Below, one piece after another: positions 1 to 64,000 of a DNA stretch of 64,000 nucleotides. A program made the translations under genes and the position numbers. The stretch is taken from the NCBI RefSeq assembly GCF_002243645.1, contig NZ_CP017704.1:3924001-3988000 (forward strand), given 5' to 3'. Position 1 is the first letter of the stretch, and each line of letters opens with the position of its first letter. The DNA is from Peribacillus simplex NBRC 15720 = DSM 1321. Lineage in GTDB: Bacteria > Bacillota > Bacilli > Bacillales > DSM-1321. The notes beneath the pieces are model-generated. The model saw only the letters and a program-made list of their open reading frames with translations, ran no database searches and had not been told where the DNA came from.

Positions 1-415
1 TGAGGAGGCCCTTCACAGAAACCTTTCCTCTTTGCCTTTCGAGCCCATCTTTCGTTTGGACATTTTCAAAAAACAGCGGCGCAAGCAATGCACCCGAAAT
101 GATTGTGATTTGCCAAGTACCGGCGATTAGCCAGCCAGGTGAGTAGGCGGATGCAAAGCATAAAGGAGCATAAAATAACCCAAATCCGACAAAACTCCAA
201 AGCAGCCAAGGACCCGGCTTCTCTCTCATCACGCGTAAAAGGGGACGCAGATTTTTTCTGCTTAATACGATACACAACAGAAAAGGCACCATAAAGATAT
301 AACGCAGCGAAGCACTCCATATCCAACTTCCGCCAGACAACTCCATGGCTTGATTTAAAACAAACGTAAATGCAAAAAAGAAAGCAGAACAAATACCTAA
401 TATAATCGGACGCAA
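1..415 (-). CDS. EmrE-type multidrug/drug-metabolite efflux transporter, partial
   Basis: The reading frame begins with TTG at 415 and runs off the left edge, giving about 138 N-terminal residues. A GAGGTGA ribosome site lies 5-6 bases upstream of the TTG, which decides the start. The visible part starts LRPIILGICSAFFFAFTFVL and contains several hydrophobic segments typical of DMT-superfamily transporters, most like the Bacillus 'multidrug resistance efflux transporter' (EmrE, PF13536) family. Substrate unknown. It is divergent from abrB. The longest ATG-initiated frame in this stretch (66-392) is a shadow in another frame with poor composition. The C-terminal half is missing only because of the window boundary. 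Confidence 0.7.
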   Translation of the reverse strand, partial: MRPIILGICSAFFFAFTFVLNQAMELSGGSWIWSASLRYIFMVPFLLCIVLSRKNLRPLLRVMREKPGPWLLWSFVGFGLFYAPLCFASAYSPGWLIAGTWQITIISGALLAPLFFENVQTKDGLERQRGKVSVKGLL

Positions 416-612
416 TTGACTCACCTCAATCTGTTTTATGAGTCAGTAAGACTCTCGAAGTATGGCAATCGTTTCGGCTTTCCGAAAGATTTTTCAGAAA
501 TATCCACTGTGTCAAAAGCAGAATGAATTTTCGAAATATTATAAGCGATCAATTTAAATTGTCCTTCAAAAGCAAAAGAAAATCAACAGGATTCTATTAG
601 GCTAGTGAAATT

Positions 613-648
613 CATTCTCCATCATTCGACATGGAATGATGGAGAATG
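613..648. repeat. 15-bp perfect inverted repeat in the efflux/abrB divergent region
   Basis: Arms CATTCTCCATCATTC (613-627) and its exact complement (634-648) flank a 6-base loop. No T-run follows on either strand, so it is not a standard intrinsic terminator. It lies about 200 bp upstream of the efflux gene and 160 bp upstream of the abrB promoter. It may be an operator or an RNA hairpin; function unknown. Confidence 0.6.
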
Positions 649-809
649 GCTGTTGAAATTATATGAATACGTTTTCATTTCAATAATTAAATTAACAAAA
701 TGTGCCAATAAAAAAGCGGGAAACGTTGTTATGACGCGTGTTATGAAGGAATTACTAATATTTTATATAAAAATCATATAGAGGCAGATAATATACGAAG
801 ATACGAGAA

Positions 810-838
810 TTGACGAATATGGTAGGTAGTGGTATATT
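810..838 (+). promoter_or_regulatory. sigma-A promoter of abrB
   Basis: TTGACG (810-815), a 17-base spacer and TATATT (833-838) form a good sigma-A promoter about 80 bases upstream of the abrB start. A TGACGAA sequence at 811-817 overlaps the -35 element and itself matches the Spo0A box consensus TGNCGAA. Confidence 0.65.
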
Positions 839-855
839 TATAGAAGTGCAAATAA

Positions 856-872
856 TGTCGAATGGTGACGAA
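856..872 (+). promoter_or_regulatory. tandem Spo0A (0A) boxes
   Basis: TGTCGAA (856-862) and TGACGAA (866-872) are two matches to the 0A box TGNCGAA, same orientation, exactly 10 bp apart, just downstream of the promoter. Two tandem 0A boxes downstream of the start site are the known arrangement at B. subtilis abrB, where phosphorylated Spo0A represses transcription. Repression here is inferred. Confidence 0.7.
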
Positions 873-917
873 ATATATAGATGCAACATTCGCAAGAAAG
901 TTAGTGGGGTAAATTAA

Positions 918-1202
918 ATGAAATCTACAGGTATTGTACGTAAAGTTGACGAATTAGGACGGGTAGTCATTCCAATTGAACTACGCCGAACATTAGGAAT
1001 TAATGAGAAAGACGCTCTGGAGATTTATGTAGAACAAGAGCGCATCATCCTTCAAAAATATAAACCAAACATGACATGTCAGGTTACAGGTGAAGTTTCC
1101 GATGACAATATGAAACTTGCTGACGGTAAATTAATACTTAGCCCTGAAGGTGCCGAACTTCTAATTAAAGAAATTCAAGCCAGCATGGAAACTGCTAAAT
1201 AA
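918..1202 (+). CDS. abrB: transition-state regulator AbrB
   Basis: Encodes 94 residues with the N-terminal swapped-hairpin AbrB DNA-binding domain (residues 1-50, MKSTGIVRKVDELGRVVIPI), nearly identical to B. subtilis AbrB, and a C-terminal multimerisation region. The stretch KYKPNMTCQVTGEVSDDN distinguishes it from the paralogue Abh, which has KYKPHGVCLMTGE at that point. AbrB represses post-exponential genes (biofilm, antibiotics, competence, sporulation) during growth. The ATG follows a GTGGGG ribosome site. Promoter and tandem 0A boxes upstream indicate repression by Spo0A~P. A strong intrinsic terminator follows directly, so the gene is monocistronic. Confidence 0.95.
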   Translation: MKSTGIVRKVDELGRVVIPIELRRTLGINEKDALEIYVEQERIILQKYKPNMTCQVTGEVSDDNMKLADGKLILSPEGAELLIKEIQASMETAK

Positions 1203-1227
1203 TTAATATACTAGATAAATAGCATCC

Positions 1228-1258
1228 AAGTGTAGGGAAGGTTTCCCTACACTTTTTT
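1228..1258 (+). terminator. intrinsic terminator of abrB
   Basis: 12-bp stem AAGTGTAGGGAA / TTCCCTACACTT with a 3-base loop, running into TTTTTT, 26 bases after the abrB stop. It also faces the end of the convergent GNAT gene. Confidence 0.9.
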
Positions 1259-1261
1259 ATA

Positions 1262-1699
1262 TTAAATGGTGAAATAATAGAAATGGTTCAATTCACGGAC
1301 GAAACCAAATTTTTCATAAAGTTTCTGTGCTTTTACATTATCCTTGCCTGTCTCCAGTGAAACCCCTTTGGCACCTGTTTCGCGTGCAAAAGTGATGGCC
1401 GCGTTCAATAACTCCTCGCCAAATCCCTTTTTGCGGGCGGACTCCCTCACAAATAAATCATTCAATACCCATGACCGCATCATACTCACAGATGAAAAAG
1501 AAGGGTATAATTGTACAAAACCAATAGGATTTCCTTCATCATAGGCCATAAAAACCACAGACTCCCCATTTGTCAGCCTTTCTCTTAAAAACTCCTTTGC
1601 GCGACCGGGATCGGATGTTTGCTCATAAAACACTCTGTATAAATCAAAAAGTTCGGTCAGTGATTCTAGCTCATGTAATGTAGCCTTCTGTATGCTCAT
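1262..1699 (-). CDS. GNAT family N-acetyltransferase
   Basis: 145-residue protein with a complete GNAT fold: N-terminal helix region, a beta4 strand around residues 75-85 (LNDLFVRES), the acetyl-CoA loop ARKKGFGEELL (about 87-98), and the C-terminal KAQKLYEKFGF (about 122-132) seen in RimI-like enzymes. It should transfer an acetyl group from acetyl-CoA to an amine; the substrate cannot be read from the sequence. Start ATG has a GGGGG ribosome site 7 bases upstream. It is convergent with abrB and separated from the ger operon by a terminator and a repeat array. Confidence 0.85.
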   Translation of the reverse strand: MSIQKATLHELESLTELFDLYRVFYEQTSDPGRAKEFLRERLTNGESVVFMAYDEGNPIGFVQLYPSFSSVSMMRSWVLNDLFVRESARKKGFGEELLNAAITFARETGAKGVSLETGKDNVKAQKLYEKFGFVRELNHFYYFTI

Positions 1700-1788
1700 A
1701 AATGGACCCCCAATTGTTAGAATACTCTTAATTTATCATTTAATTATGATATCCGACAAATTCAGGGCCTCATTTCCAACGCCAAAAA

Positions 1789-1825
1789 TCAGGATGGAGC
1801 TCAAAATGCCACCATCCTGACTTTT
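1789..1825. terminator. bidirectional intrinsic terminator
   Basis: Stem TCAGGATGG (1789-1797) / CCATCCTGA (1812-1820) with a 14-base loop. A T-run follows on the plus strand, and a run of five T precedes it in the minus-strand sense. In the minus sense it lies about 200 bp after the last ger gene and before the GNAT gene, so it probably ends the germination operon. Confidence 0.7.
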
Positions 1826-1859
1826 TTCATCATGAAGAGGGCTATTAAACCCAAGTTAG

Positions 1860-1975
1860 TAAACTCTTGGATAATAAGCGTTTACTCGTAGAATGTAGCA
1901 GCAAACTCATGTGATATCAGCGTTTACTCGTGAGTTTGTAGCAAATACTCGTGAATTAAGTCGATTTACTCGTCA
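1860..1975. repeat. 21-bp-phased degenerate array, TTTACTCGTGA core (locus 1)
   Basis: Six copies of a unit related to TTTACTCGTGA start at about 1860, 1881, 1903, 1923, 1944 and 1965, i.e. every 20-22 bp, separated by non-conserved ~10-base spacers. The same core in the opposite orientation occurs at 26669-26819. Spacers are far too short for CRISPR. The array lies between the ger operon stop and its terminator, so it would be part of the 3' end of that transcript. Confidence 0.75.
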
Positions 1976-2025
1976 ATGGAGCATTATCAAAAAATTGGGC
2001 ATTAAAATCACAAATCAAAACTTCA

Positions 2026-3171
2026 TTACTCGAGTGGTTTAGCTTCTAATCCGCCTGTGTTAAGGATGTGTACCTTTACGTTTATATCATGTATTGAATT
2101 TTTATCTAAATAATCTTTCGGCTCTTTTATATGATTCTTTTGCCAGTATTTTGTCTCTTTGATATAAAGGATTTTACCTAAGCTTAAAGGGTCTGCGTTC
2201 TTTTGAATCCCGGTTTCAAAGCTTGTTTGGATTTCTTTTTTTATTTCATTTTCGAATTTTTGTTTAATCTTTTCGATTTCCATTTGTGTATCTAGCCCCA
2301 GTATTTTACCCGATACGTCAACGGAAATATCGAACTTGTACTTTCCATCCTTGAAAACAGGTTTTACTTTAGAATGTGGATGGGAGAAAGAGGCATAGAT
2401 GTCTTGCTTATTCATGTTAATGCTTACGGGAGTTTTGTTGGTCCTTTTAGTGAGCCAGCGTACACCGCTCAGTTCCTTTTCAGAGAACCAGGGTTGGGAC
2501 ACTTTATAGTAAATGACAAAAGCACCATCCATATAAAGGCTTTTTCGGTTTTTATCTTTTTCTTTCCATACTTTTTCGTTCCAAGTAATGGAAGGCAAGA
2601 TGGTGGTGGATGCTTTTTCCCGTTGATTAGAATAATACCTTTGGACCGTAATGGGTTCAATGTATGATCTGTTTCGATAGACATCCTCTGGTAAATATAA
2701 TGTCGTGTATAAAGGCGATAAATTAAAATAACCATTAATGGAGAAAAGCTCATCCAGGGAACTTTTTGTGGCGAAGATATTTGCTGAGTACCTAAGTAAT
2801 TGGTTTCTGTAAATATAATCCACTATTTCTGTACTTTGCTGCTTCAAAACATTTTCACTGATTACAAATGTGGAAATATGCCCTATATAGAGAGCTTGTT
2901 GAGTATTTCGCATCAGTTGATTTACGGCAAGCGAAATGGAACGGGCTTTTTGTTTTCCAACATATACGGGCGGATTTTCAGTTGGCTTCGCTTCCGTTTT
3001 AGCTACAGCAGCAAAGTCTACAAGCTGCGCATAAACGATATATTCCCCATCTTTGTAATCAATGCCCATTGCCGTTATATAATGAAAGTCCTGTATCGTT
3101 TTTTCATCCCAGCAACCCGAAAGTAAAAGGATTAAAGGTATGGTCAACAATAGTTTACAAAAGCGGAACAT
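2026..3171 (-). CDS. Ger(x)C family spore germination lipoprotein (germinant receptor C subunit)
   Basis: 381 residues from the ATG at 3171, which has an AAAGGAG ribosome site and starts 4 bases after the A-subunit stop; an upstream in-frame ATG at 3201 lies inside the A gene and lacks this site. A lipoprotein signal ends LLLSG|C, with the lipidated cysteine at residue 20, followed by WDEKTIQDFHYITAMGID, typical of GerAC/GerKC. C subunits are lipid-anchored on the outside of the spore inner membrane and form the receptor with A and B subunits. Last gene of the operon; a repeat array and terminator follow. Confidence 0.92.
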   Translation of the reverse strand: MFRFCKLLLTIPLILLLSGCWDEKTIQDFHYITAMGIDYKDGEYIVYAQLVDFAAVAKTEAKPTENPPVYVGKQKARSISLAVNQLMRNTQQALYIGHISTFVISENVLKQQSTEIVDYIYRNQLLRYSANIFATKSSLDELFSINGYFNLSPLYTTLYLPEDVYRNRSYIEPITVQRYYSNQREKASTTILPSITWNEKVWKEKDKNRKSLYMDGAFVIYYKVSQPWFSEKELSGVRWLTKRTNKTPVSINMNKQDIYASFSHPHSKVKPVFKDGKYKFDISVDVSGKILGLDTQMEIEKIKQKFENEIKKEIQTSFETGIQKNADPLSLGKILYIKETKYWQKNHIKEPKDYLDKNSIHDINVKVHILNTGGLEAKPLE

Positions 3172-3175
3172 GGCC

Positions 3176-4660
3176 TTACTGCTCCTTTCTGGTCTTATCA
3201 TTAGCTGCCAATGATCGCTTGCTCATGGAATTCCATGGCCTTTTTATGAATGCATCCATGATTTTTGCGAACCTTGGTGGATTCAGTCCTCCAATATAGG
3301 GAACCCCGAATGATTCAAGTCTGGATAATAAAGTGACAATGGAAAGGAAACCGATTATCAAGCCGTAGATTCCGTAAATGCAGCTGAGCGCTAAAACTAA
3401 CATACGCAGGATGGTGACGGCGCCTGTTAGTGACTGGTTTACAAGGGTATAAGATGCGACAGAAGTCACTGCAGTGACCACAAGCATGGTTTGTGAAGTC
3501 AGTCCTGCCCGTATCGCGGCATCACCGACAATGAGACCGCCTACAACTGCAACTGTCTGCCCAACCGCTTTAGGTAACCTGACTCCGGATTCACGGAATA
3601 GTTCAAATAAAATGAGCATGAGAATGAATTCCATGGTGGCGGATAAGGGAAGCCCGAGTCTTGAAAGGGTTATGGTGGCTAGTAACGGAAACGGTACCTG
3701 TTCAATGTTGAAAGCGGAAATGGATATCCAAAACCCAGGTAATAAAATGGTAATGCCAAGCCCCATAAAGCGAAGCAGTCGCTCCAGGCTTACAAATAGA
3801 TAAGGGAGATTCGAATCCTCTGCGGTTTTTATTTGCAATAGTAATGTAGAAGGAGCCACGATTATTGTTGGCATACCGTCCACGATTAGAATGAATCTTC
3901 CTTGATTGAGTGCTTCCACTGCAAAATCAGGGCGACTTGTATAATGGGTGAGTGGAAATATACTGAATTTACTTTTTGTGATCAATTCTTCCAATTGTTG
4001 GCTGCTAACCAATATATCAATATCAATGGAGTTAATCTTGGATCTTACATGTTTAACCAGATCTTTATTGATGATGTCATCTATGTACATCAGTGCGACT
4101 TTCGTTTGACTGCGCTTGCCAACGATAAAGTCTTCATAGGCTAACGATTTTGTTTTTAGACGTTTTCTGATTAAGGCTGTATTTATGGATAAATCTTCGA
4201 CAAACCCATCTCTTGGACCTCTTACCGAGACCTCGAAAGAAGACTCCTCAGGCTGCCGGTTCGGAACATTGGACAAATTTATTGAAAATAAATCTTGGTT
4301 CGACGGTATGAATAATAATGCATTCCCGGAGAAGATCAGCTGTTGGACACTAATGAATTCACTATCAATGGTCACTTTCGTCAAATCCACCAAGGGTTTT
4401 AGCTTGTTGATTGCCTCTTCCGCATCAATCCTCTCATCCAATTCCATCATTTTATTTAATTTTTCCAAAATTCCCTCGTTCAATAAACTGATATCGGCCA
4501 TACCCGAGCAATAAAAAATAAGGGCAGGAATGAGCCTTTCTGTTTCTCCGATATAAATCGTGTCAAATATGATATCTGAACTTGAACGGAATAACTCCCG
4601 AAATGTCTCTTCCTTTAATTCAGGCAGGGCTGGTTCATTTTTGGATCGTTTCATTCTCAT
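3176..4660 (-). CDS. GerA family spore germination protein (germinant receptor A subunit)
   Basis: 494 residues, a normal length for GerAA/GerKA. A hydrophilic N-terminal domain (about 1-250, including SDIIFDTIYIGE and VRGPRDGFVEDLSINTALIRKR) precedes about five membrane segments (250-460). The PFPLLATITLSRLGLPL region is characteristic of the family. It should act in the spore inner membrane in nutrient sensing and ion release. The start ATG has AAGGAGGG 8 bases upstream and overlaps the end of the B-subunit gene by 26 bp, indicating translational coupling. Confidence 0.93.
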   Translation of the reverse strand: MRMKRSKNEPALPELKEETFRELFRSSSDIIFDTIYIGETERLIPALIFYCSGMADISLLNEGILEKLNKMMELDERIDAEEAINKLKPLVDLTKVTIDSEFISVQQLIFSGNALLFIPSNQDLFSINLSNVPNRQPEESSFEVSVRGPRDGFVEDLSINTALIRKRLKTKSLAYEDFIVGKRSQTKVALMYIDDIINKDLVKHVRSKINSIDIDILVSSQQLEELITKSKFSIFPLTHYTSRPDFAVEALNQGRFILIVDGMPTIIVAPSTLLLQIKTAEDSNLPYLFVSLERLLRFMGLGITILLPGFWISISAFNIEQVPFPLLATITLSRLGLPLSATMEFILMLILFELFRESGVRLPKAVGQTVAVVGGLIVGDAAIRAGLTSQTMLVVTAVTSVASYTLVNQSLTGAVTILRMLVLALSCIYGIYGLIIGFLSIVTLLSRLESFGVPYIGGLNPPRFAKIMDAFIKRPWNSMSKRSLAANDKTRKEQ

Positions 4661-5735
4661 GTTTTTTACCCTCCTTAGAACTAATGAAAGTGCCGGTAAA
4701 TAAGATGGTGGACAAAAGTAAAAGGAAATAAAAAGCGCCAGGGTAATAAAAAGTTTGAGTTACATGCAAGAACTTGAAATTACTGAAGGGTACGATGGAG
4801 ATGACGACCATAAGAAAACCTACAGCGAAAAGGATTCCGAGCTTCATATTGTTCGTTTTTCCTTTAAAGACTTCCATTATTAAGAATAACGCTAGGGATA
4901 CACGGATATAGGCTCCCGCAAGCCATTGATAAATGGAAAAGAAGTCTGTATGTTCGATATATTTACCAATTGTCAGCAACCGCCATTGTTCATAGGCGGG
5001 GTACCTCATGGCTTCGGCTAAGGTCGGCCCGAACTCAGCGATAGCAGCAGTTAGTGGGCCCATAAGTAGAAACACTAAACCGAGACATAAGAAAACCAAT
5101 GCTTTCCGACTGAGCTTATCAGAAAGCTTTTCCTGAAAAAAAACGATTAAAATCAGTTCGGCAAGACCATAACCATAATAATGCAAAGCCTTAACGCCAT
5201 GAAAATAGCCATTCTCGAAAAGGGGAAGGAGGTGGCTATAGTCTTTAGTCGGTATATTTCCGGTCGCAACAAAAATGCCAAGACCGACGACAATCGGCAA
5301 TAATACAGAAGAGCAAATGGCGATGGAGCGCATACCTGAATGGGCTAGGAATATGCATAGCAGTGTAAACGGAATGATAATGGCCAAACTTGGGGTTTCA
5401 AACAGAAAGCTTGTAGTGATCCAATCTATCGTTTCCTTGGTGGTAGCCAATACAAGACTGATCAGATAAATCACTATAAAGAATAAAACGATATTTTTAA
5501 TGTGTTTCCCAAATCTATTTTCAAGCCAATTAGTCAGGGATTGATTATTCATATTCTTGATTATCCTGGATAATATGTAGACCCAAATCGGTATCAATCC
5601 AATAGTTATGATAGAAAAAAACCAAGCATCCCTTCCGCCAGTGGATAGGAGGAAAGGGATCAACATAACGTGATTAAGAAGGCCGATTGATAAAAAGAAA
5701 ATGCTAAGGGTTTGTATCGAACTGATTTTCTTCAA
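4635..5735 (-). CDS. GerAB/ArcD/ProY family germinant receptor B subunit
   Basis: Ten-membrane-segment protein of the amino acid/polyamine transporter-like GerAB family, which is thought to bind the nutrient germinant. I prefer the TTG at 5735 (LKKISSIQTLSIFF), preceded by a GGGGATAGGA region, because family members begin just before this motif; an ATG at 5789 would add 18 atypical residues. The TTG start gives 366 residues. First gene of the operon: order B-A-C rather than the A-B-C of the B. subtilis gerA operon. Germinant unknown. Confidence 0.88.
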   Translation of the reverse strand: MKKISSIQTLSIFFLSIGLLNHVMLIPFLLSTGGRDAWFFSIITIGLIPIWVYILSRIIKNMNNQSLTNWLENRFGKHIKNIVLFFIVIYLISLVLATTKETIDWITTSFLFETPSLAIIIPFTLLCIFLAHSGMRSIAICSSVLLPIVVGLGIFVATGNIPTKDYSHLLPLFENGYFHGVKALHYYGYGLAELILIVFFQEKLSDKLSRKALVFLCLGLVFLLMGPLTAAIAEFGPTLAEAMRYPAYEQWRLLTIGKYIEHTDFFSIYQWLAGAYIRVSLALFLIMEVFKGKTNNMKLGILFAVGFLMVVISIVPFSNFKFLHVTQTFYYPGAFYFLLLLSTILFTGTFISSKEGKKHENETIQK

Positions 5736-5976
5736 GATGATCCTATCCCCATTTCCATTGTGTAAAGATTGGATTGTTGTACATGCCATTCTTTTGTTAT
5801 GGTTGCTAAATGTGGAAATAGTATACGTGCTTATGAGATGGATTAATATTCCTGGTGGTTAATGAAAACATGAGCAGGAGTGCAAAACAAAGAATTGCCG
5901 GTAAAAAGGATTTGTCTCAATTGATAAAGAATATATACTGGATGCTATTTTTATCGAACATCAAGGGGGAATGAAG

Positions 5977-6495
5977 ATGGATTTAAGATACCCGGTTGGT
6001 AAATTTCAGTTTGACGGGGAAATTACTAATGGTGTGACCGAGGGATGGATCAGGGAGATTCAAGCTTTGCCTGGGATGCTGCAGGAGGCAGTGGGTAACA
6101 TGGATGATGAACAGCTTGATACGGCTTATCGGCCTGGAGGATGGACGGTGCGCCAAGTGGTGCATCATGTTGCTGATAGTCATATGAATGTGTTCATTCG
6201 CTTTAAATTGGCCCTTACGGAAGAAAGTCCGGTCATTAAACCGTACGAGGAGGCGCAATGGGCAGAGCTGCCTGATTATGATTTGCCGATTGAAGTTTCT
6301 CTATCACTAATCGAAAGTGTACATATCCGAATGTGCAAACTTTTATCGGGTCTTCATGCAGACGACCTGAGCCGAACATTCATTCATCCTGATTCAGGAG
6401 TGGTGACTATCGGTGAAAATATAGGCATTTATGCATGGCACGGACGCCATCATCTGGCTCATATTACTTCTTTATCAAAGCGCCAGGGATGGTGA
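5977..6495 (+). CDS. yfiT: YfiT/BstA-like DinB-fold metal-dependent hydrolase or bacillithiol transferase
   Basis: 172 residues starting DLRYPVGKFQFDGEITN, very close to B. subtilis YfiT (BstA). It has the DinB-like four-helix bundle with three metal-binding histidines: the HHVADSHMN region (about 62-70) and the C-terminal WHGRHHLAH (about 153-161). Proteins of this family bind nickel or zinc and are proposed S-transferases using bacillithiol. The second ATG (5977) is chosen because GGGGGA touches the first ATG (5971) but is 7 bases from the second. A possible promoter TTGTCT-16-TATACT lies at 5912-5939. Confidence 0.85.
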   Translation: MDLRYPVGKFQFDGEITNGVTEGWIREIQALPGMLQEAVGNMDDEQLDTAYRPGGWTVRQVVHHVADSHMNVFIRFKLALTEESPVIKPYEEAQWAELPDYDLPIEVSLSLIESVHIRMCKLLSGLHADDLSRTFIHPDSGVVTIGENIGIYAWHGRHHLAHITSLSKRQGW

Positions 6496-6519
6496 ATATA
6501 ACTATATCTCCTGAAGGTT

Positions 6520-7041
6520 GTGATCACTTTGAATGCTGAGGTGAAAGTCGAACAATTAACATCAATCGAATACCATCTTAATGAACTTTCCGACCTTTTG
6601 GTGCAAGTTGTGAATGATGGAGCGTCCATTGGTTTTTTACCTCCCATGAAACAGTCTGAGGCAATTGATTATTGGGGTAGTGCCCTAAATCCTGATGTGA
6701 TTCTGTTTGTCGCGAAATTACAGGGTGAGATAGTCGGGAGCGTACAGTTACATTTATGTTCAAAGCAAAACGGCGGCCATCGTGCGGAAATAGCAAAATT
6801 AATGACGCATACTGGTTATAGACGAAAAGGCATAGGACGTTCACTCATGCTAGAGGCTGAGAAGAGGGCCAAGCAGGAGGGACGGATATTATTGGTCCTG
6901 GATACAAGGGAAGGGGATCCTTCTAACTCCTTGTATACTTCATTGGGATATATTCAGGCAGGAAGGATTCCTGATTATGCGAAATCGGCAAATGGTGAAT
7001 TCCATCCGACCATTTTGTATTTTAAAAATAAGATCGGGTAA
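6520..7041 (+). CDS. GNAT family N-acetyltransferase
   Basis: 173 residues with the GNAT core: AEIAKLMTHTGYRRKGIGRSLM (about 89-110) contains the R/Q-x-x-G-x-G/A acetyl-CoA loop, followed by LVLDTREGDPSNSLYTSLGY (about 125-145). Likely acetylates a small molecule; substrate unknown. GTG at 6520 is only 2 bases after AAGG, so the in-frame TTG at 6529, 11 bases away, is an alternative start. It sits 24 bp after the YfiT gene and 23 bp before the next, probably one transcript. Confidence 0.85.
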   Translation: MITLNAEVKVEQLTSIEYHLNELSDLLVQVVNDGASIGFLPPMKQSEAIDYWGSALNPDVILFVAKLQGEIVGSVQLHLCSKQNGGHRAEIAKLMTHTGYRRKGIGRSLMLEAEKRAKQEGRILLVLDTREGDPSNSLYTSLGYIQAGRIPDYAKSANGEFHPTILYFKNKIG

Positions 7042-7064
7042 TGAATCGAATAGGGGGAATCTAA

Positions 7065-7550
7065 GTGCAAGCTGTAATCAAAAAAGAAGGTAACGGGATT
7101 ATCGCAAGATTCGATCGCCTGCTCAATCATTCAGTGGAAAAGGTATGGGGTGCTTTAACGGAGAATGATAAGTTGGAAAAGTGGATGTCCAATCTGGAAA
7201 TAAAGGACCTTCGAAAAGACGGGAACATAAAATTCAATTTCAATGATGGGTCAGGGAAATCCTTTGATATGAAGATAAGGGATTTCCGGGAATCTGCCGT
7301 TTTAGACTTTGAATGGGGGGACGGCTGGGTTCGTTTCGAGGTATCCCCTGAAAAGGATGGATGCTCATTAGTATTGAAGGAATCCATCCAGCCTGTTAAT
7401 GATCATACACCAAAGGATTTGGCAGGCTGGCATGTTTGCCTCGATATGTTAAGTAATTTACTTGATGGTCATCATCAGGACTTCCCAATGGGTGAATGGG
7501 AAAAATGGCATATGGAATATACGGCCGCAGTCAAACGAATGAATGGATGA
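7065..7550 (+). CDS. SRPBCC (START/AHSA1-like) domain protein
   Basis: 161 residues. The opening FDRLLNHSVEKVWGALTENDKLEKWM is the classical start of the SRPBCC/Aha1-like fold (beta strand, 'V..VW.ALT....L..W'), followed by alternating strands and a C-terminal helix (about 130-160). The family binds hydrophobic ligands or acts as a co-chaperone-like domain; no specific role can be assigned. GTG start with AGGGGGA 7 bases upstream. Probably the last gene of the 5977-7550 unit. Confidence 0.75.
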   Translation: MQAVIKKEGNGIIARFDRLLNHSVEKVWGALTENDKLEKWMSNLEIKDLRKDGNIKFNFNDGSGKSFDMKIRDFRESAVLDFEWGDGWVRFEVSPEKDGCSLVLKESIQPVNDHTPKDLAGWHVCLDMLSNLLDGHHQDFPMGEWEKWHMEYTAAVKRMNG

Positions 7551-7620
7551 ATGGAATGCGGTGGATACATTAGACGGCCTAAAACCGAAGTGATGCTTCT
7601 GCTTTAAAGGAAGTTTTTTG

Positions 7621-7650
7621 TTGATATACCAGTTTGTGCCATGTTAATAT
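7621..7650 (+). promoter_or_regulatory. promoter of the MFS leader transcript
   Basis: TTGATA (7621-7626), an 18-base spacer and TAATAT (7645-7650) precede the leader-peptide ribosome site by about 20 bases. No other good sigma-A match is visible before the transporter gene. Confidence 0.5.
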
Positions 7651-7683
7651 GACTTTAACTTTTAAGAAATGGAGGTTTTCCTT

Positions 7684-7725
7684 GTGACATTTATCAGACT
7701 GCGTTTCCAATCTTTGAACCGCTAA
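7684..7725 (+). CDS. ErmD-type macrolide-sensing leader peptide
   Basis: A 13-codon ORF (GTG start) encodes MTFIRLRFQSLNR. It has an excellent ribosome site, ATGGAGG, 8 bases upstream. From memory the ErmD/ErmK leader is MTHSMRLRFPTLNQ; the match covers the R-L-R macrolide-arrest motif (residues 5-7) and the following F-x-x-L-N. Erythromycin-bound ribosomes stall at R-L-R/K motifs and remodel downstream mRNA. Just after the motif, CTTTGAAC (7712-7719) can pair with GTTCAAGG (7734-7741), so stalling would affect that hairpin. The peptide precedes an MFS efflux gene rather than an erm methylase. Confidence 0.75.
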   Translation: MTFIRLRFQSLNR

Positions 7726-8030
7726 TTGAATACGTTCAAGGGCTCTGCATATCCGCAGGGTAAATGGGAATGGTCTGTCTATTTTTAAGGAAACCTTCAT
7801 TTTACGCTTTTTTTGCTGTCCAGCTGAAGCCGCGGCAACCTTTGTGGCTCAAAGGTTTTCGCTAAACCAGTTAATCTTATAAATACGCATCCAAGGAGGT
7901 CATTTTGGATACGTGTAGAAGGTTGGACCCTCCGTAGCATGACCAAACGAAGGCCAGTGGGAGATTATTTTTATCGTGAAAATAATCATCCTCTCAGGTT
8001 TCTTTAGTTAGGTTCTGATCCATTTACTCT
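7726..8030 (+). promoter_or_regulatory. structured mRNA leader between leader peptide and terminator
   Basis: About 300 nt of untranslated leader. Visible pairings are CTGC/GCAG around 7745-7758; GGTCAT (7898-7903) with ATGACC (7939-7944); ATCCAA with TTGGAT (7889-7910) around an AAGGAGGT sequence; and GATTATTTT/AAAATAATC (about 7963-7987). A second small ORF, TTG at 7905 to TAG at 7937 (10 codons, ending R-R-L-D-P-P), starts 5 bases after that AAGGAGGT. Several mutually exclusive hairpins are possible, as expected for an attenuator. Confidence 0.55.
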
Positions 8031-8060
8031 AAACACAGGCAGATAGCCTGTGTTTTTTTT
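8031..8060 (+). terminator. intrinsic terminator in the MFS leader (attenuator)
   Basis: 10-bp stem AAACACAGGC / GCCTGTGTTT with a 5-base loop and eight T, ending 47 bases before the MFS start codon. With no other gene between the upstream promoter and the transporter, it should act as a conditional terminator. Confidence 0.8.
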
Positions 8061-8106
8061 AGGGCATTAAGAAAAAAATATTAAAATAGAATGAGGTGTA
8101 TAAGAG

Positions 8107-9357
8107 ATGAAATCATTAAATGAACAAGTAACGGACAATTGGAAAAAGAATATAACTCTTTTTCTAGGCAGTCAGACCATATCGCTCTTTGGTTCGTCCT
8201 TGGTTCAGTATGCCATCATGTGGTATATCACGTTGAATACACAGTCGGGTGTCATGATGACGATATCCATCGTTTGTGGTTTCGTGCCTACCTTTATACT
8301 CTCCCCAATCGCGGGGGTATGGGCAGACCGCTATAATCGGAAGATGCTGATCATCCTTTCGGATTCATTGATTGCCATTTCAACGCTGATATTGGCCATC
8401 TTGTTTTTAATCGGCTACGATGAGCTTTGGCTGCTTTTCGTCATGTCCGCTGTCCGGGCGATCGGAACTGGAATCCAGACTCCTGCAGTTGGGGCCATTC
8501 TTCCGCAGCTTGTGCCAGAAGATAAACTTACGAAGGTGAACGGGACAAATGGAAGCATTCAAGCGCTAGTGATGCTCGTTTCCCCCATGGTGAGCGGCGC
8601 GCTGCTTACGATGGCTTCAATCGAAACCATTTTCTTCATTGATGTGATTACAGCTGCAATTGCCATCTTCACATTGCTGGCATTTTTGAAAATTCCAGCA
8701 CATGCGAAGGCATTAAAAGAGCAAACAACCAGCTATTTCGCCGATTTGCAAGAAGGATTCAGCTATATCAAGAATCACGACTTTCTTAAGAAGTTCTTTA
8801 TGTTTTTCGCATTTTTCTTCGTGCTTGCCGCACCTGTTGCATTTCTTACACCGCTTCAGGTCACACGCTCTTTCGGGAATGATGTTTGGCGGTTGACTGC
8901 GATAGAAATCACTTTTGCCATCGGTATGATGCTAGGTGGGATTTTCATGGCTTCCTGGGGAGGCTTTAAAAACAAGATCCATACGATGACACTTGCGAGC
9001 CTTATAATTGGTGCCTGTACTTTCGCTCTTGGAATCATCCCCGTTTTCTGGATTTACTTGATCATCATGGGGGTAGTCGGGGTGGCGATGCCGATCTTTA
9101 ATACGCCGTCCACGGTCTTGTTACAGGAGAAGGTCAATGGTGATCTTCTCGGTAGGGTATTTGGTGTTTTAGGGATGATTTCGACTTCGATGATGCCGCT
9201 GGGAATGCTTGTATTTGGACCGATATCCGACATCATTAAAATAGAATGGCTGCTTATAGGAACTGGTTTATTGCTGTTCATTCAAGGTTTTTTCCTACTG
9301 GGCAGCAAAGTGTTGATCGAAGCCGGAAAACCGATCTCGAAAGATGCCCCCGAGTAA
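8107..9357 (+). CDS. MFS efflux transporter, Mef-like macrolide efflux type
   Basis: 416 residues with about 12 membrane segments. The motif GVWADRYNRK (about 70-79) is the MFS loop 2-3 signature, and the opening LFLGSQTISLFGSSLVQYAIMWYI is typical of the Mef/MdtH-like group that includes Mef(A) macrolide pumps. It should export a drug using the proton gradient at the cytoplasmic membrane. ATG start with GAGGTG 8 bases upstream. The ErmD-like leader and attenuator upstream suggest macrolide or related ribosome-drug induction, which fits the family. The actual substrate is not proved by sequence. Confidence 0.85.
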   Translation: MKSLNEQVTDNWKKNITLFLGSQTISLFGSSLVQYAIMWYITLNTQSGVMMTISIVCGFVPTFILSPIAGVWADRYNRKMLIILSDSLIAISTLILAILFLIGYDELWLLFVMSAVRAIGTGIQTPAVGAILPQLVPEDKLTKVNGTNGSIQALVMLVSPMVSGALLTMASIETIFFIDVITAAIAIFTLLAFLKIPAHAKALKEQTTSYFADLQEGFSYIKNHDFLKKFFMFFAFFFVLAAPVAFLTPLQVTRSFGNDVWRLTAIEITFAIGMMLGGIFMASWGGFKNKIHTMTLASLIIGACTFALGIIPVFWIYLIIMGVVGVAMPIFNTPSTVLLQEKVNGDLLGRVFGVLGMISTSMMPLGMLVFGPISDIIKIEWLLIGTGLLLFIQGFFLLGSKVLIEAGKPISKDAPE

Positions 9358-9530
9358 TGGTACACAGAACGCCCATGTAAAGATGAAGGACTGGAGCCTG
9401 GGCGGTGTTCCGGCTGATATGGATATTATGAATATTAAAGGATATTGGATATTTGGCAGCCCTCCAGTTATTTATTTTTGTAAAATGGTAATACCATGAA
9501 GGTCATCATAGATTAGCTAAGGAGGAAAAG

Positions 9531-9728
9531 ATGGAATTTTTGGGAAAAGTATTTAAATGGATGGTAGTTATCGGAATGATTCTACTGTTAGGACGACTGC
9601 TTACGATGGCATTTTTATTTCTGGATATTCCATTTACGACCTTTTTTAAGGACTACAGTCTCATTTCGATCATCATTTTAATAATAGGTGCAATTGGTCA
9701 GCAATTCACCAAGCCGGATAAAAAGTAA
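9531..9728 (+). CDS. small two-segment membrane protein, unknown function
   Basis: 65 residues with an AAGGAGG ribosome site 6 bases before the ATG. Two hydrophobic segments are visible (about 8-31 and 41-58), and the C-terminus is charged (KPDKK). It resembles many unnamed small Bacillaceae membrane proteins; I do not recognise a family. It stands alone, 170 bp after the MFS gene. Confidence 0.7.
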   Translation: MEFLGKVFKWMVVIGMILLLGRLLTMAFLFLDIPFTTFFKDYSLISIIILIIGAIGQQFTKPDKK

Positions 9729-9828
9729 AATGAGTTATCACCTTACCTTTTTCATGGAAATGATCAGCTTCGAATCAAAAAGACCGACATATTCTATTGT
9801 CGATCTACAGTTTTTTATATTTAAAAAA

Positions 9829-9958
9829 CGTTCCAGTTGATTTCAGAAATCCGCACCCTTTCCGCCGGCTGCCTGCCAAGCCTCATCAAAGCAAGCGTCT
9901 GTGGGGTCTCGGTTAGCCAGTTATTCGGCAGGAGTGTTGCAAATTTCTTCAATCTAGT
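9829..9958. repeat. degenerate copy of a Bacillaceae intergenic repeat
   Basis: The stretch contains, in order, GTTCCAGTTGATTTC, TTTCCGCC, GCCTCATC, GCGTCTGTGGGGTCTC, GGCAGGAGTGTTGC and CAATC. As I recall it, this is the order of conserved blocks in a widespread Bacillaceae intergenic element whose intact form reads GTTGATTTCCGCTCC ... GCGGGGTCTC ... GGAGTCTCGC ... AATCAAC. This copy is clearly decayed. The assignment rests on memory, not on a search. Confidence 0.45.
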
Positions 9959-10300
9959 GAGGGTTTAAAAAACATGAAGGATAAACAAGTCTTCTTTTAA
10001 AACCATGGTTCGGGATGAAACCAATCCTATCCTCCTATTGCAATGAACTTTTCAATATACAAAGCAGCTTACACAGTTAATAAATGATTTGGAGCATACG
10101 CTGGGGGAATTCCAGATAAAGAATTAAAGGAACGGGGGAGGCCACTAAGTGGTTTCCCCTTTTGGTTGTATAGCCATTTTACCATTCTGCAGGCACTTGA
10201 CCTTGATTCGTTTAACGGGGCATCTCTCTATTAGAGGACAAAATCACATAGAAGTACAAAAGTACAATTTAGAGGGGCTGGTCAAGTATCCATGCCTTTT
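9959..10300. other. intergenic stretch with no clear gene
   Basis: No ORF with a ribosome site. A 26-codon open stretch without a start codon (about 10048-10128, ending GEFQIKN) looks coding-like and could be the tail of a decayed gene. A terminator-like hairpin follows at 10134-10163. Confidence 0.4.
10134..10163 (+). terminator. terminator-like hairpin
   Basis: GGGGAGGCCAC pairs with GTGGTTTCCCC (two G-U pairs), loop TAA, followed by TTTT. It lies just after a short coding-like stretch and may end a small or decayed transcription unit. Confidence 0.6.
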
Positions 10301-10438
10301 TTACAAAGGGGAATAATATATAGGAATCGGACAAGTAGGGTCCAATGGCTCAAGGCCAAAAGCAGGACTATTTTTGTTGTCATACCAATAACGACGATGG
10401 TGACACTGCTCCACCAGTAATGCAATCGCATCACTCAT
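10301..10438 (-). CDS. candidate 45-residue protein, unknown
   Basis: ATG at 10438 encodes MSDAIALLVEQCHHRRYWYD and continues to a Pro/Tyr-rich end (PIPIYYSPL). A GAGGAGATAG ribosome-like sequence lies about 13 bases upstream, somewhat far, because the GATGAGT sequence there is duplicated. Amino-acid composition and codon use look like a real gene, and small Tyr/Pro-rich proteins are frequent in spore coats, but no family is recognised. Confidence 0.4.
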   Translation of the reverse strand: MSDAIALLVEQCHHRRYWYDNKNSPAFGLEPLDPTCPIPIYYSPL

Positions 10439-10501
10439 CACTCATCACTATCTCCTCATTTTCCATTGATGCATATCCAAGATTTAATCTGAGATAGATT
10501 A

Positions 10502-10645
10502 CTAGATTAAAAATCCTATGGTGCCTACCAAGATGATGTAAACATGGTGTCCATAAAAGGCGGAAAACAACTTGGTTGAGTTAACGACAGCCAATAGATA
10601 AAGTGTTTTTGAAGCTTTCACATAGTAAAACGGTGTATATGCCAT
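10502..10645 (-). CDS. candidate 47-residue membrane protein, unknown
   Basis: ATG at 10645 encodes MAYTPFYYVKASKTLYLLAV and ends HHVYIILVGTIGFLI, with two possible membrane segments. The composition looks coding, but no ribosome site precedes the ATG and the frame opens inside the terminator of the upstream gene. It may be a remnant or use another start. Confidence 0.3.
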   Translation of the reverse strand: MAYTPFYYVKASKTLYLLAVVNSTKLFSAFYGHHVYIILVGTIGFLI

Positions 10646-10659
10646 AGATTCATAGAAAC

Positions 10660-10690
10660 GAGGGGAAGGCCATTTATGCTTTCCCCTTAT
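10660..10690. terminator. hairpin after the HesB-like gene
   Basis: GGGGAAGGC / GCTTTCCCC with a 7-base loop, followed on the plus strand by TTATTTACTT. It lies 10 bases from the stop of the minus-strand HesB-like gene and is probably its terminator, although the T-run is weak on that strand. Confidence 0.55.
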
Positions 10691-10699
10691 TTACTTCTG

Positions 10700-10990
10700 C
10701 TAGATGATGAGTGATACCAATGGATTCGGGTTCCTGATCAAAAATCCATCGCCTTCGTAATCAATTTCCGTTTGATCTGTAAAATGGGAGTCCGATGGGT
10801 CAATCAACATTTTTATATCATGTAAAACGAGTATTTCCTCGTGCTCTTTTTTAGAGATTGCCAAGCTTAATGTATAGTTCATCTGGTTACAGCAAGGTCT
10901 GTTTATGCCAAACCTCAAATACGATTCCCCTCCCAAACTATGCTGCATATTTTTAATTGCCTGTTGGGCTTTCTCTGTCATTTTTATCAA
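10700..10990 (-). CDS. HesB/IscA-like (iron-sulfur biosynthesis fold) protein
   Basis: 96 residues from the TTG at 10990, which has GGAG 8 bases upstream; the GTG at 10999 overlaps that site and is rejected. The pattern TEKAQQAIKNM ... YLRFGINRPCC ... SLAISKKEHE ... DYEGDGFLIRNPNP follows the HesB/YadR/YfhF fold. It lacks the C-terminal C-G-C of true A-type scaffold proteins and has only Cys33-Cys34, as in Bacillus HesB-like proteins of unknown function, so iron-sulfur transfer is doubtful. Confidence 0.75.
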   Translation of the reverse strand: MIKMTEKAQQAIKNMQHSLGGESYLRFGINRPCCNQMNYTLSLAISKKEHEEILVLHDIKMLIDPSDSHFTDQTEIDYEGDGFLIRNPNPLVSLII

Positions 10991-11231
10991 AATGTTCACT
11001 CCTATATCGTTAACCTCTTCATAAATAGGGCAAGCCGTATATGCACGACTTTATCATGACCAGGATTCCTATAATCTAACTTTACCCATTTTGCATAAAA
11101 AAATAAAACCCTTTAGGAATTCTTCGATTTCCAACTTATCTCGATGAGGTGAAATTTTACAGTATAGGAATATTGATTTATTTATAAAGTGCTTCAATGA
11201 AAGTGACCGAATTTTTTTGTAAAAAATAGGC

Positions 11232-11258
11232 TAAAGGTTTCGTTTGGTTCGACGATGA
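11232..11258 (+). promoter_or_regulatory. candidate SigD (flagellar/autolysin) promoter
   Basis: TAAA (11232-11235), exactly 15 bases, then GACGATGA (11251-11258), against the SigD consensus TAAA-N15-GCCGATAT. It lies about 135 bases upstream of a LysM-NlpC/P60 hydrolase, and such hydrolases (lytF) belong to the SigD regulon in B. subtilis. Confidence 0.45.
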
Positions 11259-11393
11259 TATTGTTGAGATGAGCAATAAGACATTATTTTAGGTGAATGA
11301 TAGGATAAAAGATTTATATGAAAGTTGTTCGGCTTCATATGATGGAATACATCGTAAATTTAAAATATTTCAGCGTATAAAGGAAGGGTTAAA

Positions 11394-12596
11394 ATGTTTA
11401 ATGGAAAAATAAGCTGTATGATATTTACTTTGGTATTTATGATTAGTTTCACTTTTTTACCTAGCATAAAGGCCGAGGCTGCAGATCCTGTGCATACTGT
11501 AATATCTGGCGAAACGGTAGATTCGATTGCCAAGACATATGATATATCGGCTGAGCAATTAATGAAAACGAATGGTTTACCGGATGATAAGTTATTTGCG
11601 GGCCAAAAGTTGGCAATCATTCAGACGGCGTATACTCCTTCCATCTATCAATGGTCAGAGAGAGGAAAAAAAATTGCGAACTATGCGAAATCTTTTATGG
11701 GGTTTAAAAAGACAGCTGGTGAGGAGACGCCTGAAAAAGGGTTTGATTCGAGCGGATTGATTCATTGGGTGCTTTCCCAGCAAAATGTGCCGGTCGACCG
11801 TTTGACAGTGGATGGTTTTTATAAGCAAGGGATGGATACAGCCACTCCGAAAACTGGGGATATTATATTCTTTCTGGAAAAAGACAGCTTAAAAGTCATG
11901 ACTGCGGGTATTTATATTGGCAAAAACCAATTTGTCAATTCTGGATATGGTGCAGAAACGGTTCAGGTGAGATCCACTACAGAAGATTACTTTGCAAAAT
12001 ACCAAGTGGCGTACAAAACATACACGCCTAAAGGAGAGCATATCGTCCAAACGGGAGAAACGCTTAATAGTATATCGGAGAATTACAGCATTTCCATGAG
12101 TGCGATCAAAAGTCGTAACGCGTTAAGTACGGATGAGTTGATGCAAGGGCAGTATCTTCAACTATACAGCAACCCGTTATATCCGTTTTATGTAAACCAG
12201 GAGGCTGCATATGATAAAGCATATGATGTCATCAAGTATGCATACACTTTACGCGGATTCACCTATGTTTTTGGGGGAGAAGATCCGATGATCGGAATGG
12301 ATTGCAGCGGCTTCATTTATTGGGTCATGAAGGAGCAGGGCCTTTCAGTAAAACGAGATTCCGCAGCGGATTACTTCTCATTGGTGCCCAAAATCGAAAA
12401 TCCAAAGGCTGGGGATTTAGTGTTTTTTAGCGACACAGGAACAAGGCTAGGTGTGACCCATGTAGGTATTTATCTAGGTGATGGCCGTTTTCTCAATACA
12501 ACGGAAAACACCGGCGTTCATATCTCCAATCTTTCGTCAGGTTATTTTGCCGAGAAATTCGAAAGCTTCGGTCAAGTTGAAAGCCTCATGGACTAA
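11394..12596 (+). CDS. secreted LysM / NlpC-P60 cell-wall (or gamma-glutamyl) hydrolase with a dead and a live catalytic domain
   Basis: 400 residues. Signal peptide to about residue 30 (AEAA), LysM 1 (about 33-76), NlpC/P60-like domain 1 (about 88-210), LysM 2 (about 215-258), NlpC/P60 domain 2 (about 272-400). Domain 2 has the catalytic Cys304 (MDCSG) and His356 (VTHVGIY). In domain 1 the equivalent positions are Ser119 (FDSSG) and Ala171 (MTAGIY), so it should be inactive and may bind substrate. The family cleaves D-Glu-meso-DAP bonds in peptidoglycan, and relatives such as PgdS cut gamma-polyglutamate. It is convergent with a poly-gamma-glutamate hydrolase gene and next to the cap operon. 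ATG with AGGAAGGG upstream. Confidence 0.88.
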   Translation: MFNGKISCMIFTLVFMISFTFLPSIKAEAADPVHTVISGETVDSIAKTYDISAEQLMKTNGLPDDKLFAGQKLAIIQTAYTPSIYQWSERGKKIANYAKSFMGFKKTAGEETPEKGFDSSGLIHWVLSQQNVPVDRLTVDGFYKQGMDTATPKTGDIIFFLEKDSLKVMTAGIYIGKNQFVNSGYGAETVQVRSTTEDYFAKYQVAYKTYTPKGEHIVQTGETLNSISENYSISMSAIKSRNALSTDELMQGQYLQLYSNPLYPFYVNQEAAYDKAYDVIKYAYTLRGFTYVFGGEDPMIGMDCSGFIYWVMKEQGLSVKRDSAADYFSLVPKIENPKAGDLVFFSDTGTRLGVTHVGIYLGDGRFLNTTENTGVHISNLSSGYFAEKFESFGQVESLMD

Positions 12597-12601
12597 GAAG
12601 C

Positions 12602-13231
12602 TTATTCAACCTGTTTATATTCAAGAGTCGCTTTTTCAATGGCAGTAACGAACCGTTTAAAAAGATCACAGTGATTGATCCTGTTCTTACTGGTAAAGTC
12701 ATCACCTTTGAAAAAGCTTTTTCTAAGCTTTGTGGAAAGTTCCAATTGCACGCCTGCACCCGTTTTGGATGTGTTGGTGATGTTGTATCCGCTCATGCCT
12801 GAAAGGTGCTGCGGTGCATGATCAGTTTGAAATCCAGCTTTGTTGAGGCATTGCTGAATAAGGTACTTATAGGGTTCGTTCCTTCCGCCAATGTAAACCA
12901 GCGCATTATGTACGTCGTAGTGGCCATGGATCGAAAGGATGGTCTGAGCGTTCGCTGTCATTGAAACGCCGCCCGGTTCATTGAATAAGGGGGATGTTAT
13001 ATGGAGGACCTGGTTGCCCCTTGGTTTTAGGCCTTCGAATAGATAGGTGCTTGCACAAAGTCTCTCTCCAAGTGCGGCTGCAACTTCGCTCGTACCTGGT
13101 TCGATATTCCCGCCATGTATGGCTAGAACTGCGATATCAGGATTCCTGTGATGAACGATGATGCGGTAATCGAGGTCTTCTTGTTCATTTTGCTGCAGTT
13201 CAATAAAATCGATATAGCTATTTTCACTCAT
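12602..13231 (-). CDS. poly-gamma-glutamate hydrolase family zinc enzyme
   Basis: 209 residues of the PghP family (PF05908; B. subtilis YmaC/YndL and phage enzymes), which hydrolyse gamma-linked polyglutamate. The signature AIHGGNIEPGTSE (about 37-49) supplies zinc ligands His39 and Glu44, and IHGHYD (about 101-106) another histidine. No signal peptide is visible, so it may act in the cytoplasm or on lysis. It lies directly downstream of the cap operon in the same direction and ends 5 bp from the convergent NlpC/P60 gene. Capsule turnover is the likely role. Confidence 0.85.
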   Translation of the reverse strand: MSENSYIDFIELQQNEQEDLDYRIIVHHRNPDIAVLAIHGGNIEPGTSEVAAALGERLCASTYLFEGLKPRGNQVLHITSPLFNEPGGVSMTANAQTILSIHGHYDVHNALVYIGGRNEPYKYLIQQCLNKAGFQTDHAPQHLSGMSGYNITNTSKTGAGVQLELSTKLRKSFFKGDDFTSKNRINHCDLFKRFVTAIEKATLEYKQVE

Positions 13232-13287
13232 GGTTATCCTCCGTATCTATAGCGTATTTCATCTTCCATATCCGTTGACGGCAAAAA

Positions 13288-13318
13288 TAAAAAAAGCGGG
13301 GATGCCCCAGCTTTTTTT
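13288..13318 (-). terminator. terminator of the cap operon
   Basis: In the minus sense AAAAAAGC-TGGGGCATCCCC-GCTTTTTT forms a symmetric A/T-flanked hairpin whose start overlaps the capE stop codon. It should end the capBCADE transcript. Confidence 0.8.
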
Positions 13319-13466
13319 ATTTTTCGACAGTCGTATATTGTTCTATTTTCTTTTGCTCGTCGGGTGTTAAAGTTTCTGTCCGTTTAAATGTATTCATGGT
13401 CACAAGCAGGGCTGTTATTAGAACAACGGGTATAACCCAGCTTGTTATTTTTTTTACGGTATTCAT
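13317..13466 (-). CDS. capE: polyglutamate synthase small subunit CapE/PgsE
   Basis: 49 residues: [20 protein letters not shown] begins a single membrane helix, followed by a hydrophilic tail [13 protein letters not shown]. This matches the B. subtilis PgsE layout (short, one helix, then LTDQEKQKI). CapE/PgsE is needed with CapB, CapC and CapA for efficient polyglutamate synthesis. ATG with AAGGGG about 9 bases upstream. Last of five genes in B. anthracis capBCADE order, 72 bp after capD. Short length makes it easy to miss; context makes it convincing. Confidence 0.85.
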
Positions 13467-13538
13467 ATTCTAAGTCCCCTTATACATCGCTAGAATTCTT
13501 ATGATTTTTTTTAGAAAAGGAGGGGTTGGATTGCACTT

Positions 13539-15119
13539 TTATTGCTGAGCTTTCCAGCTTCCATTTCTTCTTTTATCCCCAGCTCCGGATATTTGTCCAT
13601 TTTTCTCATTTTTAACGAGTACTTGAACCCCACCATAATACATGGGGGAAATCTTCTGAATGACTTCATATCCTGAATCTTCCAAGTTGGATATTATTTC
13701 ATCCGAAAGCCTGGATTCTGTATAAATTTTCTTTCCATCAAAGACGAACCGATTACGGTCGACGATATCCTGAAATGGGCCTTCATTCTCTGTATAAGAA
13801 TATAGGACCTGCATCAATACTTGCGGAATCCTATCACCGCCTGGTGAGCCGATCCCAATCGATTCCTTCCCTGGTTTCTTGAGAATGGTCGGAGCGGTGA
13901 AAGTTCTTGACCGTTTATATGCCTCTTGAGAGTTCAAACCGGACCGGAAATTTTTCAATTGATCGTTAAGGAAAAAACCATTCGTATAGTCACCAGATCC
14001 GAAAAAGTTGCTGAGCGTATTTGTTGCGGAAACGACAGTGCCATACTTGTCCATGATCACAAAGTGTGTCGTACTTTCATGTTCTTCGGAATCATTCGAT
14101 TCTTTATTTTCCCAATTATCACTTTTGATCTTACTTTTAAGATTGTTCAAGTGAATGGGGGAGAGCAATTGTTCCGCCTTAGAGTGGCTTATCCCATCCC
14201 CAATATGGGCGGACCGATCTTGATAGGCTGTATTTGAGATGCCCCCCAGGACTTTCAAATAAGCTGATTTACTTGAAGATTCACCGAGGTTCGTTTCCTC
14301 GGCGAGCCTCAACATTTCAAGAACTGTAATCCCGGAAAAGGGCGGAGGGGCGGTTAAAACGTCATAACCGGCAAATGTTCCTTGAACCGGCTTACGTTCT
14401 TTCACCTCATAGCGCTTTAAATCCTTCAAGTCGATGTCTGTTTCTCTTTTAATATCCCGTGCAATTTCCCCTTTATAAAAACCATCAGGACCTTCCTTCT
14501 GAACTAGCTTCAATGTTTCAGCAAGGTTTTCTTGAATGAGGGTTTTGCCTGGTTCAATGGCATCGCCATCAGGATAAAATAATGATGTATCGGAAGATAA
14601 CCTTGGTTGAGCTGCGGCTAAGCGCGAAGATAAAATCTCATCCACTTTAAAACCGCCTTCAGCCAAATCAATCGCCGGCTGAAGAAGATCCTCCATCGGT
14701 ACGCTCCCATACTTATCATGGATAACCTGCATGCCGGCCACTAAACCAGGAATCCCCGTATCGTGTCTTGAACTTGGGTCTTCCGGAGAAGATTCACGAT
14801 AATCGATAAAATTGGGATCGCCGGATTCCGGGTCAATCAGCATACCGCCTCCGCCACCCACGCCAGATCCATAGGGTTCGACTACACCTAATACATAGGA
14901 TACCGCAATGGCGGCATCCGCCGCCGTACCGCCGTTATCCAATATATCCATCCCGACATCTATTGCGATTGGGTTTGAAGAACTGACCCCATATGATTGT
15001 GCGCTTTTACTATCTATCGGTTCATTAGTGTCAGAAATAGGGGGTGTCTTCGAACATCCAGCAATATAAATGAGCATGCTAAGGGAAATGAGCACTTTTC
15101 TCGTCATACGGTTAATCAT
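13539..15119 (-). CDS. capD: CapD gamma-glutamyltransferase, capsule-anchoring enzyme
   Basis: 526 residues, close to the 528 of B. anthracis CapD. A lipoprotein signal ends YIAG|C (Cys22). The gamma-glutamyltranspeptidase fold follows, with the autocleavage site STTHFVIMD and the new N-terminal catalytic Thr at about 350. The GSGVGGGGGMLID loop (about 84-96) and the GSPGGDRIP oxyanion region are conserved. CapD cuts polyglutamate and transfers it to peptidoglycan cross-bridges, giving a covalently anchored capsule; other GGTs act on glutathione. The position between capA and capE is that of capD, not of a stand-alone ggt. ATG with AAAGGGGG upstream. Confidence 0.88.
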   Translation of the reverse strand: MINRMTRKVLISLSMLIYIAGCSKTPPISDTNEPIDSKSAQSYGVSSSNPIAIDVGMDILDNGGTAADAAIAVSYVLGVVEPYGSGVGGGGGMLIDPESGDPNFIDYRESSPEDPSSRHDTGIPGLVAGMQVIHDKYGSVPMEDLLQPAIDLAEGGFKVDEILSSRLAAAQPRLSSDTSLFYPDGDAIEPGKTLIQENLAETLKLVQKEGPDGFYKGEIARDIKRETDIDLKDLKRYEVKERKPVQGTFAGYDVLTAPPPFSGITVLEMLRLAEETNLGESSSKSAYLKVLGGISNTAYQDRSAHIGDGISHSKAEQLLSPIHLNNLKSKIKSDNWENKESNDSEEHESTTHFVIMDKYGTVVSATNTLSNFFGSGDYTNGFFLNDQLKNFRSGLNSQEAYKRSRTFTAPTILKKPGKESIGIGSPGGDRIPQVLMQVLYSYTENEGPFQDIVDRNRFVFDGKKIYTESRLSDEIISNLEDSGYEVIQKISPMYYGGVQVLVKNEKNGQISGAGDKRRNGSWKAQQ

Positions 15120-15192
15120 CGGTTGGTCCCCCTTTTCGTTGAACTTCTAAGTTGTGTGTCTTTTTTCTTTACGTAGTAGTACAAAGCGTTCC

Positions 15193-16476
15193 TTACTGAA
15201 TGGGTTGCATGTCCTGTTGTTTAGCTTGTGCTGCTTTTTTCTCTTGTGCAGCTTTCTTTTCCATTGCTTCTTTCGCTGCTTTCGCTGCTTTTTCTTCTTG
15301 CTCACGTTGTGCTTTATGGTCGATTATCTTCTTGTGATCCAAGGTAATCTCGATACGATCCTCTTTTTTCGACCATTGGGCTTTTTCACTCGTTTCCTTC
15401 GTCAACTGACGGTAAACACGTGATTTGTCGATTGAAGAGGTAGCTGGCCTTGGTGTTGCTTCTTCAATTTGCAGTGGAACGACATCGATTGTAGCTTTTC
15501 CGTCTTCCGCTAAATGGTATTGAACCATGGCTGAATCCTTTGTGCGTGTCCAGCCTTGATCGAATATGAAATTTCCTAAGCTATAGAAAATGATTCCATC
15601 TTTATACACATCAAACGATTGAAGCACGTGGGGGTGATGGCCGATGATGATGTCAGCTCCAGCATCGATGATAGCTTTAGCCAAGTCTTTTTGACGGGCG
15701 GTTGTAGATGTTGAATACTCTTGTCCCCAGTGCATATTCACCACAACCAAGTCTGCGTTGCCTTGCTTGGCATCCCTTGCTTTGCCGATCATTTCAAATA
15801 ATAAATCAGGGTTGGAGTTCAATAGTCCGGCTTTATCAGTTTTTGACACGGCATCCTTACCGTAAACATCCGTGAAGCCAAGTGTTGCGACACGTACGCC
15901 ATTAACATCTGCATAGTCGATGCTATTTTTAGCTTCCGTAGTGTTCGATCCAACACCGACATAGTGCATATCCGTACTTTTGAATTCATCAATCGTGTCA
16001 AGAAGTCCTTGTTCTTCATAGTCCATCATATGGTTATTGGCCAAAGACATCACAGAGAAGCCAGCATCTTTAACGGCTTGAACACCACTAGTATTGGAGT
16101 TTAACCGGATGGGAGTATCTGCTCCCTTATAGTTAGATACCTCTTCTTTTAAAGCGGTATGTTCATAATTCCCACTGACATAGTCTGAAGTGGAAAAATA
16201 GGGCTGCATATAACGGAAGAGGTATTCATATCCGTGCTTATCCGTCACTTCTTTAACATACCGTCCCATCATCACATCACCGACCATTGTCATCGTAAAT
16301 GGTTGATCGGATTTTGAAGCAGTTGTTTTCACTTCCTCAGCCCGTCCCATCCAAGTGGTAATGACTAAAGCGATTAGTAATATAGGTAGTATGATTCCAG
16401 TGTATTTAAGATTCTTTTTCTTCGTGCGTTTAATAAAGATAAGTGTTTTTTCTTTTGCATTTAAAGTCCGTTTCAT
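15193..16476 (-). CDS. capA: polyglutamate synthesis/export protein CapA (PgsA)
   Basis: 427 residues. One N-terminal membrane anchor (about 27-45) precedes a metallophosphatase-like domain with GDVMMGRYV, GNYEHTAL, LANNHMMDY and IGHHPHVLQ, all typical of CapA/PgsAA. The C-terminal ~50 residues are a Lys/Ala/Glu-rich, probably helical tail. CapA works with CapBC in assembly or export of gamma-polyglutamate at the membrane. The ATG at 16476 is chosen because GAGGTG lies 6 bases upstream; the in-frame GTG at 16485 is part of that ribosome site. It follows capC by only 10 bp. Confidence 0.92.
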   Translation of the reverse strand: MKRTLNAKEKTLIFIKRTKKKNLKYTGIILPILLIALVITTWMGRAEEVKTTASKSDQPFTMTMVGDVMMGRYVKEVTDKHGYEYLFRYMQPYFSTSDYVSGNYEHTALKEEVSNYKGADTPIRLNSNTSGVQAVKDAGFSVMSLANNHMMDYEEQGLLDTIDEFKSTDMHYVGVGSNTTEAKNSIDYADVNGVRVATLGFTDVYGKDAVSKTDKAGLLNSNPDLLFEMIGKARDAKQGNADLVVVNMHWGQEYSTSTTARQKDLAKAIIDAGADIIIGHHPHVLQSFDVYKDGIIFYSLGNFIFDQGWTRTKDSAMVQYHLAEDGKATIDVVPLQIEEATPRPATSSIDKSRVYRQLTKETSEKAQWSKKEDRIEITLDHKKIIDHKAQREQEEKAAKAAKEAMEKKAAQEKKAAQAKQQDMQPIQ

Positions 16477-16486
16477 TTTTTGCACC

Positions 16487-16936
16487 TCAGAATAGGTAGT
16501 ACACGTTCATTAAACCGAAAGTCAAGCCGGATAATAAAAGCGTGCTGCCAAGTGTCAATGGCATTCCTTGTCTTTGAATCGTATTCGCTATCAATCCAGG
16601 TACGATTATACCGATTCCCCGAAACTCGAATATTTCAAATGGCATGACGGGGTAGACGAAGTCCAACAGGAGCTTCAAGCAAATCCCTGTCACCATCATG
16701 GCTGCGAATTTTCTTCTTCCATATAAAATCACCCATCTTGAAAGGCCGTGAGTGACGATCAAATAAGTTACTACACTAATGATCAGGATGGTCAGCATGA
16801 TTTCCCATTGATCAAATACTAATGCCAAATAACCTGGCACGATAAGTCCTGCGGGTACGACACCCGTTTTTTCTGAAAATATAAGGCTAAGCGTAACTCC
16901 TAGTACTAGAGCTACATATAAATCCGATCCAAACAT
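16487..16936 (-). CDS. capC: polyglutamate synthesis membrane protein CapC (PgsC)
   Basis: 149 residues, the usual length for CapC/PgsC, with about five membrane segments. The start MFGSDLYVALVLGVTLSLI and the motifs PAGLIVPGYLAL and GIIVPGLIANTIQRQGMPLT are characteristic. CapC forms the membrane part of the polyglutamate synthase with CapB. The ribosome site AGGAGG precedes the ATG. Lies 15 bp after capB. Confidence 0.93.
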   Translation of the reverse strand: MFGSDLYVALVLGVTLSLIFSEKTGVVPAGLIVPGYLALVFDQWEIMLTILIISVVTYLIVTHGLSRWVILYGRRKFAAMMVTGICLKLLLDFVYPVMPFEIFEFRGIGIIVPGLIANTIQRQGMPLTLGSTLLLSGLTFGLMNVYYLF

Positions 16937-16951
16937 TAAGGTTCCTCCTAC

Positions 16952-18133
16952 TTAACTCGCTTTTTGCTTCGTTTTAGATTTCATGAATGCTTCAATTAAT
17001 GGTTCCGCTGCACCGTGAATATTCCCGACACCGTAGACGATGCGATTTTTCATCAATGGGCGGAGGCGGGCCACGATTTCTTCAGTTGACCAGTTTTCTA
17101 AATCCCAATATTCTTTTGTATCCAATTGACCTTGCTCGAATGCCCGAGTGATCGGTGATGTGGTTTCACCTATGGAAATGACGATTTCAGATTTTATGTA
17201 AGGCAATACATCTCTAGCAAACTGCTCGGTACGGTCCACACGGTCGGGACGGCAATTCATGATGACGATAGGAGGTTCTGTGCTGTATCCAAACGTATTG
17301 ACACGTTCCCAAATGTTCAGCGTCGATGACGCGTCATTTGCAGCAAAGCCATTGACAAAGAAAGTTGGCTGAATGGGATCTCCGAATTTGGTGATCCGCA
17401 TGGCACCTGGATCGGGATGTGCATTCAACATACCGCGAAAAGCTGTTTTTTCATCAATGCCCAAAGCCTCCGCAACGGCCAAGGCCAGTGATGCATTATC
17501 TGGAAATACCATATAATCGAATTCGCGTAGGAATTCTTCCGAAATTCTGGAATTGTCTGCAACGATCACTTTTGTGTTGCGTTCTTTGGCAATTTGCTTG
17601 AAAAAGTCCAAATATTCACTTTCAATGGTTATTAAGTGACCATTATAGGGAATGGTAGCAGTGAAGGCTTCAGCAACCTCATCCAAAGTCGGTCCCATGA
17701 CATCCATATGGTCTTCCAATACATTCACGATGACCCCAATGTTTGCTTGGATCATTTTGTTTTGGAAGATTAGTTGATAGTCAGGCTGTACGGCCATGCA
17801 CTCACAAACTAGTGCTTCCGTGCCTAAGTCGGCAACTTCTTTAACTACACGCCGTTGTTCTCCTATGTTGGGTCCTTCCGGGCGGCGTACAATCGGTTTT
17901 TCCTTGTCGGTAAACCAATAGATCATTCTTGCTGATGTTCCGGTTGTTTTACCTACTGTTTTGTACTTAGCTTCCTGGATCACACCTGTAATCAGGCGCG
18001 TTACAGTCGATTTCCCTCGAATCCCATTCACATTCACACGTACCGGGATGGAGTCGAGACGCTTCTGATGGCGTTTTTGTTCGAAAATGCCATAGCCAAG
18101 TAAAAAGATCGCACAAATAAATATTGGTGCCAT
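16952..18133 (-). CDS. capB: polyglutamate synthase ATPase/ligase subunit CapB (PgsB)
   Basis: 393 residues of the Mur-ligase-like CapB/PgsB family. A hydrophobic N-terminus (1-17) is followed by the ATP-binding loop VNVNGIRGKSTVTRLI (about 33-48), then GEQRRVVKE, LEDHMDVMG and NCRPDRVDRTEQ. CapB activates glutamate with ATP and adds it to the growing gamma-linked chain. First gene of the operon; ATG with AGAGG upstream. A weak promoter candidate (TTGACT-15-TAAAAT) lies at 18187-18213. Confidence 0.93.
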   Translation of the reverse strand: MAPIFICAIFLLGYGIFEQKRHQKRLDSIPVRVNVNGIRGKSTVTRLITGVIQEAKYKTVGKTTGTSARMIYWFTDKEKPIVRRPEGPNIGEQRRVVKEVADLGTEALVCECMAVQPDYQLIFQNKMIQANIGVIVNVLEDHMDVMGPTLDEVAEAFTATIPYNGHLITIESEYLDFFKQIAKERNTKVIVADNSRISEEFLREFDYMVFPDNASLALAVAEALGIDEKTAFRGMLNAHPDPGAMRITKFGDPIQPTFFVNGFAANDASSTLNIWERVNTFGYSTEPPIVIMNCRPDRVDRTEQFARDVLPYIKSEIVISIGETTSPITRAFEQGQLDTKEYWDLENWSTEEIVARLRPLMKNRIVYGVGNIHGAAEPLIEAFMKSKTKQKAS

Positions 18134-18186
18134 TTTTTAACCTCTCTTTTTTTTAATTATTTGATTTACTGAATACACACTACATG

Positions 18187-18213
18187 ATTTTAAACTTAAT
18201 AGGCAAGAGTCAA
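18187..18213 (-). promoter_or_regulatory. weak candidate promoter of the cap operon
   Basis: In the minus sense TTGACT (18208-18213), a short 15-base spacer and TAAAAT (18187-18192). The spacing is suboptimal, so either an activator is needed or another promoter exists in the long upstream region. Confidence 0.3.
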
Positions 18214-18774
18214 TTATTCTATCGCAATATAGTTATTATCAGCTTTTTCAAATAAATGTATATAGGAGTGTAATATTATCTAATGGGATAAATTGTTTTA
18301 TGAGTACAAAGATATGGCTGAAAAACACGTAAATCCTTGGTTTATTTACACTAAATTATGGAAAGTTTAATAAAGATCTATTTTGGTCAGAATCAAAATG
18401 GTTTAATGAGCATTTGAACCCGATTCTTAATGGCTATATTTGAATAATGAATTGTTTTTAAAAGTGAGGTTTATTACAGTTTATTAATTGTTTATACCTA
18501 TTAGTTGTCATAAACGTAACAATATTTATGGAATTGTCATTCAATGTAAGATATTGCATCTATCGACTCAATTAGTTGGACTCTTTAGAATACGGACAAA
18601 GATGAGTAAAAGAACACATCTCTTTTTTTTGATATTTTCCGGTTTTTTCCTAATGGGATACCCATGGGTCTATAGTTGATCTTTTACCTGAAACATGAAA
18701 TAAACTAAAGTTAACCCATTTTTTTAAAAAAATACCTAGTTTCTTCTATAAATATAGTGTTTATAAAAGAATGA
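18214..18774. other. long AT-rich region upstream of capB
   Basis: About 560 bp with no gene carrying a ribosome site. A 36-codon open stretch without a start codon (18333-18443, containing LNYGKFNKDLFWSESKWFNE) reads like protein and may be a gene remnant. The frame at 18488-18679 lacks a ribosome site and coding-like composition. The region may hold capsule regulatory sites, but I see no clear motif. Confidence 0.4.
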
Positions 18775-18811
18775 AAAATAAAAAAAGCTCAGAAGCATAT
18801 CTGAGCTTTCG
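18775..18811 (-). terminator. intrinsic terminator of the small basic protein gene
   Basis: In the minus sense GAAAGCTCAGA / TCTGAGCTTT with a 6-base loop, followed by a T-rich tail. It lies about 110 bp after the stop of the 18924-19139 gene. Confidence 0.75.
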
Positions 18812-18923
18812 GCTTATATATTGTAAATGAATGGAATGGTCACGAATCTCCGTTTATCATGGTGATTTAACGTTTGTGGGTCTTGAGCAACTGCATTCGT
18901 AGCTGATTATGGGAGGAATCAGG

Positions 18924-19139
18924 TTAACTGGATTTCTTTCTGTCAGAAATCTCAAGGTTGGAGCCCTTTTTACCGCCATCAATCACATAAAGTCTAGGAG
19001 CTAATCTCCTTCTTTTTCCTTGATTGTCAGGATTCATCTTCATATAATTTTCGTATTCTTTGCGAAAGAACTCTTCGGTTTCCCGTTCCAGTGCTTTTCT
19101 TTCGTTAAAATCTGTTATGAATTTGAAAAAACGTTTCAT
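18924..19139 (-). CDS. small basic protein, unknown function
   Basis: 71 residues with an ideal AAGGAGG ribosome site 6 bases before the ATG, and a terminator downstream. The sequence is highly charged, begins MKRFFKFITDFNERKALERE, and has a helical first half and a Lys/Arg-rich second half (GKRRRLAPRLYVIDGGKKG). No membrane segment or known domain. Conserved-looking but not recognised. Confidence 0.65.
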   Translation of the reverse strand: MKRFFKFITDFNERKALERETEEFFRKEYENYMKMNPDNQGKRRRLAPRLYVIDGGKKGSNLEISDRKKSS

Positions 19140-19709
19140 ATGAATTCCTCCTTTGGGGTTAAAAGGTCTTAGTTTAATAGTAACATATCGTGAGTGAAAT
19201 TTAACCTTTTTTTACAGATCTGGAGTGAGAATCGTGTTTTTATGTGAATAAAGTTGTGAATGGTTTGATTCGAGAGAAAGCATGCAATGGATCCTTACTG
19301 AGTATAAGTGCCCGTGCATGGTGTTGAAAGGAAATGTCGGGATTTGCAGTAGCAGGTATTGGAAGCAATGATTATTTCAGTTAAAATATTCCTTTAGTTA
19401 TATTTATTATACACTAAATATTCTGAAAACAAAGGAAAATATTCACTTCCTGCCGCTTTTGATAGATTTGCTTTTTATTGGTTTATTATTGTGTATAGTT
19501 ATTTATTCCCCGAATATACGAAAATGAAACAACCTTTATAAATGAGTGAAAATGCCACCAATACCTTTGCTTTAATGCTTTTCAAATTAATGGACCCCTT
19601 TATCGATATTTTATTCACTCTTTTTTATCGGTTAAAAAATGGGATGTTTAAGCAATGAAAAGATAACCAAATTTTCCATTAGGTTTAATATTCACTAAAT
19701 ATAAACATC
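19140..19709. other. AT-rich intergenic region
   Basis: About 570 bp between divergent units. No ORF with a ribosome site and no strong hairpin found. Confidence 0.4.
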
Positions 19710-19738
19710 TTGATTTCTTATCGTTTTCAAGTTACTAT
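19710..19738 (+). promoter_or_regulatory. promoter of the queCDE operon
   Basis: TTGATT (19710-19715), 17 bases, TACTAT (19733-19738). The same element with near-identical spacer sequence occurs at 25778-25806 before a second preQ1 riboswitch. Confidence 0.65.
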
Positions 19739-19775
19739 TGACTTGGAAAAATATAATATTCCGCGTTAAGGCGGA

Positions 19776-19809
19776 AGAGGTTCTAGCTACCCTCTCAAAA
19801 AAACTAAGG
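19776..19809 (+). promoter_or_regulatory. preQ1-I riboswitch aptamer (copy 1)
   Basis: AGAGGTTCTAGCTACCCTCT followed by an A-rich strand and CTAAGG matches the compact class I preQ1 aptamer: P1 AGAGG/CCTCT, the conserved C-rich loop, and an A-rich tail for the H-type pseudoknot. Ligand binding to preQ1 (a queuosine precursor) should favour the downstream terminator. Confidence 0.9.
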
Positions 19810-19812
19810 AGA

Positions 19813-19845
19813 AACAGTGCTCTATTCTTAGGGTGCTGTTTTTTT
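19813..19845 (+). terminator. expression-platform terminator of preQ1 riboswitch 1
   Basis: AACAGTGCTC pairs with GGGTGCTGTT (with G-U pairs), loop of 8, then a T-run, starting 3 bases after the aptamer and ending 24 bases before queC. Confidence 0.85.
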
Positions 19846-19868
19846 CCGTAAAAAGGAGTTTTATAGAA

Positions 19869-20534
19869 ATGAAGAAGAAAGAAAAGGCAGTGGTTGTGTT
19901 TAGCGGAGGTCAGGACAGTACGACGTGCCTGTTCTGGGCATTGGAGAGATTTGAGAAAGTGGAAGCGGTGACGTTCGATTATAATCAGCGGCATAGCTTG
20001 GAAATCGAATGTGCTCAAAACATTGCCAAGGAATTGGGCGTGAATCATCATATCCTTGACATGTCGCTGCTGAACCAACTGGCACCGAATGCATTGACGA
20101 GAAGTGATATTGCAGTGGCGGACGGAGAAGACGGGGAATTGCCGTCGACGTTCGTACCGGGGAGGAATTTGCTGTTCCTTTCGTTTGCCGGAGTGCTGGC
20201 GAGTCAGATTGGCGCTAAACATATTGTCACCGGTGTCTGTGAAACTGATTTCAGCGGATATCCTGACTGCCGTGATGTATTCATTAAATCGTTGAATGTG
20301 ACACTGAACTTGTCGATGGACCAGTCATTCGTGATTGATACGCCGCTAATGTGGCTTAATAAAGAGGAAACATGGGAGCTTGCGGATCAGCTTGGCGCAT
20401 TCGACTTTGTCCGCGAAAAGACCCTGACTTGCTATAACGGAATCATCTCCGACGGCTGTGGAGATTGTCCGGCATGTAATCTGCGGAAAAAAGGACTGGA
20501 TGACTATGTAAGCAGACGGAAGGTGCTTTCATGA
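19869..20534 (+). CDS. queC: 7-cyano-7-deazaguanine (preQ0) synthase QueC
   Basis: 221 residues. N-terminal PP-loop FSGGQDSTT (about 11-19) binds ATP, and a C-terminal zinc-binding cluster [13 protein letters not shown] follows. QueC converts 7-carboxy-7-deazaguanine and ammonia to preQ0 using ATP. The ATG at 19869 has AAGGAG about 10 bases upstream and starts [14 protein letters not shown] as in B. subtilis; an in-frame ATG at 19833 lies within the riboswitch terminator and is rejected. First gene of a tightly overlapping queCDE operon under preQ1 riboswitch control. Confidence 0.95.
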
Positions 20535-21004
20535 TGTACGGTTTTAATATAGTGGATAAACTCCAAAAAATAGATGAAGATATTCAGCGCAGCCAATTGA
20601 AGTATACAAACAAGAGGGTTCTTGTGAGTAAGGAATTCACCTTTGACGCGGCGCACCATCTGCATGACTATGAAGGAAAATGCAAGACCCTGCATGGCCA
20701 CACGTATAAGGTCATTTTCGGGTTGAGCGGGTATACAGATTCACGCGGGTTGATGATAGATTTTGGGGACATCAAGGATATATGGAAAAATGAAATTGAA
20801 ATCCACCTGGATCATCGTTATTTGAATGAAACTCTGCCGCTCATGAATACAACGGCTGAAAATATGGTTGTCTGGATTTATGAAAAAATGGCCGAAGCCC
20901 TTTCATTAAAAGAATATGAGGGTGCTAGAGTCGAATTTGTTCGATTATACGAAACGCCGACAAGCTATGCTGAAGCCAGACGGGAGTGGATGGAAAGTGA
21001 GTAA
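20531..21004 (+). CDS. queD: 6-carboxytetrahydropterin synthase QueD
   Basis: 157 residues of the PTPS/QueD family. Zinc ligands are His42/43 (AAHHLHDY), His55 and His57 (HGHTY), with catalytic Cys51. The C-terminal [15 protein letters not shown] is characteristic. QueD converts dihydroneopterin triphosphate to 6-carboxytetrahydropterin. Start ATG overlaps the queC stop (ATGA). The first ~25 residues form a hydrophilic extension. Confidence 0.94.
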
Positions 21005-21725
21005 ACTCCCGGTTTTGGAAATCTTCGGGCCGACCATCCAAGGAGAGGGAATGGTCATTGGTCAAAAAACCATGTTCGTACGGACTGCCGGCTGCGATTA
21101 TTCCTGTGCCTGGTGTGATTCCGCATTTACTTGGGATGGCACCGGTAAGGAAGATACCGTCCAGATGACTGCCGAAGAAATATGGGATGAGCTGAAGCGA
21201 ATTGGGGGTTCCGGTTTTTCCTTCGTGACGATATCAGGCGGAAACCCGGCTCTGCTGAAAAACCTAAACGGCTTGATAGCGATCTTACATGAAAATAAAA
21301 TGAAAATAGGTGTCGAAACACAAGGGAGCCGATGGCAGGATTGGTTTCTCGATATTGATGAACTGACTATTTCACCTAAGCCGCCGAGCTCTAAAATGAA
21401 CACGGACTTTACGGTGCTCGACCAAATCATCTCGAACCTTGCCAATCGAAATCCTGAAAACCATGTCTCATTGAAGATCGTCGTCTTTAACGAGGAAGAC
21501 TATCAATATGCCAAACATGTACATGGGCGTTACCCGGATATTCCTTTTTATCTGCAGGTCGGCAATGACGACAGCAGGACGGCGGATGATCGTCAATTGA
21601 TCAGCGGCCTTTTGAAGAAGTACGAAGAGTTAATTGATAAAGTGATAGCAGATGATGAATTGAATGATGTGAAAGTGCTTCCCCAGCTGCATACCTATAT
21701 ATGGGGAAACAAGCGGGGCGTGTAA
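20997..21725 (+). CDS. queE: 7-carboxy-7-deazaguanine synthase QueE (radical SAM)
   Basis: 242 residues starting with GTG at 20997, overlapping queD by 8 bp; the ATG at 20916 would lie deep inside queD. The start [17 protein letters not shown] matches B. subtilis QueE. The 4Fe-4S cluster cysteines are C33-x3-C37-x2-C40 (AGCDYSCAWCDS), the SAM motif is ISGGNP, and ISPKPPSSKM is conserved. It contracts 6-carboxytetrahydropterin to CDG. A strong terminator follows at once, so queF (preQ0 reductase), which is fourth in the B. subtilis operon, is not here. Confidence 0.95.
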   Translation: MSKLPVLEIFGPTIQGEGMVIGQKTMFVRTAGCDYSCAWCDSAFTWDGTGKEDTVQMTAEEIWDELKRIGGSGFSFVTISGGNPALLKNLNGLIAILHENKMKIGVETQGSRWQDWFLDIDELTISPKPPSSKMNTDFTVLDQIISNLANRNPENHVSLKIVVFNEEDYQYAKHVHGRYPDIPFYLQVGNDDSRTADDRQLISGLLKKYEELIDKVIADDELNDVKVLPQLHTYIWGNKRGV

Positions 21726-21740
21726 AGAAAAGAGAGCAGG

Positions 21741-21773
21741 AGGCAGTGTGATGTTTAATCACACTGCCTTTTT
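21741..21773. terminator. bidirectional terminator of queCDE and the DUF4260 gene
   Basis: 12-bp stem AGGCAGTGTGAT / ATCACACTGCCT with a 5-base loop and TTTTT on the plus strand, lying 16 bases after queE and 8 bases from the stop of the convergent gene. Confidence 0.88.
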
Positions 21774-21780
21774 AAGCTTA

Positions 21781-22128
21781 TTACAACCTTTGAATGTGTG
21801 TAGCTTTGAAGGATGATGTGTATTTAAGGCCATATCCAAATAAGCGATCCATTCCAATATGCGCTGTCCAAATTAAACCAATCATCATAAATGCATCCGA
21901 CTTTAGAAAGATTGCAAGCAAAATCATGAAGATGGACAGGATATAAGTATGAAATAAGTTATAAACCTTTGCTCCAATCCGCTCATTGATCAGATAGGCC
22001 AGCATGGAAACATCAGGAGACAAAATCAATAAAAGGAAAATCCACCAGCTGAATTCATATAACGAATAGATGTAAATCACCGCTAAAAGAACCATGAGTC
22101 CTTCAATATGAAGGAATTTCTTTACCAT
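21781..22128 (-). CDS. DUF4260 family membrane protein
   Basis: 115 residues, four hydrophobic segments, with ILSPDVSMLAYLIN (about 35-48) and the C-terminal WTAHIGMDRLFGYGLKY (about 88-104), both hallmarks of DUF4260. Function unknown; His and Asp in the last motif are conserved. ATG at 22128 has GGGAGG 7 bases upstream; an in-frame ATG at 22158 lies inside an operator and is not the start. It is in the same direction as the tetR gene, with a TetR-type operator in between, so it is probably its target. Confidence 0.82.
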   Translation of the reverse strand: MVKKFLHIEGLMVLLAVIYIYSLYEFSWWIFLLLILSPDVSMLAYLINERIGAKVYNLFHTYILSIFMILLAIFLKSDAFMMIGLIWTAHIGMDRLFGYGLKYTSSFKATHIQRL

Positions 22129-22147
22129 TTTAAAACCTCCCAAAGTT

Positions 22148-22168
22148 TTATTAACCATTGGTCAATAA
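22148..22168. promoter_or_regulatory. TetR-type operator upstream of the DUF4260 gene
   Basis: Near-perfect 21-bp palindrome TTATTAACCATTGGTCAATAA. The same sequence pattern occurs at 22767-22787 in front of tetR, which supports a shared regulator. Confidence 0.7.
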
Positions 22169-22180
22169 AGTTTGAAAAAA

Positions 22181-22750
22181 TTATATGATGTTTCTTATGA
22201 TATTTTTAACATGAAAATAAGCTAAACCTTTTACATCTTGATAAGATAGTTCAGAATTAATATAAAAAGTTATGAATCCGTGAAGAGAAAGAAAAATCGA
22301 CCAAATGGATGCAGGATTCAGTTTGTTGTCCGTTAGGTCCGTCAGGGACTGGATTAGCTTTTCGTATGTTTTATTAGAATCAAATTGAAGTAACTGCTGA
22401 ATTTCTTTTTCCTTCGATAAAAACATGATGGAATAATGGTTCTGTTGGGTTAAACCGAACTCTAAGAAGCACAATAAAATCTTTTCCATTTTTATAGAAG
22501 GGTCATTTTCCGACATGATGATATCATCGATTAAAGTATTTAAAACGGAAAAATCCGTTTTCACCAAACTATAAAATATTTCTGCCTTATTTTTAAAATG
22601 ATAATAAATGGCTCCATGGCTGCAATCCAATGATTTAGCCAATTGCCTCATTGAGACATTCGAATACCCTAACGTTGCAAAAAGGTTTCTAGCTTCATTC
22701 AACACCATGTCCCTGGACAATTCTTTACCTGCCGATTTCCTTGGCGACAT
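22181..22750 (-). CDS. TetR/AcrR family transcriptional regulator
   Basis: 189 residues. The N-terminal helix-turn-helix (about 12-58) includes NVSMRQLAKSLDCSHGAIYYHFKNKAEIF, the classical TetR recognition region; the C-terminal domain would bind an inducer. Family members repress neighbouring genes until a ligand binds. Twin palindromes TTATTrACCA-n-TGGTyAAT lie upstream of this gene and of the next one (DUF4260), suggesting autorepression and co-repression. Ligand unknown. Confidence 0.88.
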   Translation of the reverse strand: MSPRKSAGKELSRDMVLNEARNLFATLGYSNVSMRQLAKSLDCSHGAIYYHFKNKAEIFYSLVKTDFSVLNTLIDDIIMSENDPSIKMEKILLCFLEFGLTQQNHYSIMFLSKEKEIQQLLQFDSNKTYEKLIQSLTDLTDNKLNPASIWSIFLSLHGFITFYINSELSYQDVKGLAYFHVKNIIRNII

Positions 22751-22766
22751 CTTAACACTCCCTTAT

Positions 22767-22787
22767 TTATTGACCACTGGTTAATTA
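22767..22787. promoter_or_regulatory. TetR-type operator upstream of tetR
   Basis: TTATTGACCACTGGTTAATTA, 17 bp upstream of the regulator start, matches the 22148-22168 palindrome in both half-sites. Confidence 0.7.
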
Positions 22788-23179
22788 GGATGATAACTCA
22801 CTGATTTCGAAATGTCAATTACTAGATCATATTATAAAGTACTGTTTTTTTAGAGAAACTTTACCATTTGATGAAACGGGATTTCACCTTATACAGGTGG
22901 GGATGCAGGACATTGCCTATGGATTATTCCCCGCAACCAGTTAACTTAAATACTAGTGGGTATGATGTTCCCTTATCCAAAGCAACTACGTTTTTAGTTT
23001 CAATGAAACAGGTATTTGAATTTACAGCTATTTTTAAAGGGTGAAATCAGAGGAAATATGAATGTCCTGTAACAGAAAAAAAGGAACCCACTATATGTGT
23101 GCTTGCCTTATTTCAGTACCAACAATACCAATATATGGTATTATTAGGGTATTCGTAGAACGTTGGAGGGGATGAATAA
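22788..23179. other. intergenic region with a small palindrome
   Basis: About 390 bp with no gene. AATACCA-N5-TGGTATT at 23124-23142 is a 7-bp inverted repeat 38 bp before the next start codon and could be an operator. Nothing else stands out. Confidence 0.4.
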
Positions 23180-23464
23180 ATGAAAAAGAAATTCGGTATT
23201 TTGGCTTCAATTATCATAGTTTTGACCGGCTATTTTTTATACACTAAACCGTATAAAGATAAAACAAAACCTGTAGAAGACTTTATTAAAGTATATCCAC
23301 GAGATCATGTAATAATAAATGAAATCATAATCATAGAGGGAATTGATGAGGTCAATCCAGGTGATATCGATTTGAATGATGAAGAGGAAATGAAAAAAAT
23401 GGCAAAAAAGCAATATGAGCAAAATGAAAAGGGGGAAATAATTTTTACAGAAGAAAATCAGTGA
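23180..23464 (+). CDS. small membrane-anchored acidic protein, unknown
   Basis: 94 residues: one N-terminal membrane segment or uncleaved signal (KKKFGILASIIIVLTGYFLY) followed by a hydrophilic domain rich in Asp/Glu (IDLNDEEEMKKMAKKQ). No lipobox. GGAGGGG ribosome site about 8 bases before the ATG. Family not recognised. A short gap to the downstream HD hydrolase gene suggests a possible shared transcript. Confidence 0.6.
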   Translation: MKKKFGILASIIIVLTGYFLYTKPYKDKTKPVEDFIKVYPRDHVIINEIIIIEGIDEVNPGDIDLNDEEEMKKMAKKQYEQNEKGEIIFTEENQ

Positions 23465-23510
23465 AATCACCTACCTATAATGAGTAAACCAATGTGGGAG
23501 GCGGCAGTTA

Positions 23511-24482
23511 TTGATAGTTTTGGATAGTATCTATGGGAAACACATTGTAGAGGGAGTTCTTGAAGAACTGATAGTAAGCAAACCGGTCCAAAGATTGAAG
23601 GGGATACATCAAGGCGGGGCAAGTTATTTAGTTAATGAGCAGTGGGGTGTCACACGATTTGACCATTCAATTGGTGTGATGCTTTTAATAAAAGCGCTTG
23701 GAGGTTCATTAGAGGAACAAATCGCGGGCTTGCTGCATGACGTATCCCACACTGCATTTTCACATGTTATTGATTTCGTTCTGGATTGTAAGGATGAAGA
23801 TTATCATGAAAAGATATATGATCAAGTCATTATGGAATCCGAAATCCCATTTATACTGAAGGAATATGGATATGATTGTAAAGTCATTTTTCAATCAAAA
23901 TGGGAATTGCTTGAACAGCCAGCACCTGAGTTATGTGCCGATCGGGTAGATTATACTCTCCGGGATATGTATCAATATGGACATATCACAATGGAATCCG
24001 TTAATGAATTTCTAGACCATATAATCATAATAAATGGAAGGATGTATCTGGATAATATTGAATCTGCGGAATGGTTTGTGAAAACGTATTACAGCGAAGT
24101 TATTGATTTTTTCATGAACCCACTTAATATATATGGCTATGATATCTTGGCAAATACCTTAAAATTGGCTTTAGCTAAAAAACTGATCAGTCTTGATGAC
24201 TTACTCGGTACAGATGAAGAAGTCATGTCCTTGTTAAGCTTCACTGAAGACCATGAAGTGCAAAACCTGTTAAAACGGATCCATGGTAACGTAAAGGTGA
24301 AAGAAGATCAATTGGATTACGATATACATCGGAAAAATAAAATGCGCCTGATGGATCCTTCCGTTATTCAAGGAACCCAATTAGTAAGAGCATCCAGTTT
24401 ATCAGAAAAAGTAAAGAAAATGGGAATTGAAGCCTATAAAAAAGCTTCGAAGGGCATATATCTAAAAGTGTTTTCCGATTGA
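23511..24482 (+). CDS. HD-domain phosphohydrolase
   Basis: 323 residues. The HD metal motif is complete: TRFDHSIGV (His52), LLHDVSHTAFSH (His76-Asp77) and CADRVDYTLRD (Asp about 145), which resembles the dGTPase/SAMHD1-like group. It probably hydrolyses a phosphomonoester or nucleoside triphosphate; the substrate is not readable. Start is TTG with GGAGGC 8 bases upstream. An intrinsic terminator follows at 24511. Confidence 0.85.
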   Translation: MIVLDSIYGKHIVEGVLEELIVSKPVQRLKGIHQGGASYLVNEQWGVTRFDHSIGVMLLIKALGGSLEEQIAGLLHDVSHTAFSHVIDFVLDCKDEDYHEKIYDQVIMESEIPFILKEYGYDCKVIFQSKWELLEQPAPELCADRVDYTLRDMYQYGHITMESVNEFLDHIIIINGRMYLDNIESAEWFVKTYYSEVIDFFMNPLNIYGYDILANTLKLALAKKLISLDDLLGTDEEVMSLLSFTEDHEVQNLLKRIHGNVKVKEDQLDYDIHRKNKMRLMDPSVIQGTQLVRASSLSEKVKKMGIEAYKKASKGIYLKVFSD

Positions 24483-24510
24483 ATTTCTTGTCAAAGCATA
24501 CGGAAAGTAA

Positions 24511-24545
24511 AAAACTCAAGGGTGATATTCATCCTTGAGTTTTTT
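24511..24545 (+). terminator. terminator of the HD hydrolase gene
   Basis: AAAACTCAAGGGTGAT / ATCCTTGAGTTTTT hairpin with T-run, 30 bases after the stop. Confidence 0.88.
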
Positions 24546-24594
24546 CTCGGAAACATTAAAAGTCTCCTCCCGTCTAAATCTGAACCTTTAAAAG

Positions 24595-25035
24595 TTAAAA
24601 AATTATTGATGCTCTCAAAGTATTAACGCCATTTTCTAAATAACCCTTTAAACAGGTTAATGTATATACCCATCCTTCTTTTTGTCCTATCATTTTGTTT
24701 ATCAATTCGGGGTCGTCCTCTTTCAAACCCGATTCGTTCACTTCAATAATTGTACTCGTTTTATCCAACTCTTTTAGTGTAATTGTAACAACCGTTTCTT
24801 GATCATTTCCGCCCCACGCAAACACGATTTTCCTATTTTCCTCGACTTCCAATACATTAATGACCACTTCAGCATCGTATTCGTTATATCTCAATGTAGG
24901 CGTCCGGCCTTGTTCCCATCTTTCAGAACTCGATGAGAACCAGAAATTCCCGATTTTTTCAGGGTTCACTATGGCTTCAAATACTTCATTAGTTGGCTTG
25001 ACTATTTTAAATTTCGTAGTTATTTGAGTATCCAT
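24595..25035 (-). CDS. SRPBCC / AHSA1-like domain protein
   Basis: 146 residues. The pattern FKIVKPTNEVFEAIVNPEKIGNFWF (about 9-33), then WEQGRTPTLRY and IVFAWGG, fits the Aha1-like SRPBCC fold that Bacillus annotates as 'activator of Hsp90 ATPase homologue'. Ligand and role unknown. It lies 49 bp downstream of a second SRPBCC gene on the same strand, probably one transcript from an old duplication. Confidence 0.78.
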   Translation of the reverse strand: MDTQITTKFKIVKPTNEVFEAIVNPEKIGNFWFSSSSERWEQGRTPTLRYNEYDAEVVINVLEVEENRKIVFAWGGNDQETVVTITLKELDKTSTIIEVNESGLKEDDPELINKMIGQKEGWVYTLTCLKGYLENGVNTLRASIIF

Positions 25036-25084
25036 TACTAAATCAACTCTCTTTCGATTTGTTTTTATAGTTTTCCACTACCAC

Positions 25085-25558
25085 TTAATTATCCCAATCT
25101 ACTGATATTGGCGGCAGGGTCCGTCCAGTTTCAAGCAAGCTCTTCAGGTTACTTAGAATTGCTGGCCATCCATTATTCAAGCCTTCAAAGGTATTGTCAT
25201 CATATACGAAATCTGTCTCCACAAGATCCTCATGCTTTAGTGTTAACTTCACTGTGGAATCATCCATTGGCTGCAGGACAAAAGTGACCCGAGTAGGATG
25301 CTCGCGAGGTGTTTCGTCTCCTGTCATGTTCCAAGTGAACGAGAGCAGGTGTAGCGGCTCACACTTAAGTACATTACCATGATCAGTAATACGCCCATCT
25401 TCGAGCAAATATTTAACGATTGAGCCTTCTTGCCAGTCAGACTGGACTTGGCATCCAAAGTGATATTTCTTCGTGACTTCACCGCTCGTCAGGGCTTCCC
25501 AAAGCTTCTCTGGAGTGGTTGCGATATAAATAGGATAGACAAACGTTGGTTTTTTCAT
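25085..25558 (-). CDS. SRPBCC / AHSA1-like domain protein
   Basis: 157 residues. YIATTPEKLWEALTSGEVTKKYHFG (about 11-35) followed by WQEGSIVKY and LLSFTWNMTGDETPREHPTRVTF is the canonical AHSA1 pattern. ATG with GAGGAGG upstream. First gene of a two-gene unit. Such proteins often sit next to ArsR-type regulators; none is present here. Confidence 0.8.
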   Translation of the reverse strand: MKKPTFVYPIYIATTPEKLWEALTSGEVTKKYHFGCQVQSDWQEGSIVKYLLEDGRITDHGNVLKCEPLHLLSFTWNMTGDETPREHPTRVTFVLQPMDDSTVKLTLKHEDLVETDFVYDDNTFEGLNNGWPAILSNLKSLLETGRTLPPISVDWDN

Positions 25559-25777
25559 TATTATTTTCCTCCTCGCGTTTATATCTCATATCAAGATCGA
25601 AACATTATTCTATCAATCATTGTCGGCTTTTCATATACAGCCGGTCAAGTAGTTTTCTGCGACAAAAATCGCCAGAGTCATTGGATTGAAGAAGATTTGA
25701 AGTGCATTGCTAATACCAAACGATATCCGCGGAATCGCACCATTCCCAGTGACTAAAATCGGCCGTATTGAAACTTC

Positions 25778-25806
25778 TTGATTTCTAATCGCTTTCAAGC
25801 TACGAT
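25778..25806 (+). promoter_or_regulatory. promoter of the queuosine-precursor transporter gene
   Basis: TTGATT (25778-25783), 17 bases, TACGAT (25801-25806). The spacer and surroundings closely resemble the queCDE promoter at 19710-19738. Confidence 0.6.
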
Positions 25807-25838
25807 AATTAAGGAAAATGATAATCCGCTCGGGCGGA

Positions 25839-25872
25839 AGAGGTTCTAGCTACCCTCTCAAAAAAACTAAGG
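25839..25872 (+). promoter_or_regulatory. preQ1-I riboswitch aptamer (copy 2)
   Basis: The aptamer, from AGAGGTTCTAGCTACCCTCT through the A-rich strand to CTAAGG, is identical to copy 1 at 19776-19809. It controls a transporter instead of biosynthesis. Confidence 0.9.
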
Positions 25873-25874
25873 AG

Positions 25875-25906
25875 AACAGTGCTCTTTCTTAGGGTGCTGT
25901 TTTTTC
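25875..25906 (+). terminator. expression-platform terminator of preQ1 riboswitch 2
   Basis: AACAGTGCTC / GGGTGCTGTT stem, 7-base loop and T-run, nearly identical to 19813-19845, ending 20 bases before the transporter start. Confidence 0.85.
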
Positions 25907-25926
25907 TGTATAAGGAGAATTAAGAA

Positions 25927-26469
25927 ATGTTAAGAATTTTATTGTATTTAGTATCCATCATCACGGCGAATGTGGTTACAGCAGCTTTTGCGCCATTACA
26001 TTTTGGCATGTTCATCATTCCGATGGGTACATTGCTCATTGGGGGAACCTTCATCTTTCGAGATCTGGTCCAGAATAAATTCGGCCGCGCCAAGACCTAT
26101 ATATGTATCGTCACTGCACTTATTTTATCTGCGTGTGTATCATTCTTATTAGGGGATACGTTACTGATCGTATTTGCTTCCGCTTTATCGTTCGTGGTCG
26201 CAGAAACAGCGGATACGGAAATTTATACCCGTTTAAAGCTCCCGATGAGTTGGAGGGTGTTTTACAGCGGGATCGTTGGAGGCTTTTTCGATTCGGTGAT
26301 ATTTGTCGTGATTGGCCTAAGTCCACTGGGTGCCAATATATTACCATGGGAAGCAGTACCCGCTGCGGTTATCGGCCAAATCATCGTTAAAACTATCATT
26401 CAGTCAATCGGTGCCGTACTGTTGGGACGAATCAACGTAGAACTGGAGAAACGTGTAGTCTCCAGTTAA
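25927..26469 (+). CDS. ypdP: queuosine precursor transporter (YhhQ/VUT family, YpdP-like)
   Basis: 180 residues with about six membrane segments. GGTFIFRDLVQNKFGR (about 39-54) and ETADTEIYTRLKLP (about 92-105) are family signatures of YhhQ/VUT proteins, which import preQ0/preQ1. The start follows TAAGGAG closely. The preQ1-I riboswitch directly upstream fits import of a queuosine precursor. Confidence 0.88.
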   Translation: MLRILLYLVSIITANVVTAAFAPLHFGMFIIPMGTLLIGGTFIFRDLVQNKFGRAKTYICIVTALILSACVSFLLGDTLLIVFASALSFVVAETADTEIYTRLKLPMSWRVFYSGIVGGFFDSVIFVVIGLSPLGANILPWEAVPAAVIGQIIVKTIIQSIGAVLLGRINVELEKRVVSS

Positions 26470-26490
26470 ATGCTAGGAGGGATGCACTCG

Positions 26491-26640
26491 ATGGATGGAA
26501 CCAAAAAAGAAGAAGACAAATGCTATTGCCTCGAAGCCTTTCGTGAAAAATATGGCCCGCATGTTCAAGGGGAATGTATGAAGCTCTCCTGCGCCAATTA
26601 TCGCAAGCATAAAGGAATAGACAAAAAAGGACCAAATTAG
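26491..26640 (+). CDS. small Cys-rich protein (putative metal-binding), unknown
   Basis: 49 residues beginning MDGTKKEEDKCYCLEAFREK, with cysteines at 11, 13, 29 and 34 (C-x-C ... C-x4-C), suggesting a zinc-binding knuckle. AGGAGGG lies about 8 bases before this ATG. It starts 22 bp after the queuosine transporter, so it is probably cotranscribed and under the same riboswitch. The terminator overlaps its last codons. Family not recognised. Confidence 0.65.
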   Translation: MDGTKKEEDKCYCLEAFREKYGPHVQGECMKLSCANYRKHKGIDKKGPN

Positions 26641-26651
26641 GTCCTTTTTTT
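26623..26651 (+). terminator. terminator of the transporter operon
   Basis: AAAAAAGGACC / GGTCCTTTTTTT with a 6-base loop, overlapping the stop codon of the Cys-rich gene. Confidence 0.88.
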
Positions 26652-26668
26652 GCGTGATTGAAGTAAGG

Positions 26669-26819
26669 CACCAGTAAACGTGCTGAATCATGAGTCCAGT
26701 ATGAATTCACGAGTAAAAGTGCGAATTCACGAGTAAAACAGCAAAACTCACGAGTAAAAGTGCGAAACTCACGAGTAAACAGCTCAAATTAATGAGTACA
26801 GCACATTTTCACGAGTAAA
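26669..26819. repeat. 21-bp-phased degenerate array, TCACGAGTAAA core (locus 2)
   Basis: Eight units start at about 26669, 26688, 26707, 26727, 26748, 26769, 26790 and 26809, spaced 19-21 bp. Five carry TCACGAGTAAA exactly; others are degenerate. The core is the reverse complement of locus 1 (1860-1975). It lies between two convergent genes' terminators. Function unknown. Confidence 0.8.
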
Positions 26820-26823
26820 TAGC

Positions 26824-26872
26824 AAAAAAAGCTTCCTGCGCCGTTCCATTAATGGTTGCAGGAAGCTTTTTA
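26824..26872. terminator. terminator of the padR gene (bidirectional)
   Basis: AAAAAGCTTCCTGC / GCAGGAAGCTTTTT stem with an 18-base loop, 7 bases from the padR stop; T-runs on both strands. Confidence 0.85.
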
Positions 26873-26878
26873 TTTTGT

Positions 26879-27199
26879 TTAGAATTGCTCTGCGCTTTTC
26901 CGAACTAATTTTTCCAGGAAGAAAAAGCATTCTCGTTTCCGCTCAAGTTCGGTTTGTCCATTTTCGGTGACATGATAATATTTCCTGCGGCCTGACTCTG
27001 ACTCTTTCCAATGGCCTTTTATGAATTCTTTTTTTTCTAACCGTTTCAGGGCGGAGTAGAGGGTGCCTTCACTTATTTGATATTTGCCCATGCTCATTTC
27101 CTTCAAGATCTTCGTGATTTCATAGCCGTATAGCTTTTTTTGTGAAAGAAGTGAAAGCAAAAGGAGGTCAATGCTTCCCTTCATTAATTCTTTATCCAA
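26879..27199 (-). CDS. PadR family transcriptional regulator
   Basis: 106 residues. The PadR winged helix is complete: MKGSIDLLLLSLLSQKKLYG, YEITKILKEMS, ISEGTLYSALKRLEKKEFI (recognition helix) and SGRRKYYHVTENGQ (wing). TTG at 27199 is chosen because AAGGAGGAG lies 7 bases upstream; the longer frame from 27262 has no ribosome site. Usually represses neighbouring transporter or phenolic-acid genes; no obvious target adjoins it. Confidence 0.85.
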   Translation of the reverse strand: MDKELMKGSIDLLLLSLLSQKKLYGYEITKILKEMSMGKYQISEGTLYSALKRLEKKEFIKGHWKESESGRRKYYHVTENGQTELERKRECFFFLEKLVRKSAEQF

Positions 27200-27509
27200 A
27201 TAAATTCTCCTCCTTTTCATTTTTAAAGTGTAATCCTTTGTACATCGTATCACAAGGTGCATTTTACTTTTCTTTTAAAAAATGGTTAAATGACGATTGC
27301 TAAATGAATTTAATCATAGTAAAATGTGCTTCGGAACGGATGAGTTGTGAAGCGTGTGGTAAGGATACTATATACATGATTTAATTGTTTAAATGAAAAA
27401 ACGGAATAGGATAGAAGAATCCCTACTCAAGGGGTATTAATTGATTTTTTTTCGAAAATCATATAGATTCTATTTATTAACAAGAGCAGAGAAAGAAGGT
27501 CCTAGATAG

Positions 27510-28256
27510 ATGAAAGTGAAAGCACCTGAATCATTCACATACAGAGGTGGAAAAAGAGCTGTTCTTTTACTTCACGGGTTTACCGGAAGTACAGGAGATA
27601 TGAAGAAATTAGGGAAATACTTGAATGATCTCGACTATACTTGCCACGGACCTCTTTATAGAGGGCATGGATTGTCTGGTGAGGAACTCGTTAAGACTGG
27701 TCCTAAGGAATGGTGGGAAGATGTAGTTAATGGCTATAAATTCCTTAAAGAAGAAGGCTATGAGGAAATTGCAGTTGTAGGAATTTCTTTAGGAGGAGTT
27801 TTCTCATTAAAAGTGGGAATTGAATTGCCTGTAACAGGGGTAGTTTCAATGTGCGCTCCGACGCAAGGAAAAAGTATCGATCGACAAAAGAACCGCTTGC
27901 TCAATTATGCACAGGCTTATAAGAAGTTTGAGGGCAAAGATGCAGACCAAATTGCTGCAGAAGTGAAGCTTCTGGAAGAAGAGCCAATGCCTCAACTAAA
28001 AGATGTGTTGAATATTATAAATGAGACAGGTGAAAATTTAGATTTAATCACATCACCAACTCTTGTTTTACAAGGGCGCTTGGATGATCCAGACTATACG
28101 GAGAGTGCTTCAGCGATTTACAATGAAGTTGATACGCAGCATAAACACTTGATCTGGTATGAAAAATCCGGTCATATTATCACATTGGGTAAGGAACGTG
28201 AGCAGGTGTATGAGGATGTGTATAAGTTCTTAAATACACTGAATTGGTCGGAGTAA
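27510..28256 (+). CDS. yvaK: carboxylesterase (Est30/YvaK type alpha/beta hydrolase)
   Basis: 248 residues, very similar to B. subtilis YvaK and Geobacillus Est30. Oxyanion region LLHGFTGST (about 20-28), nucleophile Ser93 in GISLGG, Asp192 in GRLDDPDYTES, His222 in KSGHIITL. Hydrolyses short-chain esters and monoglycerides in the cytoplasm. In B. subtilis it sits in the secG-rnr-smpB operon; here it stands alone with no secG or rnr next to it. The start follows GAAAGAAGG at about 11 bases. Confidence 0.9.
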   Translation: MKVKAPESFTYRGGKRAVLLLHGFTGSTGDMKKLGKYLNDLDYTCHGPLYRGHGLSGEELVKTGPKEWWEDVVNGYKFLKEEGYEEIAVVGISLGGVFSLKVGIELPVTGVVSMCAPTQGKSIDRQKNRLLNYAQAYKKFEGKDADQIAAEVKLLEEEPMPQLKDVLNIINETGENLDLITSPTLVLQGRLDDPDYTESASAIYNEVDTQHKHLIWYEKSGHIITLGKEREQVYEDVYKFLNTLNWSE

Positions 28257-28314
28257 TAAGCGAGTTTTATTGAAGAAGAGCGCCGGTCATCATATTATCC
28301 CCTTTAAGTTGAAC

Positions 28315-28350
28315 GTGTAAAGAGCCTACATTAATATGTAAGCTTTACAC
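28315..28350. repeat. imperfect 36-nt palindrome between convergent genes
   Basis: GTGTAAAG (28315-28322) pairs with CTTTACAC (28343-28350), with an inner TACAT/ATGTA pairing. No T-run follows. Possibly the 3' end structure for the esterase transcript or an operator-like site. Confidence 0.45.
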
Positions 28351-28409
28351 TATACTTGAGGGGATTTTATTTTGGCTGCAAAAGTGCTTTTTGAAGTGTT
28401 CTTAAGTAT

Positions 28410-29114
28410 CTATTTGTAGAAAAAGACCTTTAAGTTATCGTTATTATCAAGAGTTGCTAATAAAATATCGTTCACGTCGGCATTATATGTTATCTTGATT
28501 CTGTTTTTCAGCCATGCTTCGTCTTTACCGCCCCGATTTAATTCTTTAGAATCAATCTTTCCATCTTTAATGATCGTTTTAGGAAAAGTGAAGGCATTTG
28601 TTGCTAGGTGCATATCTTCTGGGGTTACTGCTTCATATTGAGGGTATAAAAACAATGAAATGGTACCACCCGGTTCCCATAGTGCGAGGGCCACTTTTTG
28701 AATATCTTCGACTTTTTCTTTTCTTAATTCCGATAATAAAAAATCGATGGAGATTCGGGCCCTTGCTAAGCTTTTGTAAATGATTTGTCCATTTTCGATA
28801 AGTGGAAAGGGGGCAGAGTCAAAAAACCTTCGGAGTTTGCCCCACTTAAGACCCGTAAACACACTAATTATATATAAAATCACTAAAACAAAGGTCGTGA
28901 TCATTGAGCCCTTCAAACCTAACTGTTCATCAGACAAAGGGTGGGCAAGAATGTTTCCAATAATTAATGCCATTATGAAATCGAGTAATCTTAGCTGGGA
29001 AATGGACCGTTGCCCCATCAATTTAACCGAAAAAAGTAAGAAGAAGAAGGATATAATGGCTCTTAAAGTCCACTGAATTGCAGTAAGAGTTTCCTGGCTA
29101 TTAAAAAAATCCAC
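28410..29114 (-). CDS. yetF: DUF421 membrane protein, YetF/YcaP family
   Basis: 234 residues: three membrane helices (about 12-85) including FSVKLMGQRSISQLRLLDFIMALIIGNILAHP, then a cytosolic-type beta domain with the repeated PxxIENGQI pattern (FPLIENGQIIYKSL, about 104-117) and PKTIIKDGKID. This matches YetF-type proteins, some of which bind a phospholipid in the spore membrane. Function remains unclear. The weak ribosome site AAGGACG precedes the start. Confidence 0.85.
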   Translation of the reverse strand: MDFFNSQETLTAIQWTLRAIISFFFLLFSVKLMGQRSISQLRLLDFIMALIIGNILAHPLSDEQLGLKGSMITTFVLVILYIISVFTGLKWGKLRRFFDSAPFPLIENGQIIYKSLARARISIDFLLSELRKEKVEDIQKVALALWEPGGTISLFLYPQYEAVTPEDMHLATNAFTFPKTIIKDGKIDSKELNRGGKDEAWLKNRIKITYNADVNDILLATLDNNDNLKVFFYK

Positions 29115-29399
29115 AAAAAATTCACGTCCTTATTTCCTATAAAGGAGATGTAATAGTTAGTATGATGAATTGAAGCAAGGATTATCACGACTGGGAAGGT
29201 TATTTAAAGACCTCTAAAGATGGGGCCGTTTATATTTAAGCCGACTCCTTCATAAGTATTACCCAACATTGGACCCTAGGAGACATTCTTAACTGTTTTC
29301 TAAAAATTTATATTAATATAACAACTTTAAATCGTATTGTAATTAAAAATAAACTGATTTAAAATGATATCTTTCCTGAGAAATTTATTTAAAAAATAT

Positions 29400-29467
29400 C
29401 CTTGTATAATATCAGTGATGATGGTCTGATAGTTTCTACCTGGCAGCCGTAATGCCGGACTACAAGG
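29400..29467 (+). promoter_or_regulatory. purine riboswitch aptamer, guanine-type
   Basis: P1 CCTTGTA / TACAAGG (29400-29406, 29461-29467) encloses the conserved core TATAATATCAG, then AGTTTCTACC and GGACTAC. The base in the position that pairs with the ligand (GGAcTAC) is C, which specifies guanine/hypoxanthine; adenine riboswitches have T there. It precedes a purine nucleoside transporter, like yxjA/nupG in B. subtilis. Confidence 0.9.
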
Positions 29468-29547
29468 AAGTATGAAAATAGAAGAGATGAACAGGTTTAT
29501 GTTGCTTCGCTTGAAAAAAGCTTGATCTACATAAAATTGTTTCAATG

Positions 29548-29611
29548 AAGGCTCTTACTTTTTCACACTTTCTTCCTGCGGCTGAAAGTGTAAAAAGGTG
29601 AGGGCTTTTTA
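29548..29611 (+). terminator. expression-platform terminator of the purine riboswitch
   Basis: Very long hairpin: AAGGCTCTTACTTTTTCACA... arm pairs with GAAAGTGTAAAAAGGTGAGG... arm (29584-29606, some G-U), 11-base loop, then TTTTT. It ends about 48 bases before the transporter start. Confidence 0.85.
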
Positions 29612-29658
29612 TATAAAAAATATGAATGGGAAATAATATATCCAAAGGGGATGAAATC

Positions 29659-30852
29659 ATGTATTTCTTATTGAATATACTAGGTGTTTTAGTTGTAATG
29701 GGAATCGTTTACCTATGTTCACCTAATAAAAGGAACGTTAAGTGGAAAGCCATTCTTACCTTGCTTGTTCTTGAATTTCTTATCACATGGTTCATGTTAT
29801 CGACTAAAATTGGGGCATGGGTCATCAATCTGATCGCTTCATTCTTCACCTGGTTGATTGAATGCGCAAATGAAGGGATTTCTTTTGTCTTTCCTTCACT
29901 TATGGCAAATGAACAAGTGGATTTCTTTTTCAGCGCATTGATGCCAATTATCTTCATTATCACGTTTTTTGATGTCTTATCGTATTTCGGTATACTTACC
30001 TGGATTATTGATAAAGTGGGATGGCTCATCTCAAAAGTATCCGGTTTGCCAAAACTTGAGAGTTTCTTCTCGATTCAGATGATGTTCCTAGGAAATACCG
30101 AGGCACTTGCCGTTATCCGCCTTCAACTCAGTGCGATTAAGGATCAGCGTCTTTTGACATTTGGAATCATGAGCATGAGCAGCATCAGTGGTTCAATCAT
30201 TGGAGCCTATCTGTCCATGGTACCGGCAACCTATGTTTTTGTAGCTATACCTTTGAACTGCTTAAATGCCTTGCTGATAGCTAACATGCTGAATCCCGTC
30301 GATGTCAGTAAAGAAGAAGACGTCGTTTATGTACCTTCTAAAGAGGAACGTAAAGATTTCTTTTCCACCATTTCCAACAGTATGTTGGTTGGGGCCAAAA
30401 TGGTCTTCGTCATCATGGCAATGGTTATCGGCTATGTGGCGTTAACGGCCAGCGTAAACGGCATTTTCGGTTTCTTCGTGGATGGATTGACCATTCAAAA
30501 GATTTTCTCTGTCATTTTTAGTCCATTTGCATTCCTGCTTGGATTATCTGGACATGATGCCATGTACGTCGCTCAATTGATGGGAATCAAGCTTGCCACA
30601 AATGAGTTCGTTGCCTTGCTCGATTTAAAAGATAAAGTCAGTACACTGTCTCCGCATACAGTTGCTGTGGCTGTCACTTATCTGACGTCATTTGCCAACT
30701 TCAGTACAGTGGGCATGATTTATGGAACATTCAATTCCATACTCAATGATGAGAAATCGAACATTATCGGAAGAAATGTTTGGAAGCTGTTGGTTAGCGG
30801 GATGGCTGTTTCCTTGCTAAGTGCCATGGTCGTTGGATTATTCGTTTGGTGA
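29659..30852 (+). CDS. nupG: concentrative nucleoside transporter (NupC/NupG family)
   Basis: 397 residues with about 10 membrane segments. LGNTEALAVIRLQL (about 148-161) and SFANFSTVGMIYG (about 352-364) are CNT-family substrate-binding signatures. It imports nucleosides with protons or sodium. The ATG at 29659 has AAAGGGG 9 bases upstream; an upstream in-frame start at 29626 lacks one. Guanine riboswitch control points to purine nucleosides (guanosine, inosine), as for B. subtilis NupG. Confidence 0.9.
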   Translation: MYFLLNILGVLVVMGIVYLCSPNKRNVKWKAILTLLVLEFLITWFMLSTKIGAWVINLIASFFTWLIECANEGISFVFPSLMANEQVDFFFSALMPIIFIITFFDVLSYFGILTWIIDKVGWLISKVSGLPKLESFFSIQMMFLGNTEALAVIRLQLSAIKDQRLLTFGIMSMSSISGSIIGAYLSMVPATYVFVAIPLNCLNALLIANMLNPVDVSKEEDVVYVPSKEERKDFFSTISNSMLVGAKMVFVIMAMVIGYVALTASVNGIFGFFVDGLTIQKIFSVIFSPFAFLLGLSGHDAMYVAQLMGIKLATNEFVALLDLKDKVSTLSPHTVAVAVTYLTSFANFSTVGMIYGTFNSILNDEKSNIIGRNVWKLLVSGMAVSLLSAMVVGLFVW

Positions 30853-30860
30853 TTTAAAAC

Positions 30861-30897
30861 AAGGGCATCCATTTTTATAAATGGATGCCCTCTTTTG
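30861..30897 (+). terminator. terminator of nupG
   Basis: GGGCATCCATTT / AAATGGATGCCC, 4-base loop, T-rich tail, 10 bases after the stop. Confidence 0.88.
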
Positions 30898-30901
30898 TAT
30901 G

Positions 30902-30940
30902 AAAAAAGCTGTGCTGGATTTTCCTATGCACAGCTTTTTG
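30902..30940 (-). terminator. terminator of the CAP-domain gene
   Basis: AAAAAGCTGTGC / GCACAGCTTTTT hairpin immediately after the minus-strand stop at 30943. Confidence 0.85.
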
Positions 30941-30942
30941 CT

Positions 30943-32094
30943 TTATTTCGTCAAATAGTTCTCCGTATAATATGGTTTATTTTCCTCATCGAAGGCAACT
31001 CCGACACCGAGTGATTCAAAATCCTTCTGTAATTTGTTTTCCCTGTGTCCAATGGAATTCATTAGGCCTTCATGGGCAAAGATACTGCTATTCTGACCGG
31101 CAGCCAGATTTTCCCCCGCCATTCGAAAATTGATTTTGTCATCTTCCATCCGGTCGAAAGGGGATTCTCCTTCAAGATTTGTATGGTTGAAGTATTGATT
31201 CACGGCCATATCTTCACTATGATCCTGTGCAGTGACCTTCACTTGTTTATCCCATGAAAGCACTGAGAGATCATGATTGACCCGTGATGCATTGGTCAAA
31301 TCGAATAATTGATATTCAAAGCCCTTCTTTAATCCGGGGCCGGCTTCTGCAAAATAGCCGCTTTTTTCCTTTTCGAGTTTTGCGTCGATGATTTGGATTG
31401 CAGTGACTGTATTTTTCTCATGTTTGTCATAAAAAATGGTCACATAGCTATTATCCATTTCAAACATATCGTATTCGCCGCTGTCACTTCGAATCTGGTA
31501 ATAGACGTTTCCTTTAAGCAGTTTTGTTACAGGCTCCCCCATTTTTCCAGTCACGGTTTCTTTGGGAGTGCCGCGTTTTATGCCTTCCTTTGAGGAAATC
31601 AAATCTTGGTTCGTATATAAACCAACAACTTTATTGTTGTTATCGTAGGCAACCATGAAGAAATTTTGATAATTTTCGTGATAGGCGAGCCAGTCTACGC
31701 CATATTCATTCCGCGTATTCCGCTTAGCTTCACCAGCCATCTTTTCTACATCAGCTTTCGTATCGCCCATTTCGATATTACGGACTGAAAATGATGCATC
31801 AGCAGGTGCTTCCAGTGCTGGTTTTTTCACTTTTTCCGTTTCCTGCGATTCTTTTTCAGAAGCGGTATCCAATGTTTCCGTCAGCGATCCAATCACGCTG
31901 CTGACTCCAGTACTCAGTTTTTCCAAGGCAGTCGAAACCTCTGGCCCGTTTATAAAGGAATGAACATCGGATGCAAAGGCACCAACCCCTGCTTTGAACC
32001 CAGACTCCTGAATATCTTTACCATATCCATACCAAAATCCACCGAGTAGGAGTATGAGGACAACAATATTAAACAATTTCCGCAAATCGTTCAC
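30943..32094 (-). CDS. CAP-domain protein with CAP-associated N-terminal domain (YlbC-like)
   Basis: 383 residues. N-terminal membrane anchor or signal (about 7-24), a Ser/Glu-rich linker (50-100), a CAP-associated domain (about 105-250; IEMGDTKADVEKMAGEAKR and VGLYTNQDL), then a C-terminal CAP/SCP domain (about 260-380) with NHDLSVLSWDKQ, QDHSEDMAVNQYFNH and GENLAAG. B. subtilis YlbC has this architecture. Extracellular, calcium- or lipid-binding function suspected in the family; role unknown. RBS GCAGGAGTG near the ATG. Confidence 0.87.
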   Translation of the reverse strand: MNDLRKLFNIVVLILLLGGFWYGYGKDIQESGFKAGVGAFASDVHSFINGPEVSTALEKLSTGVSSVIGSLTETLDTASEKESQETEKVKKPALEAPADASFSVRNIEMGDTKADVEKMAGEAKRNTRNEYGVDWLAYHENYQNFFMVAYDNNNKVVGLYTNQDLISSKEGIKRGTPKETVTGKMGEPVTKLLKGNVYYQIRSDSGEYDMFEMDNSYVTIFYDKHEKNTVTAIQIIDAKLEKEKSGYFAEAGPGLKKGFEYQLFDLTNASRVNHDLSVLSWDKQVKVTAQDHSEDMAVNQYFNHTNLEGESPFDRMEDDKINFRMAGENLAAGQNSSIFAHEGLMNSIGHRENKLQKDFESLGVGVAFDEENKPYYTENYLTK

Positions 32095-32124
32095 TCCTGC
32101 TCTATCTAGGATATAGAATCCCGA

Positions 32125-32436
32125 TTATTGAAAGATCATCTGCAGCATACTTAAGATAGGTGGGGCACATAACAAAAACAGTGAACACAGAATGAGTATT
32201 TGTGAGGCCATTTTTGGAAGCTTTTCCTTCCCTTTTCCCGAATACCAGCCACTGAACTGAAGTTTATTTCTATACCAGACGAATAATAAAATCAGGATCG
32301 CAATCGAGCCTAGCCAGCCATACTGATTCATATTAACTCCTATGTTTATATATATGCCGTTTACAATGGTCGAAATGATTGTTCCGGCTATCCCGAAAAT
32401 TAATATGATACGTATCAATTCTAATAAGACCCTCAT
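32125..32436 (-). CDS. small membrane protein, unknown
   Basis: 103 residues with three hydrophobic segments (about 4-28, 41-54, 78-100) and a short basic loop (KGKEKLPK). AAGGAG lies 6 bases before the ATG. Family not recognised. It is 30 bp upstream of the CAP-domain gene on the same strand, likely cotranscribed. Confidence 0.65.
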   Translation of the reverse strand: MRVLLELIRIILIFGIAGTIISTIVNGIYINIGVNMNQYGWLGSIAILILLFVWYRNKLQFSGWYSGKGKEKLPKMASQILILCSLFLLCAPPILSMLQMIFQ

Positions 32437-32584
32437 ATGTCACTCCTTGGTTTCACCATTATACTTCTTCGTTTACAAAATAAAAACTTTAATGGTGTGG
32501 TATTACATATTATACCAAAAATTAGGAGGGGAATAAAACGGATGGTACGATGGTGAAATTTTTTTAGGAGAATTCATTATATAC

Positions 32585-32620
32585 AAAAAAGATTAGCTAC
32601 TTCGAGCTAATCTTTTTTGT
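32585..32620. terminator. terminator of the HxlR gene
   Basis: AAAAAAGATTAGCT / AGCTAATCTTTTTT with a short loop, next to the minus-strand stop at 32627; symmetric and functional in both senses. Confidence 0.85.
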
Positions 32621-32626
32621 TTGGAA

Positions 32627-33007
32627 TTACTTCAATTGATCATTCAATACACTTTCCTCAAGAACGGAAAACTTATCTCCATACACTCTGGTTATGTGAT
32701 TTTCCCCCCACGTACACAGTGCGGATAGGATACTTTCCAGGCTTTGTCCATACTCACTTAGTTCATATTCCACTTTTGGGGGGACTTGGTTGTAAACGAT
32801 CCGATTGATGACACCGTCCTGTTCCAGCTCCCGCAATTGTTGGGTCAACATTTTTTGGGTGATGTTTGGCATAAGGCGCTTCAATTCACTAGTCCGCTTT
32901 TTTCCGTGGGTCAGATGGCAGAGGATTACGCATTTCCACTTCCCGCCCAGTACTTCCAGAGTTGCTTCAACTGATATATTGTACTTCTTTTTTTGCATGA
33001 TTTGCAT
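32627..33007 (-). CDS. HxlR family transcriptional regulator
   Basis: 126 residues of the HxlR/MarR-like winged-helix family: VEATLEVLGGKWKCVILCHL (about 13-32), GKKRTSELKRLMPNITQKMLTQQLRELEQDGVI (recognition region) and VEYELSEYGQSL (wing). Family regulators respond to aldehydes, redox or quinones. Two starts are possible (33007 and 32998). It is divergent from an MFS exporter, with palindromes in the shared control region. Confidence 0.88.
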   Translation of the reverse strand: MQIMQKKKYNISVEATLEVLGGKWKCVILCHLTHGKKRTSELKRLMPNITQKMLTQQLRELEQDGVINRIVYNQVPPKVEYELSEYGQSLESILSALCTWGENHITRVYGDKFSVLEESVLNDQLK

Positions 33008-33027
33008 ACTCTCCTTATTTTATAGGA

Positions 33028-33057
33028 ACTTTAAGGTACCTATATTACTTTAAAGTA
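33028..33057. promoter_or_regulatory. candidate HxlR operator region
   Basis: ACTTTAAGGTACC followed 18 bp later by the perfect 12-bp palindrome TACTTTAAAGTA (33046-33057). Both share the ACTTTAA half and lie between the divergent regulator and exporter, next to the regulator start. Confidence 0.5.
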
Positions 33058-33185
33058 CGTACTGTTTTTTATTTGTATTATATCTCATAATAACATTTGC
33101 ACACCGAATTCCACTGTACCATTTATAAAAAAGTTGCTTAGGCAATTTCAATGATAGTACAAAACGACGAGAAGGAGAAGAGGAT

Positions 33186-34391
33186 ATGATTTCAAGTAAA
33201 AATAGAAGTACATGGGCATTGCTGGCTTTAGCGATCAGTGCCTTTGCGATAGGAACAACTGAGTTCATCAGCGTGGGATTATTACCACTCATTTCTAAAG
33301 ATTTACACATTACAGTGACGACGGCGGGATTGACTGTATCCTTATACGCCTTGGGGGTTATGTTCGGGGCACCTATCCTGACATCCCTGACATCGAATAT
33401 GTCGCGAAAGACTTTATTGCTTTGGATAATGGTCGTGTTCATTGCCGGAAATGCATTAGCGGCTTCTGCGACAACGGTCGGTGTATTATTGATCGCACGT
33501 GTTATTTCAGCGCTTGCACATGGTATCTTCATGTCAATCGGCGCTACGATTGCGGCTGATTTGGTCCCTGAAAACCGCAGGGCGAGTGCCATCGCCATCA
33601 TGTTTACAGGCCTGACGGTGGCAACGGTGACCGGAGTTCCTTTTGGAACCTTCATCGGCCAGCAATTCGGCTGGAGGTTCGCTTTCATCATCATTGTGGC
33701 AATCGGCGTGATTGCTTTCATAGGGAACGGCATCCTAGTACCATCCGATTTAAGAAAAGCTGCACGGACCACGTTTCGTGACCAAATCAAATTGGTGACG
33801 AATGGCCGATTGCTGCTAGTATTCATCATAACAGCGTTAGGGTATGGAGGTACATTCGTTGTCTTCACGTACCTGTCGCCATTACTTCAGGAAGTGACAG
33901 GGTTTAAAGAAGGAACTGTGGCCTTGATTTTGCTAGTATATGGAGTAGCGATAGCAATAGGAAATACCCTTGGCGGGAAATTGGCCAATCGCAATCCTAT
34001 TAATGCCCTATTCTATATGTTTCTTATACAGGCCATTGTACTTGTGGTCTTGACTTTCACGGCACCGTTTAAGATCGCTGGTTTAATTACGATCATTTTA
34101 ATGGGATTGTTTGCATTCATGAATGTTCCGGGGCTTCAAGTGTATGTCGTCATGTTAGCGGAGCGTTTCGTGCCTAGTGCAGTGGACGTGGCGTCAGCCA
34201 TCAATATTGCCGCCTTCAATGCAGGAATCGCCATTGGTGCCTACTTAGGAGGGGTGATTACGGATTCGATCGGACTGATCCATACAGCTTGGATAGGTGG
34301 AGTCATGGTGTTTGCAGCTGTGATTTTAACAGGGTGGAGCCGGGCCTTGGAAAGTAAAGACCGTACTAAGGGAACTGACAAAATAGCATAG
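33186..34391 (+). CDS. MFS transporter, DHA1 / AraJ-YdhP type
   Basis: 401 residues, 12 membrane segments. FAIGTTEFISVGLLPLIS (about 19-36) is the hallmark of the AraJ/SotB/YdhP sugar-or-drug efflux group, with ARVISALAHGIFMSIG as motif C-like region. Exports a drug, sugar or aldehyde-related compound. GAAGGAG ribosome site before the ATG. Divergent HxlR regulator and downstream aldo-keto reductase and NamA suggest a carbonyl/electrophile stress module; that link is inferred. Confidence 0.85.
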   Translation: MISSKNRSTWALLALAISAFAIGTTEFISVGLLPLISKDLHITVTTAGLTVSLYALGVMFGAPILTSLTSNMSRKTLLLWIMVVFIAGNALAASATTVGVLLIARVISALAHGIFMSIGATIAADLVPENRRASAIAIMFTGLTVATVTGVPFGTFIGQQFGWRFAFIIIVAIGVIAFIGNGILVPSDLRKAARTTFRDQIKLVTNGRLLLVFIITALGYGGTFVVFTYLSPLLQEVTGFKEGTVALILLVYGVAIAIGNTLGGKLANRNPINALFYMFLIQAIVLVVLTFTAPFKIAGLITIILMGLFAFMNVPGLQVYVVMLAERFVPSAVDVASAINIAAFNAGIAIGAYLGGVITDSIGLIHTAWIGGVMVFAAVILTGWSRALESKDRTKGTDKIA

Positions 34392-34452
34392 GATTAAAAA
34401 AGTGATACATGTTAGAAAAGGCATGCTATGCGTTTAGAGTATCAAAAAACCA

Positions 34453-34512
34453 AGTATCATTGCATCCCTTCAGCGAATGATGGAAGGTTCCTTGAAGGGA
34501 TGTAATGATACT
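34453..34512 (+). repeat. 20-bp-arm hairpin upstream of the aldo-keto reductase
   Basis: Arms 34453-34472 (AGTATCATTGCATCCCTTCA) and 34493-34512 pair over all 20 positions in RNA, one of them G-U, around a 20-base loop. No T-run follows. It ends about 65 bases before the reductase start codon and could be an mRNA-stability or termination element or an attenuator arm. Confidence 0.6.
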
Positions 34513-34577
34513 GATACTTAAGCGCATTACAATCTTTGATAAAAACAATGAAGAAAAAATTTGGAGGTAGAGAGATA

Positions 34578-35420
34578 ATGGTGAAAAATTTACAAGATAC
34601 AACAACATTGCATAACGGGGTTAAAATGCCATGGTTCGGTTTGGGCGTATTTAAGGTGGAAGAAGGACCTGAGCTGGTAAATGCAGTTAAAGTGGCCGTT
34701 AAGCATGGTTATCGCAGTATCGATACGGCTGCCATTTATGAAAATGAAGAAGGGGTTGGACAAGGGATTCGTGAGGGCTTAAAAGAAGCTGGAATCTCCA
34801 GGGAAGACTTATTCGTAACATCAAAAGTCTGGAATGCCGATTTGGGATATGAATCGACAATTGCGGCTTACGAAAAAAGCTTAAAGAAACTTGGCTTGGA
34901 GTACTTGGATTTATATCTTATCCATTGGCCAGTGGAAGGAAAATATAAAGAAGCTTGGAGAGCATTGGAAACTCTTTATAAAGAAGGTAAAGTAAAAGCG
35001 ATCGGTGTGAGCAATTTCCAGATTCACCACCTAAAAGATCTAATGGAAGATGCAGAAGTGAAGCCGATGGTCAATCAAGTAGAATGCCATCCGCGGTTAA
35101 CTCAAAAAGAAGTTCAGGCATTTTGTAAGGAACAAGGAATACAACTTGAAGCGTGGTCACCTTTGATGCAAGGTGAACTTCTGGATAATGACGTTTTACA
35201 AGCAATTGCGACCAAGCATGGTAAATCAGTTGCACAAGTCATTTTACGCTGGGATTTACAAAATGGGATTGTAACGATTCCAAAATCCACTAAAGAACAT
35301 CGTATTGTAGAAAACTCATCTGTATTCGATTTCGAATTGACGGAAGAAGAAATAAACCAAATTGATGGATTGAATCAGAATCACCGTGTTGGTCCAGATC
35401 CTGATAATTTCGACTTTTAA
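34578..35420 (+). CDS. aldo/keto reductase (YvgN/YtbE-like)
   Basis: 280 residues with the AKR tetrad Asp49 (RSIDTAAIYENE), Tyr54, Lys83 (TSKVWN) and His116 (LIHWPVEG), plus the NADPH motif IPKSTKEHR near the C-terminus. Close to B. subtilis YvgN/YtbE, which reduce methylglyoxal and other aldehydes. ATG at 34578 has GGAGG 8 bases upstream; the in-frame ATG at 34536 is rejected. A terminator follows. Confidence 0.9.
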   Translation: MVKNLQDTTTLHNGVKMPWFGLGVFKVEEGPELVNAVKVAVKHGYRSIDTAAIYENEEGVGQGIREGLKEAGISREDLFVTSKVWNADLGYESTIAAYEKSLKKLGLEYLDLYLIHWPVEGKYKEAWRALETLYKEGKVKAIGVSNFQIHHLKDLMEDAEVKPMVNQVECHPRLTQKEVQAFCKEQGIQLEAWSPLMQGELLDNDVLQAIATKHGKSVAQVILRWDLQNGIVTIPKSTKEHRIVENSSVFDFELTEEEINQIDGLNQNHRVGPDPDNFDF

Positions 35421-35430
35421 TCACGTATGA

Positions 35431-35467
35431 AGGAGAGGGACGGAATATCCGTCTTTCTCTTTTTTTA
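35431..35467 (+). terminator. terminator of the aldo/keto reductase gene
   Basis: AGAGGGACGGA / TCCGTCTTTCTCT hairpin with a long T-run, 10 bases after the stop. Confidence 0.85.
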
Positions 35468-35552
35468 TTGGATCTCCACATTGTTGGGGATGGAAAAATG
35501 CTGTACCAACATTCGATGGCGTTTACAATGACAGCTTCGGGAATCTGATTAG

Positions 35553-35581
35553 TTGACACGGTATTTCTATGATGATATAAA
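35553..35581 (+). promoter_or_regulatory. sigma-A promoter of namA
   Basis: Perfect TTGACA (35553-35558), 17-base spacer, TATAAA (35576-35581). Confidence 0.75.
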
Positions 35582-35596
35582 TGCATGTGCATGCAT
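35581..35596. promoter_or_regulatory. operator-like palindrome at the namA start site
   Basis: ATGCATGTGCATGCAT, a 7-bp inverted repeat around a 2-bp centre, lies immediately after the -10 box, where a bound repressor would block transcription. No regulator for it is identified. Confidence 0.5.
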
Positions 35597-35620
35597 TATA
35601 TAAAAAAGGAGATAAAAATT

Positions 35621-36649
35621 ATGAATGATTTATTTTCACCTTATCGCATAAAAGAACTTGAACTTAAAAATAGGATCGTCATGCCGCCGATGTGCCAATA
35701 CTCCGTCGAAGCGGAAGATGGTATACCAACCAACTGGCATCAGCAGCATTATGTAAGCAGGGCAGTTGGAGGCACGGGGTTAATTATAGTTGAAATGACC
35801 GATGTGGAACCTGATGGGCGCATTTCGAATCGCGATCTTGGATTATGGTCCGACGATCAAATTGGAGCTTTCTCCAACATCGTTAAGGAAGTTCATCAAT
35901 ACGGTGCAAAAATCGGGATACAAATCGCCCATGCAGGCCGTAAAGCGGAGGATGCCGAAACTCCGGTGGCACCATCAGCCATCGCCTTTGATGAGACGTT
36001 TAAAACACCAAGAGCTTTAGAAACGGAAGAAGTGAAGGAAATGGTCGATAAATTTCGGGCATCGGCCAGAAGGGCTGTTCAAGCAGGATTTGACGTAATC
36101 GAATTACACGGTGCACACGGGTATCTAATCCACCAATTCACATCACCGCTTACGAATAAACGGGATGACGAATATGGAAGGGACCTGACCAAATTCGGAG
36201 TGGAAGTCATTAAAGCCGTGAAAAGCGAAATGCCTGCCGACATGCCTTTGATCATGCGCATTTCTGCAAGAGAATACGTTGAAGGCGGATATGGTATTGA
36301 AGAAAGCATTGCATTTTCACAAGTCTTTAAAGAAGCAGGCGTCGATATGTTCCATGTAAGCTCTGGAGGAGAAGGCCCGATTGGAGCAGACGGAAGACCG
36401 GGTACGCATGCTAACTATCAAACGCCGTTGGCCAGGGAAATCAAAAAAGCTTTGGATATTCCGGTGATTGCTGTAGGTCGATTAGATGATCCGATTCTTG
36501 CAAATTCAATCATTGGTAATGAAGAAGCGGAATTGGTTGCCGTCGGCAGAGGAATGCTGCGAAACCCATATTGGGCACTGGAGGCATCTAAAGCTTTAAA
36601 TAAAAAAACGGAGATCCCTAAACAATATCAACTTGGATTCAAGCATTGA
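35621..36649 (+). CDS. namA: NADPH dehydrogenase NamA (old yellow enzyme, YqjM)
   Basis: 342 residues. FMN-dependent old-yellow-enzyme of the YqjM subclass: MPPMCQYS carries the redox-tuning Cys25 and Tyr27, HGAHGYLIHQF the substrate-binding His pair, and ISAREYVEGG and VAVGRGMLRNP the FMN phosphate site. Reduces C=C bonds of enones, quinones and nitroesters; in B. subtilis induced by electrophile and oxidative stress. ATG at 35621 has AAGGAG upstream; the earlier ATG at 35585 lies in the operator palindrome. Confidence 0.94.
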   Translation: MNDLFSPYRIKELELKNRIVMPPMCQYSVEAEDGIPTNWHQQHYVSRAVGGTGLIIVEMTDVEPDGRISNRDLGLWSDDQIGAFSNIVKEVHQYGAKIGIQIAHAGRKAEDAETPVAPSAIAFDETFKTPRALETEEVKEMVDKFRASARRAVQAGFDVIELHGAHGYLIHQFTSPLTNKRDDEYGRDLTKFGVEVIKAVKSEMPADMPLIMRISAREYVEGGYGIEESIAFSQVFKEAGVDMFHVSSGGEGPIGADGRPGTHANYQTPLAREIKKALDIPVIAVGRLDDPILANSIIGNEEAELVAVGRGMLRNPYWALEASKALNKKTEIPKQYQLGFKH

Positions 36650-36665
36650 TACAAATTTATTCCTT

Positions 36666-36702
36666 AAAACGCCGGCGAATATTATATTCGCTGGCGTTTT
36701 TA
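36666..36702 (+). terminator. terminator of namA
   Basis: AAAACGCCGGCGAAT / ATTCGCTGGCGTTTTT hairpin 17 bases after the stop. Confidence 0.88.
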
Positions 36703-36881
36703 CATTCAGGCTCCAGTGACTATAGGACGGATAAGGATCATCGCAAATTAATCGATCCTTTTCGGTATTCTGATAGTGGCTGCCTTGTTAAATTTCATCA
36801 GCCGAACCATTACGTGATGTTTAACTGGAAATTTTGTTATAATGAAAAAGATAAATCAAACGATAATTCGAGGTGCTAATT

Positions 36882-37193
36882 ATGGAAGAAATCAAAATCA
36901 TTACAACTGAAGAAGTGGAAGCTAAGCTTGAGGCAGGCGAAGCGATGGAGCTTGTCGATGTTCGTGAAGACGAAGAAGTGCAAGAGGGAATGATTGAAGG
37001 CGCGAAACATATTCGCATGAATGATATCCCGGCGAACCTTGACTATTTTGATAAAGAAAAAGAATATATTTTTATCTGCCGTTCAGGACGCCGCAGTGAA
37101 AATGTATGCCATTATCTTCAGGAACAAGGATATAAAGTGGCAAACATGGTTGGCGGAATGCTTGAATGGGACGGCGAAGTCATCGTTAAGTGA
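36882..37193 (+). CDS. rhodanese-like domain protein
   Basis: 103 residues forming one rhodanese domain: MELVDVREDEEVQEGMIEGAKHI (about 22-44) and the active loop FICRSGRRS with catalytic Cys66. The six-residue loop CRSGRR suits sulfur transfer. Sulfur donor unknown. ATG at 36882 with GAGGTG 7 bases upstream; the frame from 36873 is longer by three residues. Its stop overlaps the start of a small zinc-ribbon gene. Confidence 0.88.
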   Translation: MEEIKIITTEEVEAKLEAGEAMELVDVREDEEVQEGMIEGAKHIRMNDIPANLDYFDKEKEYIFICRSGRRSENVCHYLQEQGYKVANMVGGMLEWDGEVIVK

Positions 37194-37333
37194 AGTTCTT
37201 CAAAAAAACCTGTTACTTTTGTAAGCGTAAATCCAAGAATGTGACGGCTTATTTGAATGAAGAAAGACATAAGATCATGGTTTGTTCACAATGTCGTGAA
37301 TATGCGGAAAGACGCGCATATTTGAAGACGTGA
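37190..37333 (+). CDS. 47-residue zinc-ribbon protein
   Basis: GTG at 37190 overlaps the rhodanese stop by 4 bp, indicating translational coupling. The protein starts MKFFKKTCYFCKRKSKNVTA and ends CREYAERRAYLKT. Two C-x2-C pairs (Cys8/11 and Cys32/35) form a clear treble-clef or ribbon zinc site. Basic, so nucleic-acid or protein binding is plausible. A terminator begins at its stop codon. Specific function unknown. Confidence 0.75.
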   Translation: MKFFKKTCYFCKRKSKNVTAYLNEERHKIMVCSQCREYAERRAYLKT

Positions 37334-37369
37334 AAAAAAAGAGTCCTTTCATGAAAGGGCTCTTTTTTC
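37333..37369 (+). terminator. terminator of the rhodanese/zinc-ribbon unit
   Basis: AAAAAGAGTCCTTTC / GAAAGGGCTCTTTTTT hairpin directly after the stop. Confidence 0.88.
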
Positions 37370-37457
37370 TATGAACCTTTCCTAACGGGGATGCAAAAGT
37401 TATATGTTAAAATTAGGGTGCTGAAATCAGAAAATATAGAAAAAGGAGCGTTGAAGC

Positions 37458-38540
37458 ATGAATGTTCATAAAATAGCGGTCATTGCTGGTGATGGGATAG
37501 GCCCTGAGGTGATTAATGAGGGTGTAAAGGTACTTAAAGAAGTGGCTGCAATTGCCGGGGATTTTTCTTTCCAGTTCACATATTTTCCGTGGGGCTGTGA
37601 ATATTATCTCGAGCACGGCAAAATGCTGCCCGACGACGGACTGGAACAACTGATGAAGTTTGACGCCGTGTATCTTGGAGCGGTCGGTTATCCTGGTGTC
37701 CCGGACCATATTTCATTACGTGAACTTCTGCTGAAAATCAGAAAGGGATTTGACCAATATGTGAATGTTCGACCCGTTAAATTGCTTCAAGGTGCACCCT
37801 GTCCATTAAAAGACGTGACTCGTGACCAAATCGATATGGTTGTCATCCGTGAAAACAGTGAAGGGGAATATTCCGGTGCCGGTGATTGGCTTTTTAAAGG
37901 CAAGCCAGAAGAAGTGGTACTGCAGACGGGGGTCTTTTCACGAAAAGGAACGGAGAGGATCATCCGTTATGCGTATGAACTTGCGCGTAAGACAGGAAGG
38001 ACGCTAACGAGCATAAGCAAGGCGAACGCATTGAATTATTCAATGGTTTTTTGGGATCAGGTTTTTGAAGAAATTGGACAGGAGTATCCGGAAGTAGAAA
38101 CGAATTCCTATCTGGTCGATGCGGCGAGCATGTATTTTGTCAAACAGCCCGAACGGTTTCAAATCGTTGTCACCTCCAATTTGTTTGGTGACATCATCAC
38201 GGATTTAGGTGCTGCCATTGCAGGCGGGATGGGACTGGCGGCCGGTGCCAATTTAAACCCGGAACGGATTTACCCTTCGATGTTCGAACCGATTCATGGT
38301 TCAGCCCCGGATATAGCACATCAAGGCATCGCCAATCCACTTGCGGCCATATGGTCCGCAAGCCAGATTCTCGATTTCTTTGGGCACGGGGTTTGGGGTG
38401 CAAAAGTGTTGGACGTGATCGAACAGTTGATGATTGATAAAAAGGCTCTGACTCCTGATATGGGCGGGGCTGCTTCTACAGAAGAAGTCGGGGATGAGGT
38501 GGTTGCAATATTATCCGCTTTACAAATAAATCAAGTATAA
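37458..38540 (+). CDS. tartrate/D-malate dehydrogenase family beta-decarboxylating dehydrogenase (YcsA-like)
   Basis: 360 residues of the isopropylmalate/isocitrate dehydrogenase superfamily. IAGDGIGPEVINEG opens the NAD domain, VIRENSEGEYSGAGDW is the substrate loop typical of tartrate/D-malate dehydrogenases (TtuC, DmlA, YcsA) rather than LeuB, and SNLFGDIITDLGAAIAGGMGLA carries metal ligands. Expected reaction: oxidative decarboxylation of D-malate or tartrate to pyruvate or related acids with NAD. AAAAGGAG ribosome site. Monocistronic in appearance. Confidence 0.9.
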   Translation: MNVHKIAVIAGDGIGPEVINEGVKVLKEVAAIAGDFSFQFTYFPWGCEYYLEHGKMLPDDGLEQLMKFDAVYLGAVGYPGVPDHISLRELLLKIRKGFDQYVNVRPVKLLQGAPCPLKDVTRDQIDMVVIRENSEGEYSGAGDWLFKGKPEEVVLQTGVFSRKGTERIIRYAYELARKTGRTLTSISKANALNYSMVFWDQVFEEIGQEYPEVETNSYLVDAASMYFVKQPERFQIVVTSNLFGDIITDLGAAIAGGMGLAAGANLNPERIYPSMFEPIHGSAPDIAHQGIANPLAAIWSASQILDFFGHGVWGAKVLDVIEQLMIDKKALTPDMGGAASTEEVGDEVVAILSALQINQV

Positions 38541-38602
38541 TCATCATGAAAAATGGGCATCCTGCACAATAACTATCATTATAGTAAAAGGGCGGGGAGC
38601 CG

Positions 38603-38788
38603 ATGATACAAGTCAAATTATTTGATTATGAGCATGAAAAGGATCTAGAGGATGAAATGAACTTTTTCCTGGAAGACATTCGTGATAATCAAATCGTCGA
38701 TATCAAATACAATGTCGCCACTACAGGTGAAGAGGAAGAGGAACAAATCTACTGTTTCAGTGCGATGATCATCTATAAAAAAAAATAA
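38603..38788 (+). CDS. cse60: sporulation protein Cse60
   Basis: 61 residues: MIQVKLFDYEHEKDLEDEMN begins the Cse60 family (about 60 residues, SigE-dependent in B. subtilis). The central IVDIKYNVATTGEEEEEQIYC and terminal FSAMIIYKK match the family pattern. Mother-cell product of unknown function. GGGGAG ribosome site close to the ATG. I did not find a convincing SigE promoter. Confidence 0.85.
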   Translation: MIQVKLFDYEHEKDLEDEMNFFLEDIRDNQIVDIKYNVATTGEEEEEQIYCFSAMIIYKKK

Positions 38789-38815
38789 AGGCCGGCTGGC
38801 CCTATAATCAATATT

Positions 38816-38861
38816 AGACTACCTATTGCTGCAACGCGGGCAATCCAAGGTAGTCTTTTTT
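38816..38861 (+). terminator. terminator of cse60
   Basis: AGACTACCT / AGGTAGTCT outer stem with an inner ATTGC/GCAAT stem and TTTTTT. Confidence 0.8.
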
Positions 38862-38903
38862 GCGTCTTGACTTCCTGGGAAGGGGGCAAATTCGATGTGG
38901 AAA

Positions 38904-39833
38904 TCAAGACGATGTCGCTTCCCCGCCGTTGACATGAAGTGTTTGTCCTGTCACAAAACGGGAATCATCAGAAGCGAGATAGACAAAGGTGGGAGCCAGT
39001 TCAAATGGCTGGCCTTGACGCTCCATCGGGTTATCGACTTGTGTCACTTCGTCTGCCGAAAAACTTGCCGGGATGAGGGGTGTCCAAAACCTTCCGGGCG
39101 CAACGGCGTTCACCCGGATGCCTTGATCGACAAGACTGTTTGCCAAGGCACGGGTAAAACCAATATTGGCCCCTTTAGTCGCCGTGTAATCAATTAATTG
39201 CTTATTCCCTTTAAACGTCACGACAGAAGATGTATTAATGATGGAGGACCCAGCTTTTAAATGGGGAAGGGCAGCACGGGTCGTGTAGAAGTGGGAATAG
39301 ATATTCACTTTAAAGGTATCATCGAATTGCTCATCCGTAATATCAAGCAAGCTTAATTGCTGAAATTGAATACCCACATGGTTACAAAGAATATCGAGCT
39401 TTCCAAATGTTTGGATGGTGTCTTCCACGATATTGATACATTGCTGCTTATCCCTTAAGTCACCAGGCAGCAGTAAGCAACGTTGTCCAAGCTCTTCAAT
39501 TCTCGTTTTAGTCCGATTGGCATCCTCATGTTCATCCAGATAAGCGATGGAAACATCTGCGCCTTCTTTAGCAAAAGCGATGGCAGCCGCAGCTCCAATC
39601 CCACTGTCTCCTCCAGTTATCAATGCGACACTACCTGTTAATTTCCCACTGCCCCTATAATTGGGATTTTCAATGATGGGCCGGGGTACCATTAATTTTT
39701 CTACACCAGGTTGGCGGAATTGGCGTTGCTCCGGAACTGTGATGGGAACGTCTTGATAACGAGTGATCTTTCCATAATTCGGATGCATGGGATAGCCTTT
39801 ATCGGATGATTTCTTTTTCTTATCTTCTGCCAT
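38904..39833 (-). CDS. short-chain dehydrogenase/reductase (general-stress type, YhdF/YdaD-like)
   Basis: 309 residues with the ~60-residue N-terminal extension ([19 protein letters not shown]) typical of the stress SDRs YhdF/YdaD. Cofactor loop TGGDSGIG (73-80), catalytic Ser202/Tyr216/Lys220 (YTATKG), and the helix-4 motif reads NHVG rather than NNAG. NAD(P)-dependent alcohol/sugar oxidoreductase of unknown substrate. AGGAGG ribosome site before the ATG. Confidence 0.9.
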
Positions 39834-39980
39834 GAGGAGTCCTCCTAAAAAAGAATTTAGTCGGGTTACTTTATGATGATCAGGTATATGCCGTGCATGA
39901 AGAACATCTATGTGGGCGGGCTCGTTGCCGTGCAGCTCGAATATGCTGAAGGGTAGAAAAAAGTTTTTGGAGGCCTCTAT

Positions 39981-40151
39981 ATGCCATATTATTATAGCGA
40001 AGAAGTGAAGTTATTATTGGTCGAACAATCGGATGAAAAAGTGGAGTTGTTATATGATTCCAACCCAAATACCTTTGAATTGCCGCTCATAGGACCAAGA
40101 CCGCCATATTATTATAACCCGCGTTATGTGCCGTATTATCCTGTGATTTAA
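39981..40151 (+). CDS. 56-residue Tyr/Pro-rich protein (possible spore coat component)
   Basis: ATG at 39981, with GGAGG 7 bases upstream, encodes [20 protein letters not shown] and ends [16 protein letters not shown]. Eleven tyrosines and nine prolines in 56 residues, concentrated at both ends, resemble small coat or crust proteins of Bacillus spores, but no family is recognised. It is oriented away from the SDR gene with ~145 bp between. A short ORF before it (about 39871-39954) lacks a ribosome site. Confidence 0.7.
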
Positions 40152-40390
40152 GGGTGAACATAAAAAGGGGAAATGCATGAAGAACGGAATCTGCTGAATG
40201 GGGCTGCCTGGGTCTTTCAATGAGTGGACTAAAAGCAGCCTTAATTCGACTCAACAAATTCCAGATCATAACAGATGACATTAGGAAAAACTGACTATAT
40301 TCTTCTATGAATTTTACAAACACGGAGATAATGGGTAAAGTTATACATAATACATTGAGCGGACTGATGTATTTAAAGGAGAGATCCATT

Positions 40391-40951
40391 TTGGATAACA
40401 ATATGAAACAACTAATAGAAAATATACAGCAATCGGATGGTGGCCATATTTTATACTGTTTTAATGAATTGGAAGCCTACATTGAAAATGAGGCAACTTT
40501 CATCATTGCCGGTGTTGAACAGGGGGACCATATCCTGGTCGTCGAAAATGACCGTATCTTTCCTTTCGTGTACAAGAAATCGCAGCTTCATTTAAATGAG
40601 GAGCAATTGGAGCAAGTGCATCTTATGAATAATTTTGATTTTTATTGTTTTCATGGAGACTTCCATCCTTCGACGATGGTTAATTATTTCTTGGAAAATA
40701 TCGATACATACACTGAACGCAATCAGCACGTGCGGACATGGGGCCATGTTGAATGGGGCCATGACGATCAAGTCAGCTTAGCGATAGGCGAATATGAAAA
40801 AGGAATCGACAAACTGATCAAGGAAAGAGGATTGATTTCAGTTTGTGCATACGATGACTGCAGATTGCCTGCCGAGCTAAAAACAAACTTGATCAAGCAT
40901 CATGGAGTCCTGATAACCGATGAAAAAATCACGATTTTAGCAAACGGATAG
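40391..40951 (+). CDS. MEDS (DcmR-like sensory) domain protein
   Basis: 186 residues from TTG at 40391, which has AAAGGAG 9 bases upstream. The pattern SDGGHILYCFNELEAYIENEATFIIAGVEQGDHILVVEN is the MEDS sensory domain, a RecA/KaiC-like fold found in DcmR and in Bacillus anti-sigma-like proteins. It ends CAYDDCRLPAELKTNLIKHHGVLITDE. Ligand and partner unknown. The longer frame from 40307 has no ribosome site. Twenty bp upstream of the alkyltransferase-like gene. Confidence 0.78.
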   Translation: MDNNMKQLIENIQQSDGGHILYCFNELEAYIENEATFIIAGVEQGDHILVVENDRIFPFVYKKSQLHLNEEQLEQVHLMNNFDFYCFHGDFHPSTMVNYFLENIDTYTERNQHVRTWGHVEWGHDDQVSLAIGEYEKGIDKLIKERGLISVCAYDDCRLPAELKTNLIKHHGVLITDEKITILANG

Positions 40952-40970
40952 AATCAAAGGAGCGAGTTAT

Positions 40971-41285
40971 TTGGAAAGTTTTACGGAACGGGTAATTAAT
41001 ATCATACAACAAATCCCTTCCGGTAAAGTGATGACATATGGTCAGATCGGACAGCTTGCCGGAAGTCCGCGCGGTGCAAGGCAGGTCGTAAGGATCCTTC
41101 ATTCAAGCAGCAAGAAACATGACCTTCCTTGGCACCGGGTAATCAATGCCAAGGGAGAAATCGGCATAAAAGCGGAGGGCGCCGCAGAACACCAGAAGGC
41201 GATGCTGGAGAGTGAAGGCATCACATTCACGGAACGGAATACCATTGACCTCGAAGCTTTTCGCTATCATCCAGAAATATTTTGA
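40971..41285 (+). CDS. alkyltransferase-like protein (ATL, MGMT family)
   Basis: 104 residues, only the DNA-binding C-domain of O6-methylguanine-DNA methyltransferase. The active motif PCHRV is PWHRV (residues 53-57), with Trp54 replacing the acceptor Cys, which defines ATL proteins; these bind O6-alkylguanine and flag it for nucleotide excision repair without repairing it. IPSGKVMTYGQIGQLAG and the arginine-finger region SPRGARQVV are intact. TTG start with AAAGGAG upstream. Confidence 0.9.
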   Translation: MESFTERVINIIQQIPSGKVMTYGQIGQLAGSPRGARQVVRILHSSSKKHDLPWHRVINAKGEIGIKAEGAAEHQKAMLESEGITFTERNTIDLEAFRYHPEIF

Positions 41286-41316
41286 ACGGAAAGCCGGATA
41301 AAAGAAGCGGCGCGAG

Positions 41317-41406
41317 TGCGGACGAATAAAGTGCATGTGCGGACGAAAAAACTGTTCCGGATGCCAAAAAAGTACGCTGAAGGCCGAAATAACGGTGCCT
41401 ACGCAG
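41317..41406. repeat. ~20-bp-phased degenerate array, TGCGGACGAA core (locus 3)
   Basis: Two exact TGCGGACGAA units at 41317 and 41338 (21 bp apart) are followed by weaker ones near 41356, 41378 and 41397. Period and location between two convergent genes match loci 1 and 2, but the core differs. Confidence 0.5.
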
Positions 41407-41463
41407 GAATTGATGCCTAACAAACAAACAGAATGGATGTATAGGCTTACAAAATCGCATCTA

Positions 41464-41497
41464 AAAGAGGCTGATCCAAGCGGATCAGCCTCTTTTT
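41464..41497. terminator. bidirectional terminator between ATL gene and ytfP
   Basis: AAAGAGGCTGATCC / GGATCAGCCTCTTTTT hairpin, six bases from the minus-strand stop. Confidence 0.87.
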
Positions 41498-41502
41498 AGG
41501 AA

Positions 41503-42768
41503 TTATGAACGGGCATACATGGCAGCATTCATTCCGGCGAGTCTTCCAGTTACTAATGCCGATGTGATATTATAGCCGCCTGTGTATCCGTGTATATCCA
41601 GAATTTCACCGCAGAAATACAGTCCGTCCATTAGTTTGGATGCCATTTCTTTTGGATGTATTTCTTTGACGGATACGCCTCCTCCTGTGACGAAGGCTTT
41701 TTCTAGCGGCTGGGTGCCGTGTACTCCGAATTGGAAGTCCTTGCATAATTCTGCAAAGCGGCGGATTTTTTCATTTGATATCGTCGCTCCTTGTTCTTGA
41801 AGGTCGATGCCGCTTCGCTCAAGCAGGAAGTGAAGGTATCGTTCAGGAACTAAACCTTTTAAGGTGTTTTTTATGGCTTTTTTCGGTTCGGCTTTGATTT
41901 CCTTCATGATGTCTTGAAAAACCTCTTCCTTGTTTCGGTCCGGCAGGGCATCGAGTTTCATGGTCACTTCCGATAGGTTCCATTTTTTCATCGCTTTCAC
42001 GACGAATTGGCTGCATCTTAGAACAGCAGGACCGGAGACGCCAAAATGGGTGAAGAGCATGTCCATTCGGTGTGTGATCAGGGCCTTGCCTTTTGGGTTA
42101 AGGACACTCAATGAAACATCGCGAAGTGCGAGTCCTTGAAGTGTTCGATCTTTAATGAATGTTTCATGGCTGAGTACGGGAACTTCTGTTGGGAACAGTT
42201 CGGTAATCGTGTGCCCCGCCTTTTTAGCCCATGCGTAGCCGTCTCCGGTTGAACCGGTGTGAGGAACTGATTTCCCGCCGACTGCAATTACGACTGCATC
42301 TGTATCAATGGCCTGTCCATCTTTCAACCGGACACCGCTTGTTTTTCCATGTTCATAGAGAACTTCCGCAACTGGAGAGTTCTTATAAATCGTTACTTTT
42401 AAATTCGACAGGCGCGTCAGAAGGGCATCCACGACACTTTGTGCTTTATCGTTGACAGGGAACATCCGGCCATGGTCCTCTTCTTTAAGAGCCACGCCTA
42501 ATTTTTCAAAGAATTGAATAATGTCTTCATTATTGAACTCTGAGAATGCACTGTATAGAAATCGCCCGTTTCCAGGGATATGCTGAATGATTTCATCGAT
42601 TGAGAGCCTGTTCGTCACGTTGCAGCGTCCGCCGCCCGAGATTGCAAGTTTCCTGCCAAGCTTTTCGCCTTTATCCACTAACAAGACATGGGAACCTTTT
42701 TCCCCGGCTGCAATTGCTGCCATCAATCCGGAAGGACCGCCGCCAATTACCACTACATCATATTTCAA
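41503..42768 (-). CDS. ytfP: NAD(P)/FAD-dependent oxidoreductase, HI0933/BaiN family (YtfP)
   Basis: 421 residues. FAD-binding [21 protein letters not shown] at the N-terminus, then [12 protein letters not shown] (HI0933 signature) and the C-terminal GGGVSVKEI ... [15 protein letters not shown]. The family catalyses flavin-dependent reductions; physiological substrate unknown in Bacillus. I choose TTG at 42768 ([11 protein letters not shown]); the longer frame begins inside a TATAAT-like -10 box. It is divergent from the MurJ-like ytgP gene. Confidence 0.87.
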
Positions 42769-42973
42769 ATTGATCACCACTTTATCATTTTCAGTCCCTT
42801 CATTATATAGCAAGAGCCCGTCAGATTGCGAATGTAGAAAGAAAGGAATTATTTGTTTGTGTATTATCTTCGAAAACGATAAACTTGAGTGTAGTTTTCT
42901 ATAGAAAAAATACTTTAATATGATAAGATAAAGAGCGTGTGAAACGTAACTGACAGAGGCAGGAAGGGATTAG

Positions 42974-44575
42974 ATGTCATCTAAGTTTTTAAAAGGGGCT
43001 TTTATATTAACGCTGGGAGCGATCATATCCAAGGTACTTGGTTTATTTTACGTCATCCCATTTGAACATATGGTTGGGAATAAAGGGGCTACCCTCTATC
43101 AATATGGGTACGTTCCATATACCATTTTCATTAGCTTTGCAACGGCAGGCATGCCGCTTGCTGTTTCTAAATTCATTTCGAAGTATAATGCGCTCGAGGA
43201 GTACGCCGTCGGTGAGAAGTTATTTAAATCGAGCCTGAAATTAATGGTTGTCACCGGTTTTCTCGCTTTTTTGATTCTCTATACGATGGCCCCGCTGTTT
43301 ACTGGAGTCTTTGGGGTCAGGCAGGAAGATGTCAGTGATGTCACGGAGATCATACGGGCAGTCAGCTTCGCCTTGATTTTTGTACCGTTCATGAGCATCA
43401 TCCGCGGCTTTTTTCAAGGTCATGAAGCGATGGAACCAACGGCCATATCTCAGGTTATCGAACAAATTGTCCGCATCGTGTTCCTTCTGGCTGGTGTGTA
43501 TGTTGTTTTGAATGTCCTGGATGGAGAGTTAGTGAGAGCCATCCAAGTAGCTACCTTCGCGGCTACGGTCGGGGCTGTCGGCGGTTTAGTGGTGTTATTT
43601 TGGTATTGGAAAAAACAAAAACCCCATTTGGACAGCCTGATGAAGAAAGACCGGGGGACGATGGAAATTTCCCTGAAGGAGATCTATAAAGAAATATTTC
43701 TTTCGTCGATTCCTTTCATATTTGTCGGAATCGCGATGCCATTGTTTCAGTTTGCGGACCTATTGTCTTTCAATAAGGCGATGTCGTCCATCGGGTTGCA
43801 GCATGTCGCAGAAGATGCCCTTGGGGTTTTGAATGTATATGCCCAGAAGCTTGTCTTGATTCCGATGACGCTTGCAACCGGGTTTTCAATGGCGCTTCTT
43901 CCCTCGGTGACGAAGGCATATGTAAGCGAGGATTCGGAAGAGTTAAACCGCCAGCTGAACCAAGCCTTCCAAATTTTGTTGTTCATTACGATTCCAGCGG
44001 TCGTTGGCATGTCGGTGCTAGCCGATCCAATCTATAGTGCCTTTTACAGCCATGATCCACTTGGAATCAGTGTCCTGAAGGCATATGCGCCCGTTTCCAT
44101 CTTGTTTGCGCTTTTTTCCGTTTCGGCGGCCATTTTACAAGGCATCAATCAGCAAAAATATACGGTGCTCAGCCTGCTTGTTGGCTTTTTAATCAAATTG
44201 AGCTTGAATATCCCGATGATCAAGTTGTTTGAAACGGAAGGATCCGTTTATGCCACGGCATTCGGCTACTTGGCTGCTGTGCTGCTGAATTTGTATGTCA
44301 TTACCTACTTTACTGGATATCGTTACAGCCTTACCATCAGAAGATCTGTTTTGATAACTGTTTTTTCAATTATAATGGGACTGGCTGCATGGGGCATGTT
44401 CAGTTTATTATCGCTGTGGCTTACAACGGAAGGGCGCTTCCAAGCGATTTTGATCGTGGCCGTTTGTGCAATTTTTGGAGCTCTCATTTATGGGGCGCTT
44501 TCCTTGAAAAGCAAACTTGCCCATCGTTTGTTCGGTGCCCGGATCGATCGGTTAAAAGCTAAATTAGGATTATAA
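42974..44575 (+). CDS. ytgP: lipid II flippase, MurJ-like MOP family (YtgP)
   Basis: 533 residues with 14 membrane segments and the MATE/MOP-like pattern: KGAFILTLGAIISKVLGLFYVIPF start and GFFQGHEAMEPTAISQVIEQIVRI. B. subtilis YtgP is the MurJ homologue that flips lipid II across the membrane. AGGAAGGG ribosome site near the ATG. Neighbours ytfP and ytzG are, as far as I recall, also its neighbours in B. subtilis. Confidence 0.9.
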   Translation: MSSKFLKGAFILTLGAIISKVLGLFYVIPFEHMVGNKGATLYQYGYVPYTIFISFATAGMPLAVSKFISKYNALEEYAVGEKLFKSSLKLMVVTGFLAFLILYTMAPLFTGVFGVRQEDVSDVTEIIRAVSFALIFVPFMSIIRGFFQGHEAMEPTAISQVIEQIVRIVFLLAGVYVVLNVLDGELVRAIQVATFAATVGAVGGLVVLFWYWKKQKPHLDSLMKKDRGTMEISLKEIYKEIFLSSIPFIFVGIAMPLFQFADLLSFNKAMSSIGLQHVAEDALGVLNVYAQKLVLIPMTLATGFSMALLPSVTKAYVSEDSEELNRQLNQAFQILLFITIPAVVGMSVLADPIYSAFYSHDPLGISVLKAYAPVSILFALFSVSAAILQGINQQKYTVLSLLVGFLIKLSLNIPMIKLFETEGSVYATAFGYLAAVLLNLYVITYFTGYRYSLTIRRSVLITVFSIIMGLAAWGMFSLLSLWLTTEGRFQAILIVAVCAIFGALIYGALSLKSKLAHRLFGARIDRLKAKLGL

Positions 44576-44638
44576 GTTGGAAGTTTGATGTGTAAAAAAA
44601 AGGGTATTGAATGGTGAATCCCCAGATTAAAATATATT

Positions 44639-44674
44639 GGCCTTGCCTGTCATTAAAGTGGGCAAGGCTTTTTA
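44639..44674 (+). terminator. terminator of ytgP
   Basis: GCCTTGCC / GGCAAGGC with a 12-base loop and TTTTT, 65 bases after the stop and 26 bases before the next gene. Confidence 0.78.
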
Positions 44675-44699
44675 CTGAAAAAGGCTTTAGGAGGAAACG

Positions 44700-45422
44700 A
44701 TGAGAATAGATAAGATTTTATCCAATATTGGTTATGGCAGCAGGAAAGAAGTGAAAAAGCTCCTGAAATCCGGCGCCGTCAAGGTCAATGAAAGGCTGCT
44801 TAAGGACCCGAAAGAACAAGTGGACCCTGATACGGAAATCGTGACGGTTCATGGTGAACGTGTTGAATACAGGGAATTCATCTATTTAATGATGAATAAA
44901 CCGCCAGGCGTATTGTCGGCAACGGAAGACAAACACCAAGAAACGGTCATCGACATCTTGGAGCCAGAAGATTCGGTTTTCGAGCCATTTCCTGTAGGCC
45001 GTCTTGATAAGGACACAGAAGGTTTATTGCTGATCACGAATGACGGAAAGCTTGCCCACCAACTGCTTTCCCCAAAGAAACATGTCCCTAAAACATATTT
45101 TGCGGTCATTGATGGCGAAGTAACGGAACGGGATATCGAGGCATTCCGCAGCGGTGTGACCTTGGATGATGGATACGAAACAAAACCAGGTGAATTGAAC
45201 ATTTTAAAATCAGGTCTGACATCAGATATCGAGCTGACGATCATGGAAGGGAAGTTCCATCAGGTGAAGCGGATGTTTGAGGCCGTTGGCAAACGTGTCG
45301 TCTACCTAAAGCGTCTTTCCATGGGGAGTTTACAGCTTGATGAGGAACTTGAGCTTGGTGAATACCGTGAGTTAACGGCGGAGGAGCTTGAACAGTTAAA
45401 GGCGGGCCAACCGACTGAATGA
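44700..45422 (+). CDS. ytzG: RsuA/RluB-type pseudouridine synthase (YtzG)
   Basis: 240 residues: S4 RNA-binding domain (1-60, RIDKILSNIGYGSRKEVKKLLKSG), then the synthase domain with catalytic Asp in GRLDKDTEGLLL (about 101-112) and KTYFAVIDG, KFHQVKRMF. Isomerises one uridine in rRNA, probably 16S as in RsuA; target not readable. AGGAGG ribosome site at the ATG. Confidence 0.92.
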   Translation: MRIDKILSNIGYGSRKEVKKLLKSGAVKVNERLLKDPKEQVDPDTEIVTVHGERVEYREFIYLMMNKPPGVLSATEDKHQETVIDILEPEDSVFEPFPVGRLDKDTEGLLLITNDGKLAHQLLSPKKHVPKTYFAVIDGEVTERDIEAFRSGVTLDDGYETKPGELNILKSGLTSDIELTIMEGKFHQVKRMFEAVGKRVVYLKRLSMGSLQLDEELELGEYRELTAEELEQLKAGQPTE

Positions 45423-45439
45423 TAGCTGGACACAAAAAA

Positions 45440-45465
45440 TGAGGCGGACAATATTGTCCGCCTCA
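45440..45465. terminator. terminator of ytzG
   Basis: TGAGGCGGACAAT / ATTGTCCGCCTCA, a continuous 13-bp palindrome, 17 bases after the stop; T-poor tail. Confidence 0.75.
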
Positions 45466-45507
45466 AAGTATTTTACATATCGATCTTGTTCGGGTGGTCG
45501 TTCATTT

Positions 45508-45729
45508 TTACGATGACATCTTCACCTTTTTACTTGTTGTCGTCCAAAGGCCACGGCTTGGGCTTTGAACAAGGTCATTGTATGCTAAGACATTTAAATC
45601 GCGCTGCACAGTTCGAGGAGTGATGCCAAATTCTTCTACAAGCTCTTGAGTAGAAACCGTACCGTTATTACTAATGAACATATAAACGGATTTAATACGG
45701 GTTAACATGCGATTTGTTGAAGGTTTCAA
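45508..45729 (-). CDS. ytzE: small DeoR-type HTH regulator (YtzE)
   Basis: 73 residues from TTG at 45729 with AAGGAG 6 bases upstream, starting LKPSTNRMLTRIKSVYMFIS, matching B. subtilis YtzE. Contains only the DeoR helix-turn-helix (TQELVEEFGITPRTVQRDLNVL); the sugar-phosphate sensing domain is absent. Targets unknown. Confidence 0.85.
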   Translation of the reverse strand: MKPSTNRMLTRIKSVYMFISNNGTVSTQELVEEFGITPRTVQRDLNVLAYNDLVQSPSRGLWTTTSKKVKMSS

Positions 45730-46261
45730 AAAATCACTCCTTATTCTTTTCATTGTTATTCTGAACAAATGAAAACAACCGATATGTCGGACAGCATTTC
45801 AGCTGTCACTATGTACTTGCTATACCCACCCTATAACTCCTCGGAAACATTTAGAAAAAATAAGATGTCATTAGCTTCATTCTACCCCTTTGCAAAAGCA
45901 AATTCTAGGAAAAGATGCTAATTGACTAAATATTACATTTATTATATCAAATTTTAACAAATTTATTCTCTTTACATATACAAAAATTAATAAAGAGCTG
46001 ATCCATTCGTTCACGAACATATTTTACCAACAAAGAATGCTTAAAATGCATCCCAAGATGTCGCACAGCACGAACGTTGACTATAAAGCATATACATGTT
46101 ATTTTACTTAAAAGGATCATAAATCGTAATTATTACGCTTTATGTATTAATAGGAGCTTGATGGCTTGCGGTTATGATGTCATAATGAGGTATCGGGCAG
46201 TATAGATTTTTCATACATATCTAAAAGGATTTAAATATAAACCAATTCGAGGTAGAGCCAT
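45730..46261. other. intergenic region
   Basis: About 530 bp, AT-rich. One small hairpin, GACAGC-N6-GCTGTC (45790-45807). No gene with a ribosome site; otherwise nothing seen. Confidence 0.4.
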
Positions 46262-46612
46262 ATGAACGAAAGATTAATGGAGTTTTTATTGCGCGACGAA
46301 GTGACCAGACTTTCTGGCGTGAAAAAACAAGTGTATGAATTCATCGTGAACGAAGAAGATTATCTTGCTTCGAAGTCGGACACGGTCGATCAATTCATGA
46401 GATTGCTGGTAAAGCATTCTCCGCCCCGGCTCGCAGCCCGTCATTTCAATATGCCTTATGGGGAAATCATTCGTTTCATGAATGAAATAGAAGATGAACT
46501 GAATGAGAGATTAGAGGAAAGATGCAAGAAAGTGAAGTGGATGGACTACACGGAAAAGGGCCAGCAGGCATTTGTGAAATATCATAGAAAGTTATATCTA
46601 TTCGTAAATTAA
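46262..46612 (+). CDS. conserved hypothetical protein with a possible HTH
   Basis: 116 residues, soluble and charged. SPPRLAARHFNMPYGEIIRFMNEIEDELNERL (about 53-84) could form a helix-turn-helix, since it resembles sigma-factor-like or DUF regulators in spacing, but I do not recognise the family. ATG with GAGGTAG 7 bases upstream and a terminator 12 bases after the stop, so a real monocistronic gene. Confidence 0.7.
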   Translation: MNERLMEFLLRDEVTRLSGVKKQVYEFIVNEEDYLASKSDTVDQFMRLLVKHSPPRLAARHFNMPYGEIIRFMNEIEDELNERLEERCKKVKWMDYTEKGQQAFVKYHRKLYLFVN

Positions 46613-46624
46613 TAAATGGATCAT

Positions 46625-46657
46625 AAAAATGCCCTCGGTATGAAAGGGCATTTTTTT
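46625..46657 (+). terminator. terminator of the hypothetical gene
   Basis: AAAAATGCCCT / AGGGCATTTTTTT hairpin. Confidence 0.85.
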
Positions 46658-46950
46658 ATTTGTCCGGAACCGTTAAACGGGAATCCAGCACAACCATCCT
46701 TTAAATCCAGCCTCCTCGCCGCAAGCTAGTGCTGGAGAGGAAATCAATGATGAAGGTGTTGATTTGTGCCAATTGTTTCCTGAAACATCATTAGGCCGGC
46801 AGTTATAGATCTCCCTTTCATTTTTGATTTGGTTAAAGATGCGTATTCCGAAAGTGATCGCCAAAGTTAGACCCTGTCATTTTGTTAAAACGTCCTTCAT
46901 TACAACTACATTAGACATTCGCCGAACCCTTTTTGTCTACAAACTGAAAT
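46658..46950. other. intergenic region
   Basis: About 290 bp between two terminators. No coding or structural signal seen. Confidence 0.4.
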
Positions 46951-46979
46951 GGGAACTATACTACTGTATAGTTCCCGTT
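46951..46979 (-). terminator. terminator of the DeoR gene
   Basis: GGGAACTATAC / GTATAGTTCCC with a 4-base loop and, in the minus sense, a T-rich tail, 11 bases after the minus-strand stop. Confidence 0.82.
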
Positions 46980-46990
46980 TGTTCTTGCTT

Positions 46991-47749
46991 TTACGAAAGA
47001 ATCAAATGTGTGTCGGTCTCTTTAAATGAAGAGATGAAATCTTTATGTAAATGATCATCAGTAATGATGTAATCGATTTTATCCAGTGACGATATCCCGA
47101 TGGTCACGTCTTTCCCGAACTTTGTGCTGTCAGCGGCAACATAGACTTCTTGGGATAAATCAATGATTTTTTTTCGTGTGTTCGCTTCTTCTAAATTATA
47201 GTCGGATATGCCTTTTTCAACGGTTATGCCACTCGCACAAATGAATGCTTTCGAAATATTCAATTCACTAAAGTTGAATAAGTAGTCAAAAGCAACAATG
47301 GATTGTTCATTTCTCCTTACTTTCCCACCTATGATCAATAACTCGATATCGCTATGAATGAGCTCATTTACAACAGGGATCGAACTGGTTATCACGGTCA
47401 GTTTCTTTTTCTGTTTAATATATTTAGCGATTTGATAGGTTGTCGAACCACTATCGATATAAATGCAATCGCCATCGTTGATATACTCACTGCATTTTTG
47501 GGCGATGGTTTCCTTTTCTTCTAATTGACTGAACATCCGTTCATCTATCGTCGATTCTCCAAACTTCGATTGAACCAGCTTAACGCCACCATAGATCTTT
47601 TCTATTTTTCCTTGCTTTGTAAGCAGGTTTATATCCCTTCTGATGGTTTCGATGGAAACTTGCAGTTCTTCAGTAAGCTCGGCAATCTTCATAACTTTTC
47701 TAATCGTTAATAACTCGATGATCTTCTTTTGCCTTTCAAGTGGAAGCAT
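46991..47749 (-). CDS. DeoR/GlpR family transcriptional regulator
   Basis: 252 residues: N-terminal HTH (LERQKKIIELL ... IAELTEELQVSIETIRRDINLL ... KIEKIYGGVKL) and a C-terminal DeoRC domain with YIDSGSTTYQIAKYI and VAADSTKFGK. DeoRC normally senses a phosphorylated sugar or related metabolite. ATG at 47749, with a weak GGCGGGTG site, is preferred to upstream in-frame starts. It is divergent from the phosphonate operon, so probably its regulator; a phosphonate or phosphonoacetaldehyde effector would be unusual for this family. Confidence 0.85.
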   Translation of the reverse strand: MLPLERQKKIIELLTIRKVMKIAELTEELQVSIETIRRDINLLTKQGKIEKIYGGVKLVQSKFGESTIDERMFSQLEEKETIAQKCSEYINDGDCIYIDSGSTTYQIAKYIKQKKKLTVITSSIPVVNELIHSDIELLIIGGKVRRNEQSIVAFDYLFNFSELNISKAFICASGITVEKGISDYNLEEANTRKKIIDLSQEVYVAADSTKFGKDVTIGISSLDKIDYIITDDHLHKDFISSFKETDTHLILS

Positions 47750-47896
47750 AAGTTTCACCCGCCTATTCTTCATATCTTTCTTCCTGATTTTCAGTTTAAG
47801 TGTACTGTTTACCGCGAATATATTCAACAAGTAGATGATGAAGATATCACTAATTGGTCAAAAGTTAGTATGAAGTTGGTAATAAAGTGTTCATTA

Positions 47897-47935
47897 TTTA
47901 CAGAGTATTTACAAAAATCTCAAATTCGTTTTACA
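47897..47935. promoter_or_regulatory. phased TTTACA direct repeats (candidate DeoR operator)
   Basis: TTTACA occurs at 47897, 47908 and 47930: spacings of 11 and 22 bp place all three on one face of the helix. They lie between the DeoR gene and the phosphonate transporter gene, 45-80 bp before its start. Confidence 0.45.
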
Positions 47936-47977
47936 AAAGGCTTTTATACTAAGGGTGTATTAAAGGAGGTGAACGGT

Positions 47978-48730
47978 TTGCTAAAATTACAAAATATTAG
48001 CAAGCAATTCGATGGAAAATCAGTTTTGGATAATATAAATCTTGATATTAAAACGGGGGAGATCGTTTCACTATTAGGACCAAGTGGAAGCGGCAAAACT
48101 ACTTTATTACATATAATTTTGGGATTGACGGGTATCAATCATGGAAAAATCATTTTCAATGATGCCGATTTGAGTAACGTGTCCATGAAAGACCGGGGAT
48201 TTAATATCGTTTTCCAGGATTACGCTCTTTTCCCTCATTTAAATGCCTATGAAAATATCGTTTATGGATTGAGGAACAGGAAGGGATCCGTTTCCAAGGA
48301 AGAGCTTCAGGAATACATCGATTTTCTGGAATTAACACCGCATTTGAAAAAAAGGATCAGCGAATTATCCGGGGGTCAGAAACAAAGGGTCTCGATCGCA
48401 AGGACTCTTGTAATGAAACCGAAGATCCTATTACTTGATGAGCCACTGAGTGCTTTGGATGGTGTGATTAAGGAATCGATAAAGGAACGCATCAAATCCA
48501 TTGCCCGCGAATATAAGCTGACGACGATCATAGTGACACATGACCCGGAAGAGGCTTTGACGATGTCCGATAAAATTTTGATCATTAATCAGGGGAATAT
48601 TTCTCAATTTGGATCACCTCAAGAAATCATTAATCAGCCAGCCAATGATTTTGTTAAGGAATTCATTCTTAAACAACTGGAGATCAAGAGAGAAAATATT
48701 TATAACTTATTCGGTGAAAAGTATGCCTGA
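47978..48730 (+). CDS. 2-aminoethylphosphonate ABC transporter ATPase
   Basis: 250 residues from TTG at 47978 with a very strong AAAGGAGGTG 6-8 bases upstream; the frame extends upstream into the regulator but without a site. Walker A GPSGSGKTT (about 35-43), signature LSGGQKQRVSIA, Walker B ILLLDEPLSALD and His switch VTHDPEEAL. This is the FbpC/PotA-like subfamily used by alternative AEP importers. Powers uptake with the fused permease that overlaps it by 8 bp. Confidence 0.88.
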   Translation: MLKLQNISKQFDGKSVLDNINLDIKTGEIVSLLGPSGSGKTTLLHIILGLTGINHGKIIFNDADLSNVSMKDRGFNIVFQDYALFPHLNAYENIVYGLRNRKGSVSKEELQEYIDFLELTPHLKKRISELSGGQKQRVSIARTLVMKPKILLLDEPLSALDGVIKESIKERIKSIAREYKLTTIIVTHDPEEALTMSDKILIINQGNISQFGSPQEIINQPANDFVKEFILKQLEIKRENIYNLFGEKYA

Positions 48731-50339
48731 TGTAAAACCGGCAATGAGAGTCATTTATATACCTATCTTACTGCTATTTGCCGCTTTTCTTTTCTTGCCG
48801 CTTGGCGTATTGTTCGTCCGTTCTTTTGAAACGGCTGATGGAATCAATCTCTCGAATTATTTAACGGTCCTTTCAAATGCAGAGCTGATGAAGTCATTTG
48901 GAAACAGCGTGAAAATCTCAGGGCTCACAGCCGTCATTACGACCGTTTTAGCTTTTTTCCTGGCCTATTCCATCCATTGCACCCGATTATACAGGCCATT
49001 AAAAAGTGTAATTAAAACAGGGATCCTTATTCCGATGCTGCTTCCGACGATCACATTCGGGTTTGCGATCATCTACTCTTTCGGCAATCAAGGAATCATA
49101 ACGAAGATTTTTGGAAGGAATCTATTCGATATATACGGATTTAATGGATTATTGATAGGTTATGTGATTTATACATTGCCATCAGCTTTTCTTCTCATTA
49201 ATAATTCCTTCAAGTACATGGATAAAAAGTTCATAATCGTTTCGAAATTAATGGGTGACGGAACGATAAGAAGTTTTATGAATACGATCATACGGCCATT
49301 GTCGGGAACTTTGGGAGGAGCCTTTGTACTTTCCTTCATCTTGAGCTTCACCGATTTTGGGATACCGGCTTCAGTCGGCGGGACCTACTCCGTTGTTGCG
49401 ACGCAACTGTATCAAGTCATGCTAGGTTCAATCCCTGATTTCAATAATGGTGCAGTGATTGCCATTCTCATGCTCATTCCGGTAGTATTCAGTGTTTTCC
49501 TATTAAACTATCTGGAAAAACTTAATTTTCATTATGACAAGTTCAGCGATATCGAAATGACGCAGCACAAAGGGAGGGATATATGTTTTGGGGGTATCTC
49601 GCTGCTGGTCTTAATAGGGATGTTTTCTGTATTCGCGGTCATGTTCATTGCACCATTTTTAACTAGTTTCCCATATGATCTCTCGTTCACCTTAAAGCAC
49701 TTTATCGACACATTCCAATCGAGCGATTTAACGGCAGTCTATAAAAACTCCTTATTCGTTGCCTTAATGACGGCCGTACTGGGAACGCTCATCGCTTTTA
49801 GCTCGGCAGTTTTGAATGTCCGAACGCCCCTTAGGGGGAAATCGTCAATGGATGTCATTTCGATGCTGACGACTACAGTACCAGGAATGGTGTTGGGTTT
49901 ATCGTATTTGCTGCTGTTCAACGGCAGCAGCTGGAAGGGGACCTTTGCCATCATCATTCTATGTAACATGGTCCACTTCTTTACGACACCCTATTTAATG
50001 GCGAAAAACTCTTTATCCAAAATGAACCCTGCTTGGGAAACCACCGGGAATCTATTGGGGGATAGCTGGATCAGGACAATCTATCGTGTCATTCTGCCAA
50101 ACTCGGCATCTACGGTGATCGAGATGTTCAGCTACTATTTCATTAATAGTATGGTGACGATCAGCGGAATCATCTTTTTGGTCACGGCCCAAACCACATT
50201 AGTGGCCAGTAAAATTAAAGAGCTTCAGCATTTTGCCAAATTCAATGAAATATTCATCCTGTCTTTACTTATCTTTTTTACAAATCTAGTCGTGAAGCTG
50301 CTTTGTGATCATTATCAAAAAAGACAATTCAAACATTAA
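48723..50339 (+). CDS. fused two-domain ABC permease for aminoethylphosphonate
   Basis: 538 residues with about 12 membrane segments and two BPD_transp_1 domains, each with an EAA-like loop: residues about 165-200 (SKLMGDGTIRSFMNTIIRP) and about 430-465 (TTGNLLGDSWIRTIYRVILP). FbpB-type fusion in which one chain supplies both permease halves; known AEP systems often use two genes (PhnU/PhnV). ATG at 48723 overlaps the ATPase gene end. Confidence 0.87.
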   Translation: MPDVKPAMRVIYIPILLLFAAFLFLPLGVLFVRSFETADGINLSNYLTVLSNAELMKSFGNSVKISGLTAVITTVLAFFLAYSIHCTRLYRPLKSVIKTGILIPMLLPTITFGFAIIYSFGNQGIITKIFGRNLFDIYGFNGLLIGYVIYTLPSAFLLINNSFKYMDKKFIIVSKLMGDGTIRSFMNTIIRPLSGTLGGAFVLSFILSFTDFGIPASVGGTYSVVATQLYQVMLGSIPDFNNGAVIAILMLIPVVFSVFLLNYLEKLNFHYDKFSDIEMTQHKGRDICFGGISLLVLIGMFSVFAVMFIAPFLTSFPYDLSFTLKHFIDTFQSSDLTAVYKNSLFVALMTAVLGTLIAFSSAVLNVRTPLRGKSSMDVISMLTTTVPGMVLGLSYLLLFNGSSWKGTFAIIILCNMVHFFTTPYLMAKNSLSKMNPAWETTGNLLGDSWIRTIYRVILPNSASTVIEMFSYYFINSMVTISGIIFLVTAQTTLVASKIKELQHFAKFNEIFILSLLIFFTNLVVKLLCDHYQKRQFKH

Positions 50340-50352
50340 TGAGGGGGATATT

Positions 50353-51345
50353 ATGTTTAAGACGATGAAGATAGCCTTACTGTCTCTAGTTGCTTTAAGT
50401 TTGGTATTTGTATTGGTGGGCCGTAACAGCGGCAAAGCGGATGAGGAAAAGGTGGTCATTTATACGAATGGCGATGAAGAAGCCACTGCAGCAATGGAGA
50501 CTTCCCTGAAAGATGCCGGATACGAAGGGAAATATGTCCTTCAATCATTAGGCACATCTGAATTAGGAGGGAAACTGCTGGCAGAAGGCGCTGAAATCGA
50601 GGCTGATGTCGTGACGATGAGTTCCTATTTCATCGAAAGTGCACAGGATCAGCACTCCATGTTTAAGGACCTGTCATTCAGTACCAAAGCATTGGAACAA
50701 CATCCAGCCTATTATACGCCGATTTTGGCAAATACCGGTTCCATTTTTGTGAATACGGAAGTGCTCAAACAAAAAGGCCTGCCGATGCCGACCTCGATTA
50801 AGGACTTAACAAAGCCGGAATATAAAGGGTTCGTTTCAATTCCTAATATCTTGGACTCTTCAACAGGGTGGCTGTTAGTTCAAGCAATTATCAGTCAATA
50901 CAGTGACGGGGAAGGGAAAAAGGTTCTCCATGATTTAATAGCAAATAGCGGTCCGCATCTTGAGAGCTCAGGTTCTGGTCCAATCAATAAAGTGCAAGCA
51001 GGGGAAGTGGCTGCCGGTTTTGGTTTACGCTATCAAGCCGTGATGGCTAAAGAGTCGGGCTTACCAATCAAGTTTGTCGATCCCATTGAGGGGAATTTCT
51101 CCTACACGGAATCCGTCGCTGTCGTCAATAAGGATAATGAAGCTAAAACAAGTTTAGCAATGAAAATGGCAGAAACGATCAGTAAAGATGCTAGAGAAGA
51201 ACTGTTGGAACATTACCCGGTCGCACTTTATGAAGGTGAAAAGGTAACGGAAAAGAACAAACCGGCCCACCCTATGAAATTCGAGCTGCCTCTAACGGTC
51301 GAATTATTAAAACAGCATCAAGAGTTTTTTAAATCAGCACAATGA
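50353..51345 (+). CDS. aminoethylphosphonate-type substrate-binding protein lacking the lipobox cysteine
   Basis: 330 residues of the periplasmic-binding-protein type II (iron/AEP) family: VVIYTNGDEEATAAMETSLKDAGY start, SLGTSELGGKLLAEG and NTGSIFVNTEVLKQKGLPMPTS. The signal peptide ends FVLVGRNSGK where relatives have LVGCxSGK: the lipid-accepting Cys is Arg24 (codon CGT, 50422-50424), one T-to-C change from TGT. Without it the protein could not be lipid-anchored and may be secreted or membrane-retained by its signal. ATG with GAGGGGG 6 bases upstream. It sits between permease and PhnW. Confidence 0.87.
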   Translation: MFKTMKIALLSLVALSLVFVLVGRNSGKADEEKVVIYTNGDEEATAAMETSLKDAGYEGKYVLQSLGTSELGGKLLAEGAEIEADVVTMSSYFIESAQDQHSMFKDLSFSTKALEQHPAYYTPILANTGSIFVNTEVLKQKGLPMPTSIKDLTKPEYKGFVSIPNILDSSTGWLLVQAIISQYSDGEGKKVLHDLIANSGPHLESSGSGPINKVQAGEVAAGFGLRYQAVMAKESGLPIKFVDPIEGNFSYTESVAVVNKDNEAKTSLAMKMAETISKDAREELLEHYPVALYEGEKVTEKNKPAHPMKFELPLTVELLKQHQEFFKSAQ

Positions 51346-51370
51346 TAAATACAGTGAGGAGTGAAGGAAA

Positions 51371-52465
51371 ATGAATACTTATAAACTTTTAACGCCTGGA
51401 CCGCTGACCACTACAAGTACGGTGAAACAGGAAATGCTTGTTGACCGCTGTACGTGGGAAAATGATTATAAAGAAATCACACAAAAAATCAGATCCCAGC
51501 TTCTTGAATTGGCATATGCTGCAAACGGAGAGTATACAGCTGTACTTATGCAGGGAAGCGGCTCGTTTGTTGTAGAATCTGTGCTGACGACAGCACTTTC
51601 AAAATCCGATAAAGTGCTGATCATAACGAATGGCGCATATGGAAAACGGATTGTGAAAATGGCGGAGTGCATCGGATTGAATCATGTGGAATATGGCGTT
51701 GAGTACAATGAATTTCCAAAGGAAGCTGAAATCCGGAACATTTTACTGGATGATAGTGATATCACACATATTGCAATGGTTCATTGTGAAACGACGACAG
51801 GGATTTTAAATCCGATAGAAATGGTTTCGAAGATATCAAAGGAACAAGGGAAAACCTTGATCATTGATGCGATGAGCAGCTTTGGCGGAGTTGAGATGAA
51901 TGTGCCTGAACTCGGAATTGATTATTTGATCAGCAGTGCAAATAAATGCATTCAAGGAATCCCTGGTTTTGGTTTTGTCATTGCAAAGCTTGAGAAATTG
52001 TTGGCTTGTGAAGGCAATGCCCGCAGTTTGTCCCTGGATTTATATGATCAGTGGAAAGAGATGGACAAGGATGGGAAATGGCGCTTCACATCCCCAACAC
52101 ATGTAGTGGCCGCGTTTGCTAAAGCGTTGGAAGAATTAACTGAAGAAGGCGGCATTCCAGCCAGATTCTCCCGCTATAAAAATAATAATGATAGGCTGAG
52201 GGAGCTGATGGGTAAATTGGGCATTCGTACATATATCTCACCTGATAAACAATCGCCTATCATTACAACTTTCCTTTTTCCTACTGAAACCTTTGATTTT
52301 GAGGAATTCTACAATTTTATCAAAGAGAGGGGCTACGTAATCTACCCCGGAAAGCTTACTGACATAGATACATTCCGTATCGGAAATATTGGCGAAATCT
52401 ATGAAGAAGATATCGAGGAACTTGGCAGGATCGTAGAAAAATATATGAAAGTGGTGACAGTATGA
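51371..52465 (+). CDS. phnW: 2-aminoethylphosphonate-pyruvate transaminase PhnW
   Basis: 364 residues, class V aminotransferase. LLTPGPLTTTSTVKQEML is the PhnW start, HCETTTGILNP the substrate/PLP loop, IIDAMSSFGG the PLP Asp, and SSANKCIQGIPGF carries Lys192 for the Schiff base. Converts 2-aminoethylphosphonate plus pyruvate to phosphonoacetaldehyde plus alanine. Overlaps phnX by 4 bp. AGTGAGGAGTGAAGG region upstream as ribosome site. Confidence 0.95.
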   Translation: MNTYKLLTPGPLTTTSTVKQEMLVDRCTWENDYKEITQKIRSQLLELAYAANGEYTAVLMQGSGSFVVESVLTTALSKSDKVLIITNGAYGKRIVKMAECIGLNHVEYGVEYNEFPKEAEIRNILLDDSDITHIAMVHCETTTGILNPIEMVSKISKEQGKTLIIDAMSSFGGVEMNVPELGIDYLISSANKCIQGIPGFGFVIAKLEKLLACEGNARSLSLDLYDQWKEMDKDGKWRFTSPTHVVAAFAKALEELTEEGGIPARFSRYKNNNDRLRELMGKLGIRTYISPDKQSPIITTFLFPTETFDFEEFYNFIKERGYVIYPGKLTDIDTFRIGNIGEIYEEDIEELGRIVEKYMKVVTV

Positions 52466-53277
52466 ATAAGATAGAGGGAATCATTTTGGATTGGGCTGGA
52501 ACGGCTGTGGATTTTGGATGTTTTGCGCCAGTGAATGTTTTTGTGGATATTTTTAAGAATGCTGGACTGGACGTGACGATGGAAGAAGCCAGGGCTCCAA
52601 TGGGCATGCTAAAAATCGACCATATTCGTGCGATGCTGACCATGTCAAGGATATCTACGTTATGGGAAGAACAATACGGAAGGCCATTCAATGAGGAAGA
52701 TGTTGAAAAACTATATGCTGAATTCGAACCGGCACTAATGATGTCATTGGCGGATTATACAGATCCCATTCCGGGGGTTATCGAGACGGTGGAAGCATTA
52801 AGAAATCGCGGCCTGAAGATTGGGTCGACAACGGGATATACGGATACAATGATGGAGGTCGTAGTGGCAAATGCTTTGAATAAAGGGTATCGGCCGGATT
52901 TCCATGTAACCCCGGATACAACCCATTCGATTGGAAGGCCTTATCCTTACATGATATATCGGAATATGGAAGAATTGAAGTTAACTGCATCATGGAAGGT
53001 AGTGAAGGTAGGAGATACCATTTCCGATATGCAAGAGGGAGTGAATGCTGGGGTATGGTCGGTCGGAATCATTGTCGGAAGCTCCGAGATGGGATTGAGT
53101 TTGAATGAGTATACAAGTTTACCAGAACGAGATAAACAAAATCTCATCTCTAAAACGGCAGACACCTTTATGCAAAACGGAGCAGACTTTACCATCAAAA
53201 CGATGGAGGAACTACCTGAACTCATAGATCACATCAACCTTCTTATAGCAGAAGGGAAAAGACCTCGTTCAAGCTAA
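52462..53277 (+). CDS. phnX: phosphonoacetaldehyde hydrolase PhnX
   Basis: 271 residues, HAD superfamily. Nucleophile Asp10 (ILDWAGTAVDFG) and Schiff-base Lys51 (MGMLKIDHIR) correspond to Asp12 and Lys53 of the B. cereus enzyme. GSTTGYTDTMM (motif II Ser/Thr) and KVGDTISDMQEGVNAG (motif III/IV) complete the site. Cleaves phosphonoacetaldehyde to acetaldehyde and phosphate, finishing AEP breakdown. Last gene; a terminator follows. Confidence 0.95.
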   Translation: MNKIEGIILDWAGTAVDFGCFAPVNVFVDIFKNAGLDVTMEEARAPMGMLKIDHIRAMLTMSRISTLWEEQYGRPFNEEDVEKLYAEFEPALMMSLADYTDPIPGVIETVEALRNRGLKIGSTTGYTDTMMEVVVANALNKGYRPDFHVTPDTTHSIGRPYPYMIYRNMEELKLTASWKVVKVGDTISDMQEGVNAGVWSVGIIVGSSEMGLSLNEYTSLPERDKQNLISKTADTFMQNGADFTIKTMEELPELIDHINLLIAEGKRPRSS

Positions 53278-53288
53278 CATTCAGTGCC

Positions 53289-53347
53289 AAAAAAAGTGCA
53301 GCATATCCTTCTTTCTCGATTGGGAATGAGATATGACTGCACTTTTT
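53289..53347 (+). terminator. terminator of the phosphonate operon
   Basis: AAAAAGTGCAG-CATATC / GATATG-CTGCACTTTTT long stem with a ~22-base loop, 12 bases after phnX. Confidence 0.82.
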
Positions 53348-53533
53348 CACTTTTGGACTGAGTGTTATCTCGATTCTCTTTTTACTTTTTACAAGGTGAG
53401 GATATACTTACGACATCAATTTTTTCGTTAGATAACCATTCGATAGATTAATCCAGTAATGATCTGTAGGTCTCATACCGACAATAGTTGTGTCTAAATC
53501 GTTTTTCATCTTTTTTTTATAAACATCGTGACT

Positions 53534-54889
53534 TTATTTTAAATCTACACCATAATTTTCTTCGATTTTCAATACTGGCGGCTGTTTTTTAAGTCCTTTT
53601 GTCAATACAAGTAAATAAATGAAGCCTATTATTAACCAACTTACTCCAAGTACTTTTGAGTGCGCATCAAGATTCACAAGTAGTAAAATATCAAGAGCAG
53701 CTCCAATAATAGGAACAATTAAATATAAGACAGTTCCTTTTACCGAACGTTCTCTATTTCTAATATAATAATGAGCAATTACGGAAATATTAACACAAGT
53801 GTATGCAAGAAACGCCCCGAAATTAATAAATGATGCTACAAGATCTAAACTTAAAAATAAAGCAAGCAAAGAGACAAAACTAATGATCAGTATATTATTT
53901 ACGGGTGTTCTATATCTCGGATGCAGGGTGCCAAAGAACTTTTTAGGAAACTGTCCGTCTCGCCCCATCGTATAGAGGACTCGTGATGCACTTGCCTGGG
54001 ACGACATGGCACTACCCAATACAGCTAATGCGTAAAGCGCAAGATATATTGAGTACATCGCCTTTCCACCAACAAGTTTAATAATTTCGTAGGCAGCCGA
54101 ATCAGGATTATTAAATGTGTTATACTCTGGCCATACAAGATACGAGAAATATGCAACACTTGTAAAGATTAAACCACCACCAAGAGTAATTAAAATAACA
54201 GCTCGGGGAATTGTTTTCTTAGGGTTCACTGTCTCTTCCGCAAACGCTGTAACTGATTCAAACCCAAGGAAACAAAAGCATAATAATGCTGCTCCAGCTA
54301 TTGTATAAGAAAAGGGTTCTTTCGAATTATAGAATGGCTCAAGAGATAAAAGAGTTGCCGTGCTTTCTCCCATAAAAATTTCCTTAATAGAAAAACCTAT
54401 AAAGATAAGGATAAAAAGAAGAGCGAAAATCGTTATGAATGCGTTTACATTTGTGGCAATCTTCAATCCTTTAATATTAATAAAAGTGACGAGAATCAGC
54501 ATACCTGCAATCCAGATGTAACTTGGAATTGTAGGAAAGGCTGCTGAGAAAAAAATACCAAAAACTAAATAATTCACCATTGGCATAAATAAATAATCCA
54601 TTAAGATCACCCATCCGACAAGAAATCCAACAGAGGGATTGAGAGATTTTTGCGTATAAACATAGGCAGAACCGGAAGATGGAAACGCAATTGCCATTTT
54701 CCCATAACTGTAAGCTGTAAACATCATTACCACTAGAGCAACTATCATTGCCCCTGGAACAGTACCGTGGGAAATATTGGCCGCAATACCATACGTAGTA
54801 AAAGCTGTGGTTAACCCCATAAATGAAAAACCAAACAATACAACTGGAATGAGTGTCAGTGTTCTATCCGTTTTCCTTATATTTGACAT
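53534..54889 (-). CDS. APC family amino acid/polyamine permease
   Basis: 451 residues with 12 membrane segments. LFGFSFMGLTTAFTTYGIAA, FPSSGSAYVYTQKSLNPSVGFLVGW and CFCFLGFESVTAFAEETVNPKKTIPRA are classic APC motifs; closest in feel to PuuP/YhdG-type importers. RBS GAGGAG before the ATG. It follows an alanine-dehydrogenase-family gene on the same strand with ~350 bp between and shares a divergent PucR regulator, so an amino acid such as alanine is the best guess for substrate. Confidence 0.85.
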   Translation of the reverse strand: MSNIRKTDRTLTLIPVVLFGFSFMGLTTAFTTYGIAANISHGTVPGAMIVALVVMMFTAYSYGKMAIAFPSSGSAYVYTQKSLNPSVGFLVGWVILMDYLFMPMVNYLVFGIFFSAAFPTIPSYIWIAGMLILVTFINIKGLKIATNVNAFITIFALLFILIFIGFSIKEIFMGESTATLLSLEPFYNSKEPFSYTIAGAALLCFCFLGFESVTAFAEETVNPKKTIPRAVILITLGGGLIFTSVAYFSYLVWPEYNTFNNPDSAAYEIIKLVGGKAMYSIYLALYALAVLGSAMSSQASASRVLYTMGRDGQFPKKFFGTLHPRYRTPVNNILIISFVSLLALFLSLDLVASFINFGAFLAYTCVNISVIAHYYIRNRERSVKGTVLYLIVPIIGAALDILLLVNLDAHSKVLGVSWLIIGFIYLLVLTKGLKKQPPVLKIEENYGVDLK

Positions 54890-55029
54890 GTAAAATACTC
54901 TCCTCTTTTACCTGACTTAACCTTTTGTAAGAAATAGGATCAATATTATTACTTCCATGGCTTTTTTAATACGTGGGTTTCTAGAAATCATAAAAAAGTC
55001 AGAAAAGATGCTAGGGAGCCTACTTTGAA
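54890..55029. other. upstream region of the permease gene
   Basis: About 140 bp, AT-rich, no clear promoter or terminator motif. It lies upstream of the permease gene and downstream of a gene remnant. Confidence 0.3.
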
Positions 55030-55191
55030 TTATCCATGAATTTGTTGTCTTATTTCCTCATTCCTCGTAAGGAATTCCGTCTGCAGAATAACAAAGATAA
55101 TTCCTGCAAAAATCTTCTCGCTGGCATCTTTACTGACTCCTGGAATTTCTTTAGTAGCGACTTGTTCAATAACGTGTATACTGATTTCTAA
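55030..55191 (-). pseudogene. gene remnant, C-terminal fragment of unknown protein
   Basis: 54 codons open without ATG/GTG/TTG start, reading LEISIHVIEQVATKEIPGVS, continuing KDASEKIFAGIIFVILQ and ending RNEEIRQQIHG, then a stop. Amphipathic and coding-like, but no start or ribosome site and a stop just upstream. Probably the tail of a lost gene between the ald-like and permease genes. Family not recognised. Confidence 0.4.
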
Positions 55192-55239
55192 TCAATAGAT
55201 ATGAAACTTAGAATATGAGATAACTCTAAGAACGCTTTA

Positions 55240-56361
55240 TTATTTTGACAATAGTAACTCTGTTTTTATATCTGTATAAGGCATGTTATGATTGATCCCA
55301 ACTTCGTGATGAACAATTTCACCGTTCAAAGTGCTGATACAATTTCTTACTATTACATCATTTTCTATAACCTCTTTCAAACCATTATTCGCAATGTTCA
55401 TAATATATGGGCCGGTTGTCATCAACATCATGTTTGTCGAGGTTTGTGGACAAAGAGCCGGCATATTCGGGACACAGTAATGTAGGACTTCTTGTTCATA
55501 GTAAACTGGATCCTCTAAAGTCGTATAACGTGAGGTTTCAATTATACCCGTTCCTGCAATATCAATAATAATAGAATTAGGTTTCATCTTGCTGACCATC
55601 TCTCGTGTAATGAGAGCCTCGGTTACCCCTGGCATCGGATAAATTGTATTAATTAAAACATCACTTTGAATAAGTTCTTCGAACATCATATCTTTATCCC
55701 AACACAAAATGTCCACTTGTGGCAACTGATTGTTCAAATAATCAATGCGTTTCATTGATGCTTCCATGATTGTTACATTCAATCCAAGACCCACAGCAAC
55801 TTGCGCTGTATTGAGTCCAGCGTTGCCACCACCAAGTATGAGTACATTACTCGACGGTAAACCGGCCAGTTTCCGGAGAAGTATTCCTTTTCCACCATAA
55901 CCATATTGAGCATATTTGACTGCTTCAAGCATTGCTAATGTTCCTGCAATTTCACTCATTGGTTTAATCGTAGGTCTTGTCCCATCAGGTAAAACGATTA
56001 ATTCCATTGATAATGAAATTGCTTTTTTATCTAGTAATGCCTGTGTCATTTCATGATTTACATCTTCCGCCAAATGAAACCATGCCATTATCATTTGATT
56101 TTCTTTAAGAAGGCCGTATTCATAGGGTTGAAGTTCCTTCACTTTAACAACAAATTCTGCCTTCTCATAAATTTCGTCAATCGTGTTTACTATTTTTGCT
56201 CCGGCCAAAACATATTTCTCGTCACAAAAACCACTAGCTTCACCTGCCATGCTTTGTATTAGTACTTCATGACCGAAAGTTGTTAATTTTTTTACCCATG
56301 TTGGATTTAATCCCACTCTAGTCTCTGCAGTTTTTAATTCTTTAGGAACTCCTACTATCAT
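55240..56361 (-). CDS. ald: alanine dehydrogenase family enzyme
   Basis: 373 residues, similar in length to Ald. MIVGVPKELKTAETRVGLNP start, catalytic Lys in FVVKVKELQ and His in MAWFHLAED, the KPMSEIAG motif, and the NAD fold VLILGGGNAGLNTAQVAVGLG. Interconverts L-alanine and pyruvate/ammonia with NAD. It is divergent from canonical Ald: typical blocks such as VAIDQGG read IAGTGIIETS here, so substrate specificity may differ. AAGGAG ribosome site. Divergent PucR/AdeR gene upstream. Confidence 0.85.
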   Translation of the reverse strand: MIVGVPKELKTAETRVGLNPTWVKKLTTFGHEVLIQSMAGEASGFCDEKYVLAGAKIVNTIDEIYEKAEFVVKVKELQPYEYGLLKENQMIMAWFHLAEDVNHEMTQALLDKKAISLSMELIVLPDGTRPTIKPMSEIAGTLAMLEAVKYAQYGYGGKGILLRKLAGLPSSNVLILGGGNAGLNTAQVAVGLGLNVTIMEASMKRIDYLNNQLPQVDILCWDKDMMFEELIQSDVLINTIYPMPGVTEALITREMVSKMKPNSIIIDIAGTGIIETSRYTTLEDPVYYEQEVLHYCVPNMPALCPQTSTNMMLMTTGPYIMNIANNGLKEVIENDVIVRNCISTLNGEIVHHEVGINHNMPYTDIKTELLLSK

Positions 56362-56789
56362 TGTTCATTCTCCTTTTTAATTGCATTTAATTTATTGAAC
56401 ATTCTAAAATCTTACAGGGAAATGATAACCCTTTCATTAGACACGAGGTTAAATTTATATTAGTTTTTTTTTAACCAAGCACTTTTGGTCATCTTGAACT
56501 TTTATGAATACAGCATTGGTAAAAAAAGTATAATTTTTCCATTGTTTATTTAATGTTTTGGTCGTTTTATGTTTCAGTACTCCATCGTTCATGCGCACAT
56601 ATAACTGCTGAAAAATGGTGTGAATTATGAAAGATTCTCAGGTTGATTAAGGTATTTCATCAAAGCACGTAAAAGTACGCATTACTTGGGGTTAAACAGA
56701 GATAGGGATCTCTATTTTATGGGCTTAGACTTTCTAGTATAGTTATAATAAAATGATACAGCTAACAATTATTAAATGAGGAGGTACAT
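56362..56789. other. divergent control region between ald and the PucR gene
   Basis: About 430 bp, AT-rich. A TATAAT sequence at about 56743-56748 could be the -10 for the PucR gene, but no good -35 partner was found. No clear PucR operator identified. Confidence 0.35.
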
Positions 56790-58430
56790 ATGCTTACAGT
56801 ACAAGATGTTCTTAAGCGCCCACTCTTTTCAAAGACGGAGGTAGTTGCGGGGGCAAACGGGTTGCACCGTCAAGTCAAATGGACACATGTCCTTGAAATT
56901 CCGTTTTTTGATGATACCATCTTTCAGGGAGGGGAACTGATACTCTCCACCGGATTTGGGTTTGAATGGAGAGACTCCTCTAATACATCATTTTTATTAA
57001 ATCTTATCGAACGCAACGCTTCATGTTTATGTATAGAACTTGGACACTACTTCGAAAAGGTCCCTAAAGAAATGATCGAGCTGGCAAATGAGTATAACTT
57101 TCCGATTATTATTTTCAAAGAATTCATAAATTTCGTCGAAATAACACAGGATCTACATGCGTTTATCATTAATGCTCATCATGAGAAGTTGGTTACATTA
57201 GATTCGATTTCAAGAAAGTTCCATTCATTGTCACTCACTACTCATGGGTTATCAAATATTTTAAAGTTGTTGCAACAGAAGACAGAAGCACCAATTATCT
57301 ATCTTCCAATAGAAGGAACACCTTTTTCGATTCCAGGATTGAAAAATGAATTTATGGAACAGCTTCTTCAAACCATTTATGAAGATAAAGAACACTGGCA
57401 TGACCGAATTACAAATGATTCGCCTGTTGAATGGAAGGCATTAAACCATACTATTCTTCTCCAACCGATCGGAGCAATGGATCAAATCTGGGCGTACCTT
57501 GTTATGGTTTTAGATCGTGAATCGGATGAATTTGATTTCCTTATCCTTGATCGTGCTTCTCTAGCAATCTCACAAGACTTATTGCGCAAACATTATTTGG
57601 ATGAAAAACGATTACGTTTAGAATCTACATGGCTAAATGATTTACTTTATAGACGCATCAATAATGAGGAACAAGCAAGGGGATTTATTTCGTTAAAATC
57701 TAAGCGCGCTTCTATACATTATCGAATTGTTATCGTTGATATCGAAGATGTTTTTCATCCGTCTTCATTAAGTTTATCGGATGAAGAAAATGAATCTGCT
57801 ATTTATCATTATTCTTTAAAAATTCGATCTGGGTTCGCAAAATATTCTTTTACACCCTATATCACATCAGTAAGAAATCAGATTATTGTATTAGCTATTG
57901 ATCTTGGAACTGCCGATTCCTCTAAGGCACGCTTCTTGAAAGTGATCAATGCCTTGCTATATGTTAAAGAAGGTGAATCTAGCCAAATCCGTATAGGCGT
58001 TGGGCGACAATACCAGTTACTTTTGGATGCTCATACTGGTTATCGAGAAGCGCAGTTAGCTTTAAATTATCGTACGTTTTCAACAAGTGCCTTTTACGAA
58101 GACCTTGGCATCTTTCGGTTGATACAATTAATTCAGCATGATCAAGATACAGCCCATTTTATTGAAGACTATCTCTCTCCTTTAATATCCTATGATAAGG
58201 AATATGGAACGGAATTGCTTCTGACTTTAGCAAAATACTTTGAGCTTGATCGCTCAAAGAAGCTTACTGCTCAAAAATTACATGTTGTAAGACAAACACT
58301 CTATCATCGGCTGGAAAAAATAAAAAAGATTCTTGATCTTGATTTTGATATGCCGGAGAACAGATTAAACGTTGAAATGGCTTTGAAAGCATATCAACTC
58401 ATACAGCAAGTGGGAGTACCTACGAAGTAG
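56790..58430 (+). CDS. PucR family transcriptional regulator (AdeR-like)
   Basis: 546 residues. N-terminal PucR domain (1-120: LTVQDVLKRPLFSKTEVVAGANGLHRQVKWTHVLE), middle GGDEF-like domain (about 290-430) and C-terminal HTH_30 (LAKYFELDRSKKLTAQKLHVVRQTLYHRLEKIKKIL, about 480-515). B. subtilis AdeR has this architecture and activates ald. Here it is divergent from an ald-family gene and an amino-acid permease, so activation of those genes by alanine is the likely role. GAGGAGG ribosome site. Confidence 0.88.
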   Translation: MLTVQDVLKRPLFSKTEVVAGANGLHRQVKWTHVLEIPFFDDTIFQGGELILSTGFGFEWRDSSNTSFLLNLIERNASCLCIELGHYFEKVPKEMIELANEYNFPIIIFKEFINFVEITQDLHAFIINAHHEKLVTLDSISRKFHSLSLTTHGLSNILKLLQQKTEAPIIYLPIEGTPFSIPGLKNEFMEQLLQTIYEDKEHWHDRITNDSPVEWKALNHTILLQPIGAMDQIWAYLVMVLDRESDEFDFLILDRASLAISQDLLRKHYLDEKRLRLESTWLNDLLYRRINNEEQARGFISLKSKRASIHYRIVIVDIEDVFHPSSLSLSDEENESAIYHYSLKIRSGFAKYSFTPYITSVRNQIIVLAIDLGTADSSKARFLKVINALLYVKEGESSQIRIGVGRQYQLLLDAHTGYREAQLALNYRTFSTSAFYEDLGIFRLIQLIQHDQDTAHFIEDYLSPLISYDKEYGTELLLTLAKYFELDRSKKLTAQKLHVVRQTLYHRLEKIKKILDLDFDMPENRLNVEMALKAYQLIQQVGVPTK

Positions 58431-58609
58431 TTATCAACCGCTAACCACGGGGCGATGTTAAGACCGAGGATAAAAATAATTTAGCAATAATATTCATTGA
58501 CGTCCCATACCCTTACTCCATTTTTAACCTAATTTTTCATTCTAATTGTAATACTCCACTTATCATTCATACGTACTTAATGAATGGTAAGTTTTAGTGA
58601 TTGGAAATA

Positions 58610-58647
58610 AAAAACTCTGTTGATTTTTAAAATGAACAGAGTTTTTT
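58610..58647 (+). terminator. terminator of the PucR gene
   Basis: AAAACTCTGTT / AACAGAGTTTTTT with a 13-base loop, ~180 bp after the stop. Confidence 0.82.
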
Positions 58648-58692
58648 AATAAATCCATATTGTAAAAAGTGAGAAAAGAGTGTACGATTAAA

Positions 58693-58707
58693 TGAGAATG
58701 ATAATCA
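58693..58707. promoter_or_regulatory. Fur box
   Basis: TGAGAATGATAATCA matches the Fur 7-1-7 consensus TGATAATNATTATCA with two mismatches. It lies 30 bp upstream of the ferredoxin-NADP reductase start, so iron-dependent repression is likely, as known for B. subtilis ycgT. Confidence 0.6.
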
Positions 58708-58737
58708 ATCACATTTGATTACCGAGGAGTGGACGTT

Positions 58738-59802
58738 ATGGAACAGCAAGATTTATTTGATGTAACGGTTATTGGGGGAGGGCCAGCAGGCCTTTACTCC
58801 ACTTTTTATAGCGGACTTAGAGAAATGAAAGTTAAACTGATTGAATACCAGCCACGGCTAGGCGGGAAAATTCATGTCTATCCAGAGAAAATGATTTGGG
58901 ATGTAGGGGGGCTGACACCCACTACTGGGGAAAAGTTAATTGAGCAGCTGGTGGAGCAAGGTTTAACATTCAATCCAACAGTCGTCTTGAATGAAAAAGT
59001 GGAATCAATCACACGTAATGAAGAAGGTATCTTCGTTTTACATACCGCTTCAGGGCAAATGCACTTTTCCAAAACGATCATTGTCGCGGTTGGCGGCGGA
59101 ATTCTGAATCCGCAAAAATTGGAAATAGACGGGGCTGAAAGGTTTGAAGTCTCCAATTTAAACTATACTGTTAAGTCTTTCAATCGATTCAAGGATAAGA
59201 CGGTGATCATTTCAGGCGGCGGGAATTCTGCAATAGACTGGGCAAATGAATTGGAGCCCATCGCCAAAAAGGTGTATCTGACATACAGGAAAGATAGTTT
59301 AGCAGGTCATGAATCACAAGCAAGGCAATTGATGGAAAGCTCTGCTGTTTGTTTCTTGAATACGACGATTACAAAACTGATCGCCTGCGCTGATCATGAA
59401 TCAATTGAACATGTTGAACTGACGAATCTCGCAACGGGGGAGGTTTCTTACTTGCCGATCGATGAGGTCATCATCAATCATGGTTATGAGCGTGATACAT
59501 CGCTGCTTCGAAATAGTAAAGTGGATATTGCCATAGCCGACAATTATTATATTGAAGGTACTCCTTCAAGTGAATCCTCGATGGATGGAATATACGCTGC
59601 CGGTGATATCTTAAGTCATGAAGGTAAATTGAACCTGATAGCAGGTACTTTTCAAGATGCAGCAAATGCCGTAAATAAGGCAAAGCAATATATCCAGCCT
59701 GACGCTCACGGAGTGGGAATGGTTTCTTCCCATAATGAAATCTTTAAAAAGCGCAACAGGGAATTGATCAAGGAAATGATGAAACCGGCTGGGGTACTTT
59801 AA
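58738..59802 (+). CDS. ycgT: ferredoxin--NADP reductase, thioredoxin-reductase-like (YcgT/YumC type)
   Basis: 354 residues. FAD site VTVIGGGPAGLYSTFYSGLREMKVKLIE (start), NADP fold VIISGGGNSAIDWANELEPIAKKVYL, and C-terminal IYAAGDILSHEGKLNLIAGTFQDAANAVNKAKQY. There is no CxxC pair, which separates it from thioredoxin reductase. It reduces ferredoxin or flavodoxin with NADPH. ATG at 58738 is chosen: GAGGAG lies 8 bases upstream; a GTG at 58729 overlaps the site. Fur box upstream. Confidence 0.88.
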   Translation: MEQQDLFDVTVIGGGPAGLYSTFYSGLREMKVKLIEYQPRLGGKIHVYPEKMIWDVGGLTPTTGEKLIEQLVEQGLTFNPTVVLNEKVESITRNEEGIFVLHTASGQMHFSKTIIVAVGGGILNPQKLEIDGAERFEVSNLNYTVKSFNRFKDKTVIISGGGNSAIDWANELEPIAKKVYLTYRKDSLAGHESQARQLMESSAVCFLNTTITKLIACADHESIEHVELTNLATGEVSYLPIDEVIINHGYERDTSLLRNSKVDIAIADNYYIEGTPSSESSMDGIYAAGDILSHEGKLNLIAGTFQDAANAVNKAKQYIQPDAHGVGMVSSHNEIFKKRNRELIKEMMKPAGVL

Positions 59803-59811
59803 AGGAAACGG

Positions 59812-59848
59812 AAAAAGCTCCAGGGCCTCATGGGCCCTGGAGCTTTTA
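59812..59848. terminator. bidirectional terminator between ycgT and the BceB gene
   Basis: AAAAGCTCCAGGGCC / GGCCCTGGAGCTTTT with a 5-base loop, 10 bases after ycgT and 5 bases from the minus-strand stop. Confidence 0.9.
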
Positions 59849-59853
59849 GCAGT

Positions 59854-61800
59854 TTATAGAGATTCTTTAATGACCTTCTTGTAATGAAATACGGATAGGA
59901 TTCCGAAGATCGAATACAATGCCGTGTATAATGCCATAACGATGATCATCGGTGTCCAAACTTCGGTCCCGAATAAGAACCATCCTGATTGGACTGCGAA
60001 ATAACTGTGAAGCAGTCCGACGACTAAAGGAATGCCGAAATTGAAAACTTGTTTTGCTTGGATTCCCCTTAGTAAGTCACCACGCGTGAATCCCAGTTTT
60101 CTTAAGATGGTATAATTGGATTTTTCACCTTCACTTTCATCCATTTGTTTGAAATACAGGATACAACCGGATGTGATGAGGAAGGTTAATCCCAAGAATC
60201 CGACGATGAACATGATAAGACCCATATTCTTCTTCTGGGTGTTGAACATTTCAAATTGGGAATCATTCACATGTTCTTCTTTAAAACTCATTTTATTGAA
60301 TAGATCATTCGCTTTTTCAAGTTCAGCTTCATCCTTCACATCAATGCCGATATTTACAGATGAAACTTTTTGAATTTTCGGGTCGACATCCTTTTTCAAA
60401 CGGTCGAATATCGTTTGGTCTACAATGGCAACGGGCAATCCGCCGTTCGTGAAGTAATAGGACAAGAAGGTATCATCATTTAATCCCATATATGTTTGCG
60501 GAATGACTTCGTGTTTGCCCTTCAGTTCAATTTTTCCGGAATCCTTCAAGGACATGACCTTCTCCATCATATTACTGTATCCGCTGAAAAGGGTCTCATC
60601 TTCGGCGAGGTTGATTCCTTTAACGGATTCATCACTGATGACGGGAACGGTCATGATGTCGGGATCAAAGTTCACTCCTTCGAGGCTAGTCTCCATAATT
60701 TCCTTTACATTGACATCCACTTGAATGACATCGATCACCTTTTCGTCATAATCAATTTTACTGTCGGATAAAGCTTTTTTGAATGTATTCGCATCTCCCT
60801 TATCCGTCATCGAAAAATCGGTGGGGATACTGCTTTGTGCCATTATCTCCGCTGAGTAGTAGGAGATATAGCTTAATGATAATAACCCGATCGCCAAAGC
60901 GGAAACGGTCGTGATGATCGTCAATAATATCGCATTCGATTTCATCCGGAACATGATGGATGAAAGGGACAATACTTCATTAATGTTCAAATAGCCATTT
61001 TTCTTTTTACGGATGATATTAAAGATGAAGCTTACGGATCCTTTATAGAACAGATAGGTACCGATGATGACGGTTGCCAAAATGAATATCATGGCCATAA
61101 AAAGCTCGGTCATCTCTGTAAAAGCTCCATCGAATAATTTGGATGAAACGACATAGCCAGCAATGATCAGGATGATCCCGAATATCCCGAGGATCATTTC
61201 GAACATCGAAACCTTTTTCACTTTTCCTTCCGTCATTGAAGTCACTCTAAATAATGATAGAATGGTTTGCCTTTTAATGAAGGTATAATTCATCAACATG
61301 ATTAAAAGATAGATGGCGCTAAAAACGAGCAAGGTTTGCACTAGCGGCTGAAAAGAAAATTTAAGAGTCGCGATCGCCTGGACACCCATTATTTTAAATA
61401 GTATCATGATGATCAATTTTGAAGCGGCAAACCCTACAAAGATTCCGAGGAATACGGAACAGAAATACAGGATCAGGTTTTCCACACTCAGGATACGGAA
61501 TATCCTGTTCTTCGTCATGCCTATCAATTGGAATAAGCCAATTTCTTTACTGCGTCTTTTTATGAAAATGCTATTGGCATATAAAAGGAATATGGAAACA
61601 ATCGCAACAAGCAGGATCGATGCAGCCTTGATGGAGGCGGCCCCTTTCACCGTACCCTCCGCTTCATCCAGCGATGGGTCATATTGCAAGGTGACAAAAG
61701 CAAAGTAAAGGGAAGCGCTGAAGACCAGGGCAAACACATACAGATAATAGTTCTTCAGATTTTTCTTCAGATTTCGCAAGATGAGTTGATTAATGCTCAT
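59854..61800 (-). CDS. BceB-type peptide-antibiotic ABC transporter permease
   Basis: 648 residues, FtsX-like permease with 10 membrane segments and a large extracellular domain (about 310-510), the layout of BceB/Vra[24 protein letters not shown] is the family start. Such transporters free lipid II-cycle intermediates from bacitracin or nisin-like peptides and signal to the adjoining kinase. ATG at 61800, with GGGAGGGG 6 bases upstream, overlaps the ATPase gene by 11 bp; an ATG at 61821 is less likely. Confidence 0.9.
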
Positions 61801-62551
61801 TTTGAACCCCTCCCAATACACCTTGTGTTTTCATGATGTCCTTGAAGAAGGTTTGTCTGGATTCTTCACCTTTATTCAATTGTGTATATATTTGACCATC
61901 TTTAATGAAAATGACTCGGCTGCAATAACTGGCCGCCACTGGATCATGGGTTACCATGATGATCGTCGCTTTGCGCTTTTTATTCATTTCACTCAGTTTG
62001 TTCAGTAAATCGGAAGCTGATTTGGAGTCAAGCGCCCCAGTCGGTTCGTCCGCAAAAATGATGCTTGGATCATGGATGAAAGCCCGTGCTGCAGACGTAC
62101 GCTGTTTTTGACCACCGGAAATTTCATTTGGGTATTTATCCTTCACTTCATATATGCCCAGTTCTTTTGCCACGCTATCAAACTTTTGTGCCGCTTCATT
62201 ATTTGGCGTTTTGGTGATGGATAAGGGCAGGAGGATATTTTCTTTAACAGTCAGTGTGTCCAATAGGTTATATTCCTGGAAGATGAAGCCCAGGTGGTTT
62301 TTCCGGAATTCGGCCAACTTCTTTTCCTTCATCCCCGAAATCTCTTTTCCATCGATCGTAATGGTGCCGTTGCTTATTTTATCAATCGAGGAAAGGACAT
62401 TCAGCAAAGTCGTTTTTCCTGAACCGGAAGCACCCATGATACTTACGAATTCACCTTCTTGTATGCTTATATCGAGACCCTTTAATACTTCTTGTTTATT
62501 GAATTTATTACCATAGCTTTTATGGATTTTTTTCGCTTCTAATATATTCAT
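61790..62551 (-). CDS. BceA-type peptide-antibiotic ABC transporter ATPase
   Basis: 253 residues. Walker [11 protein letters not shown] (about 38-47), signature [14 protein letters not shown], Walker [14 protein letters not shown] and VTHDPVAA. The MacB/BceA subfamily start [16 protein letters not shown] is clear. ATG at 62551, with AAGGAG about 9 bases upstream, is chosen over 62626. Works with the downstream permease; the pair forms a resistance and sensing complex with the kinase. Confidence 0.92.
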
Positions 62552-62634
62552 TTGGATACACTCCTTTTTTTCTATATCCTCATTATAAAAGGCCATGTAT
62601 TTCTTTTCCTTCGTTTGGACGAACAAAGAATAAA

Positions 62635-62660
62635 AGCATGTGACACTTTTGTCACATGCT
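62635..62660. promoter_or_regulatory. BceR-type operator palindrome overlapping the kinase stop codon
   Basis: AGCATGTGACA-CTTT-TGTCACATGCT: perfect 11-bp arms around 4 bases, containing TGACA-N4-TGTCA, which fits the TNACA-N4-TGTNA pattern of Bce-type response regulators. TATAAT lies at 62582-62587 in the minus sense, about 47 bp further, and its -35 is poor, as expected of an activated promoter. It could also act as a weak terminator for the two-component genes. Confidence 0.6.
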
Positions 62661-63656
62661 TGTGATATTCACGAAATCATTTCTTTTTGGGAAAGTCAAG
62701 GTAACGGTCGTTCCCATTCCAAGCTCTGATTTCACGTCAATGGAGATGAAAAGGGACTCGGCAGCATTCTTGGTTAAATATAAACCCATGCCAGTTGCCG
62801 CATTGTCACGATGATTTGTCGTGGAAGTAAATCCTTTATCAAATATGCGGGATAAATCCTTTGGGTCGATGCCCCGTCCAGAATCCTTCACTTCAAGAAC
62901 CGTTTGTTCAGCTTGTTCATGGCTATATATCGTGATATCTGAGTTTTCACTGTATTTAATGGAGTTGGTCAAGAGCTGTCTCATGATGAAGGCCAGCCAT
63001 TTGGCATCAGTAAGCACTTCGGTTACATCCAATTGTATGTCGAAGCCGATCCCTTTTTGAATGCACCATGATTGCAGCGTTTTAATCTCATCAAAGATTA
63101 TTGTTTCCAAATCGGTTTTCTCTATATACAAATCATTTTCGATGAAAGGCATGCGCCTTTGATGGAGCTGCTGATCAAGAAGAAGGTGAATGCGCAGCCA
63201 CTCATAAGTCAAATGGGATTTCAGCAATTCATCATCCAAGCGGTCAATCATTAAATGCATCGCCGTCAATGGTGTCTTCACTTCATGAATCCAAGATAAT
63301 AATTCATCCTTCTCCTGCTCTAAAGTCATTTGACCAATTGATGCAGATTGCTTCAATAATTCGGTTTGGTTAATGATGCTGTTTTCTATGATTTTTTCGA
63401 AAGGGCTTTCTGGTTCGGCTATATTCGTTATATCCAGGTTGTCTTCCCGCACTTCTAAACTTTTATAAAAATACGTTTCTTTTTTATAGCGGAATATCAA
63501 AAACATACTGAATATGAGCAATGATAAAAAAACAATATACAGTATGGGCTTTAACGGAATGGCCGAATCAAGAAAGGCGACAAAGATAATGAATAGATGA
63601 AGAAGTATGTAGAATGTGATCCAGCTGAACCTTTCCACGAGATATTTTCTGATCAT
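62652..63656 (-). CDS. BceS-type intramembrane-sensing histidine kinase
   Basis: 334 residues. Two N-terminal membrane helices (about 12-55) with almost no extracellular loop, the BceS hallmark; phosphoacceptor His in [15 protein letters not shown] (about 129-131); ATPase motifs NSIKYSE (N box), [12 protein letters not shown] (G1) and [12 protein letters not shown] (G2). Responds through the BceAB transporter rather than sensing the peptide itself. Overlaps the response-regulator gene by 4 bp. Confidence 0.92.
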
Positions 63657-64000
63657 GCATTTGCCTCTTCCACGGCGATATAGCCCTGTCCGACCTTCGT
63701 TTCGATAAAATGCCCTAAACCCAGTTCATCCAACCTCTTTCGTAAACGGTTCACATTCACGGTAAGGGTGTTATCGCTTATGAAACGCTTGTCATCCCAT
63801 AAGCTGTTGATCAATTCTTCCCGGCTAACGATTTTGTTTTTTTGTTCAATGAGCTTTTTCAAGATGAAAATTTCATTTTTTGTCAATTCGATTGTGCCAG
63901 TCTCGGCCGATACCGTGTTCTTCTCGTAATCCACTGTAGCACCGCACCAGGTCTTCAATTCAATCTTTTCCGTATTGTAATTATAGACACGGCGAAGCGT
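63653..64000 (-). CDS. BceR-type response regulator, partial (N-terminus outside window)
   Basis: The frame is open to the right edge. 115 residues are visible: the interdomain linker (LRRVYNYNTEKIELKTWC) and the complete OmpR/PhoB winged helix (ELTKNEIFILKKLIEQKNKIVSREELI, then NTLTVNVNRLRKRLDELG and VGQGYIA). The receiver domain lies beyond position 64000. Should activate the downstream bceAB promoter. Confidence 0.9.
   Translation of the reverse strand, partial: TLRRVYNYNTEKIELKTWCGATVDYEKNTVSAETGTIELTKNEIFILKKLIEQKNKIVSREELINSLWDDKRFISDNTLTVNVNRLRKRLDELGLGHFIETKVGQGYIAVEEANA

Follow-up and report, generated by a model that had tools for sequence, protein, structure and literature searches.

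In one clade of Peribacillus, a genus of soil bacteria, dozens of arrays of a 21-bp direct repeat lie behind the 3′ ends of genes, nearly always point along the transcription of the gene that they follow and mostly decay with distance from it. Their core sequence is uniform within a genome and different between lineages, and many of their sites are orthologous across species, with copy number and spacers turning over. These arrays are interpreted here as clade-specific tandem directional recognition sites, read by a putative trans-acting factor and having a boundary role, a reading to which we assign a probability of roughly 0.38. The reader would most likely be a sequence-specific DNA-binding protein, and the boundary role, in the sense of blocking or insulating, is a guess made from position and orientation. 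The kind of repeat is already known; what is new is the rule that it obeys, namely its location behind genes, its direction along transcription, its decay away from the gene and its lineage-specific core.

Two arrays in the window and their surroundings

The window is a stretch of 64,000 nucleotides (G000:C1:3924001-3988000) from the genome of Peribacillus simplex NBRC 15720 = DSM 1321, here G000, which is 5,645,783 bp long and assembled as a single contig. Array 1 (26668..26819, plus strand) occupies a convergent gap and is made of eight units of the 21-bp repeat, five of them carrying the exact TCACGAGTAAA and three being degenerate. The units start at 26668, 26688, 26707, 26727, 26748, 26769, 26790 and 26809, in steps of 19-21 bp, as a previous interpretation of the same DNA (the sequence-only reading) had described. 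The inverted six-unit array reported by that reading is equally present: array 2 (1860..1975, minus strand) lies in a tandem gap between minus-strand genes, and its units, at 1860, 1881, 1902, 1923, 1944 and 1965, all follow each other at 21 bp. Since only one of the six is exact, array 2 is considered a decayed array; related loci are found in G041 and G014. Tandem Repeats Finder returns a period of 21 at 26703-26779 and a period of 42 bp at 1861-1943. The unusual part is the clustering of the units rather than their number in the window, where single 11-mers with at most two mismatches occur 24 times for 18.3 expected, a count reached by 9 of 100 shuffles.

Array 1 is preceded by a Vut_1-family transporter gene (25927..26469, plus strand; Pfam PF02592) with a preQ1 riboswitch ahead of it (25834-25876; Rfam RF00522) and, directly 5′ of the array, by a 49-aa ORF without a Pfam family (26491..26640, plus strand). 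The convergent gene downstream codes for a PadR-family regulator (26879..27262, minus strand; PF03551). Array 2 follows a spore germination gene of the gerAC type (2026..3201, minus strand; PF05504 and PF25198) and is followed by a GNAT acetyltransferase gene (1262..1699, minus strand; PF00583). The window also contains a second preQ1 riboswitch of equal score (19771-19813) and a purine riboswitch (29382-29482).

Array 1 sits between two terminator-like hairpins, and array 2 between the stop codon of the gerAC-type gene and a single one. The first hairpin (26623..26651, plus strand) lies between the upstream operon and array 1 and overlaps the 49-aa ORF at its stop codon; the fold of 26618-26655 reaches -14 kcal/mol, with a z of -4.8 against shuffles. 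The second (26824..26875), placed between array 1 and the padR-type gene, has A-rich and T-rich arms and is terminator-like on both strands (fold of 26820-26880, z -7.2 on the plus and -4.0 on the minus strand). The third lies downstream of array 2 (1784..1826, minus strand; fold of 1783-1830, z -6.2). All three, characterized by A-rich and U-rich arms, were spotted by eye and then checked by RNA folding against shuffles. The statement that both arrays are next to terminators stands insofar as hairpins folding above shuffles are found near each of them, and not as regards the consensus terminator scan, which lists none at either window array, these three hairpins included.

The repeat unit and its lineage-specific core

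The unit consensus consists of AAYTCACGAGTAAA, followed by six G+C-rich variable bases and a purine (R), for a total of 21 bp. Among 559 core-to-core intervals of 16-23 bp, 476 measure exactly 21 bp and 508 measure 20 or 21 bp, and 26 further core intervals are of 42 bp. Strict helical phase is not kept, however, as 81 of the 559 intervals are of 18-20 or 22 bp, and intervals of 31-32 bp, in which an additional half turn would restore the phase, were not seen among those measured. The proposal that all cores lie on one face of the DNA is no more than compatible with these data, since tandem duplication alone could pass on a 21-bp period. A coding repeat of seven codons per 21 bp was discarded, because many spacings break the frame and there is no preference for 18 bp. 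CRISPR spacers measure about 25-40 bp; the variable part of 6-7 bp found here is too short for a CRISPR array, as had been recognized from the letters of the window.

The left half of AAYTCACGAGTAAA varies by lineage. The right half, CGAGTAAA, served as the search key, so that its conservation is partly built in, and lineages with other cores are under-counted, array finding having used exact CGAGTAAA. Specifically, the dinucleotide preceding CGAGTAAA is CA in 52 of 62 units in G000, 89 of 97 in G001, 95 of 112 in G041 and 133 of 150 in G007, while GG or CG takes its place in 97 of 103 units in G014 and 69 of 71 in G018; the lineage core types contrasted in this way are CACGAGTAAA and GGCGAGTAAA. 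In addition, CGAATAAA is found in place of CGAGTAAA in 22 of 26 units at one G045 locus and in 31 of 33 at one P. muralis locus.

Distribution in the genome and in the genus

In G000 the pattern CACGAGTAAA-N6-14-CACGAGTAAA matches 29 times and its reversed control not once; for the less strict GAGTAAA pair the corresponding counts are 39 and 4. As pair matches far exceed the reversed controls, the repeat is not a product of chance. Arrays exist beyond the window, a condition that the sequence-only reading had set for its own refutation: at least 17, the two of the window among them, were examined in this genome together with their surroundings.

In a survey covering 36 genomes of the genus, 20 species have 15-470 GAGTAAA pairs each, G021 has 4 and the remaining 15 have 0-3; in these array-poor species the reversed control gives 0-2 pairs. 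Arrays of GAGTAAA pairs were found in none of 7 other genomes of the family, of 16 from other families of the order and of 397 other genomes of the phylum. On a midpoint-rooted gltD tree, covering 30 of the 36 species (the remaining six have 0-3 pairs), two changes account for this distribution: one clade, comprising 21 species, gained the arrays, and G021 nearly lost them. An example of the spread within the genus is provided by a NERD-domain gene that flanks an array in G018. Each of its 8 loci, from P. simplex, P. frigoritolerans, P. muralis and further isolates, has an array or a decayed array behind the gene, with a CGAGTAAA core in P. simplex RUG2-6 (L199) and a CGAATAAA core in P. muralis DSM 16288 (L204).

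On a map of the 96 strict pairs of the G001 chromosome, arrays crowd the right arm between 0.37 and 2.14 Mb, are missing in the stretch between 2.14 and 3.37 Mb and become sparse along the left arm. Exclusion from the terminus of the kind operated by nucleoid occlusion was dropped as a candidate, left-arm arrays of both G000 and G001 being near the terminus.

Placement behind genes and orientation

The placement of the arrays was evaluated at 77 loci of six species, retaining arrays with at least two exact cores; loci outside G000 were the first-listed ones in five species and hence form a non-random sample. With gene directions given relative to the array, upstream gene first, the 87 arrays placed fall into the classes ++ (45), +- (33), -+ (6) and -- (3). 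When loci are merged into sites by clustering of their flanks with the arrays masked, the 39 sites obtained are, by majority, ++ in 21 cases, +- in 16, -+ in 1 and -- in 1; nine loci were chained into one group, and sites are therefore probably under-counted. As co-orientation is automatic in convergent gaps, orientation has to be judged on tandem gaps, in which 21 of 22 sites have the array running in the direction of the upstream gene and 1 has it opposed (p = 1e-5). Convergent gaps are over-represented (16 of 39 sites, compared to 51 of 289 background gaps; p = 0.002) and divergent ones are avoided (1 of 39, compared to 60 of 289; p = 0.004). The background comprises 178 tandem, 51 convergent and 60 divergent gaps from 45 windows of G000 and G001, each measuring 150-700 bp, flanked by ORFs of 90 aa or longer and not length-matched to the array-bearing gaps; ORFs were assigned by a simple caller as the longest non-overlapping ones. 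The bias to 3′ ends and to convergent gene pairs that the sequence-only reading had envisaged is accordingly present. Exceptions exist, as the direction of 9 of the 87 arrays differs from that of the upstream gene, and the seven such cases inspected include real ones.

Replication provides a second axis along which orientation can be compared. In G000, 15 of 17 arrays have leading-strand orientation. Among lagging-strand arrays, window array 2 and L080 of G001 follow their gene; for L064, no co-oriented gene reaching 90 aa could be clearly identified. The evidence is thin but points to orientation being set by the gene over replication.

Where hairpins are concerned, a terminator-like one lies between the stop codon and the array for 39 of the 78 arrays with a co-oriented upstream gene, at a median of 54 bp ahead of the first exact core; it is found beyond the array in 9 of 78 and on neither side in 33 of 78. 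These figures come from a stricter version of the detector, a looser first version having given 54 of 83. The stricter detector recognizes 121 of 256 ordinary gene ends, so that the rate ahead of arrays is no higher. Taken together, the proportions before the array, beyond it and at ordinary gene ends indicate that arrays are located at ordinary gene ends and that, wherever the detector finds a hairpin, they mostly come after it. The stop codon of the preceding ORF is also the starting point of six arrays (L083, L086, L110, L119, L133 and L137). At L080, the array starts right after the TAA of a gene that we take to be alpha/beta-hydrolase-like, and in its G041 orthologue, L094, this stop is absent and the reading frame continues into the first array units.

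A position at 3′ ends with an excess of convergent gaps, where positive supercoils meet, together with a period of two helical turns, could also be explained by a topological or nucleoid site, at which gyrase or an architectural protein bound behind genes would absorb supercoils or shape the nucleoid. BIMEs play such a role in enterobacteria. Such a site needs no gene orientation, however, and yet 21 of the 22 tandem-gap sites have it; moreover, the arrays are uneven and asymmetric along the two arms, drawing no simple nucleoid map, and related species do without them. We consider this explanation quite improbable, the last in order among those weighed here; a topological or nucleoid-type role is what Subirana and Messeguer suggest for these repeats (PMC8161180).

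Polarity within the arrays

When arrays are followed outward from their exact cores, degenerate units number 142 in the direction away from the gene and 57 towards it, over a background of 0.04 units per walk. The asymmetry is seen by array, 45 leaning distal and 13 proximal (p = 3e-5), and by site, with 24 distal and 7 proximal (p = 0.003). It is maintained at convergent sites, which have the end of a gene on either flank (12 versus 2; p = 0.013), and is not significant in tandem gaps alone (11 versus 5); in this subdivision, a site was counted in each class when its species differ in gap class. Likewise, mismatches are more frequent at the far end of arrays with six or more units, amounting to 1.62 of 14 positions in the last three units and to 0.98 in the first three, with 30 of 54 arrays differing in this direction and 17 in the other (p = 0.018). 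Both the orientation with the gene and the polarity away from it suggest that the process arriving at the arrays is transcription from the upstream gene.

Polarity and orientation along the transcript would be natural also for an element acting at the RNA level, in which GAGUAAA repeats within read-through or 3′-UTR RNA would bind an RNA-binding protein or a nuclease and thereby tune 3′ ends or act as a sponge. The six arrays that start on a stop codon are in line with this explanation, and 52-nt satellites of B. coagulans, which belong to a related class, are reported to be transcribed (PMC8161180, PMC8625621). Against it, the array is behind a terminator-like hairpin in 39 of 78 cases, and folding has no strand difference (mean z of -1.2 for the sense and -1.4 for the antisense strand at 37 sites). 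Pairing between core and spacer in RNA is weak, as the mean fold energy is attained by column-shuffled controls (6 and 2 of 60) and by permutations within units (28 and 6 of 60), and no Rfam family scores above cut-off on the arrays. We regard an RNA-level element as rather improbable. In particular, the processing of transcript 3′ ends, one of the roles proposed from the letters of the window, has become less likely for arrays behind a terminator-like hairpin, also in view of the equal folding on both strands.

Evolution of orthologous sites

The site of window array 1 was recovered at 28 orthologous loci, 21 of which belong to the array clade. In 19 of these 21, CGAGTAAA cores are present, ranging from 2 (in G011 and G046, otherwise degenerate) to at least 34 (in G007); cores were counted within 1,100 bases of the stop, and the longest arrays may be longer. 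In G045 (L183), the sequence behind the Vut_1 gene is mostly a GATAAA-type array, with cores about 20-21 bp apart, and in G021 one core is left together with mutated units. None of the 7 loci from outside the clade has an array. At this same site the core is of the CA type in G000 and G007 and of the GG/CG type in G014 and G018.

The gltD site gives a comparable picture. Among the 21 clade species, 16 have 4-17 exact cores, while G021, G011 and G046 have one core each; of the species outside the clade, 9 were examined and none has an array there. G000 contributes four exact cores, and the single G021 unit has the same flanks. In G045 (L153), CGAATAAA arrays alternate with a longer block of other sequence, forming a higher-order repeat. 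In G006 (L149), other sequence, resembling an insertion element, is found directly after a broken terminator hairpin. The scarcity in G021 is genome-wide, with 4 matches to AAAYTCACGAGTAAA compared to 31 in G000 and 131 in G001. Assembly loss is an unlikely cause of it, because other drafts, such as G042 with 190 contigs, are array-rich, the G021 assembly consisting of 130 contigs.

Copy number that varies between isolated units and a chain of 75 at one locus, plain tandem and higher-order duplications, and the coexistence of array-rich and array-poor species in one clade are features expected of a selfish or neutral satellite. According to this explanation, slippage or recombination multiplies the units, the core is needed by the copying or seeding machinery, and the repeat survives behind genes, where it does least harm, with no host function; the avoidance of promoter-bearing divergent gaps is what purging of harmful insertions predicts. 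Tolerance alone, however, does not lead to the orientation observed in tandem gaps (21 of 22 sites) or to the polarity. In addition, recent spread is not seen: spacers are common to different loci of one genome no more than by chance in five of six genomes, the exception being G001 with 3 shared spacer pairs for 0.67 expected (reached in 16 of 500 shuffles). No array was found in the mobile sequences searched, since 31 viral contigs contain one pair each, judged to be about chance level, and the window array has no match in plasmid and phage records (BLAST, low-complexity filter on). Moreover, the best known movers of such repeats, the Y1/RAYT transposases, are absent from 20 of the 21 clade species. 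Y1_Tnp (PF01797) is present in one array-clade species (G007) and in 14 of the 15 array-poor ones, an almost mutually exclusive pattern of which common descent may be the sole cause. On balance, a satellite devoid of function is judged unlikely.

Relation to known repeats

The sequence-only reading had found that the arrays fit no feature type known to it. Such repeats had, in fact, already been published: Subirana and Messeguer (2021; PMC8161180) described constant-size repeats in 176 Bacillus genomes, B. simplex having 27 arrays of 20-21 nt and B. muralis 22. The authors called the 21-nt repeat characteristic of the SIMPLEX group, pointed out its two helical turns and proposed that either a protein polymerises along the DNA or the RNA is transcribed. 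The arrays studied here share with those repeats the length, the clade, the non-coding position, the occurrence of several families per genome and a short characteristic signal in every repeat, the rest being variable (PMC8161180). Simplex-group arrays are defined by at least four repeats; of the two in the window, array 1 has eight units (five exact) and array 2 six (one exact), and exact cores number below four in some of the other arrays; intervals of 20-21 nt, presence in B. simplex and B. muralis and non-coding sequence with a kept signal are likewise found. The main text of PMC8161180, as far as it was covered, does not contain the simplex core, the placement behind genes, the orientation, the polarity, the orthologous sites or the lineage-wide core change. 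More generally, no earlier report of the placement, polarity and core-change rules was found in the open-access texts consulted, among them passages of PMC8161180, PMC6749651 and PMC8625621. A literature search on Peribacillus intergenic tandem repeats gave no match, and papers matching the letters of the motif are unrelated, judging by title and the opening of the abstract.

Other families of repeats are similar in part. As described in PMC3532100, STAR elements of Staphylococcus are intergenic direct repeats with one motif, locus-specific spacers, local expansion and contraction, and uneven abundance between species, all of which applies here as well. Their motif is, however, a GC-rich 14-bp one, their spacers measure 40 bp or more and species do not share their locations, whereas the present arrays have a AAYTCACGAGTAAA core, spacers of 6-7 bp and many orthologous sites, and are therefore outside the STAR definition (PMC3532100). 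The TAACTGA repeats of Beggiatoaceae and others are likewise intergenic direct repeats of a single short motif, confined to certain lineages, for which a binding factor has been proposed; these heptamers are mostly located just upstream of start codons (PMC4679880), unlike the arrays, which are behind genes.

Units that are abundant, short, extragenic and often behind genes are also typical of REP/BIME, which are palindromic, alternate in orientation and are associated with a RAYT (Y1_Tnp) transposase. This class was rejected for the arrays, in which units run head to tail in one orientation and PF01797 is missing from all clade species except one.

A proposed directional boundary read by a putative trans-acting factor

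The reading of the arrays as directional sites for a trans-acting factor draws on uniform cores at unlinked loci, mostly private spacers, cores set by lineage and decay in the near-loss species, all of which argue for a reader acting in trans. In particular, lineages with different cores occupy the same sites, and both G021 sites examined have collapsed or decayed. On the other side, most unit changes resemble tandem duplication, which needs no factor, and species of the sister branches live without arrays. Cooperative protein binding, among the roles proposed by the sequence-only reading, stays the leading candidate class of explanation. In mechanistic terms, a putative row of protein on the array, just behind the terminator, would block or insulate read-through transcription, above all between convergent genes, and the gene-proximal units would matter most.

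A broader extension is put forward tentatively and is, as a whole, somewhat unlikely: the arrays, behind dozens of genes, could form a genome-wide and directional system that marks the boundaries of transcription units and is confined to a single Peribacillus clade, in which a fast-evolving factor and its sites change together, and which was nearly lost once. Constant-size satellites of 20-21 nt and 52 nt are abundant in several Bacillus groups, and the literature consulted gives them no function. If true, the proposal would supply the first positional and evolutionary rule for bacterial constant-size satellites. The placement rule, the polarity and the natural near-loss species make the function of such a satellite directly testable, and the presence of different cores at the same orthologous sites represents a natural co-evolution experiment for finding the factor.
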